From a virus, in the IMG/VR virus record IMGVR_UViG_3300028610_000830, positions 1-39,988 of that record: 39,988 bases of DNA, one strand, 5' to 3'. This document shows, one piece after another, positions 1 through 39,988 of the stretch (position 1 is its first letter; every line of letters starts with the position of its first letter). The notes beneath the pieces are model-generated. The model was not told the origin of the DNA, ran no database searches, and saw nothing but the letters and a program-made list of their open reading frames with translations. The translations under genes and the position numbers were made by a program.

Positions 1-13
1 GCTCTTCCGATCT
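1..13 (+). other. Illumina adapter remnant (left end)
   Basis: The first 13 bases are the 3' end of the standard TruSeq read-1 adapter, including the terminal T that pairs with the A-tail. This is library sequence and not phage DNA. Any reading frame that starts in it is an artefact. Its presence shows that many reads began exactly at base 14, which marks a physical DNA end. Confidence 0.96.
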
Positions 14-24
14 TGTTTCCGTGG
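14..24. repeat. Terminal direct repeat, left copy (probable filled-in cos overhang)
   Basis: TGTTTCCGTGG directly follows the left adapter and recurs at 39920-39930 directly before the right adapter. Fill-in of an 11-nt 5' cohesive overhang during end repair would leave one copy at each end. A 3' overhang would be trimmed and leave none. Collapsing the two copies gives an open reading frame across the junction. An alternative is a very short true terminal redundancy. Confidence 0.8.
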
Positions 25-104
25 ACCGACCTTTTCTCGAAGTTGAGAGCGAAACAGAGATGCACTTGGAAGATATATTCGATTTTACAAACAGTGATCG
101 TTGA
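15..104 (+). CDS. 3' part of the cos-spanning small protein
   Basis: This is the continuation of the gene that starts at 39858 at the other end of the window. When the 11-bp terminal repeat is counted once, the frame runs without interruption for 50 residues and stops at TGA 102-104, five bases before the ATG of the next gene. The C-terminal part is acidic. I do not recognise a family. Read linearly it is only a fragment, because its start lies at the far right end. Confidence 0.6.
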   Translation, partial: VSVDRPFLEVESETEMHLEDIFDFTNSDR

Positions 105-108
105 TGTC

Positions 109-618
109 ATGAGCTTGAGCGAGACTGAGAATGTTGCGGTGGGACTGGCTGCTTTGAGACGGGAGCGGCTCAAGGCCTGGCGCCAACTTCCAAAAGTCAA
201 GGCTGCCCAGAAGGCCTACCACCAACTTCCAAAAGTCAAGGCTCGCAGGAAGGCCTACCTGCAACGTCCCGAAGTCAAGGCTGCCCAGAAGGCCTACTAC
301 CAACTTCCTAAAGTCAAGGCTCGCAGGAAGGCCTACCTGCAACGTCCCGAGATTAAGACATACATTAAGGCCTACCACCAACTTCCAAAAGTCAAGGCTC
401 GCACACAAGGTTCCGAAAGAAGGTTTGCCAGGAAGGTCTACGTCAAGGCTTGCGTCGGAAAGATTGCTGACACTTACTGTCGGTCAAGCCTAAGAAAAAA
501 AGGACTTGCGATCACGCCCGAAAACATCGAATGGCAACGCGCATTCATTATCAAGTTAAGAACAAACCACATAACCCAACTGCTCAAAGCAGTAGAAATC
601 ATCAAGCAACATGGCTAA
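109..618 (+). CDS. Basic tandem-repeat protein with phage HNH-associated C-terminal motif
   Basis: The protein has 169 residues from the ATG at 109; a longer frame starting at 13 would begin in adapter. After about 25 residues come six 13-residue units of the type QLPKVKARRKAYL or QRPEVKAAQKAYY, rich in Lys and Arg. The C-terminal part contains 'KIADTYCRSSLRKKGLAITPE' broken by short variation, then an ELI-like 'ENIEWQRAFIIKLR' stretch. This resembles the 'DSYVR.LL....ITPELIE.KR.QL..R' segment found at the C-terminus of many small phage zinc/HNH-type proteins. No HNH or Cys cluster is visible here, so nuclease activity is not supported. The basic repeats suggest nucleic-acid binding. It lies just inside cos and overlaps the next gene by 8 bp. 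Confidence 0.75.
   Translation: MSLSETENVAVGLAALRRERLKAWRQLPKVKAAQKAYHQLPKVKARRKAYLQRPEVKAAQKAYYQLPKVKARRKAYLQRPEIKTYIKAYHQLPKVKARTQGSERRFARKVYVKACVGKIADTYCRSSLRKKGLAITPENIEWQRAFIIKLRTNHITQLLKAVEIIKQHG
184..417 (+). repeat. Six 39-bp tandem units encoding 13-residue basic repeats
   Basis: Six in-frame 39-bp units lie inside the first gene. Units alternate between a KVKAAQKAY type and a KVKARRKAY type, so the closest matches recur at 78 bp. The nucleotide identity between alternate units is very high, which suggests recent expansion of a two-unit block. The last two units are more diverged. Confidence 0.85.
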
Positions 619-1225
619 CATCATAAAGAAATCCCAGATAGACCGATTCATCAAAGCCCTTAACTCAGCCAAGGGCGCATTGGAGAAGGCGGGCAAGATA
701 CTCGTGGAGATGCTCGACGAGAACCCCAACGCCTTCCGCGACATTCTGCGAGAGCACCCAGAGTTGACTCCCGGAGGACTGAACGATCTTGAGCTTATAG
801 GGCGCGGTCAGTTGCTACCGGAGGCAGCATTGGACACGTCGGCAGCAGGGAGACGCCTCCGAAAGCTGCCCATCTCGCAACAGAGGATTGCCTACACTGG
901 GACCATTGACGTCGTGACACAGATAGGAGACAAGGTCATGACGGAGCGAAAGGCTGTTGCGGAGTTGACCACAAATGAAGCAGCACGCGCCATATCCAAC
1001 ACAAGAATAGTGCCACCAAAGCAGCAGGAAGAGGCTCTGGCGTCCAGGCGAAAAGCGAAGGAAGAGGTCCACTTGCCGTACAAGGTCGAAGGATTCAAGG
1101 TGCATTTTCGTAAGGGCACAGTGATGGTGCGCGAGGAACTAGAGGCGATCCTGAAGCTTCTGCCTGAGACCAACGGGAAGGGACTGGAGAAAGAGATGAA
1201 GCGCAGGCAGGTTGCGAATGCATGA
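611..1225 (+). CDS. Hypothetical protein, 204 aa
   Basis: I do not recognise this family. The protein is highly charged. It starts with a helical, Lys-rich segment (residues 1-50) and has a middle region with 'QRIAYTGTIDVVTQIGDKV' followed by an acidic/basic helix. The C-terminal third (about 150-204) looks like a small alpha/beta piece with a basic tail ending in KEMKRRQ. There are no membrane segments and no Cys motifs. The ATG overlaps the end of the preceding gene by 8 bp and the stop overlaps the next ATG as ATGA, so it is translationally coupled in a rightward operon that starts at cos. Confidence 0.75.
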   Translation: MANIIKKSQIDRFIKALNSAKGALEKAGKILVEMLDENPNAFRDILREHPELTPGGLNDLELIGRGQLLPEAALDTSAAGRRLRKLPISQQRIAYTGTIDVVTQIGDKVMTERKAVAELTTNEAARAISNTRIVPPKQQEEALASRRKAKEEVHLPYKVEGFKVHFRKGTVMVREELEAILKLLPETNGKGLEKEMKRRQVANA

Positions 1226-1527
1226 GATGCCCTCGGCAACCGATTGAAACCATGAGCCTAAAAAACACCACCATCCTAATACTATGCTGCTTCGTGTGCG
1301 TCGTGATATGCGAGTGCGTGGTTAGCTACAGGCTTCGCGCCATCGAAAAAGCATTCACCGATCTCAGCAGGGAGTTGTCATCCCATCGATACGGGGGCCA
1401 CGTCATGTTCTACAATTCCGATGGCAAAGAGAAATCAAAGATCATGATCTACGTTCCTCCCGCTTGGACGAACTGGCTGGCAACCATTACGACGAACCAG
1501 CTAACAACCGAAAGCAACAAACCATGA
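1222..1527 (+). CDS. Small single-span membrane protein
   Basis: The protein has 101 residues from the coupled ATG (ATGA overlap with the upstream gene), or 91 residues from an ATG at 1252. A strong hydrophobic, Cys-rich span follows the second Met (about residues 14-36), then a short amphipathic helix and a polar C-terminal domain of about 50 residues. This looks like a membrane-anchored protein with one span. The family is not recognised. It lies far from the holin cluster, so a lysis role is not supported by position. Confidence 0.65.
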   Translation: MRCPRQPIETMSLKNTTILILCCFVCVVICECVVSYRLRAIEKAFTDLSRELSSHRYGGHVMFYNSDGKEKSKIMIYVPPAWTNWLATITTNQLTTESNKP

Positions 1528-1892
1528 ATGAGGCTGTTCCAAAGCTTACAAAAAAGGGCAAGAGACTTCTCCGTGTTCTAGTGCAGAGCGGGGTGTTGAA
1601 GAGTACGACCGATGACAGCGAGATAATTAAGTTCGGAGTGCGCCTCGGCCTTGGTGATCAGCTCGTCAGGCACCAGCGAGAAAACATACCTGCCACCTGG
1701 GGCGTATTCGATGAAGCCACAATGGATTATGTTTTCATTAGGTATTTCGCCTCGGACTGTGACAGCGGATTTGTCTCGGTTAGAATGCCGAAAAGTAAGA
1801 TCGGGATTCAGGAGATGGCCGTGTTGGCGGCTGTGCTGAGTTTGGATGTGAGTCAGCTGCGCGTAATATCCCTACAAGGGAATCAAAACTAA
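1524..1892 (+). CDS. Hypothetical protein, 122 aa
   Basis: The start at 1524 is chosen because it forms an ATGA overlap with the upstream stop; a frame 60 bases longer exists but would overlap that gene heavily. The N-terminus is basic (KLTKKGKRLLRVLVQ), and the rest looks globular with mixed strands and helices. No domain is recognised. It is followed by a 10-bp gap and the next small gene. Confidence 0.65.
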   Translation: MNEAVPKLTKKGKRLLRVLVQSGVLKSTTDDSEIIKFGVRLGLGDQLVRHQRENIPATWGVFDEATMDYVFIRYFASDCDSGFVSVRMPKSKIGIQEMAVLAAVLSLDVSQLRVISLQGNQN

Positions 1893-1902
1893 GGAACAAA
1901 CC

Positions 1903-2310
1903 ATGAATGAGACGAACGAAACAGAGACGACCAAACCTGCGACTATGCCGGATCCGGAGCCGGTCACTGACAAACATTCCGAAAACTACCGGGGCGGCTC
2001 GATAGCAACGGTTAACCCACGGGTGCCAACACACGACGATGTAGAAAAGCAGCTGAACGCGGCAGAGCTACCAAGCCCGACTATCAAAAGCATCCTGTCG
2101 GTTACCGAGGCTGACAAGGATGACTGGGGCGCACTGGTGGACTACGAAAGGAGTGGAGCTGCTCGCGTGCTGGAACGAGTCAAACAGTTGGACCGCGAGA
2201 ATCAAGTGTTTGAAGTTCTGCGACTGTTCCGCGAACACCGTGAACTCGTCGTGGCACTGATCAAGGCAGGTAAGTGTCCGGTGCTGAAGGAGACCAAAGA
2301 CCATGCCTGA
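1903..2310 (+). CDS. Hypothetical protein, 135 aa
   Basis: The N-terminal 50 residues are polar, Thr/Glu/Pro-rich and probably disordered. The C-terminal 80 residues form predicted helices, including an 'RVLERVKQLDRENQVFEVLRLF' type amphipathic run interrupted by charged residues, which could be a coiled coil. No family is recognised. The stop overlaps the next ATG by 8 bp. Confidence 0.65.
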   Translation: MNETNETETTKPATMPDPEPVTDKHSENYRGGSIATVNPRVPTHDDVEKQLNAAELPSPTIKSILSVTEADKDDWGALVDYERSGAARVLERVKQLDRENQVFEVLRLFREHRELVVALIKAGKCPVLKETKDHA

Positions 2311-2719
2311 AGAAAAAACACCACCAACCACACCTCAGCTAGATCTGGACGCGATGCGAGCCATGCAGGGACACGAAGCGACCAGCGTGGTGAAGCGCGG
2401 CCTGTGGATAGCCTTCTGGATACTCGCCGCCTTTGCGGGAGGGTTCTTCATGCCTGGTTGCCACACTTCCAACTCACCGGACTCACCGGACTCACCACCT
2501 TTCCCAGGCGTCATGTATCAGCCGGTGACACCTGACGAGCGGGCGTCGGTTTCGAACATGGTTGTAACCATCCTGTCGGCGGTGACGGTTCTGCCTGATG
2601 GCTGGGATGCCGGCGACGAGGTGGTTCGGCAGCGGACGGCTTACGACATCGCAGCGAAGACGTTGTGTCCACCACGGGTGTATACGCGCGCGTGGGTGTT
2701 GAAGGAGGGTGAGCAATGA
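2303..2719 (+). CDS. Small membrane protein, 138 aa
   Basis: A 35-residue polar N-terminus precedes one hydrophobic span (about residues 33-52, GLWIAFWILAAFAGGFFMPG). A Cys and a short Ser-Pro-Asp repeat (SPDSPDSPP, from a 9-bp repeated DNA unit) follow, then a soluble C-terminal domain of about 70 residues. The Cys after the span is not in a lipobox at the N-terminus, so it is not an ordinary lipoprotein. The family is not recognised. Confidence 0.65.
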   Translation: MPEEKTPPTTPQLDLDAMRAMQGHEATSVVKRGLWIAFWILAAFAGGFFMPGCHTSNSPDSPDSPPFPGVMYQPVTPDERASVSNMVVTILSAVTVLPDGWDAGDEVVRQRTAYDIAAKTLCPPRVYTRAWVLKEGEQ

Positions 2720-2940
2720 ACGAGATCGACCAACTGCGGGCAACTATGGCCGCGACTATTGCTGCGCCTTTAATGGTGGCGGCATCAGAGGTGGCGGCAT
2801 CAGAGGTGGATAAACATGAGGAAGTCATGGTGAGAATGGTAGCGAAGGCAGCCGTTGAGGTAGCGGATCTGATTATCGAAAACGTTCAAAGCACTGACTT
2901 GAGGATCCCCCGGCAGCCACCGGAACTATCTAAGCCATGA
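2716..2940 (+). CDS. Small alanine-rich helical protein, 74 aa
   Basis: ATGA overlap with the upstream gene supports this start. The protein is mostly predicted helix with many Ala, Val, Met and Glu residues. A 15-bp direct duplication gives the VAASEVAASEV repeat at about residues 21-31. No family is recognised. The stop overlaps the following ATG. Confidence 0.6.
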   Translation: MNEIDQLRATMAATIAAPLMVAASEVAASEVDKHEEVMVRMVAKAAVEVADLIIENVQSTDLRIPRQPPELSKP

Positions 2941-3275
2941 TCGAAGCCTGCTCAAAAACATGGTGGTGCCGAGTGTGTTCTGTGGAACAGCATACGGCTG
3001 AAGTTCGAAGTGACAGAACGTGCGACTCGTGCCGGAGATCGACCAAGCTATGCGAAAACGAGATCCTGCAAGCGGCCGTTGTTAAGATGGAAAGAGCTTG
3101 GGTAAACCTGAGGGGACATCTGCTCCTAGACACGACAATGGACGCCGAGTCCGAGCAGGTAAGCGAACTAGGCAATGCGCTTAATGAAGCGATGACTGCT
3201 GTAATCACGGTGAAGAGGTTTGTTGCAGATGCGAAAAATACGAACCATCAAGCCAGCGAAAGCCCAGCTGAGTGA
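2937..3275 (+). CDS. Small zinc-finger-like protein, 112 aa
   Basis: The N-terminal 40 residues hold CRVC and CDSC pairs about 17 residues apart, with an additional Cys downstream, consistent with one zinc site. The remainder is helical (KMERAWVNLRGHLLL and ALNEAMTAVITVKRF segments). ATGA overlap supports the start. A small zinc-binding helical protein is all that can be claimed. Confidence 0.65.
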   Translation: MIEACSKTWWCRVCSVEQHTAEVRSDRTCDSCRRSTKLCENEILQAAVVKMERAWVNLRGHLLLDTTMDAESEQVSELGNALNEAMTAVITVKRFVADAKNTNHQASESPAE

Positions 3276-3450
3276 AACGCTGTTCTTCAACTATGGGATC
3301 GAGAAGCCAGACAGTTCAATGCCTATGAAGGTAGGGCTAGAGAATGGGCGCACGGTTCCTGGGTTGATCATTCAGATAGGTCCGATAGAGCGCTGCGAAG
3401 TTACGGGACAACCAGGCCGGCAGGTGAGAGTGGTCTACAGATTGCATTGA
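3229..3450 (+). CDS. Hypothetical protein, 73 aa
   Basis: The first residues, MRKIRTIKP, match the opening motif often seen in phage replication-associated proteins, but the rest does not continue as one. It is a short beta-rich sequence ending in VRVVYRLH. A GAAGAGG ribosome-binding sequence lies about 12 bases upstream of this ATG. It overlaps the preceding gene by 47 bp, which is longer than usual here, so the start is uncertain. Confidence 0.55.
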   Translation: MRKIRTIKPAKAQLSETLFFNYGIEKPDSSMPMKVGLENGRTVPGLIIQIGPIERCEVTGQPGRQVRVVYRLH

Positions 3451-3453
3451 ACT

Positions 3454-3969
3454 ATGAAAACTGAAGCAATACCGAAGCCAAGCATCTACTGCTCGCGTAC
3501 CGAGGTTTGGCCCATAGCAAAGCTCAAACCGAACCCGCGCAACCCGAACAGGCACCCGCCCGAACAGATTCGCCTGTTGGCAAAGATCATCTGCGCTCAA
3601 GGCTGGCGTTCTCCCGTGGTGGTGTCCAAGCTTTCCGGACTTATCGTGAAGGGCCACGGAAGGCTGGAAGCCGCAAAGCTGGCTGGTTTAACGGAAGTCC
3701 CTGTCGACTTGCAGGACTACGCTGATGAGGCTACGGAATGGGCCGACCTGGTCGCCGACAACCGGCTTACCGAGCTGGCTGAGATCGACAACGACGCGCT
3801 GAAGGATCTGCTGATCGAGCTGGACACTGGCGATATCGACATGGAGATGACTGGGTTTACTCAAAGAGACATGGAGTTCCTGATGACGCAGGAGCACCAG
3901 GAGGGAGAGCCGGAACAGTCGGAAAGCAAGGCAACTCATAAGTGCCCTAAGTGCAAATACGAATTCTAG
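3454..3969 (+). CDS. ParB/Srx-fold N-terminal domain protein
   Basis: The 171-residue protein carries a ParB/sulfiredoxin-like domain at about residues 18-105. It has 'PNPRNPNRHP', then the box II-like 'VKGHGRLEAAKLAGLTEVPV' (about 69-88) and 'ADNRLTELAEID'. In phages this domain is usually fused to a DNA methyltransferase, and no such domain is present here. There is no obvious ParB helix-turn-helix. The C-terminus has a single CPKC pair, half of a zinc ribbon. It lies two genes upstream of the small terminase, a common position for this family. A parS-like palindrome starts three bases after the stop. Genuine CTP-dependent partition activity is not proven; a packaging or DNA-modification role is equally possible. 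Confidence 0.85.
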   Translation: MKTEAIPKPSIYCSRTEVWPIAKLKPNPRNPNRHPPEQIRLLAKIICAQGWRSPVVVSKLSGLIVKGHGRLEAAKLAGLTEVPVDLQDYADEATEWADLVADNRLTELAEIDNDALKDLLIELDTGDIDMEMTGFTQRDMEFLMTQEHQEGEPEQSESKATHKCPKCKYEF

Positions 3970-3972
3970 GAA

Positions 3973-3988
3973 TGTTCCACATGGAACA
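3973..3988. promoter_or_regulatory. parS-like palindrome
   Basis: TGTTCCACATGGAACA consists of 7-bp arms around CA. It differs by one central base from TGTTCCACGTGGAACA, close to the chromosomal ParB binding site of many bacteria. It starts three bases after the ParB-domain gene and ends just before the next gene's start. It could be a ParB-type binding site, an operator, or chance. Confidence 0.5.
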
Positions 3989-3994
3989 ATGCTC

Positions 3995-4171
3995 ATGAAA
4001 AATAAAAACGAGTTCGTTGAAGGCTACCATGAAGCGATTGAGAACGTTGAACGTTACTTGAAGGACAACGGGGACAAGGATGCTTGGGCGCGTCTATTCG
4101 TGCGGTTGACAACGAACAAAATAAACCGAGCCCCTTTGAGCAAGGAAAAGAAACCCCATGAAGCCCGATGA
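3995..4171 (+). CDS. Small acidic/basic hypothetical protein, 58 aa
   Basis: An ATG at 3989 is also in frame, but the GGAA in the right arm of the palindrome sits 8 bases before the ATG at 3995 and could serve as a ribosome-binding site. The protein is a short charged helix pair (EGYHEAIENVERYLKD, then DAWARLFVRL). No family is recognised. It overlaps the small terminase start by 14 bp. Confidence 0.55.
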   Translation: MKNKNEFVEGYHEAIENVERYLKDNGDKDAWARLFVRLTTNKINRAPLSKEKKPHEAR

Positions 4172-4859
4172 AGTAACAACTAAGCTGCTGGAGTCCGCTA
4201 AGAACCTCGAGAAAAAGAACATCCAGAATATCCTCAAGCGAGCGGCAAGCGGCAAGCCTCTTACCATTGCTCAGCAGAAGACGGTTGACCAATTCCGCGA
4301 CAAAGCAAACGACAGGCCTGCAACTGACGATCCCAAGTATGGCTCTCTCCCGCAGTGGGGTAAAAACAAGGTGGAGGCCGCCCAGCTTCTGGATGTCCCG
4401 AACAGGAACGCCTTCTCTACCTGGAGACGGATATACGACGACGCTCCTAGAAACAGGTCCAACCACCAGGAGAACCTTTGGGAATGGTTCGACTTCCTGG
4501 AGAAGCATCCTGACATCAGGGAGAATTTTAAGGCAGCGAGCACAGAGGAAAAGTCGAAATCAGACGCCAGGTTGTCGACTGCGCGAGCCAACTACATGGA
4601 GCACAGGGTCAGGGTAGCTACGAACAAGGTGCTGAACGCTGATGACATGCTTAGGGCCTACGCTCACTCTATCCTCGAAGTGAAAGCTAAGCTGGGAAAT
4701 GTTGGCAACGCCCTCGCATTGAAACTCTCCATGACCGCGAGTCAGAGCGACTGCAAGGACATGGTAGACGAAGCGATCAGGGACGCGATGAACGAATTCA
4801 CTAACGGAGAGTTTACGGGCTTTGCTTGTCCGAATTGTAAAGAGGAGATTGCGGCGTAA
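4158..4859 (+). CDS. terS: Terminase small subunit (Nu1-like)
   Basis: Recognises the packaging site and delivers DNA to the large subunit. The 233-residue protein has a helix-turn-helix-like region (about 66-100, 'GKNKVEAAQLLDVPNRNAFSTWRR' spread over two helices). A linker follows, then a helical oligomerisation region with the characteristic 'HSILEVKAKLGNVGNALALKL' and 'EAIRDAMNEF' pattern of Nu1-type small subunits. The extreme C-terminus has one CPNC pair like that of the ParB-domain protein upstream. Position directly before the large subunit supports the call. The identity rests on pattern and context, because small terminases diverge fast. Confidence 0.72.
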   Translation: MKPDEVTTKLLESAKNLEKKNIQNILKRAASGKPLTIAQQKTVDQFRDKANDRPATDDPKYGSLPQWGKNKVEAAQLLDVPNRNAFSTWRRIYDDAPRNRSNHQENLWEWFDFLEKHPDIRENFKAASTEEKSKSDARLSTARANYMEHRVRVATNKVLNADDMLRAYAHSILEVKAKLGNVGNALALKLSMTASQSDCKDMVDEAIRDAMNEFTNGEFTGFACPNCKEEIAA

Positions 4860-4862
4860 GTC

Positions 4863-4891
4863 TTGACACCGCCCGCAGGATCCGATTGAAT
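4863..4891 (+). promoter_or_regulatory. Sigma70-like promoter after terS
   Basis: TTGACA (4863-4868), a 17-bp spacer and TTGAAT (4886-4891) form a perfect -35 box and a 4/6 -10 box. It lies four bases after the small terminase stop and points toward the gene-free stretch and terL. The predicted start is near 4898. Confidence 0.5.
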
Positions 4892-4897
4892 CGAGGC

Positions 4898-5172
4898 CAG
4901 TCGAGGGACGCACAAACCCCGAGTTGGGTTGGTGGCTGTCTGTCGGGACGGGTGACTCACTTTTTCGAGGCGATCACCCGTCCCGGTGTCTTTACGGGCT
5001 CTCCTGCTCCCTGATCAGGACCAAAGCACGACGGCCCAGCTGGAGCTAACGCACAAGCAAGAGCGCGTTTGGCTCCAGCTTAATCACCGCGCACGCCTTG
5101 AGCGCGGCAAGGAGGCTCGTTGTTGACTCGGTCATAAAGCTCCCCAGATCCCACGGGGAGCTTCCTTTCATG
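4898..5172 (+). ncRNA. Structured gene-free stretch between terS and terL (candidate small RNA or long leader)
   Basis: No credible ORF lies in the 348 bp between terS and terL. The stretch can form several stems. One has 12-bp arms at 4944-4955/4974-4985. Another has 9-bp arms at 5038-5046/5072-5080. A shorter one is at 5096-5100/5108-5112. The last has 9-bp arms at 5137-5145/5155-5163. With the promoter at 4863 and the last stem acting as terminator, this would give an RNA of roughly 270 nt. Alternatives are a regulatory 5' leader of terL or DNA structure used in packaging. I cannot match it to a known RNA family. Confidence 0.35.
5137..5170 (+). terminator. Hairpin upstream of terL, terminator-like
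   Basis: AAGCTCCCC and GGGGAGCTT form a 9-bp GC-rich stem with a 9-nt loop, followed by CCTTTCAT. The U-tract is weak, so partial termination or attenuation is more likely than a full stop. It lies 37 bases before the terL start codon. Confidence 0.4.
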
Positions 5173-5207
5173 TTGCGCGATTGGCAAAACGGTGATCACA
5201 CTCCCAA

Positions 5208-7052
5208 GTGACGAACGGATTTCGTAAGACACTCGAGGCCTGCAAGCGAGCGTGGCGTTGCGCTAAGCCCATGCTGGCCTGGAAGTGGGGTGAGGAACAC
5301 GTTACCCTTGACCATACCTCGCCGATGCCGGGGCGCTATAGGACGAACCTGACGCCAATGGTGCGCTACGTTCTAACCGCTTGCCAGAACAACATCCTTC
5401 GCAAGGTGGTCATCCTGTGCTCCGCGCAATCCGCCAAGACGCAGACCATCATGGTCTTCTTAGCCTGGCTGGTGAAGAACGATCCCGGCCCATGCTTCTG
5501 GTTGATGGCGGCCCATGACGACGCCAAGGAATTCGCTCAAACCCGACTGCTTCCGATGCTTGAATCGATCCCAGAACTTGAAGACGTAATGCCCACGGGG
5601 AGGGGCAGCAAGAATAAGGTGCTTGTCCAGTTTGCGACAATGAACCTGATGTTCAGGGGGTCCAACTCAAAGTCAAAGCTTCAATCGACCCCGGTGCGGT
5701 ACCTGATCCTTGACGAAGTGAGAAACTATACGAAGGGAGCCCTAGAACTGGTCTTGAAGAGGATCGTAGCTTGGTGGAACTCTTGTCAGATCTGGATATC
5801 AACCGCTGGCGACGCGCATGATGAGATGGATATTGCTTATGGCGAAGGGACGCAAACCCATTTCTATTTCAACTGCCTCAAGTGCGGACATCCTCAACCA
5901 CTGAGGTTCGGAAGGGTTGCGAATCCAGTATTCCCGAACGAGAGAAAGAAAGGCGGCCTTCGCTGGGATGAAAACGAGAAGACCCGGCCGGGAGGTAAGT
6001 GGAACTGGAAGGAATGGGAGAAGACGGTGCGCTTCGAATGCGAGGAATGCGAGCATCCTCACCGTGAAACCGACCGTGGAAGGATCCTTGAGTCCCTCTT
6101 TCCGGTAGATACCAACGAAAACCCGGAGCCAAGAACAGTATCCTTCTGGTGGAATGCTCTCTACATTCCTTGGATTCCGTGGGCTGAGGTGGGCAAGGAG
6201 TTCCTGAAGGCCCTAAAGGCATGGGAACGAGGACAGGTTGAGCCTCTCAAGGCTTGGGTGAGGGAATCTGACGGTTGCCCATGGGAGGAGCGCGGAGAGA
6301 AGCCGAGAGAGAACGAGCTTCGAAGGCAGTGCGGCAAGAACTTCAACGACTCCTATTTCCGGGGACAGCGATGGCCGGTCGGCTCTGATATATCGACCGC
6401 CCTTATCGCTGATGTCCAGGGAGCAGAAGGCGGTTTCCTGAAGTGGCTGATCCGTCAATGGAAAGAGAACGGAGATTCAAGGTGCGTGCAATACGGAAGA
6501 TGTCTCGACTTCGACGCCCTCAGGGCGATTCAGGAGCAGTATGGTATCAGTGACGACAATGTCTTCGTCGATTCCGGCCATGCTGCCTCAAAGGTGTACG
6601 CCGCCTGCGTGAAGTGGGGCTGGCGGCCGATGAAAGGAGACGATGCCAAGGACTTCGTCACGTACGAGAACAGGGTTCCAATTCGCAGGCCATACAAGGT
6701 GACTCTGGTGGATCCTTCAATCGGAAAGGTTCTCGGCACGAGGTGCGACCTGGCATTGATCGTGTTCTCGTCCGACGCCTACAAGGACCGACTGCTGCTC
6801 CACATCGTGTTGGGCCGCGGACCGGTCTGGCAGATCCCCGATGACGTAACGAACGACTATTGCGAGGAGCTGCTCGCCGAGGAGCGTGTCCAGAGGCTGA
6901 ACCCGCGCAACGCCGTGTCCTTTGTCTGGGTGAAGCGAGGCGTGAACGACTTTTTGGACTGCGAATTGATGCAACTTGTTGTAGCTGACATATCAGGAAT
7001 GGCCGTCGCGGGGCTTGTCGGAGACCTCGACGCAGTGGAACCCCAGGATTGA
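5208..7052 (+). CDS. terL: Terminase large subunit, GpA type
   Basis: ATPase-nuclease motor that cuts concatemers at cos and pumps DNA into proheads. The ATPase domain has the GpA-type Walker A CSAQSAKTQT (residues 71-80) and Walker B LILDE (166-170). Two Cys pairs (223/226 and 278/281) suggest an inserted zinc ribbon. The nuclease domain has ALIADVQ (Asp402) and VFVDSGH (Asp455), matching the GVDVQ and VDSGY motifs of the family. The length of 614 residues is typical. The start is a GTG at 5208; no in-frame ATG lies close upstream. The GpA family is usual in cos phages, which agrees with the terminal repeat. Confidence 0.93.
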   Translation: MTNGFRKTLEACKRAWRCAKPMLAWKWGEEHVTLDHTSPMPGRYRTNLTPMVRYVLTACQNNILRKVVILCSAQSAKTQTIMVFLAWLVKNDPGPCFWLMAAHDDAKEFAQTRLLPMLESIPELEDVMPTGRGSKNKVLVQFATMNLMFRGSNSKSKLQSTPVRYLILDEVRNYTKGALELVLKRIVAWWNSCQIWISTAGDAHDEMDIAYGEGTQTHFYFNCLKCGHPQPLRFGRVANPVFPNERKKGGLRWDENEKTRPGGKWNWKEWEKTVRFECEECEHPHRETDRGRILESLFPVDTNENPEPRTVSFWWNALYIPWIPWAEVGKEFLKALKAWERGQVEPLKAWVRESDGCPWEERGEKPRENELRRQCGKNFNDSYFRGQRWPVGSDISTALIADVQGAEGGFLKWLIRQWKENGDSRCVQYGRCLDFDALRAIQEQYGISDDNVFVDSGHAASKVYAACVKWGWRPMKGDDAKDFVTYENRVPIRRPYKVTLVDPSIGKVLGTRCDLALIVFSSDAYKDRLLLHIVLGRGPVWQIPDDVTNDYCEELLAEERVQRLNPRNAVSFVWVKRGVNDFLDCELMQLVVADISGMAVAGLVGDLDAVEPQD

Positions 7053-7084
7053 CGACTCAGATTTCCAGTGGTAACGCCTAGTCC

Positions 7085-7342
7085 GTGGCAAGTGTACCGC
7101 AAAATCAGTATCAATGGATGGACGCGGGTGATATCGCAACTCAACTTACCGAAGTTCTTGCTGAGATTACCCGTCAGACCACCGCAGGCGCTCAATTCGG
7201 GACTGGTCTAGGCCAGAATCGAACCGGAGCCGATTTCGAACTACTGACTTCCCAGCGAGACGCGCTTCGCTGGGCGCAAAAGAACCAGGCCGGCAACCTT
7301 CCTACGGAGAGCATCGCTGACTGTTCTCAGAACTCCATATGA
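7085..7342 (+). CDS. Head-tail joining protein candidate (gpW position)
   Basis: An 85-residue protein between large terminase and portal, the place of gpW in lambda-like phages. The helical parts 'ATQLTEVLAEITRQ' and 'LLTSQRDALRWAQK' are compatible with a gpW-type fold, in which a helix, a variable hairpin and a second helix ending in a conserved L..W segment occur. Sequence similarity is weak. The GTG start is used, and the TTGACGACT element discussed elsewhere lies 36 bases upstream. The stop overlaps the portal ATG. Confidence 0.5.
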   Translation: MASVPQNQYQWMDAGDIATQLTEVLAEITRQTTAGAQFGTGLGQNRTGADFELLTSQRDALRWAQKNQAGNLPTESIADCSQNSI

Positions 7343-8853
7343 CGTTAGTTCAAGCAGCTAAAACCCATCTCGCGAACCGCCTATACGGCTTCATGGCTGG
7401 AAACGCCCAGTGGGATTGGCTGACGACGACTGATCGTAACAGAGCGCCAGTTGAGCTGAAGTCCTCCGACGCGTCCCTAGACTTCGGCACTCGAGAAGAG
7501 ATGCTGTCCGAGGCGAGGTCCCTCACGCAGGTCTTCGGTATCTCGAGGCGGATCATGTCGCAGTTCTCAAACTACACGATCGGTACCTGCGAATGCGACT
7601 GGGAGACTGGCGATGACAGCTGGGATGATATGACGGGCGACTTCTGGCGGGATCACATGCAGCGAATAGACGCGCGCGGCCGGATGACCTTCCCATCAAT
7701 GATGAAACTCGCGGTGAGATCCGCGCTCAGGGACGGGGATCTAGGATTTGGCAAGACGAAGCGCTCGGGCATTCCTCAGCTAATTGCTTTCGAAGGGGAC
7801 AGGATCAGGACCGCCTCGCATCGAAGCGGTGCCGACTTCTTTGACGGCTGGGTTGGCGGCGTCCGGTCAAATGGTTTCGGGATGGCGACGAGCTATCGAG
7901 TCTGGGAGCGTACCAGACATGGTCAATTCCAGAACCCGACGGAGTGGGCTGCCAAGGATTTCATTCATTACTCCGGCGTCCGACAACGATTCGACTCGGT
8001 GAGAGAGCCTACGCACTTCACGGCAGGAACTCTCAACCATATGCGGGACATGCTTGAGATTGTGAGAGCGGAAAAGAAGGGAGTTAAGGTCGCTTCCAAA
8101 ATCGCTCTCTACGTTCAGAAGCTAACCGGAGCTGCGAACCCCAGCACGTTACTTGCTCGAGACACAAAGCCAGATGGATCTGGTGTTACCAGGCACACCG
8201 AGGAAATAGACGACGGGGTTATTCGGTACATGTTTCCCGGCGAGACTGTCACCTCACCGATGAGCGGCCGGCCATCAGCGGCCTGGCAGGGCTTCATTCA
8301 GTTTCTTATAGCCGACATTGCCGTTTCCTTTGATATTCCGTTCTCCTTTGTTTGGACGATGCTCGGACTCAACGGGCCTGCCGTGAGGATGGAGGCAAAA
8401 CAGGCTGAGCGCACCTTTGACGAGTGGTCCGACGAGACGGAAGCGCAGCTGATAAATCCAACCGTCTCCTGGGTCATCACTGATGCCATGGAGAATGGTT
8501 TGCTTCCGTTTAATCCGTTTTGGATGAAATTCACCGTAGCTCGACCGGCGCATCCTTCAATCGATGTAGGCAGAGAATCCGAAAAGGACCTCAAGGAACA
8601 CAAGCGAGGGTGGACCTCGTCCAGGCTGATCGTATCCGCGCGCGGCGGCAATTCTCGCAGAGCGATGAAGCAAAAGGCCAAGGACTACAAGGAAGCTCTG
8701 GAGATAGCCGAAAGCGAAGGCGTGCCCGTGGAGGTTATCACCGACATCCTCGATGACAGCCCTGCGTCAACCCCGGATGGCCCAGAAGGGTCAGTCGACG
8801 AAGATGACGACGAGGAGATCAGGGACGAGAAAAACCGACTGGTAAGACGATGA
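7339..8853 (+). CDS. Portal protein, lambda family
   Basis: Forms the dodecameric ring at the packaging vertex. The 504-residue length and the motif order fit the lambda gpB-type portal family. They are an N-terminal 'EARSLTQVFGISRRIMSQF' helix, 'AVRSALRDGDLGF' in the wing, 'FIHYSGVRQRFDSVREP', a 'MLEIVRAEKKGVKVASKIA' stretch and 'GLNGPAVRMEAKQAERTF' near the crown helix. The C-terminal 40 residues are very acidic (DEDDDEEIRDE). It is coupled to the upstream gene and the protease by ATGA overlaps, as usual for this module. Confidence 0.92.
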   Translation: MTLVQAAKTHLANRLYGFMAGNAQWDWLTTTDRNRAPVELKSSDASLDFGTREEMLSEARSLTQVFGISRRIMSQFSNYTIGTCECDWETGDDSWDDMTGDFWRDHMQRIDARGRMTFPSMMKLAVRSALRDGDLGFGKTKRSGIPQLIAFEGDRIRTASHRSGADFFDGWVGGVRSNGFGMATSYRVWERTRHGQFQNPTEWAAKDFIHYSGVRQRFDSVREPTHFTAGTLNHMRDMLEIVRAEKKGVKVASKIALYVQKLTGAANPSTLLARDTKPDGSGVTRHTEEIDDGVIRYMFPGETVTSPMSGRPSAAWQGFIQFLIADIAVSFDIPFSFVWTMLGLNGPAVRMEAKQAERTFDEWSDETEAQLINPTVSWVITDAMENGLLPFNPFWMKFTVARPAHPSIDVGRESEKDLKEHKRGWTSSRLIVSARGGNSRRAMKQKAKDYKEALEIAESEGVPVEVITDILDDSPASTPDGPEGSVDEDDDEEIRDEKNRLVRR

Positions 8854-9683
8854 ACGAGCACCCACAGAGAGAACTTAGCCGAATTTCCTCCCTGCTTTTC
8901 AACACGCCTTGGATGATATCCGAGAACTGGATGGACAGGATAATAGGAATCGTCGAGGCCCATCAAACGGGGGCGGTCGATCTCTCCACGTTCCAAGTCG
9001 AAGAAAGATCCGACGAGATGACAATTCAGGATGGGCTCGCAACCATCCCGATAAGGGGGCCGATGTTTCGGAACGCTCCGATGATGGCCAAGATGAGTGG
9101 AGCCAGGTCCGTAATCGAAATCAGATCAGACTTCTCAAAGGCGATGCTCGATCAGTCCGTGAGGGTGGTCCTGCTGGACATCGACTCACCGGGCGGAGAG
9201 GTTCAGGGTATTCCTGAGTTTGCGGGCGTAATAGCCAAAGCCGTAACGGAAACTGACAAACAGATTGTTGCCTTCACCGAGGGGCAAATGCTCTCGGCCG
9301 CTCTCTTCATCGGATCTCAGGCCGACCGAGTAATCGCATCCCCTTCCGCGCTGGTGGGATCGATTGGGGTCGTGATGAAGATCCTCGACACCAGCAGGAT
9401 CAGCAAGAATACCGGCTTTGACGAGACAGTGATAAGAACTGGAGCCAACAAGCAAATAGGTTCAGGCCCAGTTACGCAGAGCCAGATCGACACCTTGCAA
9501 ACCGTGGCCGAGAAGTTCTTCACCCAATTTACGGATGCCGTAACAAGTGCTCGAGGAGCGCTTTCTGAAGAGGCAACAGACGGAAGGATCTTTGTTGCTG
9601 ACGATGCTTTGGAACAGAACCTTGTCGATGAAATCTTGACTCTGGAGGATCTGAAAAGGGAACTGGTGGGTGGAGCAGTTTAA
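8850..9683 (+). CDS. Prohead protease, S49 (SppA-like) family
   Basis: Matures the prohead by cleaving scaffold and capsid parts. The 277-residue protein has the ClpP/SppA crotonase-like core. It carries IDSPGGEVQG at about residues 111-120. The nucleophile is Ser149 in 'MLSAALFIGSQADRV', and 'ASPSALVGSIGVV' follows at about 163-175. Lambda gpC belongs to this family. Lambda encodes its scaffold nested at the protease 3' end; here a separate scaffold-like gene follows. The ATG overlaps the portal stop (ATGA). Confidence 0.92.
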   Translation: MNEHPQRELSRISSLLFNTPWMISENWMDRIIGIVEAHQTGAVDLSTFQVEERSDEMTIQDGLATIPIRGPMFRNAPMMAKMSGARSVIEIRSDFSKAMLDQSVRVVLLDIDSPGGEVQGIPEFAGVIAKAVTETDKQIVAFTEGQMLSAALFIGSQADRVIASPSALVGSIGVVMKILDTSRISKNTGFDETVIRTGANKQIGSGPVTQSQIDTLQTVAEKFFTQFTDAVTSARGALSEEATDGRIFVADDALEQNLVDEILTLEDLKRELVGGAV

Positions 9684-9852
9684 GCAAACCAAGATGGCCG
9701 TTCGCAGGCTGCTGTCCGGCGGATGGGCTTGGAATCTTAGGGATTTCTCAGGATATTCCATAGATTCAGGGAGGGAACCATCACGAGAGCACGCGGTAAA
9801 CGCCGCCAAAGAAGCAAAATCGATCTTCAAAGCTCAGCAAATTTCCTCTTGA
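9670..9852 (+). CDS. Small hypothetical protein, 60 aa
   Basis: A GTG at 9670 with AAGGGA about 8 bases upstream is preferred over the ATG at 9694, which has no ribosome-binding site. The core 'WAWNLRDFSGYSIDSGREP' followed by an Ala-rich helix has the layout of tiny phage proteins with a short beta hairpin and a helix. The function is unknown. It overlaps the protease by 14 bp. Confidence 0.5.
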   Translation: MEQFKQTKMAVRRLLSGGWAWNLRDFSGYSIDSGREPSREHAVNAAKEAKSIFKAQQISS

Positions 9853-9888
9853 CCACTGACATTTTGAGCGGGAAGACCTCCTATTGTT

Positions 9889-10437
9889 ATGGCAATAACG
9901 ATCAAACTTTCTGAAGAAGTCGCCGCAAAGCTCGGCCTCACGTCAACCAACGCAGCGGAAAAGCTCGCTGAGCTGTCGGCCACTGCGGAAGCGAGGGACA
10001 AAGAAATCACCTCGCTTAAAGCGGATGAAGCCGGGGCTGTTCAATTGATGGCCGCCATGGAGGATCGGCTGGGAGCACTGGAGAGCAAGCCTGTACCGAC
10101 CGCCGTTCTTTCAGCCGATCAGGTTGCACAAATCAGCGCCTCGGCTACCGAATCCGCCGCCAAGGCCGTGAGTTCTGCCATTTCCAAAGCTGGTACGACT
10201 TCCTTCACCGAGACCCCGCAGGCTGACCCGACGAACCCGGCATCCAACCCGGACAAGCCCGCTCAACCGGTTACTTTCGATACGGTTGTCTCAAACCTGA
10301 TGGCCAAAGGCACTTCCAGATCGGAGGCAATCACAACCGTAGTTCACAAGCATCCTAAGCTCTACGCCGCGTGGAGAGGTGGCCTGGATGAGAACGCCTC
10401 GGCAAATCTGGAGATTCTGACCGAAGAAGTGGCCTGA
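9889..10437 (+). CDS. Scaffold-like capsid assembly protein (by position)
   Basis: A 182-residue protein between protease and decoration protein. The N-terminal 60 residues are a predicted coiled coil (heptads through 'AAEKLAELSATAEARDKEI'). A low-complexity Pro/Asn/Asp linker is at about 105-130, and a conserved-looking C-terminal segment follows ('TFDTVVSNLMAKGTSRSEAI', then 'HPKLYAAW'). Helical, acidic proteins at this place are commonly scaffolds, and the C-terminal piece could bind the capsid protein. There is no sequence signature, so the role is inferred. The start lacks a Shine-Dalgarno sequence. Confidence 0.5.
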   Translation: MAITIKLSEEVAAKLGLTSTNAAEKLAELSATAEARDKEITSLKADEAGAVQLMAAMEDRLGALESKPVPTAVLSADQVAQISASATESAAKAVSSAISKAGTTSFTETPQADPTNPASNPDKPAQPVTFDTVVSNLMAKGTSRSEAITTVVHKHPKLYAAWRGGLDENASANLEILTEEVA

Positions 10438-10468
10438 ACGACGACACTGAACCTCAACAAAAAACGAT

Positions 10469-10831
10469 ATGGCAACTGTTAATCAAGGCGAAAGAGCATT
10501 TACGGCCACTGCGGCCGCACTCAGTGAAGGTCAGCGGGTCAAGATCGATGCCGCCGGCCTGATGTTAGTTGCCGGGGCTGCGGAGGCAAGCGTTGGTGTC
10601 CTGACTGAAGATGTCGTCGCATCGGGAAGAGGAAACGTAGCGCTCTGGGGTGGTCGCTCATGGAAGGTGGTCACTTCTGGCGCTGTCGCGGCCGGTGCGA
10701 GACTGCAACTGACCGCCGCGGGTGCGGTTGACGACACTGCCGCTAATTCCAGCTTGATCGCATTTGAGGCTGCGTCTGCTTCCGGAAGCCTGATCGAGGT
10801 TGGCAGAACTGACCAGGATTTCATCGTCTAA
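10469..10831 (+). CDS. Capsid decoration protein, DUF2190-like
   Basis: A 120-residue beta-rich, Ala/Gly-rich protein directly before the major capsid gene. The pattern 'GQRVKIDAAG', 'ASVGVLTEDVVASGRGNVALWG', 'GAVAAGARLQLTAAGAV' is that of the DUF2190 family of capsid cement proteins, which cover the head surface and stabilise it. The length is normal for the family. It lacks a Shine-Dalgarno; the bases before the ATG are A-rich. Confidence 0.8.
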   Translation: MATVNQGERAFTATAAALSEGQRVKIDAAGLMLVAGAAEASVGVLTEDVVASGRGNVALWGGRSWKVVTSGAVAAGARLQLTAAGAVDDTAANSSLIAFEAASASGSLIEVGRTDQDFIV

Positions 10832-10868
10832 CTTGAGACTCGCGGAGACAATCATCGAATAAAACATT

Positions 10869-11825
10869 ATGGCATCTTCAAGCGCAGGGGCGGTATTACG
10901 AGGCGATCTCAACGGAATGATCGAGGAGGCAGACGAGAGAGAGTCCATGTTGATCGGGAACATGGCCGCGCCCGAATGGGGAGTGAACACGAAGGATGGT
11001 CAATACCCCGTCTTCAAGAAGCAGGCTGGGCTTCTCCTAAAAAACGCCGCCAACATCCGCAGACCAACGGGGACTTACCCTGAGATCAAGCGTCAGTACG
11101 AGAACGACAATTTCTCCTGCGTGGATCGCGGCCTTGAGGAAGCGGTTGACGATTCCGAGAAATCCGACGTCATGCGGTTCTTCGACGCCGAGATGGTGGC
11201 TGCCCGACAGGTGAAGTACAACGTGATGATCGGCCACGAAGTGCGGGTTGGTGCGCTGTTCTTCACGGAGGGCATCTGGGGGACTGATCAGGACGCTTCA
11301 GCCAACTGGGACGTAAAAGCAACGGATATCCCTCTGGATTTCATGACGGCTTTTAATAGCCTGAACACTGTCGGAGAGATCCCGAACACTGTCATCGTCG
11401 GCCAGGATGTCTTCACGCAGATGTCTACGAACACCGAGATGCAGAACTTCATTCGCGGCAATCGTCCGACCGATTCTCGCCTGGACATCACCGCGCAGAT
11501 GGTCGCCGAAGCGTTCGCGGGCCATGGCATCAGGCAGGTTCTCATTGGTCGCGCCAGCTTCGACAGCGCTGACGAGGGCTTGACTCCTGTATTGACGCCG
11601 GCCTGGCCGGTTGATTTCGCTTGGGTCGGGAGGATCGGGACGGGGCAACCGCTGGGCGGTGGGGCGGCGAGAACTTTTGTCTGGAACCAAGAGGGCGGGT
11701 TGTTCGTCACTGAGTCTTACCGCGAGGAAAAGAGGCGCAGTGAGATCGTTCGAGTCCGCCAGAACACCGCAGAAAAGGTCCTTGATGTCAACGCGGGAGT
11801 TTTGATCGATACCAGAGTCGCGTAA
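10869..11825 (+). CDS. Major capsid protein
   Basis: Main shell protein of the head, HK97 fold by family expectation. Typical parts of this capsid group are visible in its 318 residues. They are 'YENDNFSCVDRGLEEAVDD' near residue 75, 'RQVKYNVMIGHEVRVGALFF' around 115, 'IPNTVIVGQDVF' around 172, and a C-terminal beta region with 'TFVWNQEGGLFVTESYREE'. A strong intrinsic terminator follows. The start region is AT-rich with no Shine-Dalgarno. Confidence 0.9.
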   Translation: MASSSAGAVLRGDLNGMIEEADERESMLIGNMAAPEWGVNTKDGQYPVFKKQAGLLLKNAANIRRPTGTYPEIKRQYENDNFSCVDRGLEEAVDDSEKSDVMRFFDAEMVAARQVKYNVMIGHEVRVGALFFTEGIWGTDQDASANWDVKATDIPLDFMTAFNSLNTVGEIPNTVIVGQDVFTQMSTNTEMQNFIRGNRPTDSRLDITAQMVAEAFAGHGIRQVLIGRASFDSADEGLTPVLTPAWPVDFAWVGRIGTGQPLGGGAARTFVWNQEGGLFVTESYREEKRRSEIVRVRQNTAEKVLDVNAGVLIDTRVA

Positions 11826-11854
11826 TTTGGGTTGGGTTGCAAATACGTTGCGAG

Positions 11855-11890
11855 GGCGGCTGGCTTTGTGGTGTCAGCCGCCTTTCTTTT
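11855..11890 (+). terminator. Intrinsic terminator after the major capsid gene
   Basis: GGCGGCTG (11855-11862) pairs with CAGCCGCC (11875-11882) around a 12-nt loop, followed by TTTCTTTT. This is the strongest terminator in the window. It would lower transcription of the tail genes relative to capsid. Confidence 0.85.
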
Positions 11891-11895
11891 GAGTA

Positions 11896-12213
11896 ATGAG
11901 CATCAAGACGATCTATGAAGAAGTTTTTGACGGTCAGCTGACCTGCTACGATGCTGAGACCTTCACGTTCCCGCCGGGCGGCCTATCCTTCGCAACCATA
12001 GGCGGAATGCTAGACATCGGATCGGACTCGCCATTTGGGGGCAAGGTTGAGGAGCCATCAGTCATCATCGGTTTCAAAACCAGCTTGGTTACCGTCACTC
12101 AAGGAAGCAAGGTCGTTTACAGAACCCTGACGATGGATGTCGCTAAGGTTAAAAGCGTTCCAGAAAACGCAGTTACGTTCTTGGAGCTTGAACCTGTTTC
12201 GGGCGTGAAATGA
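11896..12213 (+). CDS. Head completion/neck protein candidate
   Basis: A 105-residue beta-rich protein ('FTFPPGGLSFATIGG', then 'VVYRTLTMDVAKVK') directly after the capsid gene, where lambda-like phages place head-tail connectors such as gpFII. No family match can be claimed from sequence. It is coupled to the next gene by an ATGA overlap. Confidence 0.5.
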   Translation: MSIKTIYEEVFDGQLTCYDAETFTFPPGGLSFATIGGMLDIGSDSPFGGKVEEPSVIIGFKTSLVTVTQGSKVVYRTLTMDVAKVKSVPENAVTFLELEPVSGVK

Positions 12214-12830
12214 AACCGGTTATCGAAATTGACGCTCGAGCTTTCGGGAAGGTGGTCAACGAGTACGCCAACAGGTCATCAAAGCAGATCTTCCAAACCT
12301 ACAACGCGCGCGTGCTCGACGTGGTTATCAAGGCGTTCAAGCTCACTGTCAAGGTGGCTAAATCCACGATCACAGCCGATTTCAGGGAGCGTGGCTCTGC
12401 CATAGTCAACTTTCGTCGTCGGCAGAAAGGCAGGAAGGGAATAAGCGGGGACGCGATGAAGGCTGAGATTCGTGGTCGTAGAGAGGCCAGCAAAAGATCA
12501 ATCGGGTTCGTCAGGTCGGGCTGGATACCTGCGCTACGGAAGTTCAATGCTAGTAAAAAGTCATCCACTAAGAAGCCGGGCCGCATTCCTGGAGGTGGCA
12601 GGGATCAGCGAGGCAAGGACAAAGGGTTTGGGAAGCCGGCCAGCCAAACGATTCGGCCTATTGCAATGGCGTTCAACAACGTATTCATTGCCCCGAAGGT
12701 AGCCCTAAGGCCACTTCAGATCGCTTTCAGGCAAGCCACTCAGAACATGCGTGGAATCATGTCCGGAGACCTCAAGCGCGTGGCTCGTAGGCATTGGAAC
12801 GGCAAGAACATCCGAGCACCGAGGCGTTAA
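12210..12830 (+). CDS. Basic neck/minor tail protein candidate (gpZ position)
   Basis: A 206-residue, extremely basic protein with many Lys/Arg runs ('RRRQKGRKGISG', 'KKSSTKKPGR'). A Gly-rich middle and a C-terminal helix pair ('RPLQIAFRQATQNM') follow. Position after the head-completion gene and before the tail-terminator-like gene fits the gpZ/HK97 gp10-type connector slot. Similarity is not strong enough for a family claim. Confidence 0.5.
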   Translation: MKPVIEIDARAFGKVVNEYANRSSKQIFQTYNARVLDVVIKAFKLTVKVAKSTITADFRERGSAIVNFRRRQKGRKGISGDAMKAEIRGRREASKRSIGFVRSGWIPALRKFNASKKSSTKKPGRIPGGGRDQRGKDKGFGKPASQTIRPIAMAFNNVFIAPKVALRPLQIAFRQATQNMRGIMSGDLKRVARRHWNGKNIRAPRR

Positions 12831-12831
12831 C

Positions 12832-13341
12832 ATGGCGGTAACCCAGATCTTTGAAGGAGTAGTCGAGAGAGCCTTGGAGGAGCTTTTGCGGGAGATCACG
12901 TTCACATCTACGGTGGCTCCTCAGTTAAGCAGCGGGCAGGATGACAGGGCTCTTGCAGTGCCTTATATCGTGGCCTACGTGCAAGAGACGGAATCCCCTG
13001 ATCCGCCACAGTTCACCGGGATCGAGATATTCCAATGCACCATCGAAGTGCGAAGCAACCAATATTCCGACCTTGAACCAGCCTTTGATGCTCTGGGAGA
13101 GCATGAGAAGAGATGGCAGGATGTACTCGGAAAGTTCCTGGTGGATCCGATCAATGACACGACCTTTGGAAGCGATGCAACCTCCATGTCCGGGATGATC
13201 AACGCAACGACGATCTTCGCCAACGAGGGCGGCCGCTGCGACCGGATCTTCGGAGATATCACCCGCGAGCACGAGAACGAAGACAAGATCTTCGTGAGCA
13301 AGCTCATGTTCAAGGGCATTTTCACCGGGTCATTTGCTTGA
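12832..13341 (+). CDS. Tail terminator-like protein (gpU position)
   Basis: The start at 12832 is chosen because it follows the upstream stop by one base. The 169-residue alpha/beta protein has an N-terminal helix with a conserved-looking 'VVERALEELL'. A central strand pair with 'IEIFQCTIEVRSNQYSD' and 'FDALGEHEKRWQDVL' is the typical arrangement in phage tail terminator/minor tail U proteins. A strand-rich end with 'DKIFVSKLMFKGIF' follows. Position just before the tail tube genes supports this. Confidence 0.6.
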   Translation: MAVTQIFEGVVERALEELLREITFTSTVAPQLSSGQDDRALAVPYIVAYVQETESPDPPQFTGIEIFQCTIEVRSNQYSDLEPAFDALGEHEKRWQDVLGKFLVDPINDTTFGSDATSMSGMINATTIFANEGGRCDRIFGDITREHENEDKIFVSKLMFKGIFTGSFA

Positions 13342-13376
13342 CGACTGAAAAAACACGGCTTACGAGATAATCCGCT

Positions 13377-13814
13377 ATGGCATCAACACTTAAAGGCGCG
13401 ACAGCGGTCTGGTTTATGGAGGACACCGCAATGGTGGCTTCTGGCGGCCTCGCAGGGGCAACGGGGACTTTCCAGCTGCAATCCACCCAAGGAAGCCGGA
13501 CGGCCGATCAGGCGCTGCTCAAGAACGCCACCGGTGATGTCGTAGCGGAAGGTTACAATAACGACCGTTACGAGGGTACTTTCGAATGGGTCCCTACCGC
13601 AGTCAGCGCGGCTTCCCTGGCAACGACTTACATCTTACCAAAGCCGGGCAGCGCAATCGCCATCACCGAGGCGATATCTGGCAACTCGTTTATCGGAGCG
13701 GCTCCGTGGATTGCTGATTCGGTTGACTGGCGGGGGGACCTGTCTTCGCCGAGAACGATTACAATCAAGGTTCACAGGTACGAGCACAGCGACATCTCAG
13801 CCGACGCCGCGTAA
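13377..13814 (+). CDS. Tail tube-like protein, first paralogue
   Basis: A 145-residue beta-rich protein, tandem with a paralogue of 161 residues. Both start with the same 17 residues (MASTLKGATAVWFMEDT) and share 'STQG(S/T)R.ADQ', 'NATGDVVAEGYN', 'YEGTFEWVPT', 'LPKPG' and 'VDWRGDLSS'. Location after the terminator protein and before the chaperone/tape measure genes is the tail tube position. One copy may be the tube and the other a cap, initiator or decorated variant. Confidence 0.65.
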   Translation: MASTLKGATAVWFMEDTAMVASGGLAGATGTFQLQSTQGSRTADQALLKNATGDVVAEGYNNDRYEGTFEWVPTAVSAASLATTYILPKPGSAIAITEAISGNSFIGAAPWIADSVDWRGDLSSPRTITIKVHRYEHSDISADAA

Positions 13815-13826
13815 TCGTAAGAGAAC

Positions 13827-14312
13827 ATGGCATCAACACTCAAAGGCGCGACAGCGGTCTGGTTTATGGAGGACACCAGTTTCAAGGCTGGTAACGCCGT
13901 TCCCGCTGGCCAAAACGCCCTCGTGGGTCTGACCGGTGTCCTGAACATGCAGTCCACCCAAGGGACCCGTGGTGCTGATCAGTCCATGGTGAAGAACTCG
14001 ACTGGCGATGTCATCGCGGAGGGTTACAACCACGACAACTACCAGGGCACCTTTGAGGCTGTGCCAACAGGCACTGACGCCGCTGACCTGGAAACGGGCT
14101 ATCGGTTGCCAAAGCCGGGTCAGAGAATCGAGGTGGTCGAGGAAGTAAACGCCGTCGGCACCTTCATAGGCGGCACGGCCTTGGTTCCAAAGCCTTACAT
14201 CGTAGATAAGGTCGACTGGAGAGGAGATCTCAGCAGCGCTCGCGCTTTGGTTTTCTCGATCCACAGAGTGGAACACGACACGAGCGGCCTTTACCTCGAC
14301 GCGGCCTCATGA
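13827..14312 (+). CDS. Tail tube-like protein, second paralogue
   Basis: The second copy is longer by 16 residues, with extra loops near residue 20 and around 118-130. The first 51 nucleotides match the first copy in 50 positions, whereas the rest is clearly diverged. The sharp change in similarity suggests gene conversion or constraint at the 5' end. It lies 12 bp after the first copy and two bases before the chaperone-position gene. Confidence 0.65.
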   Translation: MASTLKGATAVWFMEDTSFKAGNAVPAGQNALVGLTGVLNMQSTQGTRGADQSMVKNSTGDVIAEGYNHDNYQGTFEAVPTGTDAADLETGYRLPKPGQRIEVVEEVNAVGTFIGGTALVPKPYIVDKVDWRGDLSSARALVFSIHRVEHDTSGLYLDAAS

Positions 14313-14313
14313 G

Positions 14314-14976
14314 ATGTCTGAGCTTGAACAGCTTTTCCTTAAAGCCATCGTCCCGAACAAGACCTTCGTCTACGGGTACGAGCTGCTTCCTTTCTCTCTA
14401 GGCCACTCCCTATTGCTTCAGCGCTGCGACTCTCCGTTGTTCGGTGGGTCAAAAGAGGGTTTCCAATACACCGACTTCCTCGAAGCTTTGTTTGTGTGCC
14501 GTCACAGCTTCGAATACTCACTGGCAACCATGAATACGTCCAGAGCGCGCAGGGAGCAGCTGTGGCCTCAAAGGCGGCACTCCTGGTTCGGCTTGAGAAC
14601 GCTGGATTGGAAACCATCGGCCCAGATCTTGTTGCAGCACATTTCCGAGGGCTTGAAGGCTCCAGTTTTCTACGCCAGAGGTGAGGGCGGAGGTGCTGAG
14701 ATAAACACACCGGGGCATTGCATGCTGGTTGTAAATCTGATGGAGCATGCGAAGCAGTCGCTTTCGCAGATCATGAACCAGCATCTGGCCTTGAGCTGGT
14801 GGCTCTACGCGGGCATTGCCGAGAAGCGGGGTCAGGTTGGGGTTACCTCGAAGGAGAACCAGGAAGCGGCGGCGGCTCAGACGGAGGATATCCTCGAAAG
14901 GTTCCGGTCGGGCAAACTGAAGATGCCGGGATACAAGCCAGAGGGAAAGAACGGCGCGGCGAACGGAGCTAACTGA
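14314..14976 (+). CDS. Tail assembly chaperone candidate
   Basis: A 220-residue protein between tail tube and tape measure, the place of the G/GT chaperones. The N-terminal part has 'PFSLGHSLLLQRCDSPLFGG' and a compact helical region. Later helices hold 'HLALSWWLYAGIAEKRGQ', and an acidic to Gly/Asn-rich tail ends in GAANGAN. A GGGAAAG heptamer lies in the correct codon phase seven codons from the end of the alternative frame. Its stop overlaps the tape measure ATG (TGATG). The role is inferred from position. Confidence 0.55.
   Translation: MSELEQLFLKAIVPNKTFVYGYELLPFSLGHSLLLQRCDSPLFGGSKEGFQYTDFLEALFVCRHSFEYSLATMNTSRARREQLWPQRRHSWFGLRTLDWKPSAQILLQHISEGLKAPVFYARGEGGGAEINTPGHCMLVVNLMEHAKQSLSQIMNQHLALSWWLYAGIAEKRGQVGVTSKENQEAAAAQTEDILERFRSGKLKMPGYKPEGKNGAANGAN
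14943..14949 (+). promoter_or_regulatory. Possible -1 ribosomal frameshift site
   Basis: G GGA AAG in the zero frame is identical to the lambda G/GT slippery heptamer and lies in the same phase. A -1 shift here reads seven more codons and stops at TAA 14970-14972, in the same frame as and four bases before the tape measure ATG. There is no long T-like extension. Confidence 0.35.
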
Positions 14977-16475
14977 TGGCGAACATTCTAGGTCTAGGTG
15001 TAAGGATCGGCGGTGATAACACCGGCTTTCTGCGCGCGCTGAAGCAGGGGGAGACGGTGGCTGCCGGGGTAGGCAAGCGCATCGCCGCCTCTTTCGCTGG
15101 TTTGTTCGCGTTCTCCAAGCTGACTCAGGGTTTGCGGGATGTTGTCAACTTCGGGGCCAAGATATCGGCTCTATCGCTTCGAACGGGGCTTTCCACCGAC
15201 CTGCTTCAGAAGCTCGATACGGCGGCTCTTAAGTCTGGCACTAGCCTGGACATTTTGGTCCGGTCTCTTCGAAAGGTCGGCGAAGCCAGGGTTAGAGCCT
15301 TAAGCGGGGATGTTGCAACCACGGCTTTCTTCGAAGAGCTGGGAATCTCGATTGAGGATCTGAAAAAGCAAGATCTGGAAGGAGTTTGGCGAGCGGTTGG
15401 AGAAGCGTTCCGGACCATCGACTTTGGTCCGGCTGAACTGTTCCTGGCTGGCAGGTTGCTGGGTGAAGAGGCGGGGCCGGCTACGTTGGCACTTTTCAAA
15501 ACAGGACTTGAGGAGGCGCTTCAAGCGGTGGAGGATCTTGACGCTGGCCTGGACAAACTCACCCTGGAACAACTTGACGATGCTGCTTCAAAGTTGGCAG
15601 AGGTGAAGGCGCAGCTGAGAGGTCCTTTCGCTGAGACATTGTTGTTTCTGATCGATATCGTAACGGCGCTGGGCAATGGGTTCAGGATAGCTGCCAGGGC
15701 TGCTGACGGGTTCAACAAGATTGTTCAGGAGGCCGTGCCGTCAGCCGTTAAGAATGTCTTCGGGCTTGCTGGAAAGCTGGTCGAACCAGGGGCCGAGCTG
15801 TTAGCCGGAGGCAAGAATCAGCGCGAGGCTATCGCGGCGGAAAACGCCCAGCTCCTTTTGCGCCTGGGTCCAAGCAACGTAGAAAACCTCACGGACGAAG
15901 GACGCAAGGTGATCGAGGATACAATCGCCGCGAACAATGAACGGCTAAAAGAGCTTGGTCCCGGCATAAGTAGGTTCCAAAAAACTATTGATCGATTTCA
16001 GGAGGTGTTCGATGAACTGCGCGATTCTATCTCTGGCGGTACCAGGGGCGTTAAGGAGGAGTTTGTTAAACTAGGTGAAGACGTGTCAGATTTCGCGGGC
16101 TCATTAGAAACGCCAAAAGGCGGGATCGTAGATAAGATAGTCGCGAACCAACTTGAGGGAATAGAAGACCCTGTGGAAGCGGCAGTCAAGGAAGCTACCG
16201 AGAGGGTTAAGAAGTTGGTCGATCCAGAGCTATTCCGAGTGAAGGCAGAGAAAAAGACTGAAACCTTTAAGGAAGTGCGCGCAGCATCGCAGGGCGTTTC
16301 TCAAGGCGCGTTCTTCGGCGCAAGTCAAGCGCAGCTACTCACCGTCAATGCTTCTCGGGATAGGCACTTGGAGCGCATAGCTGAAGCTACGGCCAACGCG
16401 GATAAAACCGCAAAGGAATCGCTCATTCTCCAGAAGGCGAGTCTGGCCAAACCCAAGAAGGACATTTTCGAGTAA
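14976..16475 (+). CDS. Tape measure protein
   Basis: Sets tail length. The 499-residue protein is mostly helical. The N-terminal part (about 1-140) has typical tape measure features: 'LGVRIGGDNTGFLRALKQGE', a hydrophobic segment 'IAASFAGLFAFSKLTQGL', then 'ALSLRTGLSTDLLQKLDTAA' and 'LVRSLRKVGEARVRA'. The rest is long helices with Ala/Glu/Lys. At about 0.15 nm per residue the tail would be near 75 nm, a short siphovirus tail. The family rule of one helix length per tail length is general knowledge; the value here is an estimate. Confidence 0.75.
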   Translation: MANILGLGVRIGGDNTGFLRALKQGETVAAGVGKRIAASFAGLFAFSKLTQGLRDVVNFGAKISALSLRTGLSTDLLQKLDTAALKSGTSLDILVRSLRKVGEARVRALSGDVATTAFFEELGISIEDLKKQDLEGVWRAVGEAFRTIDFGPAELFLAGRLLGEEAGPATLALFKTGLEEALQAVEDLDAGLDKLTLEQLDDAASKLAEVKAQLRGPFAETLLFLIDIVTALGNGFRIAARAADGFNKIVQEAVPSAVKNVFGLAGKLVEPGAELLAGGKNQREAIAAENAQLLLRLGPSNVENLTDEGRKVIEDTIAANNERLKELGPGISRFQKTIDRFQEVFDELRDSISGGTRGVKEEFVKLGEDVSDFAGSLETPKGGIVDKIVANQLEGIEDPVEAAVKEATERVKKLVDPELFRVKAEKKTETFKEVRAASQGVSQGAFFGASQAQLLTVNASRDRHLERIAEATANADKTAKESLILQKASLAKPKKDIFE

Positions 16476-17299
16476 TGCCAATTCAAATCAAAGGATCTCC
16501 GGAGACTGAAGACCAGCCCATAAAGAGGACATGGACTCGCAAGAACGGATGGGAAACTACGGTCACCTTGAGGGGCACGGAAGTCAGCGGCCAAATCCCG
16601 TCACTGCAACAGGGGGCAGTCCGGATCAACTACATCGAGAGGTCAGATGGCGTGTTCGACACGCTCGAGGCAGTTTACAACTCATTCAATCCGGAAGATC
16701 CAACGTCGGAACAGGAGCGCGCGACCAACACTTGGGAGATGAGTTTCAATACGATCCAGCTATCCATCAAGGAGTCCTCACAGGCTCTAACCATGGAGGC
16801 CGCGTTTCCGGGGGCAATCGACATCGTAACGGAGGAGGTAAGAGCAGCGACAAAGCGAGAGCCGAAGGTGGTAGACGAAACCACGGGGCAGTACAAGGAA
16901 AGCGAGGACTTCCTCAAGATACCAGCGGAGTTCCTCGGCACAGCTAGAGCACTGAGAGACAGCCTCAGGGTTGGCGTGAAGACGTTCAAATCATACGCCC
17001 CCATCGTCCTGCTGAATCAGATCACCGACGCCTTCACCGCCAGCACATGGGAGTTACCAGTCGGAACGCAGGGTATTGAGCCGAGGGTCTTCACCACGAC
17101 GGACTTGTTCCGGGCAATGGCGCTTGCTTTGGTACTCCCTGTTCCGATACCGTTTTCGATCATTGATACTCTCCCGGAAGGGCAATGGCTTGAACGCCCC
17201 GCTTCAATCAGGAACGTCACCGCTGAAAAGATCCAGGTTACCGTAGGCTGGGAATGGGCGGTCGAATGGAATCCCTTGACCTATCTGAACAGGATCTAA
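16475..17299 (+). CDS. Tail tip/distal tail protein candidate, 274 aa
   Basis: Beta-rich protein directly after the tape measure, where distal tail proteins usually lie. A 'KNGWETTVTLRGT' strand pair opens it, a central 'WEMSFNTIQLSIKESSQAL' segment follows, and it ends with 'VTVGWEWAVEWNPLTYLNRI', rich in aromatic residues. No family is recognised. The ATG overlaps the tape measure stop by one base. Confidence 0.5.
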   Translation: MPIQIKGSPETEDQPIKRTWTRKNGWETTVTLRGTEVSGQIPSLQQGAVRINYIERSDGVFDTLEAVYNSFNPEDPTSEQERATNTWEMSFNTIQLSIKESSQALTMEAAFPGAIDIVTEEVRAATKREPKVVDETTGQYKESEDFLKIPAEFLGTARALRDSLRVGVKTFKSYAPIVLLNQITDAFTASTWELPVGTQGIEPRVFTTTDLFRAMALALVLPVPIPFSIIDTLPEGQWLERPASIRNVTAEKIQVTVGWEWAVEWNPLTYLNRI

Positions 17300-17300
17300 G

Positions 17301-18035
17301 ATGCCTACCGCGACTGAATTACCCAAAGAGCTACTCGGCAGCGGCAACGCCGAGATATGGCTGAACCAGCTACGGCGCTGCGTAGCAGAACGGACCCCCC
17401 AGGAGACGTTCTCCGGGGACTTGCTGAGGTATCGATTCGATGACGCTGGGTATTCGGTCGAGTTCATAGAGGACATTCTTGATGCCCTCAGCGAATCCGC
17501 AATACACCAAGCCGTCGTGAAGGAAGTGAAGGACGACTATCTCATCTGCTATCTCAGGGGACAGCCCGAAGAGAACGTGTTCAACGTGGCCAAGCCTTTC
17601 GAGCTACGCCGAACGAGTTACGAGTCTCCGGACAACGACTATCTGGGAGGCAAAGTGAAGGTTGCCGATGCTCCGAATGATGAGAACTCGCAGTTCCGCA
17701 AGGTGGAGTTTTTGACCACGGACATCGATGGAGGACCTAAAACCGTCTTCGTCGAGCAGGTAGTCTCGCCGTTCTACGCGGTGAACTTGGCAGCTGACAC
17801 CGCGATGGACGTGCCGACTAGGTTCTCAACCATCTACGTGTCCAAGGTGCCAGAGAATGCTGAGGTGATTATCACCGATCCTGTTGAACCGAACGTTGCC
17901 GTGGAATGGATCGACGTGAACTCGTGCGGCCGCAGATGGCTGTCCAGGCTGCAACCGTTCAAGCTGTGCCAGGATGAGGCGCTCTTCATATCGGTGTTCA
18001 GCGCGGGTGAAGCTGTCTTGGCTAACCCTGACTGA
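17301..18035 (+). CDS. Tail structural protein candidate, 244 aa
   Basis: An unrecognised protein in the tail-tip cluster. An N-terminal helical region (about 1-75) has 'IWLNQLRRCVAERTPQ' and 'YSVEFIEDILDALSES'. A beta-rich remainder with 'VEFLTTDIDGGPKTVFVEQV' and 'VEWIDVNSCGRR' follows. It starts one base after the upstream stop and ends two bases before the next gene, consistent with one structural operon. Confidence 0.5.
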   Translation: MPTATELPKELLGSGNAEIWLNQLRRCVAERTPQETFSGDLLRYRFDDAGYSVEFIEDILDALSESAIHQAVVKEVKDDYLICYLRGQPEENVFNVAKPFELRRTSYESPDNDYLGGKVKVADAPNDENSQFRKVEFLTTDIDGGPKTVFVEQVVSPFYAVNLAADTAMDVPTRFSTIYVSKVPENAEVIITDPVEPNVAVEWIDVNSCGRRWLSRLQPFKLCQDEALFISVFSAGEAVLANPD

Positions 18036-18037
18036 CC

Positions 18038-18997
18038 ATGGCTCAGGTAAACGAATGCGTGCGGCCAGACGGCATCGGGCTGGTATTGGGCGCGTGCCCG
18101 GTGGACGACAGGCCCGCGTTGCAGATCCTGACTCTCAATAAATTCCAGCATGGTTACTTGGTGATGGATAGCGTGCGGTTTTTAAGGGGAGACAGCTTCA
18201 GCCTTCAGCAATTCGGTAGGATCACTTACATAACCCAGCACGGGGATGAGATCAGGAACGACACCTACACAATCGTAAACCAAGGAGGTGTTGAGCCTGA
18301 GTTCACGAGACAGATCGTAGACAGTCCAGGGTTCGCTGCATTCGACGCGGCAAGCCAGACCGTCAGGGGGGATGTCACTGTCGTGGACACTCCAACATTC
18401 TTCAGCGAAACATCTACCACCGTTTTCTACGTCGGTATTCCCGGGACGTTCACCAGGATAACGAGCGTGGAAGTGTTCGACCCACTGCCTTTGCCGACCG
18501 ACAACCAGCTTGCTTTCGTTGCTGAATTTAGGGCTTTAGAGTTTGATAAAAGGGTGGGTGTGGTTGTCCTGTCAGGAGGGGGAGAAGTTCCTGCGGGTGA
18601 CGCATTTGGAACCAGGAAATCGTTTTCAGAGAGGATCGAGGGAAACCAACAACCGCTCACCGTGAAATTCGGGCGTCCCAGACCTTCTACGGTCACACTG
18701 GCTGCTTCAAAAGAGAGCCAGGAATCAGTGCCTCCGGTTTGTCTCGTGGGCTACACGCATCCATTCGACGAGCTGTCAGCCACTTGCGAGCCGATAGTCA
18801 GGGAATCGAACAGGTTGCTAACCAGCCCGACTCCGGTTGTTTTCCGAGATGAGTTCTTCTTCGGCATGGATGTCCTTTCCAGCACGGTGCAATTCCCCAC
18901 GCTGGGTAGGTTCCAGTTCAGGATTGGTAATCAAGTGTTCTTCAGGAGCCCGCCGGCATGCTGCGACAGCGGGGAGTTGGGGAACGTAGCCCCGTGA
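18038..18997 (+). CDS. Tail structural protein candidate, 319 aa
   Basis: Beta-rich protein with many short strands ('FSLQQFGRITYITQHGDEI', 'VVDTPTFFSETSTTVFYVGI'). An acidic, Cys-containing C-terminus ends in 'SPPACCDSGELGNVAP'. No family is recognised. Size and position suit a baseplate/tail-tip component. Its stop overlaps a GTG start (GTGA) of the next gene. Confidence 0.5.
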   Translation: MAQVNECVRPDGIGLVLGACPVDDRPALQILTLNKFQHGYLVMDSVRFLRGDSFSLQQFGRITYITQHGDEIRNDTYTIVNQGGVEPEFTRQIVDSPGFAAFDAASQTVRGDVTVVDTPTFFSETSTTVFYVGIPGTFTRITSVEVFDPLPLPTDNQLAFVAEFRALEFDKRVGVVVLSGGGEVPAGDAFGTRKSFSERIEGNQQPLTVKFGRPRPSTVTLAASKESQESVPPVCLVGYTHPFDELSATCEPIVRESNRLLTSPTPVVFRDEFFFGMDVLSSTVQFPTLGRFQFRIGNQVFFRSPPACCDSGELGNVAP

Positions 18998-19350
18998 GGA
19001 TCCCTCTCGACCATATCGAGAAGCGAGCCCAGGAGCGGCCGCCCGGCTACAAGCAGATGCTTTACTCGCTGGGAACGGTGGACGACGAGGGCGGTTACCT
19101 GGAGCTGGACGACGAGGTGTTTCGCGGGCTGGTGAAGAGGTTCAAGAGCCGGTTGGGCGGCATGATTGCCTCTGAGGAGAATGTCAGCATCCGAAAGAGC
19201 ATCTGCGCGGCGTGCGCTGATCCCGAGACCGGCAAGGCCCTCTGGGACCCTGATGCCTGGCTCGGGGCGGGTGGCTGCCGGAAGTGCCGCTGCTCCGTCG
19301 CAAAGCTCTACTGGTGGCGCTCCAAGTGCCCTATTGGCCGATGGAGTTGA
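18994..19350 (+). CDS. Cys-rich metal-binding tail-tip protein
   Basis: The GTG at 18994 forms a GTGA overlap with the upstream stop and has GGGGAGTTGGGG upstream; an ATG at 18958 is also in frame. The 118-residue protein has a cluster of Cys: 'SICAACADPETG', then 'GGCRKCRCSV' and 'KCPIGRW' at the end. Six or more Cys with this spacing suggest an Fe-S or zinc site. Similar short C..C/CRC/KCP.GKW endings occur in phage tail-region proteins. No catalytic peptidase motif is seen. Confidence 0.55.
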   Translation: MRIPLDHIEKRAQERPPGYKQMLYSLGTVDDEGGYLELDDEVFRGLVKRFKSRLGGMIASEENVSIRKSICAACADPETGKALWDPDAWLGAGGCRKCRCSVAKLYWWRSKCPIGRWS

Positions 19351-19393
19351 GCATTGACCACTGAGAATACGAGCGTTATGGAAATCCTCCGAT

Positions 19394-20038
19394 ATGTCGG
19401 CCCCCATCATTCTCAATGTTGATCTCGACAGAAACCGACTGGTGACGGGCCAGCGGCAGACTGCTCCGTTTGAGTTCAGCCGAATGACCTTCGGTAACAC
19501 GTTGACGTTCCATATTTTCCTACTCTCCCCGAGTGTGGCGACTCCATTTCAGGCCCCCACTCCCTACATCGTTGAAAGCATCGCTAATCGCGACGTAAAG
19601 ATGATCGTTTCGAATACCCTTTCTACCGGCGCAAATACTGTTTACGGGCAGAAGGTCGGTTTCACCAAGTCAGCGGATAACACCCACCTGATTGGAGATT
19701 TCGACATTTCATCGACAGACCTAAGGGATGCTCTGGATGCCTTGCTCCCGGCAACGACAGAGTTCCTTACCGCGAAGTGGGAAATCAACGTAGACGAGGG
19801 TGGGTCTCTTGAGACGGCCATCCAGCAGAACATCCAGGTATTCAAACGAGCCTTTGATCCCACGGTGCCCAGTCCACCAGAGACCGAAAGCGCCCTTTCG
19901 CTGGCTCAAGGTGATGCCAGATACGTTCCCAATGAAGGAGTTGCCGGCGGGTTCCGCACAGCCATTTCCCCAAACGGCTCGGTCTTCGTGGAATCAATGG
20001 GCGATAACGGTGTAATGAACTACCTGAAGATCAACTAA
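19394..20038 (+). CDS. Baseplate/fibre-associated protein, 214 aa
   Basis: The N-terminal domain (about 1-155) is beta-rich with 'LDRNRLVTGQRQTAPFEFSR' and 'KWEINVDEGGSLETAIQQNI', like receptor-binding baseplate upper proteins. The linker 'ESALSLAQGDARYVP' is a motif common before phage fibre tips. The end may bind the long fibre encoded next. It lacks a Shine-Dalgarno, and TTGACCACT lies 40 bases upstream. Confidence 0.55.
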   Translation: MSAPIILNVDLDRNRLVTGQRQTAPFEFSRMTFGNTLTFHIFLLSPSVATPFQAPTPYIVESIANRDVKMIVSNTLSTGANTVYGQKVGFTKSADNTHLIGDFDISSTDLRDALDALLPATTEFLTAKWEINVDEGGSLETAIQQNIQVFKRAFDPTVPSPPETESALSLAQGDARYVPNEGVAGGFRTAISPNGSVFVESMGDNGVMNYLKIN

Positions 20039-20043
20039 TTACC

Positions 20044-22776
20044 ATGAAGAAGAGTCAAAAGATCGTATTTACAGCAGTGGTTTTCTCGCTAGTTGCTGCT
20101 CTCACTATCGGGCTTTGGCCCGCGCCCAAGGCGGCTGCTCAGTCGACATTCACTCGGCTGACGATCACGGTTACCAACTTCGCCTTCACGGGGGATACTG
20201 TCGTTGTTGGAACGGACACTCGGGTTTTCACCAACAAGACCGAAGGCTTCACGTTCATCCTGACCAACCTTGTCTCCACTGGAGAGCTGGCCACCAACAT
20301 CTTCAATGCTCTTTCTCTGGCGCGGCCGTTTCCGCCAACCTTGAACATCCGGCAACCGACCACGAACACGGTTGAGCTGTCATCTATCAGCGCGTTCGAG
20401 GTTCAGATCACAGGGACGTGGGGCACTACCAACTCGGTGGTGACTACGGGGACGAACAAGTATGACGTGTCGTTTCCGTGGTCAGCCCTGCCAGCTACTC
20501 AACAGGTAGATCAAGCTTCAGAAATGATCGTGGGTTTGAACCTGCACCCTACAAACCTGTTCGATTCGACTGCGCCAGTGATGCAGAACTATCTGAGTCT
20601 CAACAACACGAACACGTCGTTCAATAAGACCCTCAGTAACTCGGTGATTGAATTCACGACCCTGACCAACAACTGGATCGGGGGGAATACCAATAACGGA
20701 ACCATCTTCGACGGCCTCTACGAAGCTCCTGACATCACCAACGCGCCTTCGATCTCGGGGACCTTCGGGCTGATTGACGGAGGTGGCGGGACGGATTTGA
20801 CTAACGTGATTATCCACTCGCCGATTCTGACGAATGGCAGGAACTTTGGTATCGCCTTCTCATCACCCGGGTCCGGCGCGGATTCTGAGAACTTTGGCAC
20901 CGGGTCCGGCGCGGAAGGTGTGAGATCGACAGTTCTGGGCAAAGATGTCACCTCTTTAGGCGATGATTCTGTTGTGGTTGGTTATGCAGGTTCAAACCCC
21001 GACGCTGCATTTGACCGCACAACGCTGATCGGGGCCAACATTGTAGGCACAGGAATTGATAATGTCGGCGTAGGCGAATCAGTCACCACCAGCGGTCAGG
21101 GCAGTGTTGTTCTTGGTGCCAACGGGAATGATAATGGGTTCACCAATGCCGTAGTTTTTGGCCAGGGAGTTGGCGGCACTGCGGATAATCACTTTACGAT
21201 GGGAGATTCCGAGCACCTTGTTGACGTAGCTGGCGTTCTCCTTCCGAAGCTGACAAGCAATGAGGTCCACGTCGGCCACACCGTCTTCACTAACGAGATG
21301 GCCCTTGCTTACCACGCAGCGGTAGTCACATCGCTCGGTGATGGAGTCAACCTATCGATCACCGCGACCAACCCGTACACGCAGTTCACGGGCACCCTGA
21401 CGGCCAACGCGATCATTGCCGGAATCGCCTCTGGCTACAACGGCCAGAGGATTATCCACCAGAACGAGACCGGATTCGAGCTGAGCTACGAGCAAGACAC
21501 GGTTGATCCAACGCCGGCGAACAGGATAACGACTCCGACAGGGGCGAAAGTTCCTGTGGCCCAAGGGTCATCTATCAAGCTCGTCTACGACGCGACAGCC
21601 AGCAAATGGGATATCGAGAACGTTTGGCCTGATGCCACAATTGTAGTCCCGGAAGACGCGAACGCTACGAACTTCCACACTTGGCCTGGGAGCCCAACCG
21701 AGTGGTCCCTCACCGTGCATTCTCTCGCCGGGGGCATATCCAATAGCCTGCAAGTTCTCGATACGAACGGGACCCCAGTCGTTTACGTCGCCACCAACGG
21801 CGCGGCCGGGCCTACTCTGGTCGCTTCGAATACTAGCATCAAGGGCAGCGCGATCTTTACCGGCGGCGTGACAAACCTTTCGGACGTGCGGCTTGAGGGC
21901 AACCTGAATTTCGACGGAGACACGATCCTGGTGAGGGACGGAGGTGCCAACACGCTGGCAATGCGGAACGGAACCGCGCTGCAACTATTCAGGGTCTACT
22001 TTACATTCACTGATGCAGGCAACCATTCTGGCTTTCAACTAATACCGACCACGGCCATCGCTGGTAATCAGTCGCTTCTGTTTCAAGCTCGAACCGCAGG
22101 GACCGGCGCGGACAACATCGACTTGATCTTTCAACCGGCCGGCAAAGGAACGATCTACACAGGGTCGGCCGCCGATTTCACAGCTACGGGAGGACTTGCC
22201 AGGGGTGATTATTCTCGAGACTGGCAGCAGTATCGCTCAGCCTCCACGCAGATAGCCAGTGGGCTTCATTCCGCGATTCTCGTCGGCACCAACAACACGG
22301 CTTCTGCAAGCTTCTCTATCGCCTCAGGGTTCGCTGCCGTGGCTGATCACTACGGGGAGCAGGCGCGCTCTAGTGGGAGGTTCTCGGCTGACGGGGATGC
22401 TCAGGGCTCGGATTTTCTTGCCAGGGTTCAGACAACCGATGCTACCGCTAACGTGGAAGCGTTTCTGGACGGATCTTCAGCCAGACTTACGATAGCAGTC
22501 GGGGAAACAATGTCTTTTTCGATTCTTGTTGCAGCAGAGCGGACGGATTCAGATACTGAAGGGGCGGGCTACACCCTAACCGGAGCCATCGCCAACAATG
22601 CTGGAACTACGGCATTGATAGGCGCAGTTCAAAAGGTTTCATTCGAAGATGATGCCACCTGGGACGTTGACGCGAGCGCAAGTGACGCTAATGACGCGCT
22701 TCAAATGGATGTAACCGGCGCAGTCGGCAAAAATATCAACTGGGTTTTCAACGTTCGGGCAACGAAGGTAAACTGA
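20044..22776 (+). CDS. Tail fibre protein with N-terminal signal peptide
   Basis: A 910-residue protein. Residues 1-32 form a clear Sec signal peptide (MKKSQK, hydrophobic core, AAA before Gln33). A Thr/Asn-rich beta region follows. At about 285-395 there are short repeats ('STVLGKDVTSLGDDSVVVGY', 'GVGESVTTSGQGSVVLGANG') like the heads of trimeric adhesins. The last 170 residues have a fibre-tip domain: 'ASASFSIASGFAAVADHYGE', 'GDAQGSDFLARVQTTDATA', 'WDVDASASDANDALQMDVTG', and an end with NWVFNVRATKV. This tip is common in siphovirus fibres. The signal peptide is unexpected in a virion protein. Confidence 0.75.
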   Translation: MKKSQKIVFTAVVFSLVAALTIGLWPAPKAAAQSTFTRLTITVTNFAFTGDTVVVGTDTRVFTNKTEGFTFILTNLVSTGELATNIFNALSLARPFPPTLNIRQPTTNTVELSSISAFEVQITGTWGTTNSVVTTGTNKYDVSFPWSALPATQQVDQASEMIVGLNLHPTNLFDSTAPVMQNYLSLNNTNTSFNKTLSNSVIEFTTLTNNWIGGNTNNGTIFDGLYEAPDITNAPSISGTFGLIDGGGGTDLTNVIIHSPILTNGRNFGIAFSSPGSGADSENFGTGSGAEGVRSTVLGKDVTSLGDDSVVVGYAGSNPDAAFDRTTLIGANIVGTGIDNVGVGESVTTSGQGSVVLGANGNDNGFTNAVVFGQGVGGTADNHFTMGDSEHLVDVAGVLLPKLTSNEVHVGHTVFTNEMALAYHAAVVTSLGDGVNLSITATNPYTQFTGTLTANAIIAGIASGYNGQRIIHQNETGFELSYEQDTVDPTPANRITTPTGAKVPVAQGSSIKLVYDATASKWDIENVWPDATIVVPEDANATNFHTWPGSPTEWSLTVHSLAGGISNSLQVLDTNGTPVVYVATNGAAGPTLVASNTSIKGSAIFTGGVTNLSDVRLEGNLNFDGDTILVRDGGANTLAMRNGTALQLFRVYFTFTDAGNHSGFQLIPTTAIAGNQSLLFQARTAGTGADNIDLIFQPAGKGTIYTGSAADFTATGGLARGDYSRDWQQYRSASTQIASGLHSAILVGTNNTASASFSIASGFAAVADHYGEQARSSGRFSADGDAQGSDFLARVQTTDATANVEAFLDGSSARLTIAVGETMSFSILVAAERTDSDTEGAGYTLTGAIANNAGTTALIGAVQKVSFEDDATWDVDASASDANDALQMDVTGAVGKNINWVFNVRATKVN

Positions 22777-23306
22777 TGCTAAAAACCATACTCATCGCGC
22801 TGACTTGTTCGGTCGCTGTTCTATTTGCTTCAAACAACTGGCAGAGTCACACTGATGGCCGCTTCAGTTATGACGGAACCCTACAGTCTGCTGACGTTCT
22901 TCACGCAACGCTGTGCTACAGCAACGCAATGGAGGTTCTCTCAGTTGGCACGACACCTACAACGCTAACGAATTTCAGTTTTTCGTCTCCCGTGAATGGG
23001 TTCACAGTGGATTTGGAAGAAGGGACAATAAGCCCCGATCACAACGGCTCGTATGACATTACGTTGAGTCATTCAGTGCTGGGTATGGGATCTGCGGCTA
23101 CTTACACGTTAGAGCTATACGTTGATTCCAACCCGACGGGGTTTCGGTTCAGCCAAACGGTGGCGAACGGAGAGACTGAGTGCGGAGGTCTTTCAGCAAC
23201 TCTCGGTCTCACCTCGGGTGAGGTAATCACAGTTAAGATTTCCCAAGCTAGCGGAAGCAGCACTATTACAACAGTAGAGGGAGTATTCGACGCGAGGCAA
23301 TTATGA
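22776..23306 (+). CDS. Secreted or fibre-accessory beta-sandwich protein
   Basis: A 176-residue protein with a signal-like N-terminus (about 1-18, cleavage after Ala18). The segment after the leader, 'SHTDGRFSYDGTLQSADV', is followed by a region resembling TNF/C1q-like jelly rolls of phage tips ('NGFTVDLEEGTISPDHNGSY', 'ITLSHSVLGMGSAATYTLEL', 'GEVITVKISQASGSSTITTV'). It overlaps the fibre gene by one base, so it may be a second receptor-binding or trimerising subunit. The function is inferred. Confidence 0.55.
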   Translation: MLKTILIALTCSVAVLFASNNWQSHTDGRFSYDGTLQSADVLHATLCYSNAMEVLSVGTTPTTLTNFSFSSPVNGFTVDLEEGTISPDHNGSYDITLSHSVLGMGSAATYTLELYVDSNPTGFRFSQTVANGETECGGLSATLGLTSGEVITVKISQASGSSTITTVEGVFDARQL

Positions 23307-23677
23307 AGAAGACAGCATTGGCAGCGATAGGTGTCGGAGCAGCAATTGGGGTTGGCGTGTTGGTGAACATGGCTGCGGCCGGTGGCGAGATCGTGGCTGT
23401 CATCGAAAGCACCCCTGACCGAATCACGGGTTGGAACTTCGCTGTTACTCTGGCGAACGTGGAGATCGATAAGCAAAACAAGCGGCGCACCAACTCGAAT
23501 CCGCCGCTGTCCGCGCTGCCTCGGCACACTCGCCAGACCCTTCAGAACAAGCGGCTTGCCGAACTCTCTGACGAGTACGCGATCCAAGCGACCAGGAGAA
23601 CAAAGCGGGATTTCATCGCTGACTACGAAGCGGCCAGCAATGCCAAGCGGCAAGCAGCAAGAGACGCTCTCAAGTAA
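23303..23677 (+). CDS. Membrane-anchored or secreted protein of the lysis region, 124 aa
   Basis: An N-terminal Gly/Ala-rich hydrophobic span (about 4-26) is followed by a basic helical domain with many Lys/Arg and short amphipathic helices. It precedes a TM-plus-coiled-coil protein, a holin-like protein and a lipoprotein. No lysozyme, amidase or peptidase motif is visible. An unusual lysis protein or a tail component is possible. Confidence 0.5.
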   Translation: MKKTALAAIGVGAAIGVGVLVNMAAAGGEIVAVIESTPDRITGWNFAVTLANVEIDKQNKRRTNSNPPLSALPRHTRQTLQNKRLAELSDEYAIQATRRTKRDFIADYEAASNAKRQAARDALK

Positions 23678-23685
23678 GGAGCGAT

Positions 23686-23967
23686 ATGGTAGATACGTCC
23701 ATATCAGGGAAGCCAAGGAGCTGGCCCGCTGAACTGGCCCGGCAGTGCCCGGTCGGTGTGGCCCTGCTTGCCCTGGCGTGGATGTATCACGACGGCTACA
23801 AACGGCAGCAGGAACACTTCGACTCAATATCCAAGACCAGGATTGAAGCCTGCCATGAGGTGCAGAACCGTTCCATAACGGCGCTGGACAGGGTCAAGGA
23901 CGCGCTGTCGCGCAACACCGCTATGCTGGATCGTCTCATGATCCTGCCGCAGGAGGAGGAACCATGA
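23686..23967 (+). CDS. Small membrane protein with coiled coil, i-spanin candidate
   Basis: A 93-residue protein with one hydrophobic span (about 22-34, CPVGVALLALAWMYH). A helical, charged segment with heptads follows ('KRQQEHFDSISKTRIEACHE', 'LDRVKDALSRNTAMLDRLM'). Type II topology with a periplasmic coiled coil fits inner-membrane spanins. The lipoprotein downstream could be the outer partner. Such proteins before a holin are common but not always spanins. ATGA overlap with the holin gene. Confidence 0.5.
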   Translation: MVDTSISGKPRSWPAELARQCPVGVALLALAWMYHDGYKRQQEHFDSISKTRIEACHEVQNRSITALDRVKDALSRNTAMLDRLMILPQEEEP

Positions 23968-24347
23968 AAGAAACTGAAGGCATACTGAAGATCCTCGAGG
24001 ATGGCATAGAATCCATCTTGCAGATGAGCCCAGAAGTGATGATGGCCTTTGTTATTATGGGTCTGGGCTGGCTGTTGAAAACCAAGTCGCCCATCAACAG
24101 CAACTGGGTCCCGTGGATCTTGGTTGCCATTGGTGGAGCCGTTTACCCGTTCATCGCCAAAACTGCCGACATAGATCCCGACATCCCCTATCCAGCAGTA
24201 GCAAAGATCGGTTACGGCATGGCCATTTCCGCTGTAGCTATAGCGATTTACGAACTGGGGCTGAAGCGCTTCCTGGGAGGCAAGAAGATGAGCGGTGATT
24301 TGGACCTTTCAAAACTGCCAAAACCAGATACAAAGGAAACGAAATGA
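23964..24347 (+). CDS. Holin, three transmembrane spans (phage_holin_5_2/Hol44-like)
   Basis: Makes inner-membrane lesions that time lysis. The 127-residue protein has three predicted spans at about 25-38, 48-65 and 84-103. The pattern of a first span ending in 'GWLLKTKSPINSNWVPWILV' and a last span 'GYGMAISAVAIAIYELGLKR' resembles the Hol44-type holin family. A charged C-terminal tail follows. It is coupled by ATGA overlaps to the genes on either side. Confidence 0.68.
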   Translation: MKETEGILKILEDGIESILQMSPEVMMAFVIMGLGWLLKTKSPINSNWVPWILVAIGGAVYPFIAKTADIDPDIPYPAVAKIGYGMAISAVAIAIYELGLKRFLGGKKMSGDLDLSKLPKPDTKETK

Positions 24348-24496
24348 ATAAACTGAGATTGATGATAGCCGCTCTCGCTGTGATGAGCTTCGCCCTGGTG
24401 GGCTGCAAGACCGTGGAGACCGCCGCCGGCAAAGGCGTTGCATTGAATGTGGGCGGTTACGGCGTGTCTGTTGTGGTGACAACTCCGCAGGAGTGA
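24344..24496 (+). CDS. Small lipoprotein, o-spanin candidate
   Basis: A 50-residue protein whose lipobox LVGC has its Cys at residue 21, after a basic and hydrophobic leader. The mature part is about 30 residues and not Pro-rich as Rz1 is ('KTVETAAGKGVALNVGGYGV'). It overlaps the holin stop (ATGA) and ends the rightward late operon. An outer-membrane lysis partner is the simplest idea. An entericidin-like or moron lipoprotein is an alternative. Confidence 0.6.
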   Translation: MNKLRLMIAALAVMSFALVGCKTVETAAGKGVALNVGGYGVSVVVTTPQE

Positions 24497-24513
24497 TGGG
24501 GACTTACCAGGAA

Positions 24514-24574
24514 CCAGACTGGACGGGTACGATGCACGAGGTTATCCATCCAGTCTGGGGATAGGTTTCTTTCT
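24514..24574. terminator. Hairpin between converging operons
   Basis: CCAGACTGGA (24514-24523) and TCCAGTCTGG (24549-24558) form a perfect 10-bp stem with a 25-nt loop. A T-rich run (GGTTTCTTTCT) lies seven bases after. It sits where the rightward lysis operon meets the leftward operon and overlaps the 3' end of the first leftward gene. Confidence 0.45.
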
Positions 24575-24706
24575 GGGGCGGCCACCCTTACGCCCATTAG
24601 CGCGGGCAGCGATGGCCTTGGCGATGCTTGTCACGCTGCCAAGTTGACTGGCCACGTGTCTTGCCGCGAACTTACGGTCGCAATGGGGGCAGGTTAGTAA
24701 TTTCAT
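24542..24706 (-). CDS. Tiny zinc-finger/AT-hook-like protein, 54 aa
   Basis: Residues 6-9 are CPHC, followed by a basic helix region. The C-terminal segment 'NGRKGGRPRKKP' contains the GRP core of an AT-hook flanked by Lys/Arg. The length is too short for a complete domain pair. It is likely to bind DNA minor groove. Its ATG overlaps the upstream stop by one base. Early host-directed or regulatory function is inferred from location. Confidence 0.65.
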   Translation of the reverse strand: MKLLTCPHCDRKFAARHVASQLGSVTSIAKAIAARANGRKGGRPRKKPIPRLDG

Positions 24707-24975
24707 CATTCACCCATTCGATTTGCTTCCTCGATTTCACGATTCACGGCTCGCTCTATCTTGTCGTACTCCCTGTCCAGTGCCTTATTTCTCTTCCTCC
24801 TCTCCGCCACGGTACTGGAATTATGGAGTTTGAGTTTTGCGTTCGGCCTCCTAATTCTCATCTTGGTGAAGACTTTCTCGGCGGCCTCTTCCGGGCTGTG
24901 CGCCTTAATTGTTTCTTTTATAGAGCCCCATCTTTCCATGTGGTAGGAGACCACATATGTGTCTTGTTCCTTCAT
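24706..24975 (-). CDS. Small basic helical protein, 89 aa
   Basis: N-terminal strands ('TYVVSYHMERWGSIKET') and an 'AHSPEEAAEKVFTKMRIRRP' helix are followed by a long charged helix rich in Arg, Lys and Glu. The layout (short beta sheet plus helix with 'AxSPEEA') is like small phage proteins that have a ferredoxin-like half. The family is not recognised. Confidence 0.6.
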   Translation of the reverse strand: MKEQDTYVVSYHMERWGSIKETIKAHSPEEAAEKVFTKMRIRRPNAKLKLHNSSTVAERRKRNKALDREYDKIERAVNREIEEANRMGE

Positions 24976-24997
24976 GCTGCCTTTCCTTTCCGTTACG

Positions 24998-25258
24998 TTA
25001 CTTCTCCACTAACTTGGCCGCTATTTGACCGTTCATGTTAGGGAACACCTTCAACTCATACCGAGCCTTTTTAGCCGCGTATTGCAAGTCCGCGCAACCA
25101 CTACTAAACGCATGGCAGTCCCTCTTCCATTCGAAAACTCCTTCCTCGCCGAAGTCCAATCGAAAGCCCTTGCTAAATCTGCCGTTCCGATTCTCCCGCT
25201 CAGCCAGCATGCACTGATGAACGTCGGTTCCCGCTGGTATTACGTAGTTCGTTCTCAT
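24998..25258 (-). CDS. Hypothetical protein, 86 aa
   Basis: The start ATG has AGGA about ten bases upstream and a candidate promoter 70 bases further up. It holds 'GVFEWKRDCHAFSSGCADLQ' and 'AAKKARYELKVF'. No family is recognised. An overlapping rightward frame is considered a shadow. Confidence 0.55.
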   Translation of the reverse strand: MRTNYVIPAGTDVHQCMLAERENRNGRFSKGFRLDFGEEGVFEWKRDCHAFSSGCADLQYAAKKARYELKVFPNMNGQIAAKLVEK

Positions 25259-25329
25259 AGGCTAATCCTGAGTGGGTTCACATTAAATGTTCTCAAGGTG
25301 GTCTCTTTCGTGTTTCTCATCATGTAAAT

Positions 25330-25358
25330 ACAGTAACCCAACGGATGGGATACGTCAA
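25330..25358 (-). promoter_or_regulatory. Leftward promoter candidate
   Basis: On the minus strand TTGACG (25358-25353) and TACTGT (25335-25330) are separated by 17 bp. The -35 box is 5/6, the -10 box 3/6. It would drive the last three leftward genes with a leader of about 65 nt. Confidence 0.4.
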
Positions 25359-25642
25359 TAGGAAATGAGCATTTATTTTCGATTGTTTGTAAGTCGCTTA
25401 TAACGAGCGGAATGTATCCGAAAGATTTTAGTGTTGTTGCTGAGATTGGACCAAAGTAACCTAGCTTTGCTCCCCGTGGAGCTTTGCGGCTCTGTTCTGG
25501 GTGGTTCTGACCTTCGACCCGGTGCGGGGGGCGTCTCTAACAAACAGCAACCAAGTAAAATTGAAAGGGTTCTAACATGGCCTAGATGACCGGCTGGGAA
25601 TACCTGGCTGGCCTCGCTGCTCCTCTGAGCATCGGTATCGAT
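25359..25642. other. Gene-free stretch in the leftward operon
   Basis: About 284 bp with no credible ORF on either strand (only frames of 16 codons or fewer with starts). It holds a short GC-rich stem (GCTCC ccgt GGAGC near 25471) flanked by GCTTTGC direct repeats, and other imperfect stems. A leader, attenuator or degraded gene is possible. No tRNA is visible. Confidence 0.4.
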
Positions 25643-25759
25643 TCAGGAAATAGCGTCCCCGGCCGGTAGGCTTGGGGACGTTTCTTTGTCCCACTTCCAA
25701 GTGTGCTGATCCAAGTACCGTCCAGCAGGCTCAACTGAGCCGTTCAGCCACATGGTCAT
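25643..25759 (-). CDS. Tiny hypothetical protein, 38 aa
   Basis: The ATG directly follows the upstream TGA, which supports coupled translation. It contains 'MWLNGSVEPAGRYLDQHTWK' and a polar end. There are no Cys pairs and no hydrophobic span. Too short for a family call; it could also be chance. Confidence 0.45.
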   Translation of the reverse strand: MTMWLNGSVEPAGRYLDQHTWKWDKETSPSLPAGDAIS

Positions 25760-25897
25760 TCAGTAGGCTTCTTCGAGTATGATCCGGTTGCAAGCCACGG
25801 TCTTTGCGGCATCAACCGCGAAGACACACTTTGGCTGAGCGTCCATGCTGCCCCATCTGGGGGCGAAGTATTCTAGCGGGATGTCTTCGAAGGTCAT
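25760..25897 (-). CDS. Tiny hypothetical protein, 45 aa
   Basis: A compact alpha/beta-like sequence with two Cys ('AQPKCVFAVDAAKTVACNRI'). It is four bases after the upstream stop and directly abuts the next gene. The order in the leftward operon and coupling support it as a real gene. Unknown function. Confidence 0.5.
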   Translation of the reverse strand: MTFEDIPLEYFAPRWGSMDAQPKCVFAVDAAKTVACNRIILEEAY

Positions 25898-25901
25898 GAC
25901 A

Positions 25902-26081
25902 TTAGCCTTCCGTCGAAGACGCGTCCTTTCCAGCTGGGGCGGGTGCGTTGCGGCCTAATAATTCAAGGAGTTCCCTGAACGCAATTATCTGGTCCTGCAA
26001 CTTGTCCATTTTGGCCATCTTTGTCCTGATCTGTTTATTCAGCCAGGACACCATCTGTAGGTCGCTTCGGTTAATGTTCAT
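25902..26081 (-). CDS. Small coiled-coil protein, 59 aa
   Basis: A strong ribosome-binding site (GAAAGGAA) lies before the ATG. Residues 8-42 form a helix with heptad spacing ('MVSWLNKQIRTKMAKMDKLQ', then 'DQIIAFRELLELL'), and the tail is Ala/Pro-rich. It is likely a small dimeric helical protein. Unknown role. Confidence 0.6.
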   Translation of the reverse strand: MNINRSDLQMVSWLNKQIRTKMAKMDKLQDQIIAFRELLELLGRNAPAPAGKDASSTEG

Positions 26082-26130
26082 TACTCTCAGTTCCTTTCTC
26101 TCCTGTTACATGCGGTTCACGGCCCAGTTG

Positions 26131-26337
26131 CTAATCGGAAACGAATAGCTTAATCCCTGCGGCCTTCCTTCGGTGATCCATAGACTTGCCCGCGTGGCTG
26201 TAAACAGCTTTGGCACACTCTTGGCCGCAAACGCACGGTTCAACAGGTTCGCCGTAGCACCCGCACATATCACCATTGCAGCAGTATTCTGGTTCATAGT
26301 CGGGCACCGGCTTCTGGCAGATTATGCATAGATCCAT
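26131..26337 (-). CDS. Cys-rich zinc-binding small protein, 68 aa
   Basis: The start at 26337 is preferred, since upstream in-frame sequence belongs to the next gene. Residues 3-38 hold CIIC, CC, CGC, CVC and C, nine Cys in total, enough for two zinc sites. The end is basic with 'HRRKAAGIKLF'. Treble-clef-like binding is possible. Function is unknown. Confidence 0.65.
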   Translation of the reverse strand: MDLCIICQKPVPDYEPEYCCNGDMCGCYGEPVEPCVCGQECAKAVYSHAGKSMDHRRKAAGIKLFVSD

Positions 26338-26347
26338 ATTGGTCTTT

Positions 26348-26446
26348 CTACTCAGCGAAGGCGATCTCATCCGACTCATCAAGTGGATTTTCTTTGAGCC
26401 ACTCCAGGAAGCTAGACCAGTCTTGGTAAAGTGGTTCAATGGTCAT
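26348..26446 (-). CDS. Tiny acidic protein, 32 aa
   Basis: The ATG lies within the end of the upstream gene (11-bp overlap). The sequence, 'TIEPLYQDWSSFLEWLKENP' and an acidic tail, looks like an amphipathic helix with aromatic residues. Small acidic early phage proteins can be mimics or inhibitors, but nothing specific is recognised. Confidence 0.5.
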   Translation of the reverse strand: MTIEPLYQDWSSFLEWLKENPLDESDEIAFAE

Positions 26447-26615
26447 GATGTCGCCAACGTTTCGTTAGGTGGCTGTGATCCCAGGGCCAGTCTTTGACCA
26501 CTGCGAGAGTTGCCCTTTGTTCGGAGTTGCCGGTATAAAGGGTTTCAACCGCGCAAGTCGTTAGCACTTTGGTTTCAGTCGGCTGGTTCGTAGTAGTAAC
26601 TTCTTCAGTGCTCAT
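26436..26615 (-). CDS. Small hypothetical protein, 59 aa
   Basis: The start at 26615 avoids overlap with the upstream gene. An N-terminal Thr/Glu-rich part is followed by 'ATLAVVKDWPWDHSHLTKRW', His and aromatic rich. No family is recognised. Confidence 0.5.
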   Translation of the reverse strand: MSTEEVTTTNQPTETKVLTTCAVETLYTGNSEQRATLAVVKDWPWDHSHLTKRWRHHDH

Positions 26616-26644
26616 AAAGTTCTTTCTGTCAGCTGTTGTTCGGG

Positions 26645-26812
26645 TCATCCAGGAGGCAGCCACCCGTGGCACTCAGGACATGGCTTGTAGTCTTCTCCGG
26701 AGTAGCTCTCATAATCGGCTGTAGTGACCCTGCCTTCTCCTTGGCATCTTGGACACCAATCAGGGTCATCCCAAGGATTTCTGTCCTCTACGCCTTCTTG
26801 TTCAACATTCAT
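26645..26812 (-). CDS. DnaJ-type zinc-finger-like small protein, 55 aa
   Basis: CPRCQGEGRV and CPECHG are separated by 19 residues, the layout of one DnaJ-like (CxxCxGxG) zinc finger. The ends are acidic. Such single fingers are common in phage early regions. It is likely an interaction module. Upstream of its ATG is a run of AAT units. Confidence 0.65.
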   Translation of the reverse strand: MNVEQEGVEDRNPWDDPDWCPRCQGEGRVTTADYESYSGEDYKPCPECHGWLPPG

Positions 26813-26873
26813 AATAATAATCCACTGCTACTCAGACAATCGAGGAAAACGGCTAGCAACGTCGATACCAAGC

Positions 26874-27236
26874 TCATTTATTCCAGCCTAGCTCATTAAC
26901 AATATCCTTCAGTACATCAGGAGGGTCCTCTTCCACTTTGGGTACGCGAATAACGTGATCACACCAACGGCAGTGACGGTCAACGAAAAACCCCCCTCCG
27001 TATCCCCATTCAGTCCTGCTTAGATGGTGTCCTGATAAACAACCGCACAACCACTGAACGACCTTTAACCCGGTAGCGTGGCGATAGACACCAATTGTCT
27101 TCAGCTTTCTGTTCCAGCGAGGCCACCATCTAAGTGTAACGCTCCATAGTTGAGGATACTCCCACCCTTCTCTGTCCCAGTTGGAAGGATGCATTCTGGC
27201 CACCCAGATCAAGCAATAATTAAAGAACCTGTTCAT
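26874..27236 (-). CDS. Zinc-binding small protein, 120 aa
   Basis: From the ATG at 27236. The C-terminal half has 'CGCLSGHHLSRTEWGYGGG' and 'DRHCRWCDHVIRVP', a Cys/His set for one zinc site. The first half is Trp-rich, with several 'W..W' pairs. The GH...T.WGYGG...D..CRWC pattern is shared with other small phage proteins of unknown role. Confidence 0.6.
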   Translation of the reverse strand: MNRFFNYCLIWVARMHPSNWDREGWEYPQLWSVTLRWWPRWNRKLKTIGVYRHATGLKVVQWLCGCLSGHHLSRTEWGYGGGFFVDRHCRWCDHVIRVPKVEEDPPDVLKDIVNELGWNK

Positions 27237-27284
27237 ATTATTCTGTTCCACTGTGACCTCCGCCAGCCTTGGCAAGGTTTATTT

Positions 27285-27773
27285 TCAACTGTCTTGAAAT
27301 CGTACTCGTAAAGCCTCCAGTTCGCTCTCCGTTTCCCTGACCTGCTTCGTCAACCCCTCCACGATGGACTCCAAGTCCTTGATCCTTTCGGACTTAAGCA
27401 AGTCAGTATGAGCTTCTACGATCTTTCGTCGTAGCTTTATCCCGTCGGTTTCGAAAATGCGGCCATGAATCAAGCGCGCCCACGGGCTGCCTTCGTCATA
27501 CCCGCTGGACTTGTGCCGGTCTGTCTGCCCATCAAACAGCTTGTTCGCTGCGTCGTTGTTTCCATTCAGAAGGGCCTCAATGTAGGCTTCCGCTCTCATC
27601 GCCGCTACTTCGGAGATATGATCGGTGGCATATGCTTCTAGCCTGTCATACTCCTCACTCAGGATCTCTTCTATCTCTGTTTGGATGCTTTTCTTTCGCC
27701 CCTGGCTCAGGTACGCCTTAGCAACCTCTGCGTGAGGAGCACTGGCGTAATCGTGCATTTCTGGAATGTGCAT
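27285..27773 (-). CDS. Helical/coiled-coil protein, 162 aa
   Basis: Predicted helices throughout. The last 45 residues form a clear coiled coil ('ERIKDLESIVEGLTKQVRET', then 'ESELEALRV'). A central segment has 'DRHKSSGYDEGSPWARLIHG'. No enzyme motif is seen. The stop of the upstream gene is one base before its ATG, so they are coupled. Confidence 0.6.
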   Translation of the reverse strand: MHIPEMHDYASAPHAEVAKAYLSQGRKKSIQTEIEEILSEEYDRLEAYATDHISEVAAMRAEAYIEALLNGNNDAANKLFDGQTDRHKSSGYDEGSPWARLIHGRIFETDGIKLRRKIVEAHTDLLKSERIKDLESIVEGLTKQVRETESELEALRVRFQDS

Positions 27774-27774
27774 A

Positions 27775-28089
27775 TTATTGCCTTTCTTTGATTGCCCGCA
27801 AAGCGTTCAGGATGCGGCTTTTAGGTGTGCCGCCCAGTTTGGGCCATGCACCGGTGTCATCGTTCAAAGTGGTGACAGTTCCGCCAATCTCGGTAGTAAC
27901 CAAATCACTGAGCTTACTCGCTTCGAGCGGCCAGCAGCATCCGTCATTGGGTCCTCTGGCCCCGCAAAGACCCAAAGCGCAGCACCGCCCTTCTTCGTCC
28001 CGGTACACTCCGGTAGTCCATCTGCCCTCAGGGATAGCCCCGAACTTCTCAATGAAGTAATCCACGGTGAATTCAGTCTCGGTTTTCAT
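27775..28089 (-). CDS. DUF6197-like small protein, 104 aa
   Basis: The sequence follows a widespread small family: 'FIEKFGAIPEGRWTTGVYRD', 'RCCALGLCGARG', and the end 'TTLNDDTGAWPKLGGTPKSR' with 'ILNALRAI'. The C-A-L-G motif with ND...P..R.L.AL is characteristic. The function of the family is unknown. Position near the start of the leftward operon. Confidence 0.6.
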   Translation of the reverse strand: MKTETEFTVDYFIEKFGAIPEGRWTTGVYRDEEGRCCALGLCGARGPNDGCCWPLEASKLSDLVTTEIGGTVTTLNDDTGAWPKLGGTPKSRILNALRAIKERQ

Positions 28090-28098
28090 GGTTTATCT

Positions 28099-28326
28099 TC
28101 AGGGCGTTTGTAACGGGTTTGGGATCTTTGGGCGAACGCGGTCCTGGGCAACTTGGTGGATTCGCTTCTCCAACCAGTCTTCCAAGGCTTCATCGCTAGG
28201 TTTATGAAGGACGCACTTCCTGACGATATCAACAGACTGACGCCTGGTGATTCCTCTGTTTATGCTGGATGGGTTGCCGTCGGAAGGTGCGTTCTCCAAT
28301 AACGTAAGTGCTTCCTTACCTGTCAT
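28099..28326 (-). CDS. Hypothetical helical protein, 75 aa (first leftward gene)
   Basis: An ATG at 28326 is used; a TTG at 28374 would add 16 residues. Its helices include 'RRQSVDIVRKCVLHKPSDEA' and 'LEDWLEKRIHQVAQ'. The first might be a helix-turn-helix but is not convincing. It begins right at the divergent intergenic region with palindromes, so a regulator is conceivable. Confidence 0.5.
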   Translation of the reverse strand: MTGKEALTLLENAPSDGNPSSINRGITRRQSVDIVRKCVLHKPSDEALEDWLEKRIHQVAQDRVRPKIPNPLQTP

Positions 28327-28369
28327 ACCCAGACCATGCGCCCATCCAAACCGGCGGTCAAGAATTAAC

Positions 28370-28446
28370 TGCAAACATTTGCAAACTTTCTTCTTGACCT
28401 GTTTCCGTTAGCGTGGTTTGGTGTCGCTCGTGAGTAACGGAACAGG
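28370..28446. promoter_or_regulatory. Divergent control region with two inverted repeats
   Basis: TGCAAA-CA-TTTGCA (28370-28383) is a short palindrome, and GCAAAC is repeated 10 bp later. CCTGTTTCCGTTA (28398-28410) and TAACGGAACAGG (28435-28446) form a 12-bp inverted repeat with one bulged T and a 24-nt loop. A TTGACC -35-like box (28394) has no good -10. Placed between the leftward and rightward early operons, these may be operators or an RNA hairpin. Confidence 0.45.
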
Positions 28447-28463
28447 CAACAAAAAGGATACGC

Positions 28464-28613
28464 ATGCAAGACTGGATTTACTTAACCTTTGACAGTAAAA
28501 CAGGGCGTTTACTGGACGACGACGGAGTCAGGTACGTGGAGAAAACCTTTGCTACGCCCGGTGAAGCAGAGAGGTGGCTGGAGGAAAACGAGTGTCGAGC
28601 AACACTTATTTAA
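28464..28613 (+). CDS. Tiny hypothetical protein, 49 aa
   Basis: The first rightward early gene. AAGGAT lies 6 bases before the ATG. The protein has two strands and a helix ('YLTFDSKTGRLLDDDGVRYV', 'ATPGEAERWLEENE'), the fold of many tiny phage proteins. The following gene starts two bases after the stop. Function is unknown. Confidence 0.6.
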   Translation: MQDWIYLTFDSKTGRLLDDDGVRYVEKTFATPGEAERWLEENECRATLI

Positions 28614-28615
28614 CC

Positions 28616-28765
28616 ATGAGCAAGGAACAAACAAAGAAGATGCTGAGCGCCAGGATTCCAAAAAGCTTGTACAAACGGGTGCAAGCGTTCGTGAAGAAGC
28701 ACGGGCTGAAGAGGGAGACCTTCGTGAGCGAGGCAGTCGAAGAGAAACTGGACAAAACATCATGA
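28616..28765 (+). CDS. Ribbon-helix-helix (CopG-like) DNA-binding protein
   Basis: A 49-residue protein with the complete RHH pattern: a strand 'MLSARIPKSLYK', helix 1 'RVQAFVKKHGLK' and helix 2 'RETFVSEAVEEKLDK'. RHH dimers bind operator DNA. It is likely an early regulator, and the inverted repeats upstream (28370-28446) are possible targets. ATGA overlap with the next gene. Confidence 0.75.
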   Translation: MSKEQTKKMLSARIPKSLYKRVQAFVKKHGLKRETFVSEAVEEKLDKTS

Positions 28766-29085
28766 CCAACGAATGGCAACCGATGAAGACGGCTCCCAAG
28801 ACTAGGTCGTTATTACTGCGTCTCTCTGACATCATGGCTGTTAATGGCCAGTGGGATAGAGTAGCGCTTGCATGGAGATTCGACTATGCGTTCTCAGAGA
28901 ACGCAGAACCTACCCACTGGGCAGAGCTGCCAACCGAACCTAGAGAGCCGTGGGAGATAGCGTGGGATGAACTACCGGAATGCGTAGATCGCGCTAAGAA
29001 CTTCAAGGCAGCAGGCGGCGCGGTAATGCATAGAAGTACCTTCAGGAACATCTTTCTACTCGGCTGGGCAAGCAAACCAGCATGA
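28762..29085 (+). CDS. DUF551-like small protein, 107 aa
   Basis: The start at 28762 is coupled to the RHH gene. The order 'EWQPMKTAPKTRSLLLRLSD', 'RVALAWRFDYAF' and 'PTHWAELPTEP' is the WQPM..AP ... THW..LP.P signature of DUF551. A C-terminal extension of about 50 residues follows. Function unknown; widespread in phage early regions. Confidence 0.65.
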   Translation: MTNEWQPMKTAPKTRSLLLRLSDIMAVNGQWDRVALAWRFDYAFSENAEPTHWAELPTEPREPWEIAWDELPECVDRAKNFKAAGGAVMHRSTFRNIFLLGWASKPA

Positions 29086-29312
29086 AAGCCAGTGATTTCA
29101 AAGCAGGAGACCGCGTGGCTTACATTCCAAATCACGCTCATGGCAACTGGCAACACCATGACGTGGAGCATGGCAGGGTTTCATCCGTCAGTGGGAACCT
29201 CGTGAATGTCAAATTTGACAAACAGGTCAACAATCGAGGCTGGGATGGCACCACGGCTCGGCCCATTTATTCGAGGGATCTTAAGCTGTTGCATCCCGGA
29301 ACAAACTCATGA
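29082..29312 (+). CDS. SH3/KOW-like small beta-barrel protein, 76 aa
   Basis: 'FKAGDRVAYIPNHAHGNWQH' followed by 'HGRVSSVSGNLVNVKF' is the pattern of a small SH3-like/KOW barrel. It ends in 'PIYSRDLKLLHPG'. ATGA overlap with the previous gene. Such proteins often bind nucleic acid or protein peptides. Confidence 0.6.
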   Translation: MKASDFKAGDRVAYIPNHAHGNWQHHDVEHGRVSSVSGNLVNVKFDKQVNNRGWDGTTARPIYSRDLKLLHPGTNS

Positions 29313-29318
29313 CTTTCC

Positions 29319-29374
29319 AGGCCGGCACGAGCGAACGGAGTAGCAACTGCATGGATGCGGTAACGTGCCGGCCT
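29319..29374 (+). terminator. Long-stem hairpin, terminator-like
   Basis: AGGCCGGCACG (29319-29329) pairs with CGTGCCGGCCT (29364-29374) over 11 bp with a 34-nt loop, followed by CTTTGATC. A perfect GC-rich stem between two genes suggests termination or mRNA processing; the U-tract is weak. Confidence 0.5.
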
Positions 29375-29414
29375 CTTTGATCTAAAACTGCAACCTGAAC
29401 TGCAAACCAAATAA

Positions 29415-29756
29415 ATGCAAAATATCAAACAAAAGATAATTGAACTCCTTTGTGAGACACCGGAGACAGCCGTGCCAACCACTGAGCGAATCCCTGACCT
29501 TGGCCCGCAACAGATCATGGTCTGTGATCGAGGGTTTGTCTATGTTGGGAAAGCCACGCTGTATGCAGGAGACTTACCATCGGGCGGTTTCTGGAGGCTG
29601 GAAAACGCACGCAATATTCGAGTCTGGGGCACAAGCAAAGGGCTGGGTCAACTCAAGGACGGGCCTACCCAAAGCACGAAGCTAGACGATGTAGGCGAGA
29701 TAGTTATACCGGCTGCGACTGTCAAGGGAATCATCAAATGCACCCGCGTCTGGTAA
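29415..29756 (+). CDS. DUF6948-like protein, 113 aa
   Basis: The last 75 residues follow the family pattern: 'CDRGFVYVGKATLYAGDLPS', 'WRLENARNIRVWGTSKGLGQ' and 'LDDVGEIVIPAATVKGIIKC'. Members are widespread small phage proteins without known function. Its 3' end overlaps the start of the Gly-X repeat ORF by 19 bp. Confidence 0.65.
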   Translation: MQNIKQKIIELLCETPETAVPTTERIPDLGPQQIMVCDRGFVYVGKATLYAGDLPSGGFWRLENARNIRVWGTSKGLGQLKDGPTQSTKLDDVGEIVIPAATVKGIIKCTRVW

Positions 29757-29986
29757 CGCTGGACGGCTACGGCTACGGCGACGGCTACGGCTACGGCTAC
29801 GGCTACGGCGACGGCTCCGGCTCCGGCTACGGCGACGGCGACGGCTACGGCTACGGCTACGGCGACGGCGACGGCGACGGCTCCGGCTACGGCTACGGCT
29901 CCGGCTCCGGCTACGGCTCCGGCTCCGGCTCCGGCTACGGCTACGGCTACGGCGACGGCTACGGCTACGGCGACGGCTCCGGCTAA
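29738..29986 (+). CDS. Gly-X low-complexity protein (GY/GD/GS repeats)
   Basis: After nine ordinary residues (MHPRLVTLD) the protein is 36 Gly-X dipeptides and a last Gly. X is Tyr 18 times, Asp 9 and Ser 9. All Gly codons are GGC. X codons are only TAC, GAC or TCC, each one base from TAC. The stop TAA could be a mutated TAC unit. It overlaps the DUF6948-like gene. If translated, it would be disordered, acidic and Tyr-rich. Codon uniformity suggests recent slippage growth; it may not be a functional protein. Confidence 0.5.
   Translation: MHPRLVTLDGYGYGDGYGYGYGYGDGSGSGYGDGDGYGYGYGDGDGDGSGYGYGSGSGYGSGSGSGYGYGYGDGYGYGDGSG
29765..29983 (+). repeat. GGCNNC hexanucleotide tandem repeat
   Basis: 36 uninterrupted 6-bp units of GGCTAC, GGCGAC or GGCTCC. 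No insertions break the six-base period. The mixture of three unit types forms a code-like order that differs between segments. Confidence 0.95.
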
Positions 29987-29992
29987 ATCATC

Positions 29993-30133
29993 ATGAAACC
30001 ACTGCAATCGATAGAAGAACACGACAGAGACTGGCTCATGCGCTGTGGCTGGCTCGTTGGCGGGTTCGGACCTGCTGTTGCTACCGTCCTGCTGGTAAAG
30101 CTGCTGATGGCCATCCTGGGGATAACCGCGTGA
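29993..30133 (+). CDS. Tiny membrane protein, 46 aa
   Basis: A charged N-terminal 15 residues precedes a hydrophobic span (about 20-44, with a Gly/Val-rich start). One TM span in a 46-residue protein is typical of phage membrane-targeting small proteins. The stop overlaps the next GTG start (GTGA). Function is unknown. Confidence 0.55.
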   Translation: MKPLQSIEEHDRDWLMRCGWLVGGFGPAVATVLLVKLLMAILGITA

Positions 30134-30282
30134 GCGATAAAGCAGCCAAGCGCAAGTGTCACTACTGCAAGCGGCCAATCCGCAAAGGACTGGAGCCACT
30201 TCACAACACAAAGGGTAATCTATTCTGCTCCTCTCGCTGCGCCCAAGGTTACTTGATAGGCCGCAAAGACAAGGACTATTGA
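30130..30282 (+). CDS. Small zinc-finger protein, 50 aa
   Basis: GTG start coupled to the previous stop. CHYC (residues 10-13) and CSSRC (33-37) form a four-Cys zinc site 'KCHYCKRPIRKG ... FCSSRCAQGYL', like MYM/FCS-type or TRASH-like fingers. Basic overall. It may bind nucleic acid or protein. Confidence 0.65.
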   Translation: MSDKAAKRKCHYCKRPIRKGLEPLHNTKGNLFCSSRCAQGYLIGRKDKDY

Positions 30283-30285
30283 TCT

Positions 30286-30438
30286 ATGAAAACACTGCTG
30301 AAAGCCATGCGGGGAGAGTTGACCGAGAATGAGGGCTGGGAACTGTTGGCGTACTTCGCCATTGCGTGGTTTTGTTTATTGTTTGTGTGCTTCCTGGCAG
30401 GTACGGCAGCGCTGCTTCTGACGATGCCGCGTAACTGA
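30286..30438 (+). CDS. Tiny membrane protein, 50 aa
   Basis: An amphipathic N-terminus and one strong hydrophobic span (about 21-46) with three Cys/Phe pairs. The ATG is three bases after the preceding stop. A one-span small membrane protein in the early operon. Confidence 0.55.
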   Translation: MKTLLKAMRGELTENEGWELLAYFAIAWFCLLFVCFLAGTAALLLTMPRN

Positions 30439-30494
30439 AAACTAAATGAAATTATTTGCTTGCATTCGTAAACATGGCGGGTAAGGTGGAGCGC

Positions 30495-30686
30495 ATGAAA
30501 CCACACGTCATCATTACTGGCAACGTAGTTACGGGTATCGAAGTTCATGGGCCGTTTCCTAACTTGCGGGAAGCAATCACATGGGGGCAAACATCTCTGC
30601 ATGCGGAAGCTGAATGGCAATTCATCGAATGCACGCCTCCAAAAAACGCCACCAATCCAAAGCCAAGAGAACCCGACCATGAGTAA
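30495..30686 (+). CDS. Small hypothetical protein, 63 aa
   Basis: An AAGGTGGAG ribosome-binding site directly before this ATG selects it over in-frame ATG and TTG codons further up. 'IITGNVVTGIEVHGPFPNLR' followed by 'EAITWGQTSLHAEAEWQFIE' is the layout of a widespread tiny phage protein (strand-strand-helix-strand with GPF and AI.WG). Function is unknown. Confidence 0.6.
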   Translation: MKPHVIITGNVVTGIEVHGPFPNLREAITWGQTSLHAEAEWQFIECTPPKNATNPKPREPDHE

Positions 30687-30882
30687 ATCACACATCAGTA
30701 ACATCGATGAAGCAAAGGAGTGGAGACTGTTCCAGAAATGGTGGAACAATCCTGAAATGAGAAAAGGCACCGCAAGCAAGGAGCAGTCGTGGGAGGCCTG
30801 GAAACGCACAGCTAACGAATTAAGCCAAATACATCATGAGCAATACAGAAACAATCACACCGGAATTGGAACCCATCGGTAG
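30679..30882 (+). CDS. Small helical hypothetical protein, 67 aa
   Basis: The ATG overlaps the previous gene by 8 bp. It is rich in Trp, Lys, Glu ('EWRLFQKWWNNPEMRKGTAS', 'EQSWEAWKRTANELS'). The 3' end overlaps the annealing-candidate gene by 47 bp, so the true end may be functionally dispensable. It includes a 21-bp inverted repeat (30728-30748). Confidence 0.5.
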   Translation: MSKSHISNIDEAKEWRLFQKWWNNPEMRKGTASKEQSWEAWKRTANELSQIHHEQYRNNHTGIGTHR

Positions 30883-31870
30883 CACGAGCGCCCTTGAAGC
30901 TGTGCAGCGGGCCGAGATCGACATCCAGATAGCGACCGCCAAGCGGTTCCCTAGGAATCTTTCGAAGGTGAGGTCTGACATGAAGGCTTTCGCTGGATTA
31001 GACAAGGAGACCGCCGAAGGCTGCTTCTACAAGATCCCCAGAGGTAATAAGAAGATCGAGGGACCGACTATCCGTCTGGCTGAGATAGCCATTAGCTGCT
31101 ACATGAACCTTCGCGCGGGCAGTCGCGTGATGCAGGTGGTAAGCGATGGAAAGTCACCCCATGTTGTGATTCAGGCGGTAGCGCACGACCTAGAGAAGAA
31201 CGTAGCCATCACCATCGAGAAGCGTCGGCGGATTGTTGGCAAGAAATCTAAGCAAGGCAGGATTGATGACGATGACATCAACCTAGCTGCCAACGCTGGA
31301 TCCGCAATTGCCCTCCGGGATGCCGTCTTCAAAGTCATTCCTATGGCACTCATAAAGCCTGTGTTCGCGCATGCTAGGAAGATTGCTGTAGGAGACCAAG
31401 CGACCTTGTCTGAACGGCGGGGGAAGTGCTTGGCATCATTCTCTAAAATGGGCATCGATGAAGACCGTATTCTGCAACATCTCAGTAAACAATCAGCCGA
31501 AGATATAGGCCTCGAAGACCTTGGGGACCTCATCGGCATCCACAACGCCATCCGTGATGGGGAAGTGAAGATTGACGATGTGTTCCCCGAGCAGAAGAGC
31601 CAAGGCTTTGCCTTCAAGTCAAAGGAGAGAAGGCCCACCACCGGTCCAAAAGAACTCCACGAGCGGGTGTCAGACTTGATGCAAACGACTCCATACGATG
31701 AGTCCATGCTGATAGCGATGCTGCAAGGCAAGAAATTGGAAGGCAAGAAATTGGCCGGGGAGCAGGTCACTCAGGTCATAGAACTAAGCGAGGCTACATT
31801 GGATTGGGTGCTGAACAATGCCGACGTTGTTACGGGCCAGCTGGCCATCGACGCAAAGGTTAAGCAATGA
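30836..31870 (+). CDS. Candidate recombination/annealing partner of the RecE-like exonuclease
   Basis: The 344-residue protein belongs to a phage family I recognise by pattern ('AEIDIQIATAKRFPRNLSKV', 'CFYKIPRGNKKIEGPTIRLA', 'AHDLEKNVAITIEKRRRI', 'NAGSAIALRDAVFKVIPMAL') but whose function is not established. The next gene is a RecE-like exonuclease, overlapping by an ATGA, and such exonucleases normally pair with single-strand annealing proteins. A tandem 18-bp repeat encodes GKKLEGKKLAG near residue 302. An annealing role is inferred only from context. Confidence 0.55.
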   Translation: MSNTETITPELEPIGSTSALEAVQRAEIDIQIATAKRFPRNLSKVRSDMKAFAGLDKETAEGCFYKIPRGNKKIEGPTIRLAEIAISCYMNLRAGSRVMQVVSDGKSPHVVIQAVAHDLEKNVAITIEKRRRIVGKKSKQGRIDDDDINLAANAGSAIALRDAVFKVIPMALIKPVFAHARKIAVGDQATLSERRGKCLASFSKMGIDEDRILQHLSKQSAEDIGLEDLGDLIGIHNAIRDGEVKIDDVFPEQKSQGFAFKSKERRPTTGPKELHERVSDLMQTTPYDESMLIAMLQGKKLEGKKLAGEQVTQVIELSEATLDWVLNNADVVTGQLAIDAKVKQ

Positions 31871-32721
31871 TCAACTTCGAGCCCAACACCGAGGGCGTGT
31901 TCTCGATGGAAGAGGAGCCCTACCGCGCTGCCCCGGGGGTGGCGCAGTCGGACTTGAAGATGCTTGCCCAGAGTCCTGCTCATTATCGATGGAACAAGGA
32001 GCACCCTACCCCGCCTACGCCCGCCATGGTGCTTGGAACGCTGACCCATACAGCAATCTTGGAGCCGAAAAGAATGGGTGGCGGCCAGCCTCTCTTCCAT
32101 GTGAAACCAGCCGGCATGAAGTTCTCCACCAAGGAAAGCAGGGCGTGGAGAGACGACCATCAAGACCTGCCCATCATCACCAACGACGAGCTAGACGCCA
32201 TGTCGGGCATGGCTCGGAGCGTCTGGGATCATCCCTTCGCCAGCGCCATGCTGGAGCGAGGCGAAAGCGAACAGAGCGTCTTTGTGAATCATCCAGGGAC
32301 TGGCCTGCTACGGAAGTGTCGGATAGACCGAACCACGACTGACGACGAGGGAGCCACCGTCCTGATGGATCTGAAGACGACTGACGACGCCAGCGTGATC
32401 GGCTTCCGCCGCACGGCCACCAAGCTACGCTACCACCTGCAAGCCGCCTACTACGTCGATGCGTGGAAAGACCTCATGGGGGAGGAGCCTGGATTCGGAT
32501 TCATCGCGGTAGAACGCGATCCGCCGTACGCGGTATGTGTTCACCGTGTTTCTCCGCGAGCGCTGGAGGCGGGACGCAGGCGCTACGAACCGCTACTGGA
32601 AACCTTCAAGACCTGCAAGGAAGCAGACAACTGGCCCGCCTATTCGGACATGTTCGAGACATTCGATGTGCCCGCGTGGGAAGAACGAGAGGTCGGGATG
32701 GACTTAGAACAAGGCAATTGA
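31867..32721 (+). CDS. RecE-like exonuclease, PD-(D/E)XK
   Basis: Resects double-stranded DNA for single-strand annealing recombination. In 284 residues it has 'SQSDLKMLAQSPAHYRW' (about 27-42), GTLTH (57-61), the acidic 'RKCRIDR' with Asp154, 'LMDLKTT' with Asp168 and Lys170, and 'LQAAYYVDAW' (about 191-200). These are the motifs of the RecE/DUF3799 nuclease family. Full catalytic set is present. Confidence 0.85.
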   Translation: MINFEPNTEGVFSMEEEPYRAAPGVAQSDLKMLAQSPAHYRWNKEHPTPPTPAMVLGTLTHTAILEPKRMGGGQPLFHVKPAGMKFSTKESRAWRDDHQDLPIITNDELDAMSGMARSVWDHPFASAMLERGESEQSVFVNHPGTGLLRKCRIDRTTTDDEGATVLMDLKTTDDASVIGFRRTATKLRYHLQAAYYVDAWKDLMGEEPGFGFIAVERDPPYAVCVHRVSPRALEAGRRRYEPLLETFKTCKEADNWPAYSDMFETFDVPAWEEREVGMDLEQGN

Positions 32722-32724
32722 CGC

Positions 32725-33057
32725 ATGAAAACTAAAGCCAACCCTGAATCAAACGTTCAACCAGACCTAGCAAAGTGCGGTGTTGCTGCATGGAACGAAT
32801 GGCGCGTTGCAAATATAGGTGTGAGGCCCAACCTCAGTGAAGCCGACCTCAGTGAAGCCGACCTCAGTGAAGCCGACCTCAGTGAAGCCGACCTCCGTGA
32901 AGCCGACCTCAGTGAAGCCGACCTCCGTGGAGCTATATTCCGCGGTACCTGTATCGACGGCGCGGATATAGGCGACGGACTCAGTGGGCCGGGGCACATT
33001 CTGTACTGCCTGACTGATAGACAGTGGGAGATCATCAAATCAGATCTGGCTAAGTAG
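32725..33057 (+). CDS. Pentapeptide-repeat protein, 110 aa
   Basis: The N-terminal part contains 'WNEWRVANIGVRP', common before phage pentapeptide tracts. Seven perfect A(D/N)LxxA units (about residues 36-70) follow, then three degenerate ones. The C-terminal 30 residues are not repeated. It likely forms a short right-handed beta-helix. Gyrase inhibition is known for some such proteins, but a tract this short does not prove it. Confidence 0.8.
   Translation: MKTKANPESNVQPDLAKCGVAAWNEWRVANIGVRPNLSEADLSEADLSEADLSEADLREADLSEADLRGAIFRGTCIDGADIGDGLSGPGHILYCLTDRQWEIIKSDLAK
32830..32934 (+). repeat. Seven 15-bp repeats (pentapeptide coding)
   Basis: Units of GACCTCAGTGAAGCC, four identical in the middle and single changes in others (A to C turning S to R). 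Near-identity at DNA level points to recent expansion by slippage. Confidence 0.95.
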
Positions 33058-33080
33058 GCGGAGGGAGCAGGAGAAACGTT

Positions 33081-33266
33081 ATGACTTATAGAGAATTGAA
33101 ATTAAAAGTGGAGTCCATCGCTAAAGAATACGGAGTTGTTGTTGACGGTCTTCAGGTGGTGGTTGGAGTTGGACCAAAGGCCCCATTACTTTGCAAGCCC
33201 GCCACGTTAGTTTCAGCAGCACCTGAATTGGACCGACTGGTCATCAGGGCGGGAGAAACGGTATGA
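33081..33266 (+). CDS. Small hypothetical protein, 61 aa
   Basis: AGGAG lies 7 bases before the ATG. A helix ('YRELKLKVESIAKEYGVVVD') is followed by strands. No family is recognised. ATGA overlap with the next gene. Confidence 0.55.
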   Translation: MTYRELKLKVESIAKEYGVVVDGLQVVVGVGPKAPLLCKPATLVSAAPELDRLVIRAGETV

Positions 33267-33484
33267 AGGCTAAAACAAATGCTGTTGGCGAGGTCATGCC
33301 GAAGAAGACGATGATACTTCGGGTTCACGCCGGGAAAGCTTCTGCCGGTGGATTTAAATATGAGATGTCCAACGCCATCAGCGGTCAGCCGATAGTCCAA
33401 AGCAAGAGGACTGGTAAGTGGTTCGTTCTTGGATGGGAGGACATTCTTTCTCTAGCCGTGAAGGCGGGTATCAACAAGAAATGA
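33263..33484 (+). CDS. Small hypothetical protein, 73 aa
   Basis: Beta-rich start ('KKTMILRVHAGKASAGGFKY') and 'GKWFVLGWEDILSLAVKAG' helix. Basic overall. Family not recognised. Coupled to the preceding gene. Confidence 0.55.
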   Translation: MKAKTNAVGEVMPKKTMILRVHAGKASAGGFKYEMSNAISGQPIVQSKRTGKWFVLGWEDILSLAVKAGINKK

Positions 33485-33491
33485 AAACCCC

Positions 33492-33692
33492 ATGAACGTT
33501 GAAGATTATCCACTAAGGAAGGTGGTGAGCCGAAGCTACCACTACCCCGCCAACGTGAAAATTTATGGCGTCTACGGCAGCACGACGCACCACTTGGAGT
33601 GTGGTCACTCTGTCGCTGCCAAGAACAGTGCAGGAACCCCGAAGCGCAAGCGGTGCCGGAACTGCTTTTACGCAAGGAGACAAACCCCATGA
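33492..33692 (+). CDS. Small zinc-binding protein, 66 aa
   Basis: A short strand region is followed by HHLECGH and KRKRCRNC, together a Cys/His zinc site of the 'LeCGH...PKRKRCR.C' type common in phage. It is likely a nucleic-acid or protein-binding finger. ATGA overlap with the next gene. Confidence 0.65.
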   Translation: MNVEDYPLRKVVSRSYHYPANVKIYGVYGSTTHHLECGHSVAAKNSAGTPKRKRCRNCFYARRQTP

Positions 33693-34042
33693 ACGATAGA
33701 AATATTATTAGCGTGGTGCGGGCAGAGTTCGAGGAGACACTCGCATCACTGACGGCCCACGGAGAGGGGAGCATACTGGTTACCTCAAAGGAGGCTACTG
33801 TGGCAGTCCTTGAAGTGCTTGACCGGATCGCTGCGGCTCAACCCCTTCCGAAGCCATTAGACATAACGGGCGTGGTGCGAAAACTGTTTACGGCTGGAAA
33901 CGGTGTCGTAGTGGATAGGTTGGTGCAAAGGGGTTCCGAGCGTGACTTGGGAGGATGGAGCGAACCAGCTATGGCTCGATTCATTCAGCAAGAGCTGGAA
34001 TCTGCGCGGTCTGCGCCTACAAGGAGAACAGAAAACCCATGA
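33689..34042 (+). CDS. Hypothetical protein with 'ITGVVRKL' module, 117 aa
   Basis: The start is coupled to the zinc-finger gene. Its central part 'PKPLDITGVVRKLFTAGNG' is echoed in the next gene and, more weakly, in the gene at 38341. The rest is helical. The 3' end overlaps the next gene as ATGA. Function is unknown. Confidence 0.6.
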   Translation: MNDRNIISVVRAEFEETLASLTAHGEGSILVTSKEATVAVLEVLDRIAAAQPLPKPLDITGVVRKLFTAGNGVVVDRLVQRGSERDLGGWSEPAMARFIQQELESARSAPTRRTENP

Positions 34043-34650
34043 GTGATTCAAAATTAGACCCGTGTAACGAGGCGTTCGAGGCGTCACTGGTGAACCCTAT
34101 AGTATCTGATGATTGCCCTGATCCACCGGAGGAAGCACGGCGGCATTGGGCCGTTGCGTGGCACGCCGCTCTGGAGTGGAAATCGAAGCAGGAAACCCCT
34201 CCCTGTAGCGGTCTAAACATAACGGGTGTAGTGCGAAGGCTGCTTCGGCAGGTGCTGGCCTGCGGAGTGGTGCCGGACGGGTCTAGGGCGCTTATCGTCT
34301 ATCAGCCCCTGGCTGAGGAGATACGGGTGGCGCTCGAGCGGTTAGAGAAAGAAGCCGCGGAGGGGGCAAGCAATCCAGACCCCAGCGACTGCGACACCAA
34401 GGGCGATCATGTCTACGAGCAAGGGCAGTGCACAGGATGCGCCCGCACTAGGGAGGAGATTGAGAATGAGGAGAAGCAACCGGATGTACCGGCCATCTTC
34501 AGTAAGCTGAAAGAGTTGTTTACTGAGCGCATGACCCACTATGGCAGCCTTCCTGCCAGGACTGGAGTAAACCACGCAGAGGCGTTCGATGAGGCTATTT
34601 GCATACTCAGGAATGCCAACCACGACCACCATGAGACGAACCAGAGCTGA
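34039..34650 (+). CDS. Mosaic hypothetical protein with 'ITGVVRRL' module, 203 aa
   Basis: Three parts can be seen: an N-terminal segment with 'ARRHWAVAWHAALEWKSKQE'; the 'NITGVVRRLLRQVLACGVVP' module; and a middle Cys segment ('GQCTGCARTREE') followed by 'HYGSLPARTGVNHAEAFDEA'. Cysteines are too few for a full zinc ribbon. It may be a fusion of small phage modules. Function unknown. Confidence 0.6.
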   Translation: MSDSKLDPCNEAFEASLVNPIVSDDCPDPPEEARRHWAVAWHAALEWKSKQETPPCSGLNITGVVRRLLRQVLACGVVPDGSRALIVYQPLAEEIRVALERLEKEAAEGASNPDPSDCDTKGDHVYEQGQCTGCARTREEIENEEKQPDVPAIFSKLKELFTERMTHYGSLPARTGVNHAEAFDEAICILRNANHDHHETNQS

Positions 34651-34864
34651 GATTGACGCGCTTCCAAATGACCCTGTTTTGCGCTATCGCGTGCGGGTTC
34701 ATAGAGTCACGCTGCGGCATAATATCATGACTACCGCAATGATGCTGGGCGTTCCAGCTAAAGTGGTAAAGCAGATCAGCGCCGAAGTCTGCCCTGATCA
34801 GAAGGCGCTCAGCAAACTCAAAAGGTTAGGAATTGGCAATGAGAACAACAAACCAGGCAACTGA
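34631..34864 (+). CDS. Small basic protein, 77 aa
   Basis: The ATG overlaps the previous gene by 20 bp. Predicted helices ('YRVRVHRVTLRHNIMTTAMM', 'PAKVVKQISAEVC') give a basic N-terminus with possible helix-turn-helix layout, though not convincing. Unknown function. Confidence 0.5.
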   Translation: MRRTRAEIDALPNDPVLRYRVRVHRVTLRHNIMTTAMMLGVPAKVVKQISAEVCPDQKALSKLKRLGIGNENNKPGN

Positions 34865-35165
34865 TTCACTCCTGGAAGCGACTAAGAACCTGTGCGTGGA
34901 GGCTAAGAACGCAGAAGCTTTACTCTCTGCTCGACGGTTATCGGATGCTCTCGAAGCTGCTCGTCAGGACGTGGAGCAGTGGTTGGACAAACCGGCTTTC
35001 GACCCCAAGCCGTCCGCAAGCTTGCTCTGCCGTGAAGTTCGGAAGATGCTGGGCTTGATGGAGAAGTTCAACTTGAGAAGAGAGGATCATGAAGACATGC
35101 TGACCGACTCGCTGAAGTTCGTTGAGCAGTGGTCGCAGAAACCAGCCAAGGAGGGCAAGGACTGA
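34839..35165 (+). CDS. Helical hypothetical protein, 108 aa
   Basis: The ATG at 34839 follows an AGGA-type ribosome-binding site. The protein is nearly all helix ('DSLLEATKNLCVEAKNAEAL', 'SLLCREVRKMLGLMEKFN'). Coiled-coil likelihood is moderate. The stop overlaps the nuclease ATG by one base. Confidence 0.55.
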   Translation: MRTTNQATDSLLEATKNLCVEAKNAEALLSARRLSDALEAARQDVEQWLDKPAFDPKPSASLLCREVRKMLGLMEKFNLRREDHEDMLTDSLKFVEQWSQKPAKEGKD

Positions 35166-35557
35166 TGGTAACCTACAGCGAAGAGGACGTAAGACGATTC
35201 ACTGAACAGCAGAACCGGAACAGAGCTATAGCGATTGGAGAGAAGCCCGCGCACATACCCGCTGACGCCGTCGAGGCCGGCCAGGAAGTGTCCGTGCTGC
35301 ACAAAGCTATCAAAGACCTGTGCGTCTCCCTTGGCTGGCAATACTTTTACAACCAGCCGCACAAGCGCAGCACGGCAACCAAGGGTCAGCCTGATTTCAT
35401 CATCGCCGCCAGTCGCGGTCGCACTTATTACGTAGAGGCAAAGGCTGGCACCGGTCGTCTCAGCGAGGATCAACAGTGCGTGAAAGAGCAGTTGGAAGCC
35501 AATGGGCACATACTTCACGTCGTTCGCAGCATGTCCGAATTCAAGGAGTTGATATGA
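35165..35557 (+). CDS. VRR-NUC domain nuclease
   Basis: A 130-residue protein. The core pattern is complete: 'EVSVLHKAIKDLCVSLGWQY', then 'TKGQPDFIIAA' (catalytic Asp), 'YYVEAKAGTGRLSEDQ' (EAK), and 'LEANGHILHVVRSMSEF'. Stand-alone phage VRR-NUC proteins cut branched DNA and are candidate junction resolvases. It is downstream of the recombination pair. Confidence 0.85.
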   Translation: MVTYSEEDVRRFTEQQNRNRAIAIGEKPAHIPADAVEAGQEVSVLHKAIKDLCVSLGWQYFYNQPHKRSTATKGQPDFIIAASRGRTYYVEAKAGTGRLSEDQQCVKEQLEANGHILHVVRSMSEFKELI

Positions 35558-35976
35558 GTGATTCCATTAAGCGAATCGGCCAACTCATCAGAACTCAGGA
35601 CAACCGCATTACAGCCGATCCAATGTTCTGCGTTCAGGAGGAGATCACCACATATGGGTTCGACCCGAACTATGCGGACGGTGAGACAGTATGGGTTGAC
35701 CCGAGTAACGATTTTCTGGAGGTCTCCACTTCTGAGTTCGATGTCGATAACCCCGGCGACCTGATCGAAACAGCGAAGCAAACTCGCTGGGAGACCGTCA
35801 TGATCACGTTCACCGAAGAGGGCTGCAAGGAATACATCCGGCTCAACGGACACAACCACCGAGGCAAGACCAGGATCTACGTTGAGTCATACCGCCGCTG
35901 CCCCGAGATGATCGCGATCCGAAAGTTCCTGATCAAGAAGGCAGAGGAATTGAACGAGCTGGGGCAGGGGGATTGA
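35554..35976 (+). CDS. Conserved phage hypothetical protein, 140 aa
   Basis: The start is coupled (ATGA). 'ITADPMFCVQEEITTYGFDP' and 'NGHNHRGKTRIYVESYRRCP' are well-conserved elements of a common phage family. Alpha/beta, no catalytic residues evident. Unknown role, often near replication genes. Confidence 0.6.
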   Translation: MSDSIKRIGQLIRTQDNRITADPMFCVQEEITTYGFDPNYADGETVWVDPSNDFLEVSTSEFDVDNPGDLIETAKQTRWETVMITFTEEGCKEYIRLNGHNHRGKTRIYVESYRRCPEMIAIRKFLIKKAEELNELGQGD

Positions 35977-35977
35977 G

Positions 35978-36196
35978 ATGAGCGCGACCATTCAAACAAT
36001 AATCACCTGTGATGGCGGGCTATCCTGTTGCCTAGGAAATGACTGGAGCGCTGATAGCTACATGTACACCGCAAAGGAGCAGCGAAAGCGAGCAAAGGAG
36101 AACCTGAGATGGAGGTTTATTGGCGGCAAGGATTTCTGCCCGGCTTGCTTCAAGCGGTTGAAAGAGATCGAAAAGGAACACCAACAAACTCCTTGA
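35978..36196 (+). CDS. Small zinc-finger-like protein, 72 aa
   Basis: Cysteines occur as C, CC and CPAC ('TCDGGLSCCLGND', 'DFCPACFKRLKEIEKE') around a basic helical linker. The shape is that of a short zinc finger with a C-terminal helix. One base after the previous stop. Function unknown. Confidence 0.6.
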   Translation: MSATIQTIITCDGGLSCCLGNDWSADSYMYTAKEQRKRAKENLRWRFIGGKDFCPACFKRLKEIEKEHQQTP

Positions 36197-36245
36197 CCTG
36201 CCCGCGAGAAGAGCCTAAACGTTGACCTAGCTTTTGGTAGAAGCC

Positions 36246-36614
36246 ATGAACTTAACAGACCAATCCATTTTGAGCTTCGCCTCCGCCCGAAAGGGAACAG
36301 ACCTCGTTGAGTTCACTGTTTACCACGGGGGCGGGGTTCGCTTTACCCCTAGTCCGAACGGCGGACAGGTTCGCTCCATACCTGGGTCAGGGGCGCGCGT
36401 GCCGGTGCGCGAATTCACCGGATCACTTTTGCATGCGATGAACCCAAAGGAAATTAAACTACCAAACGGCACGGTCCGTTGCAAAACAGTGGCTCTGAAA
36501 GATGGAGGGTTCCTTCACGTTGACCGAATAATGATCCCACTTGTCGTGCCTGCGAGGCAAAACAAGCCGCAGAAGCCAGTGCCGCGCAGAACGGTAGCCA
36601 GGAGAGCCCCATGA
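36246..36614 (+). CDS. Hypothetical protein, 123 aa
   Basis: The first ATG in frame is used; a TTG 12 bases earlier is also possible. It has a beta-rich core ('VEFTVYHGGGVRFTPSPNGG') and a basic Pro/Arg-rich tail. No family is recognised. ATGA overlap with the next gene. Confidence 0.55.
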   Translation: MNLTDQSILSFASARKGTDLVEFTVYHGGGVRFTPSPNGGQVRSIPGSGARVPVREFTGSLLHAMNPKEIKLPNGTVRCKTVALKDGGFLHVDRIMIPLVVPARQNKPQKPVPRRTVARRAP

Positions 36615-36853
36615 AAACAGAACGCTACAGCGAATTGATGACTGGTGACGAAATCCCATTGACGCCTGATGAAATGGCGGCTGGCTGGCACTGGTGTCCA
36701 GAATTCGACGATATGATGCTGGGACCTGGCATGAGCGAAATCCACGTCTGCATGTGCCACACGCCGCAGATTGACAGAGCCAGAAAGGCCACGCCCGAGC
36801 CTGACTTGGAGAATCCTGTTTGGACACTGCCAGCAACTGAGCCTCCGTTTTGA
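36611..36853 (+). CDS. Conserved small phage protein, 80 aa
   Basis: 'LTPDEMAAGWHWCPEFDDMM' and 'EIHVCMCH' match a family of tiny phage proteins (GWH.CPE.D..L..P...E...C.C). Cys/His residues could bind a metal. Function is unknown. Confidence 0.6.
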   Translation: MKTERYSELMTGDEIPLTPDEMAAGWHWCPEFDDMMLGPGMSEIHVCMCHTPQIDRARKATPEPDLENPVWTLPATEPPF

Positions 36854-36872
36854 AAACTCCATACCTCAAGTT

Positions 36873-36960
36873 CTACGTGTGTGATTTAGTCCGCACCTGC
36901 ATTTTTGCTGCCTCACTTGAGGTGGAAGAAATGCAGGTGCCGTGTCCAAGACACGCTTTT
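36873..36960 (+). promoter_or_regulatory. Mutually exclusive hairpins upstream of the replication genes
   Basis: GCACCTGCATTT (36893-36904) pairs with AAATGCAGGTGC (36929-36940), a 12-bp stem. The loop contains CCTCA-CT-TGAGG. CTTGAGGT (36916-36923) in that loop also pairs with ACCTCAAG (36873-36880), which would exclude the first stem. CGTGTC-CAA-GACACG (36941-36955) follows with CTTTTCC. The layout looks like an attenuator or switch ahead of the initiator gene. Confidence 0.5.
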
Positions 36961-36972
36961 CCGTGATTAAGC

Positions 36973-36996
36973 CGTGACAGTCACGTGACGTACCGT
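36973..36996. promoter_or_regulatory. Initiator-binding motif cluster upstream of the O-like gene
   Basis: CGTGAC (36973), GTCACG (36980) and CGTGAC (36984) overlap in a 17-bp stretch that contains the palindrome GTCACGTGAC. CGTGACGTACCGT (36984-36996) is the exact reverse complement of 13 bases inside the origin array (37393-37405). Confidence 0.6.
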
Positions 36997-37008
36997 TATT
37001 GTAACGCC

Positions 37009-37764
37009 ATGTTCGCGAAAATATTCAAGCAGATGTATCACTCCTCAATCGCGGAGCACTACAAAACCCGCGTGGTGTTCATGGACATGCTGGTATTAGC
37101 TGATCAAGAGGGGGTTGTGGACATGACGCCAGAGAGCATCAGCGCGATTACCAGGGCACCCCTAGAAGACGTTACTGAGGCTCTAAAGATCCTTTCCTCA
37201 CCCGATCCGGCCAGTCGTTCCATGGCACACGAAGGCCGAAGAATCAAGCTCATCGACTCTCAGAGATTGTGGGGTTGGGCCATTGTTAACTACAAGAAAT
37301 ACAGGAACATACGTAGTTCGGACTTGCTTCGAGAATCCAACAGAATCAGGCAGCAGCGGAAGCGTGACAAAGCGAGGTCGTCACGTGATGTCACGGTACG
37401 TCACGCGAAGTCACGACAAGTAGAAGCAAAGGCAGAAGGAGATACAGGTACCAAGAAGACCCCCCGTACCCCCCGTGGGGGTTTCGCTCCTCCTTCGATT
37501 GAGGAAGTGAAACTAGCTGCCGCCAAAATAGGCCTGCCCGACACCGAAGCAGTCAAATTCCACGCCCACTACGAGTCAAACGGCTGGCGGGTAGGCAAAA
37601 ACCCCATGAAATTATGGATGGCAGCCCTTACCGGCTGGAAGCTGAGAGCTAATGAAAACGGCACAAAAACTGGTAACAAACGTTCTGGAGCAAATGAAGG
37701 CGTCGTCGGGGAGCACAAAAACCCCTACGCCATCCCAAACGCAGGCGATGAAAAACGCTCCTGA
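37009..37764 (+). CDS. Replication initiator, O-like/winged-helix protein
   Basis: From the ATG at 37009, 251 residues; a GTG at 36985 would add eight. Residues about 5-105 are the usual phage replication domain: 'FKQMYHSSIAEHYKTRVVFM', 'LADQEGVVDMTPESISAITR', 'HEGRRIKLIDSQRLWGWAIV', 'NYKKYRNIR'. A basic linker (about 106-160) carries the origin-like repeats at DNA level. The C-terminal domain ('KFHAHYESNGWRVGKNPMKL' and 'WMAALTGWK') resembles the part that recruits helicase or loader. The order initiator then loader matches lambda O and P. Confidence 0.8.
   Translation: MFAKIFKQMYHSSIAEHYKTRVVFMDMLVLADQEGVVDMTPESISAITRAPLEDVTEALKILSSPDPASRSMAHEGRRIKLIDSQRLWGWAIVNYKKYRNIRSSDLLRESNRIRQQRKRDKARSSRDVTVRHAKSRQVEAKAEGDTGTKKTPRTPRGGFAPPSIEEVKLAAAKIGLPDTEAVKFHAHYESNGWRVGKNPMKLWMAALTGWKLRANENGTKTGNKRSGANEGVVGEHKNPYAIPNAGDEKRS
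37363..37415. other. Iteron-like replication origin inside the initiator gene
   Basis: GTCACG occurs at 37380, 37390, 37400 and 37410, exactly 10 bp apart (one helical turn), plus an inverted copy CGTGAC at 37363. The array encodes the basic linker of the initiator (about residues 124-136). A purine- and A-rich stretch follows (37416-37460), then two ACCCCCCGT repeats and a GC hairpin (37468-37482). Iterons inside the initiator gene are the lambda ori arrangement. Confidence 0.7.
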
Positions 37765-38344
37765 GTTCGTCCATGACTTCGAGACCTTTGGCGACAATGG
37801 CCTGTCCCAGCTCCTGGAGGCTGCTCAGCGCTTCGCAGCCGATATCTGGCAGGGGAGGGCCGAAGTCGTCTACCGACGCGGTGAGCACCACAGCAAGCCG
37901 GGCAGGTGGCTAACGCTGCTTGGCAACAATGGGAACGGCAAAACGCATCTGATCAAGCGGCTGTTCCGTTACGCCAGGCGCCATTGCGAGGCGTTCAGGT
38001 GTCCCGTGACTACGGCAGTGCTCGGCCGGAGTTGCGTTTATCGTGATTGGCGCAAATTGCTCCCGGAGATTTACGAGGGCTCGTTCGGGCAGCTGGAGAA
38101 CCACCGTAAGGCGTGGCTGGTCGCCATTGACGACCTATGGGCGGCTCCGGATCGTAGTGCCCTGGGTGAATCGATCATCAACGCGCTCGCCACACGGGAG
38201 GACAAATGGACCCTGATCACCTCAAACAAGAGCCTCGAATGGATCGGACAGCACGACAAAAGGCTGGCTACCCGCATGAATCGATACGGCGAGGTGGTCC
38301 AGATCGATACAACCGATTTCAGCCTCAGGAAGGAAAAAGTATGA
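37652..38344 (+). CDS. DnaC-like AAA+ helicase loader
   Basis: Loads the host replicative helicase at the origin. Walker A GNNGNGKTHL (91-100), Walker B WLVAIDD (about 155-161), sensor 1 'LITSNKS' (about 188-194) and an arginine-finger region 'KRLATRMNR' (about 203-211) are visible. The first ATG overlaps the initiator gene by 113 bp. ATGs at 37694 and 37748 are alternatives; the last would give the small overlap usual here, but the longer N-terminus has a plausible amphipathic helix. No helicase gene is present, so host DnaB is likely used. Confidence 0.85.
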   Translation: MKTAQKLVTNVLEQMKASSGSTKTPTPSQTQAMKNAPEFVHDFETFGDNGLSQLLEAAQRFAADIWQGRAEVVYRRGEHHSKPGRWLTLLGNNGNGKTHLIKRLFRYARRHCEAFRCPVTTAVLGRSCVYRDWRKLLPEIYEGSFGQLENHRKAWLVAIDDLWAAPDRSALGESIINALATREDKWTLITSNKSLEWIGQHDKRLATRMNRYGEVVQIDTTDFSLRKEKV

Positions 38345-38676
38345 GTGATGAAAACCTTGAAGCTTTCAACCGATGGAAGCTGCGAAATCTAAGGGAACTG
38401 GAGCAAATTGATGACCCCGGATTAGCGGCGTGGAATGGTTGGAATGCACGATGGCATTATGAGTCTGCCGACCGGAACACCGAGCCACCTGAAACGCCTT
38501 CCTCTCCCCCATCAGACATCAAGGCCGCAGTGCGAAAGCTGATGGAGACGGATTTGGCCTGCGTTACCGGACAGGACGACATTTCTACAGGCATCAGACT
38601 TGGCATCAAGCGGTCAATCCAACTGGTTAAGGACGTAGACAGCGGGACGCTCACGAGCGGGGGTGTAACGTGTTGA
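38341..38676 (+). CDS. Hypothetical protein with 'KAAVRKLMETDLACV' module, 111 aa
   Basis: ATGA overlap with the loader gene. It has 'DPGLAAWNGWNARWHYES' and a 'SDIKAAVRKLMETDLACV' segment that resembles the 'ITGVVRRL' modules of the genes at 33689 and 34039. Mostly helical. Function is unknown. Confidence 0.6.
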   Translation: MSDENLEAFNRWKLRNLRELEQIDDPGLAAWNGWNARWHYESADRNTEPPETPSSPPSDIKAAVRKLMETDLACVTGQDDISTGIRLGIKRSIQLVKDVDSGTLTSGGVTC

Positions 38677-38689
38677 GCAAGGGGAAGCC

Positions 38690-39025
38690 ATGATGAAACT
38701 CACCTCAGAACAGGAAGCTTGGCTGGACCGTCAGCTAGCCAAAAATCCTTTTATAGTTCTGGACTATGGCCAGTCTCATTCATGGCCGCAGGGCTCTAAG
38801 AAGCGGGGATACGCAGCGGAGCCGGGCACAGGACCAGCTGATGAGACGTGCAAGACTTGTAGGCACATCGCCTTGAACTTCCTGTCCAAGAAATACTACA
38901 AATGCAGGTTGATGCGGTCGATTTGGACAGGTGGCCCCAAAACCGACATCCTCGTTACAGCACCTGCCTGCTCCAAGTGGGAAGACAAAAGCACTGAAAC
39001 CGTTAAGCAGAGGGTTGAATCATGA
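38690..39025 (+). CDS. Conserved Cys-motif phage protein, 111 aa
   Basis: A widespread phage family, recognised by 'PGTGPADETCKTCRHIALNF', 'KKYYKCRLMRSIWTGGPKTD' and 'TAPACSKWE'. Four Cys (CKTC, KC, AC) form a probable metal site. It may be a DNA-associated structural protein, but function is unknown. The second Met (38693) is an alternative start. Confidence 0.7.
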   Translation: MMKLTSEQEAWLDRQLAKNPFIVLDYGQSHSWPQGSKKRGYAAEPGTGPADETCKTCRHIALNFLSKKYYKCRLMRSIWTGGPKTDILVTAPACSKWEDKSTETVKQRVES

Positions 39026-39056
39026 CTGTGAAAAACCAACCACAAGAAAGGAAACG

Positions 39057-39290
39057 ATGAGTAAAGTGATAGAGATTAAACGCAAAGGCGTGAGCGCAGT
39101 AGCCCAGCTGAAGGGCTATGCGGGTGTATCTGGCATGGGATGCACGGTCAACGAAGCTATCGGAGAGCTGGTCAGCCTGCACCCAGAGAAGGTCGGCATC
39201 GAGATTAAGGACAACCGCCAGCCCACCCCGTTACAGCCAAAGCAAGTCAAGGCGCCAATTCCAGACAGCGAGTCAGCTAAGACAGCATGA
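39057..39290 (+). CDS. Small basic hypothetical protein, 77 aa
   Basis: AAGGAAA lies just before the ATG. The sequence has 'KVIEIKRKGVSAVAQLKGYA' and 'GCTVNEAIGELVSLHPEKVG', similar to the short ferredoxin-like/HicB-type small domain pattern (helix plus strand), followed by a Pro/Lys tail. The resemblance to HicB is weak. Confidence 0.5.
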   Translation: MSKVIEIKRKGVSAVAQLKGYAGVSGMGCTVNEAIGELVSLHPEKVGIEIKDNRQPTPLQPKQVKAPIPDSESAKTA

Positions 39291-39733
39291 CTGAGAACGC
39301 GACAACACCAGAAGCTGAAGCCGTCAAGGGCTATATGAGAGATCGCACTAGCTTCATAGCCTATCAATTGGATTGCGTCTCGCCAACCAAGACCAAGCAG
39401 TTGCAGGATAAGATCGACTGGATCGATGGCCAAGTCCGAAAGGTGGTCCATGCCCTTAATCCAGCGTACATATGCTCGCCAAAACAAAGCTCCAAGGACA
39501 CGGAGCAAGCATACCGAAACCGTGAGCGAAGAACGTTCAGTATAAAAGACTTGTCGCCACCGGGTCTGCTCATTCTACCTGAGAAGGGATCAGTCATTCA
39601 AACAGTCGAACATGATGAAGGGGACGGAGGCTTCTGCCATACGTGGATTATTGACTCCTCAAGAAAGCTGCCCAATGGCCTTATCGAGGTCTCAGCCCAT
39701 CCTTATTTAGACCAGGAGGAAAGCAAGTGTTAG
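39287..39733 (+). CDS. Hypothetical protein, 148 aa
   Basis: ATGA overlap with the preceding gene. Helical N-terminal half ('KLQDK'-type segment around residues 37-60) and a beta-rich C-terminal half ('GLLILPEKGSVIQTVEHDEG', 'CHTWIIDSSRKLPNGLIEV'). No family is recognised. Confidence 0.55.
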   Translation: MTENATTPEAEAVKGYMRDRTSFIAYQLDCVSPTKTKQLQDKIDWIDGQVRKVVHALNPAYICSPKQSSKDTEQAYRNRERRTFSIKDLSPPGLLILPEKGSVIQTVEHDEGDGGFCHTWIIDSSRKLPNGLIEVSAHPYLDQEESKC

Positions 39734-39861
39734 GTTCACTCCTTCATCCTGCCATGTTGGCACGAAACCCATTCAAAACCGCGTGCTCGCAGGATGGCCG
39801 CTATGGCGTTTCAGAAGTTGGACCATTGACGCCCCTTGGCCCCATCATCGGGACACCATGA
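39727..39861 (+). CDS. Tiny hypothetical protein, 44 aa
   Basis: A strong AGGAGG ribosome-binding site lies 6 bases before the GTG at 39727, inside the end of the previous gene. The sequence is Pro/Gly-rich with little predicted structure. It is plausible mainly because of the ribosome-binding site and the ATGA link to the cos-spanning gene. Confidence 0.45.
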   Translation: MLGSLLHPAMLARNPFKTACSQDGRYGVSEVGPLTPLGPIIGTP

Positions 39862-39930
39862 GAGCAAACGTGAAGCTATTACGGTTAGGGAGTCTCCTTA
39901 GTGATAAAAAGCCGGCGAATGTTTCCGTGG
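39858..39930 (+). CDS. 5' part of the cos-spanning small protein
   Basis: The ATG overlaps the previous stop (ATGA). The frame reads 24 codons plus one base to the end of phage sequence. It resumes at base 25 once the 11-bp repeat is counted once, giving 50 residues in total (stop at 104). The N-terminal part is basic and hydrophobic ('MRANVKLLRLGSLLSDKK'). The family is not recognised. Read-through into the adapter is an artefact. Confidence 0.6.
39920..39930. repeat. Terminal direct repeat, right copy (probable filled-in cos overhang)
   Basis: Identical to bases 14-24 and directly bounded by the right adapter. The base after it is A in both copies, but at the right end this A is the A-tail of the adapter, so the repeat is 11 bp. 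Together with the left copy it defines the cos overhang. Confidence 0.8.
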
Positions 39931-39988
39931 AGATCGGAAGAGCACACGTCTGAACTCCAGTCACGGTAGCATCTCGTATGCCGTCTTC
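39931..39988 (+). other. Illumina TruSeq index adapter (right end)
   Basis: AGATCGGAAGAGC begins the TruSeq indexed adapter, then a six-base index GGTAGC, then the flow-cell part. This is library sequence. Its fusion to base 39930 shows that reads ended at a fixed position, marking a physical terminus. Confidence 0.97.

Follow-up and report, generated by a model that had tools for sequence, protein, structure and literature searches.

A putative replication origin of GTCACG iterons and tandem hexamers inside a phage initiator gene

Does an array of short direct repeats within a phage gene mark the site at which replication begins, and what would be the role of the sequence that directly follows the repeats? 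The question is raised by a 39,988-nt stretch of viral DNA (IMG/VR record IMGVR_UViG_3300028610_000830), here called the window, in which an earlier note had proposed a lambda-like origin inside the gene of a replication initiator. According to the analysis described below, an in-gene origin is very likely (we put the probability at roughly 0.85). The initiator would act on the iterons, an adjoining tract of hexamers would serve opening or loading, and further copies of the motif, clustered upstream of the gene, would serve autoregulation, binding and origin activity being deduced from sequence.

The initiator gene, its iteron array and the hexamer tract

The gene at 37009..37764 on the plus strand encodes a protein of 251 aa, which was analysed using Pfam, PHROG, AlphaFold2 and family alignments. 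In the AlphaFold2 model (mean pLDDT 84), a confidently predicted N domain that resembles a winged helix is accompanied by a long helix and a distinct C domain. The predicted regions are the winged-helix N domain (residues 1-93), the long helix (95-140), a disordered stretch (144-155) and the C domain (163-220), which harbours the motif GW(K/R)VGKNPMK.W. Pfam returned a sub-threshold match to Phage_rep_org_N alone (E=0.0013), with no match to the lambda O family at E<=0.01 and none for the C-terminal domain. The PHROG matches were mostly to unnamed families, in addition to phrog_5968 'replisome organizer' (E=4e-4); NCBIfam gave no match, and no solved homologue of the N domain was found by sequence. 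Structure matches in the PDB were weak and consisted of winged-helix proteins (best E=0.41), and the viral fold matches included 'Replisome organizer' and 'Replication initiator protein'. Judged by these comparisons, the initiator family is uncatalogued and corresponds to no Pfam-level family.

The next gene (37652..38344, plus strand) begins before the initiator gene ends. It had been described as encoding a DnaC-like loader, and matches to phrog_50 (E=7e-12) and phrog_3277 (E=2e-7) confirm that its product is a DnaC-like AAA+ helicase loader. Single-protein scans revealed no close relatives of the initiator in viral contigs and no plasmid match, and no close relatives of the loader in phages; the one viral-contig match to the loader (L004) was discarded as a short P-loop match.

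Four exact copies of GTCACG start at 37380, 37390, 37400 and 37410 on the plus strand (span 37380..37415), corresponding to a spacing of exactly 10 bp. An inverted copy is located on the minus strand at 37363..37368, 17 bp ahead of the array. These positions, which had been reported previously, were confirmed exactly by a word scan. No other 6-mer forms an array of four exact copies with constant spacing in the whole 40 kb when spacings of 7-13 bp are considered. In codon-preserving shuffles of the initiator gene, a four-copy array was obtained in 0/3000 cases and a three-copy array in 12/3000. Further, the four copies are in codon phases 2, 0, 1 and 2, which means that all three phases are used. 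Together with the shuffling result, this indicates that selection acts at the DNA level, and the repeat thus belongs to the DNA rather than to the protein. Across the window the word GTCACG is not enriched (16 occurrences observed, 21.5 expected), and eight of the 16 are concentrated in 36973-37415. A generic repeat score was weaker for the gene (p=0.022), and the constant-spacing test of 6-mers was preferred for the window. The array shows no unusual strand folding (z=-1.8).

The array had also been proposed to encode a basic linker of the initiator. This has to be revised, since in the predicted model the residues encoded by the array (119-136) are located mostly within the long helix and not in a loose linker. 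The low-confidence stretch of the model, residues 144-155, lies beyond them.

Downstream of the last iteron, a junction of 4 bp (ACAA, 37416..37419, plus strand; family consensus NCAN) leads to a tandem tract of five degenerate RCAGAN copies (37420..37449, plus strand), which read in register GTAGAA GCAAAG GCAGAA GGAGAT ACAGGT. The tract starts exactly 10 bp past the start of the last iteron, and the iterons begin exactly 10, 20, 30 and 40 bp ahead of it. This flank, which is 78% purine, had been called A-rich; with a GC content of 0.44 versus 0.53 for the gene, it is better described as purine-rich RCAGAN hexamers and not as AT-rich in the lambda sense. A hexamer weight matrix built from 36 other loci, with the window excluded, ranks the site at 37420 first in 40 kb (score 19.5 versus -1.6 for the next independent site). 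Since the matrix was seeded with NYAGAN, the strictness of its AGA core is in part due to the seed.

Recurrence of the two-part element in related initiator genes

A scan with the N domain yielded 80 loci, 63 of which are distinct when the window is counted. An iteron word, defined by at least three copies and at least two regular spacings, is carried by 35 of the 62 members with enough upstream DNA. Same-strand iteron spacings show sharp maxima at 10 bp, with 41 cases, and at 9 bp, with 18, and most iterons start about 10, 20, 30, 40... bp ahead of the tract. The earlier note had named loss of the spacing in relatives as evidence that would speak against an origin; what we found is that the spacing is kept, the iterons of the relatives sharing a grid of about 10 bp. 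The word itself is phage-specific, with a core that is often GTNA(N)C-like (GTCAAC, GTCCAC, GTCAGC, GTAAGC, GTTAAC, GTTCAA).

The hexamer tract recurs as well. Period-6 tracts were detected in 27 of the 63 linkers versus 8 of 1230 other sequence windows of the same loci, and periods other than 6 are rare in the linkers, save 12 and 10. The mean GC content of the tracts in the relatives (0.49 versus 0.57 for the genes) indicates that the hexamer tract is not simply AT-rich. When 33 loci were aligned on the first hexamer, the last iteron was followed by the 4-bp NCAN gap and then by the hexamers, with C at position -5 in 25/32 and A at position -2 in 26/32 relatives. The window displays the same family pattern of N domain, 10-bp iteron grid, 4-bp gap and tandem hexamers. 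A first test of codon usage in the hexamers was dropped because it was circular, CAGA having defined the tract, and was replaced by a test on tracts defined at the protein level as (A/T/V)(E/D). In these, the codons are GCA in 59/59, ACA in 25/27 and GTA in 8/8 cases; elsewhere in the same genes GCA is used in 302 of 1544 cases.

The gene just downstream of the relatives' initiators encodes a DnaB-like helicase in 13/33 cases and a DnaC-like loader in 8/33. At the level of sequence comparison, the proposed location of an origin inside the initiator gene thus survives both the spacing grid and the synteny with loader or helicase genes.

The element is not always found in the linker. In the members L129, L133, L135, L158 and L170, the linker is without it and the element is located in the upstream non-coding DNA. 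Upstream of the L158 initiator, GTAATCC-type repeats are followed by CAATA and then by the hexamers GCAGAG GCAGAT; L170 has three copies of ACAGAT, and in L129, L133 and L135 the hexamers adjoin GTTAC/GTAAC repeats. Such relocation into non-coding DNA is a strong argument against an explanation based on the protein linker. In L130 and L105, the two-part element is absent from both the linker and the upstream region.

The junction was also searched as a DNA pattern, TCANCNCANRCAGANRCAGANRCAGAN, without any protein information. The 52 matches comprise 39 viral and 13 bacterial-genome stretches. At least 40 of the 52 are contained in ORFs with the N domain, and several others look like truncated or distant members. 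Among the 40 N-domain matches, 36 were outside the set that had suggested the pattern, and the N-domain genes found in this search are diverse (39 clusters). The reversed pattern gave 0 viral matches versus 39, and moving the tract by 3 bp as a register control gave 2 versus 39, the two being one sequence type, from a different initiator-like gene whose linker is (ET)n. The bacterial contigs with a family match include Burkholderiales, Verrucomicrobiales, Actinomycetota, Planctomycetota, Phycisphaerae and Polyangiaceae. In addition, L229 and L230 belong to another initiator-like family (MRWFRMYSEAVDDEKL...), in which a (GAGACA)n / (ET)n tract follows a basic linker. Their sequences suggest that hexamer tracts extend beyond the N-domain family.

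The C domain (37495-37668 in the window; RF.PP..EEV...GWKVGKNPMKDWKAA) is common to the initiators L005-L096, and the phages found through it carry very different N domains, many of them unrelated. Repeat clusters are present at p<=0.0125 (codon-preserving shuffle) in 45 of 58 dereplicated C-domain genes, mostly in the linker preceding the C domain, and their words vary from phage to phage. Examples are CAACCGGA at 11 bp (L026), TCCGGAG at 11 bp (L016) and CACGGTG at 10 bp (L005). In the near-twin genes L011 and L012, the repeat words are swapped while the flanking protein is nearly unchanged. The two genes differ mainly around the linker, with ATGCAAACG repeats in one and ATACCA/AATGGTA in the other, and this natural iteron swap should be useful for specificity work. 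Short coiled-coil proteins that have the C domain and no N domain were tried as negative controls and rejected; some of them score repetitive, apparently from heptad coding, and they are therefore not a clean control. Period-6-like tracts (AACCAA, GATGTA, AGATTAG) were also seen after the repeats in other initiator families (L042, L044, L079, L086, L016), and the choice of hexamer word may depend on the host or on the loader.

The motif cluster upstream of the initiator gene

Directly ahead of the start codon, at 36973..37006, there is a motif cluster which represents a putative operator for autoregulation. It consists of GTGAC at 36973 (minus strand), GTCACG at 36980 (plus strand), GTGAC at 36984 (minus strand) and the near-copy GTAACG at 37001. 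The 13 bp at 36984-36996 (CGTGACGTACCGT) are the reverse complement of 37393-37405 in the array, and this match sits within a 16-nt inverted pair of 94% identity. Both the upstream repetition of the motif and the 13-base reverse match had been pointed out in the earlier note and were verified in the sequence.

A weak sigma70-like match (GTGACA-17-TATTGT, 36974-37002) overlaps the cluster. This sole promoter-like match ends 7 bp ahead of the start codon and a ribosome site is not obvious; judged from the sequence, the initiator transcript is possibly leaderless. The gap preceding the gene also contains a very strong hairpin (36893-36955; DNA fold -21.7 kcal/mol, z=-6.3), and a second short stem comes after it. 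The hairpin could act in termination or as a structured single-strand site.

If the initiator regulates its own gene through the origin motif, the word of the linker is expected to recur upstream of the gene in the same phage. Indeed, the word was found at most 150 bp upstream in its own phage in 17 of the 35 relatives having an iteron word, versus 3.6 expected by a permutation in which words and upstream regions were reassigned among these relatives (p=1e-5). In control regions, 2-5 of 35 words were matched. The suggestion that a single shared motif serves both array and autoregulation thereby gains comparative support.

The proposed origin, its rivals and known origins

The origin reading builds on what the comparisons establish, which is the element with its register, its selection at the DNA level, its recurrence, the motif shared with the promoter and the synteny with helicase or loader genes. 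According to the proposed mechanism, the winged-helix domain of the initiator would bind the GTCACG iterons with one protomer per helical turn, and the protomers would form a nucleoprotein array along one face of the DNA. This array would end at the RCAGAN tract, whose first hexamer keeps a fixed distance of 10 bp to the start of the last iteron; at the tract, the duplex would be opened and/or one strand would be held in a sequence-specific manner. The DnaC-like loader encoded by the next gene would then place the replicative helicase. The initiator would also bind the motif upstream of its own gene, thereby repressing or tuning its expression. We infer the protein-DNA contacts, the melting at the hexamers, the helicase loading and the repression; for initiator loading and for opening of the tract or its presentation for helicase loading, the analogy is with lambda and SPP1. 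GC skew was uninformative, with no clear turn near 37 kb; the window is a linear fragment, and almost all of its genes share a strand.

The iterons of lambda are about 18 bp long, whereas the unit in the window is about 10 bp. Otherwise, the general layout is similar: the window has iterons inside the initiator gene, a flanking tract and an adjoining loader gene, and in lambda and lambdoid phages the initiator binds direct repeats in the middle of gene O, which are flanked by a special tract and followed by the helicase-loader gene (PMC7466680). In contrast to lambda, the initiator of the window is outside the lambda O family by Pfam, the loader is DnaC-like AAA+ and not lambda P, and the flanking tract consists of tandem RCAGAN and is not AT-rich. 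Thus, the term lambda-like is appropriate for the way of working but not for membership, no homology to lambda O or P having been found.

The origin oriL of SPP1 in gene 38 also comprises repeats inside the initiator gene and an adjacent unwinding region, together with a helicase loader and a DnaB-type helicase (PMC6316719). The window shares the direct repeats in the initiator gene and the loader downstream, and its relatives have a helicase or a loader next. SPP1 differs in that its unwinding element is AT-rich and in that it possesses a further origin, oriR (PMC6316719), while no second iteron array was found in the 40-kb window, a record that may be incomplete. For the Francisella phage KIRK, a putative ori with predicted iterons within the replication gene fhv_0043 was reported (PMC7924643). 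This is a single case with an AT-rich region, and a hexamer tract is not described in the accessible part of that source.

In oriC of B. subtilis, the DnaA-trios and the DnaD Recognition Element are short repeats beside the double-strand initiator sites, and they are engaged as single strand and guide strand-specific helicase loading (PMC10201434). The existence of such single-strand motifs next to initiator sites makes a sequence-specific role of the hexamers plausible, and the RCAGAN tract may be a functional analogue of these unwinding motifs. It differs from them in having hexamers with a period of 6 and not trinucleotides or TnnT pairs, and in being associated with a phage wHTH initiator and not with DnaA/DnaD.

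Based on these comparisons, we lean towards the view that iterons, a 4-bp gap and RCAGAN hexamers constitute a phage origin class of their own, in which the element for opening or helicase loading is sequence-specific and not AT-rich and which is used by an uncatalogued family of winged-helix initiators in phages and prophages across many bacterial phyla, and that this class, inside or upstream of the gene, is the phage counterpart of the DnaA-box/DnaA-trio unit. The hexamer element is apparently undescribed so far. A literature search for the hexamer sequences returned unrelated plant papers alone, and no paper on the in-gene iteron-hexamer signature was found in a search largely limited to literature outside subscription, so an earlier description is possible.

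The alternative that survives best, although we regard it as rather unlikely, accepts the origin and assigns the hexamers to another step, as tandem sites at which primase starts (on CTG of the complementary strand), as a host-factor site or as an RNA signal. E. coli DnaG starts at CTG, and in the commonest RCAGAN form the opposite strand reads 5'-CTG-3' once per 6 nt, but the hexamers GTAGAA, GGAGAT and GCAAAG of the window have no CTG on the other strand. As to an RNA signal, the tract can also be located upstream of the gene and is therefore not a message for the initiator mRNA alone. Moreover, the constant register between tract and iterons points to a coupling with the initiator. It is improbable that the array is no origin and serves only as a transcriptional operator, in the manner of an internal repressor site for additional autoregulation. 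Internal operators exist and the same motif is present at the promoter, but the hexamer tract in fixed register, the helicase/loader synteny and the upstream relocation of the whole two-part element would be left unexplained. The idea that the repeats arose only as a side effect of protein evolution, in which a low-complexity linker expands by slippage and the DNA has no function, is largely refuted: the linkers of the family are of low complexity, such as (AE)n, (DT)n and (AD)n, and slippage can yield tandem repeats, but the period of 10 is not divisible by 3, all three frames are used, A is in the third position for Ala, Thr and Val alike, the same words are found also in another frame, on the other strand and in non-coding DNA, and the junction spacing is fixed.

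A DNA signature as proposed here could map origins across many phages directly from sequence, since it led to the initiator gene at least 40 out of 52 times without protein similarity. An origin at this site would also make a clear example of a single stretch that carries two codes, that of a protein linker and that of an origin. The dozens of natural variants, in which the binding motif and its promoter copy change together, should be useful for understanding how initiator specificity changes, and the non-AT-rich hexamer tract is a testable proposal for DNA opening or helicase loading by such initiators.

Elsewhere in the window, the last ~58 bases (39931-39988; AGATCGGAAGAGCACACGTCTGAACTCCAGTCAC...ATCTCGTATGCCGTCTTC), which we take to be an Illumina TruSeq adapter with index, are an assembly artefact, and the GTCACG at 39960 belongs to this adapter sequence. 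Tandem repeats of 12 bp, of the GGCTAC/ACGGCT and GGCTCC types, are located at 29769-29950, away from the replication region.
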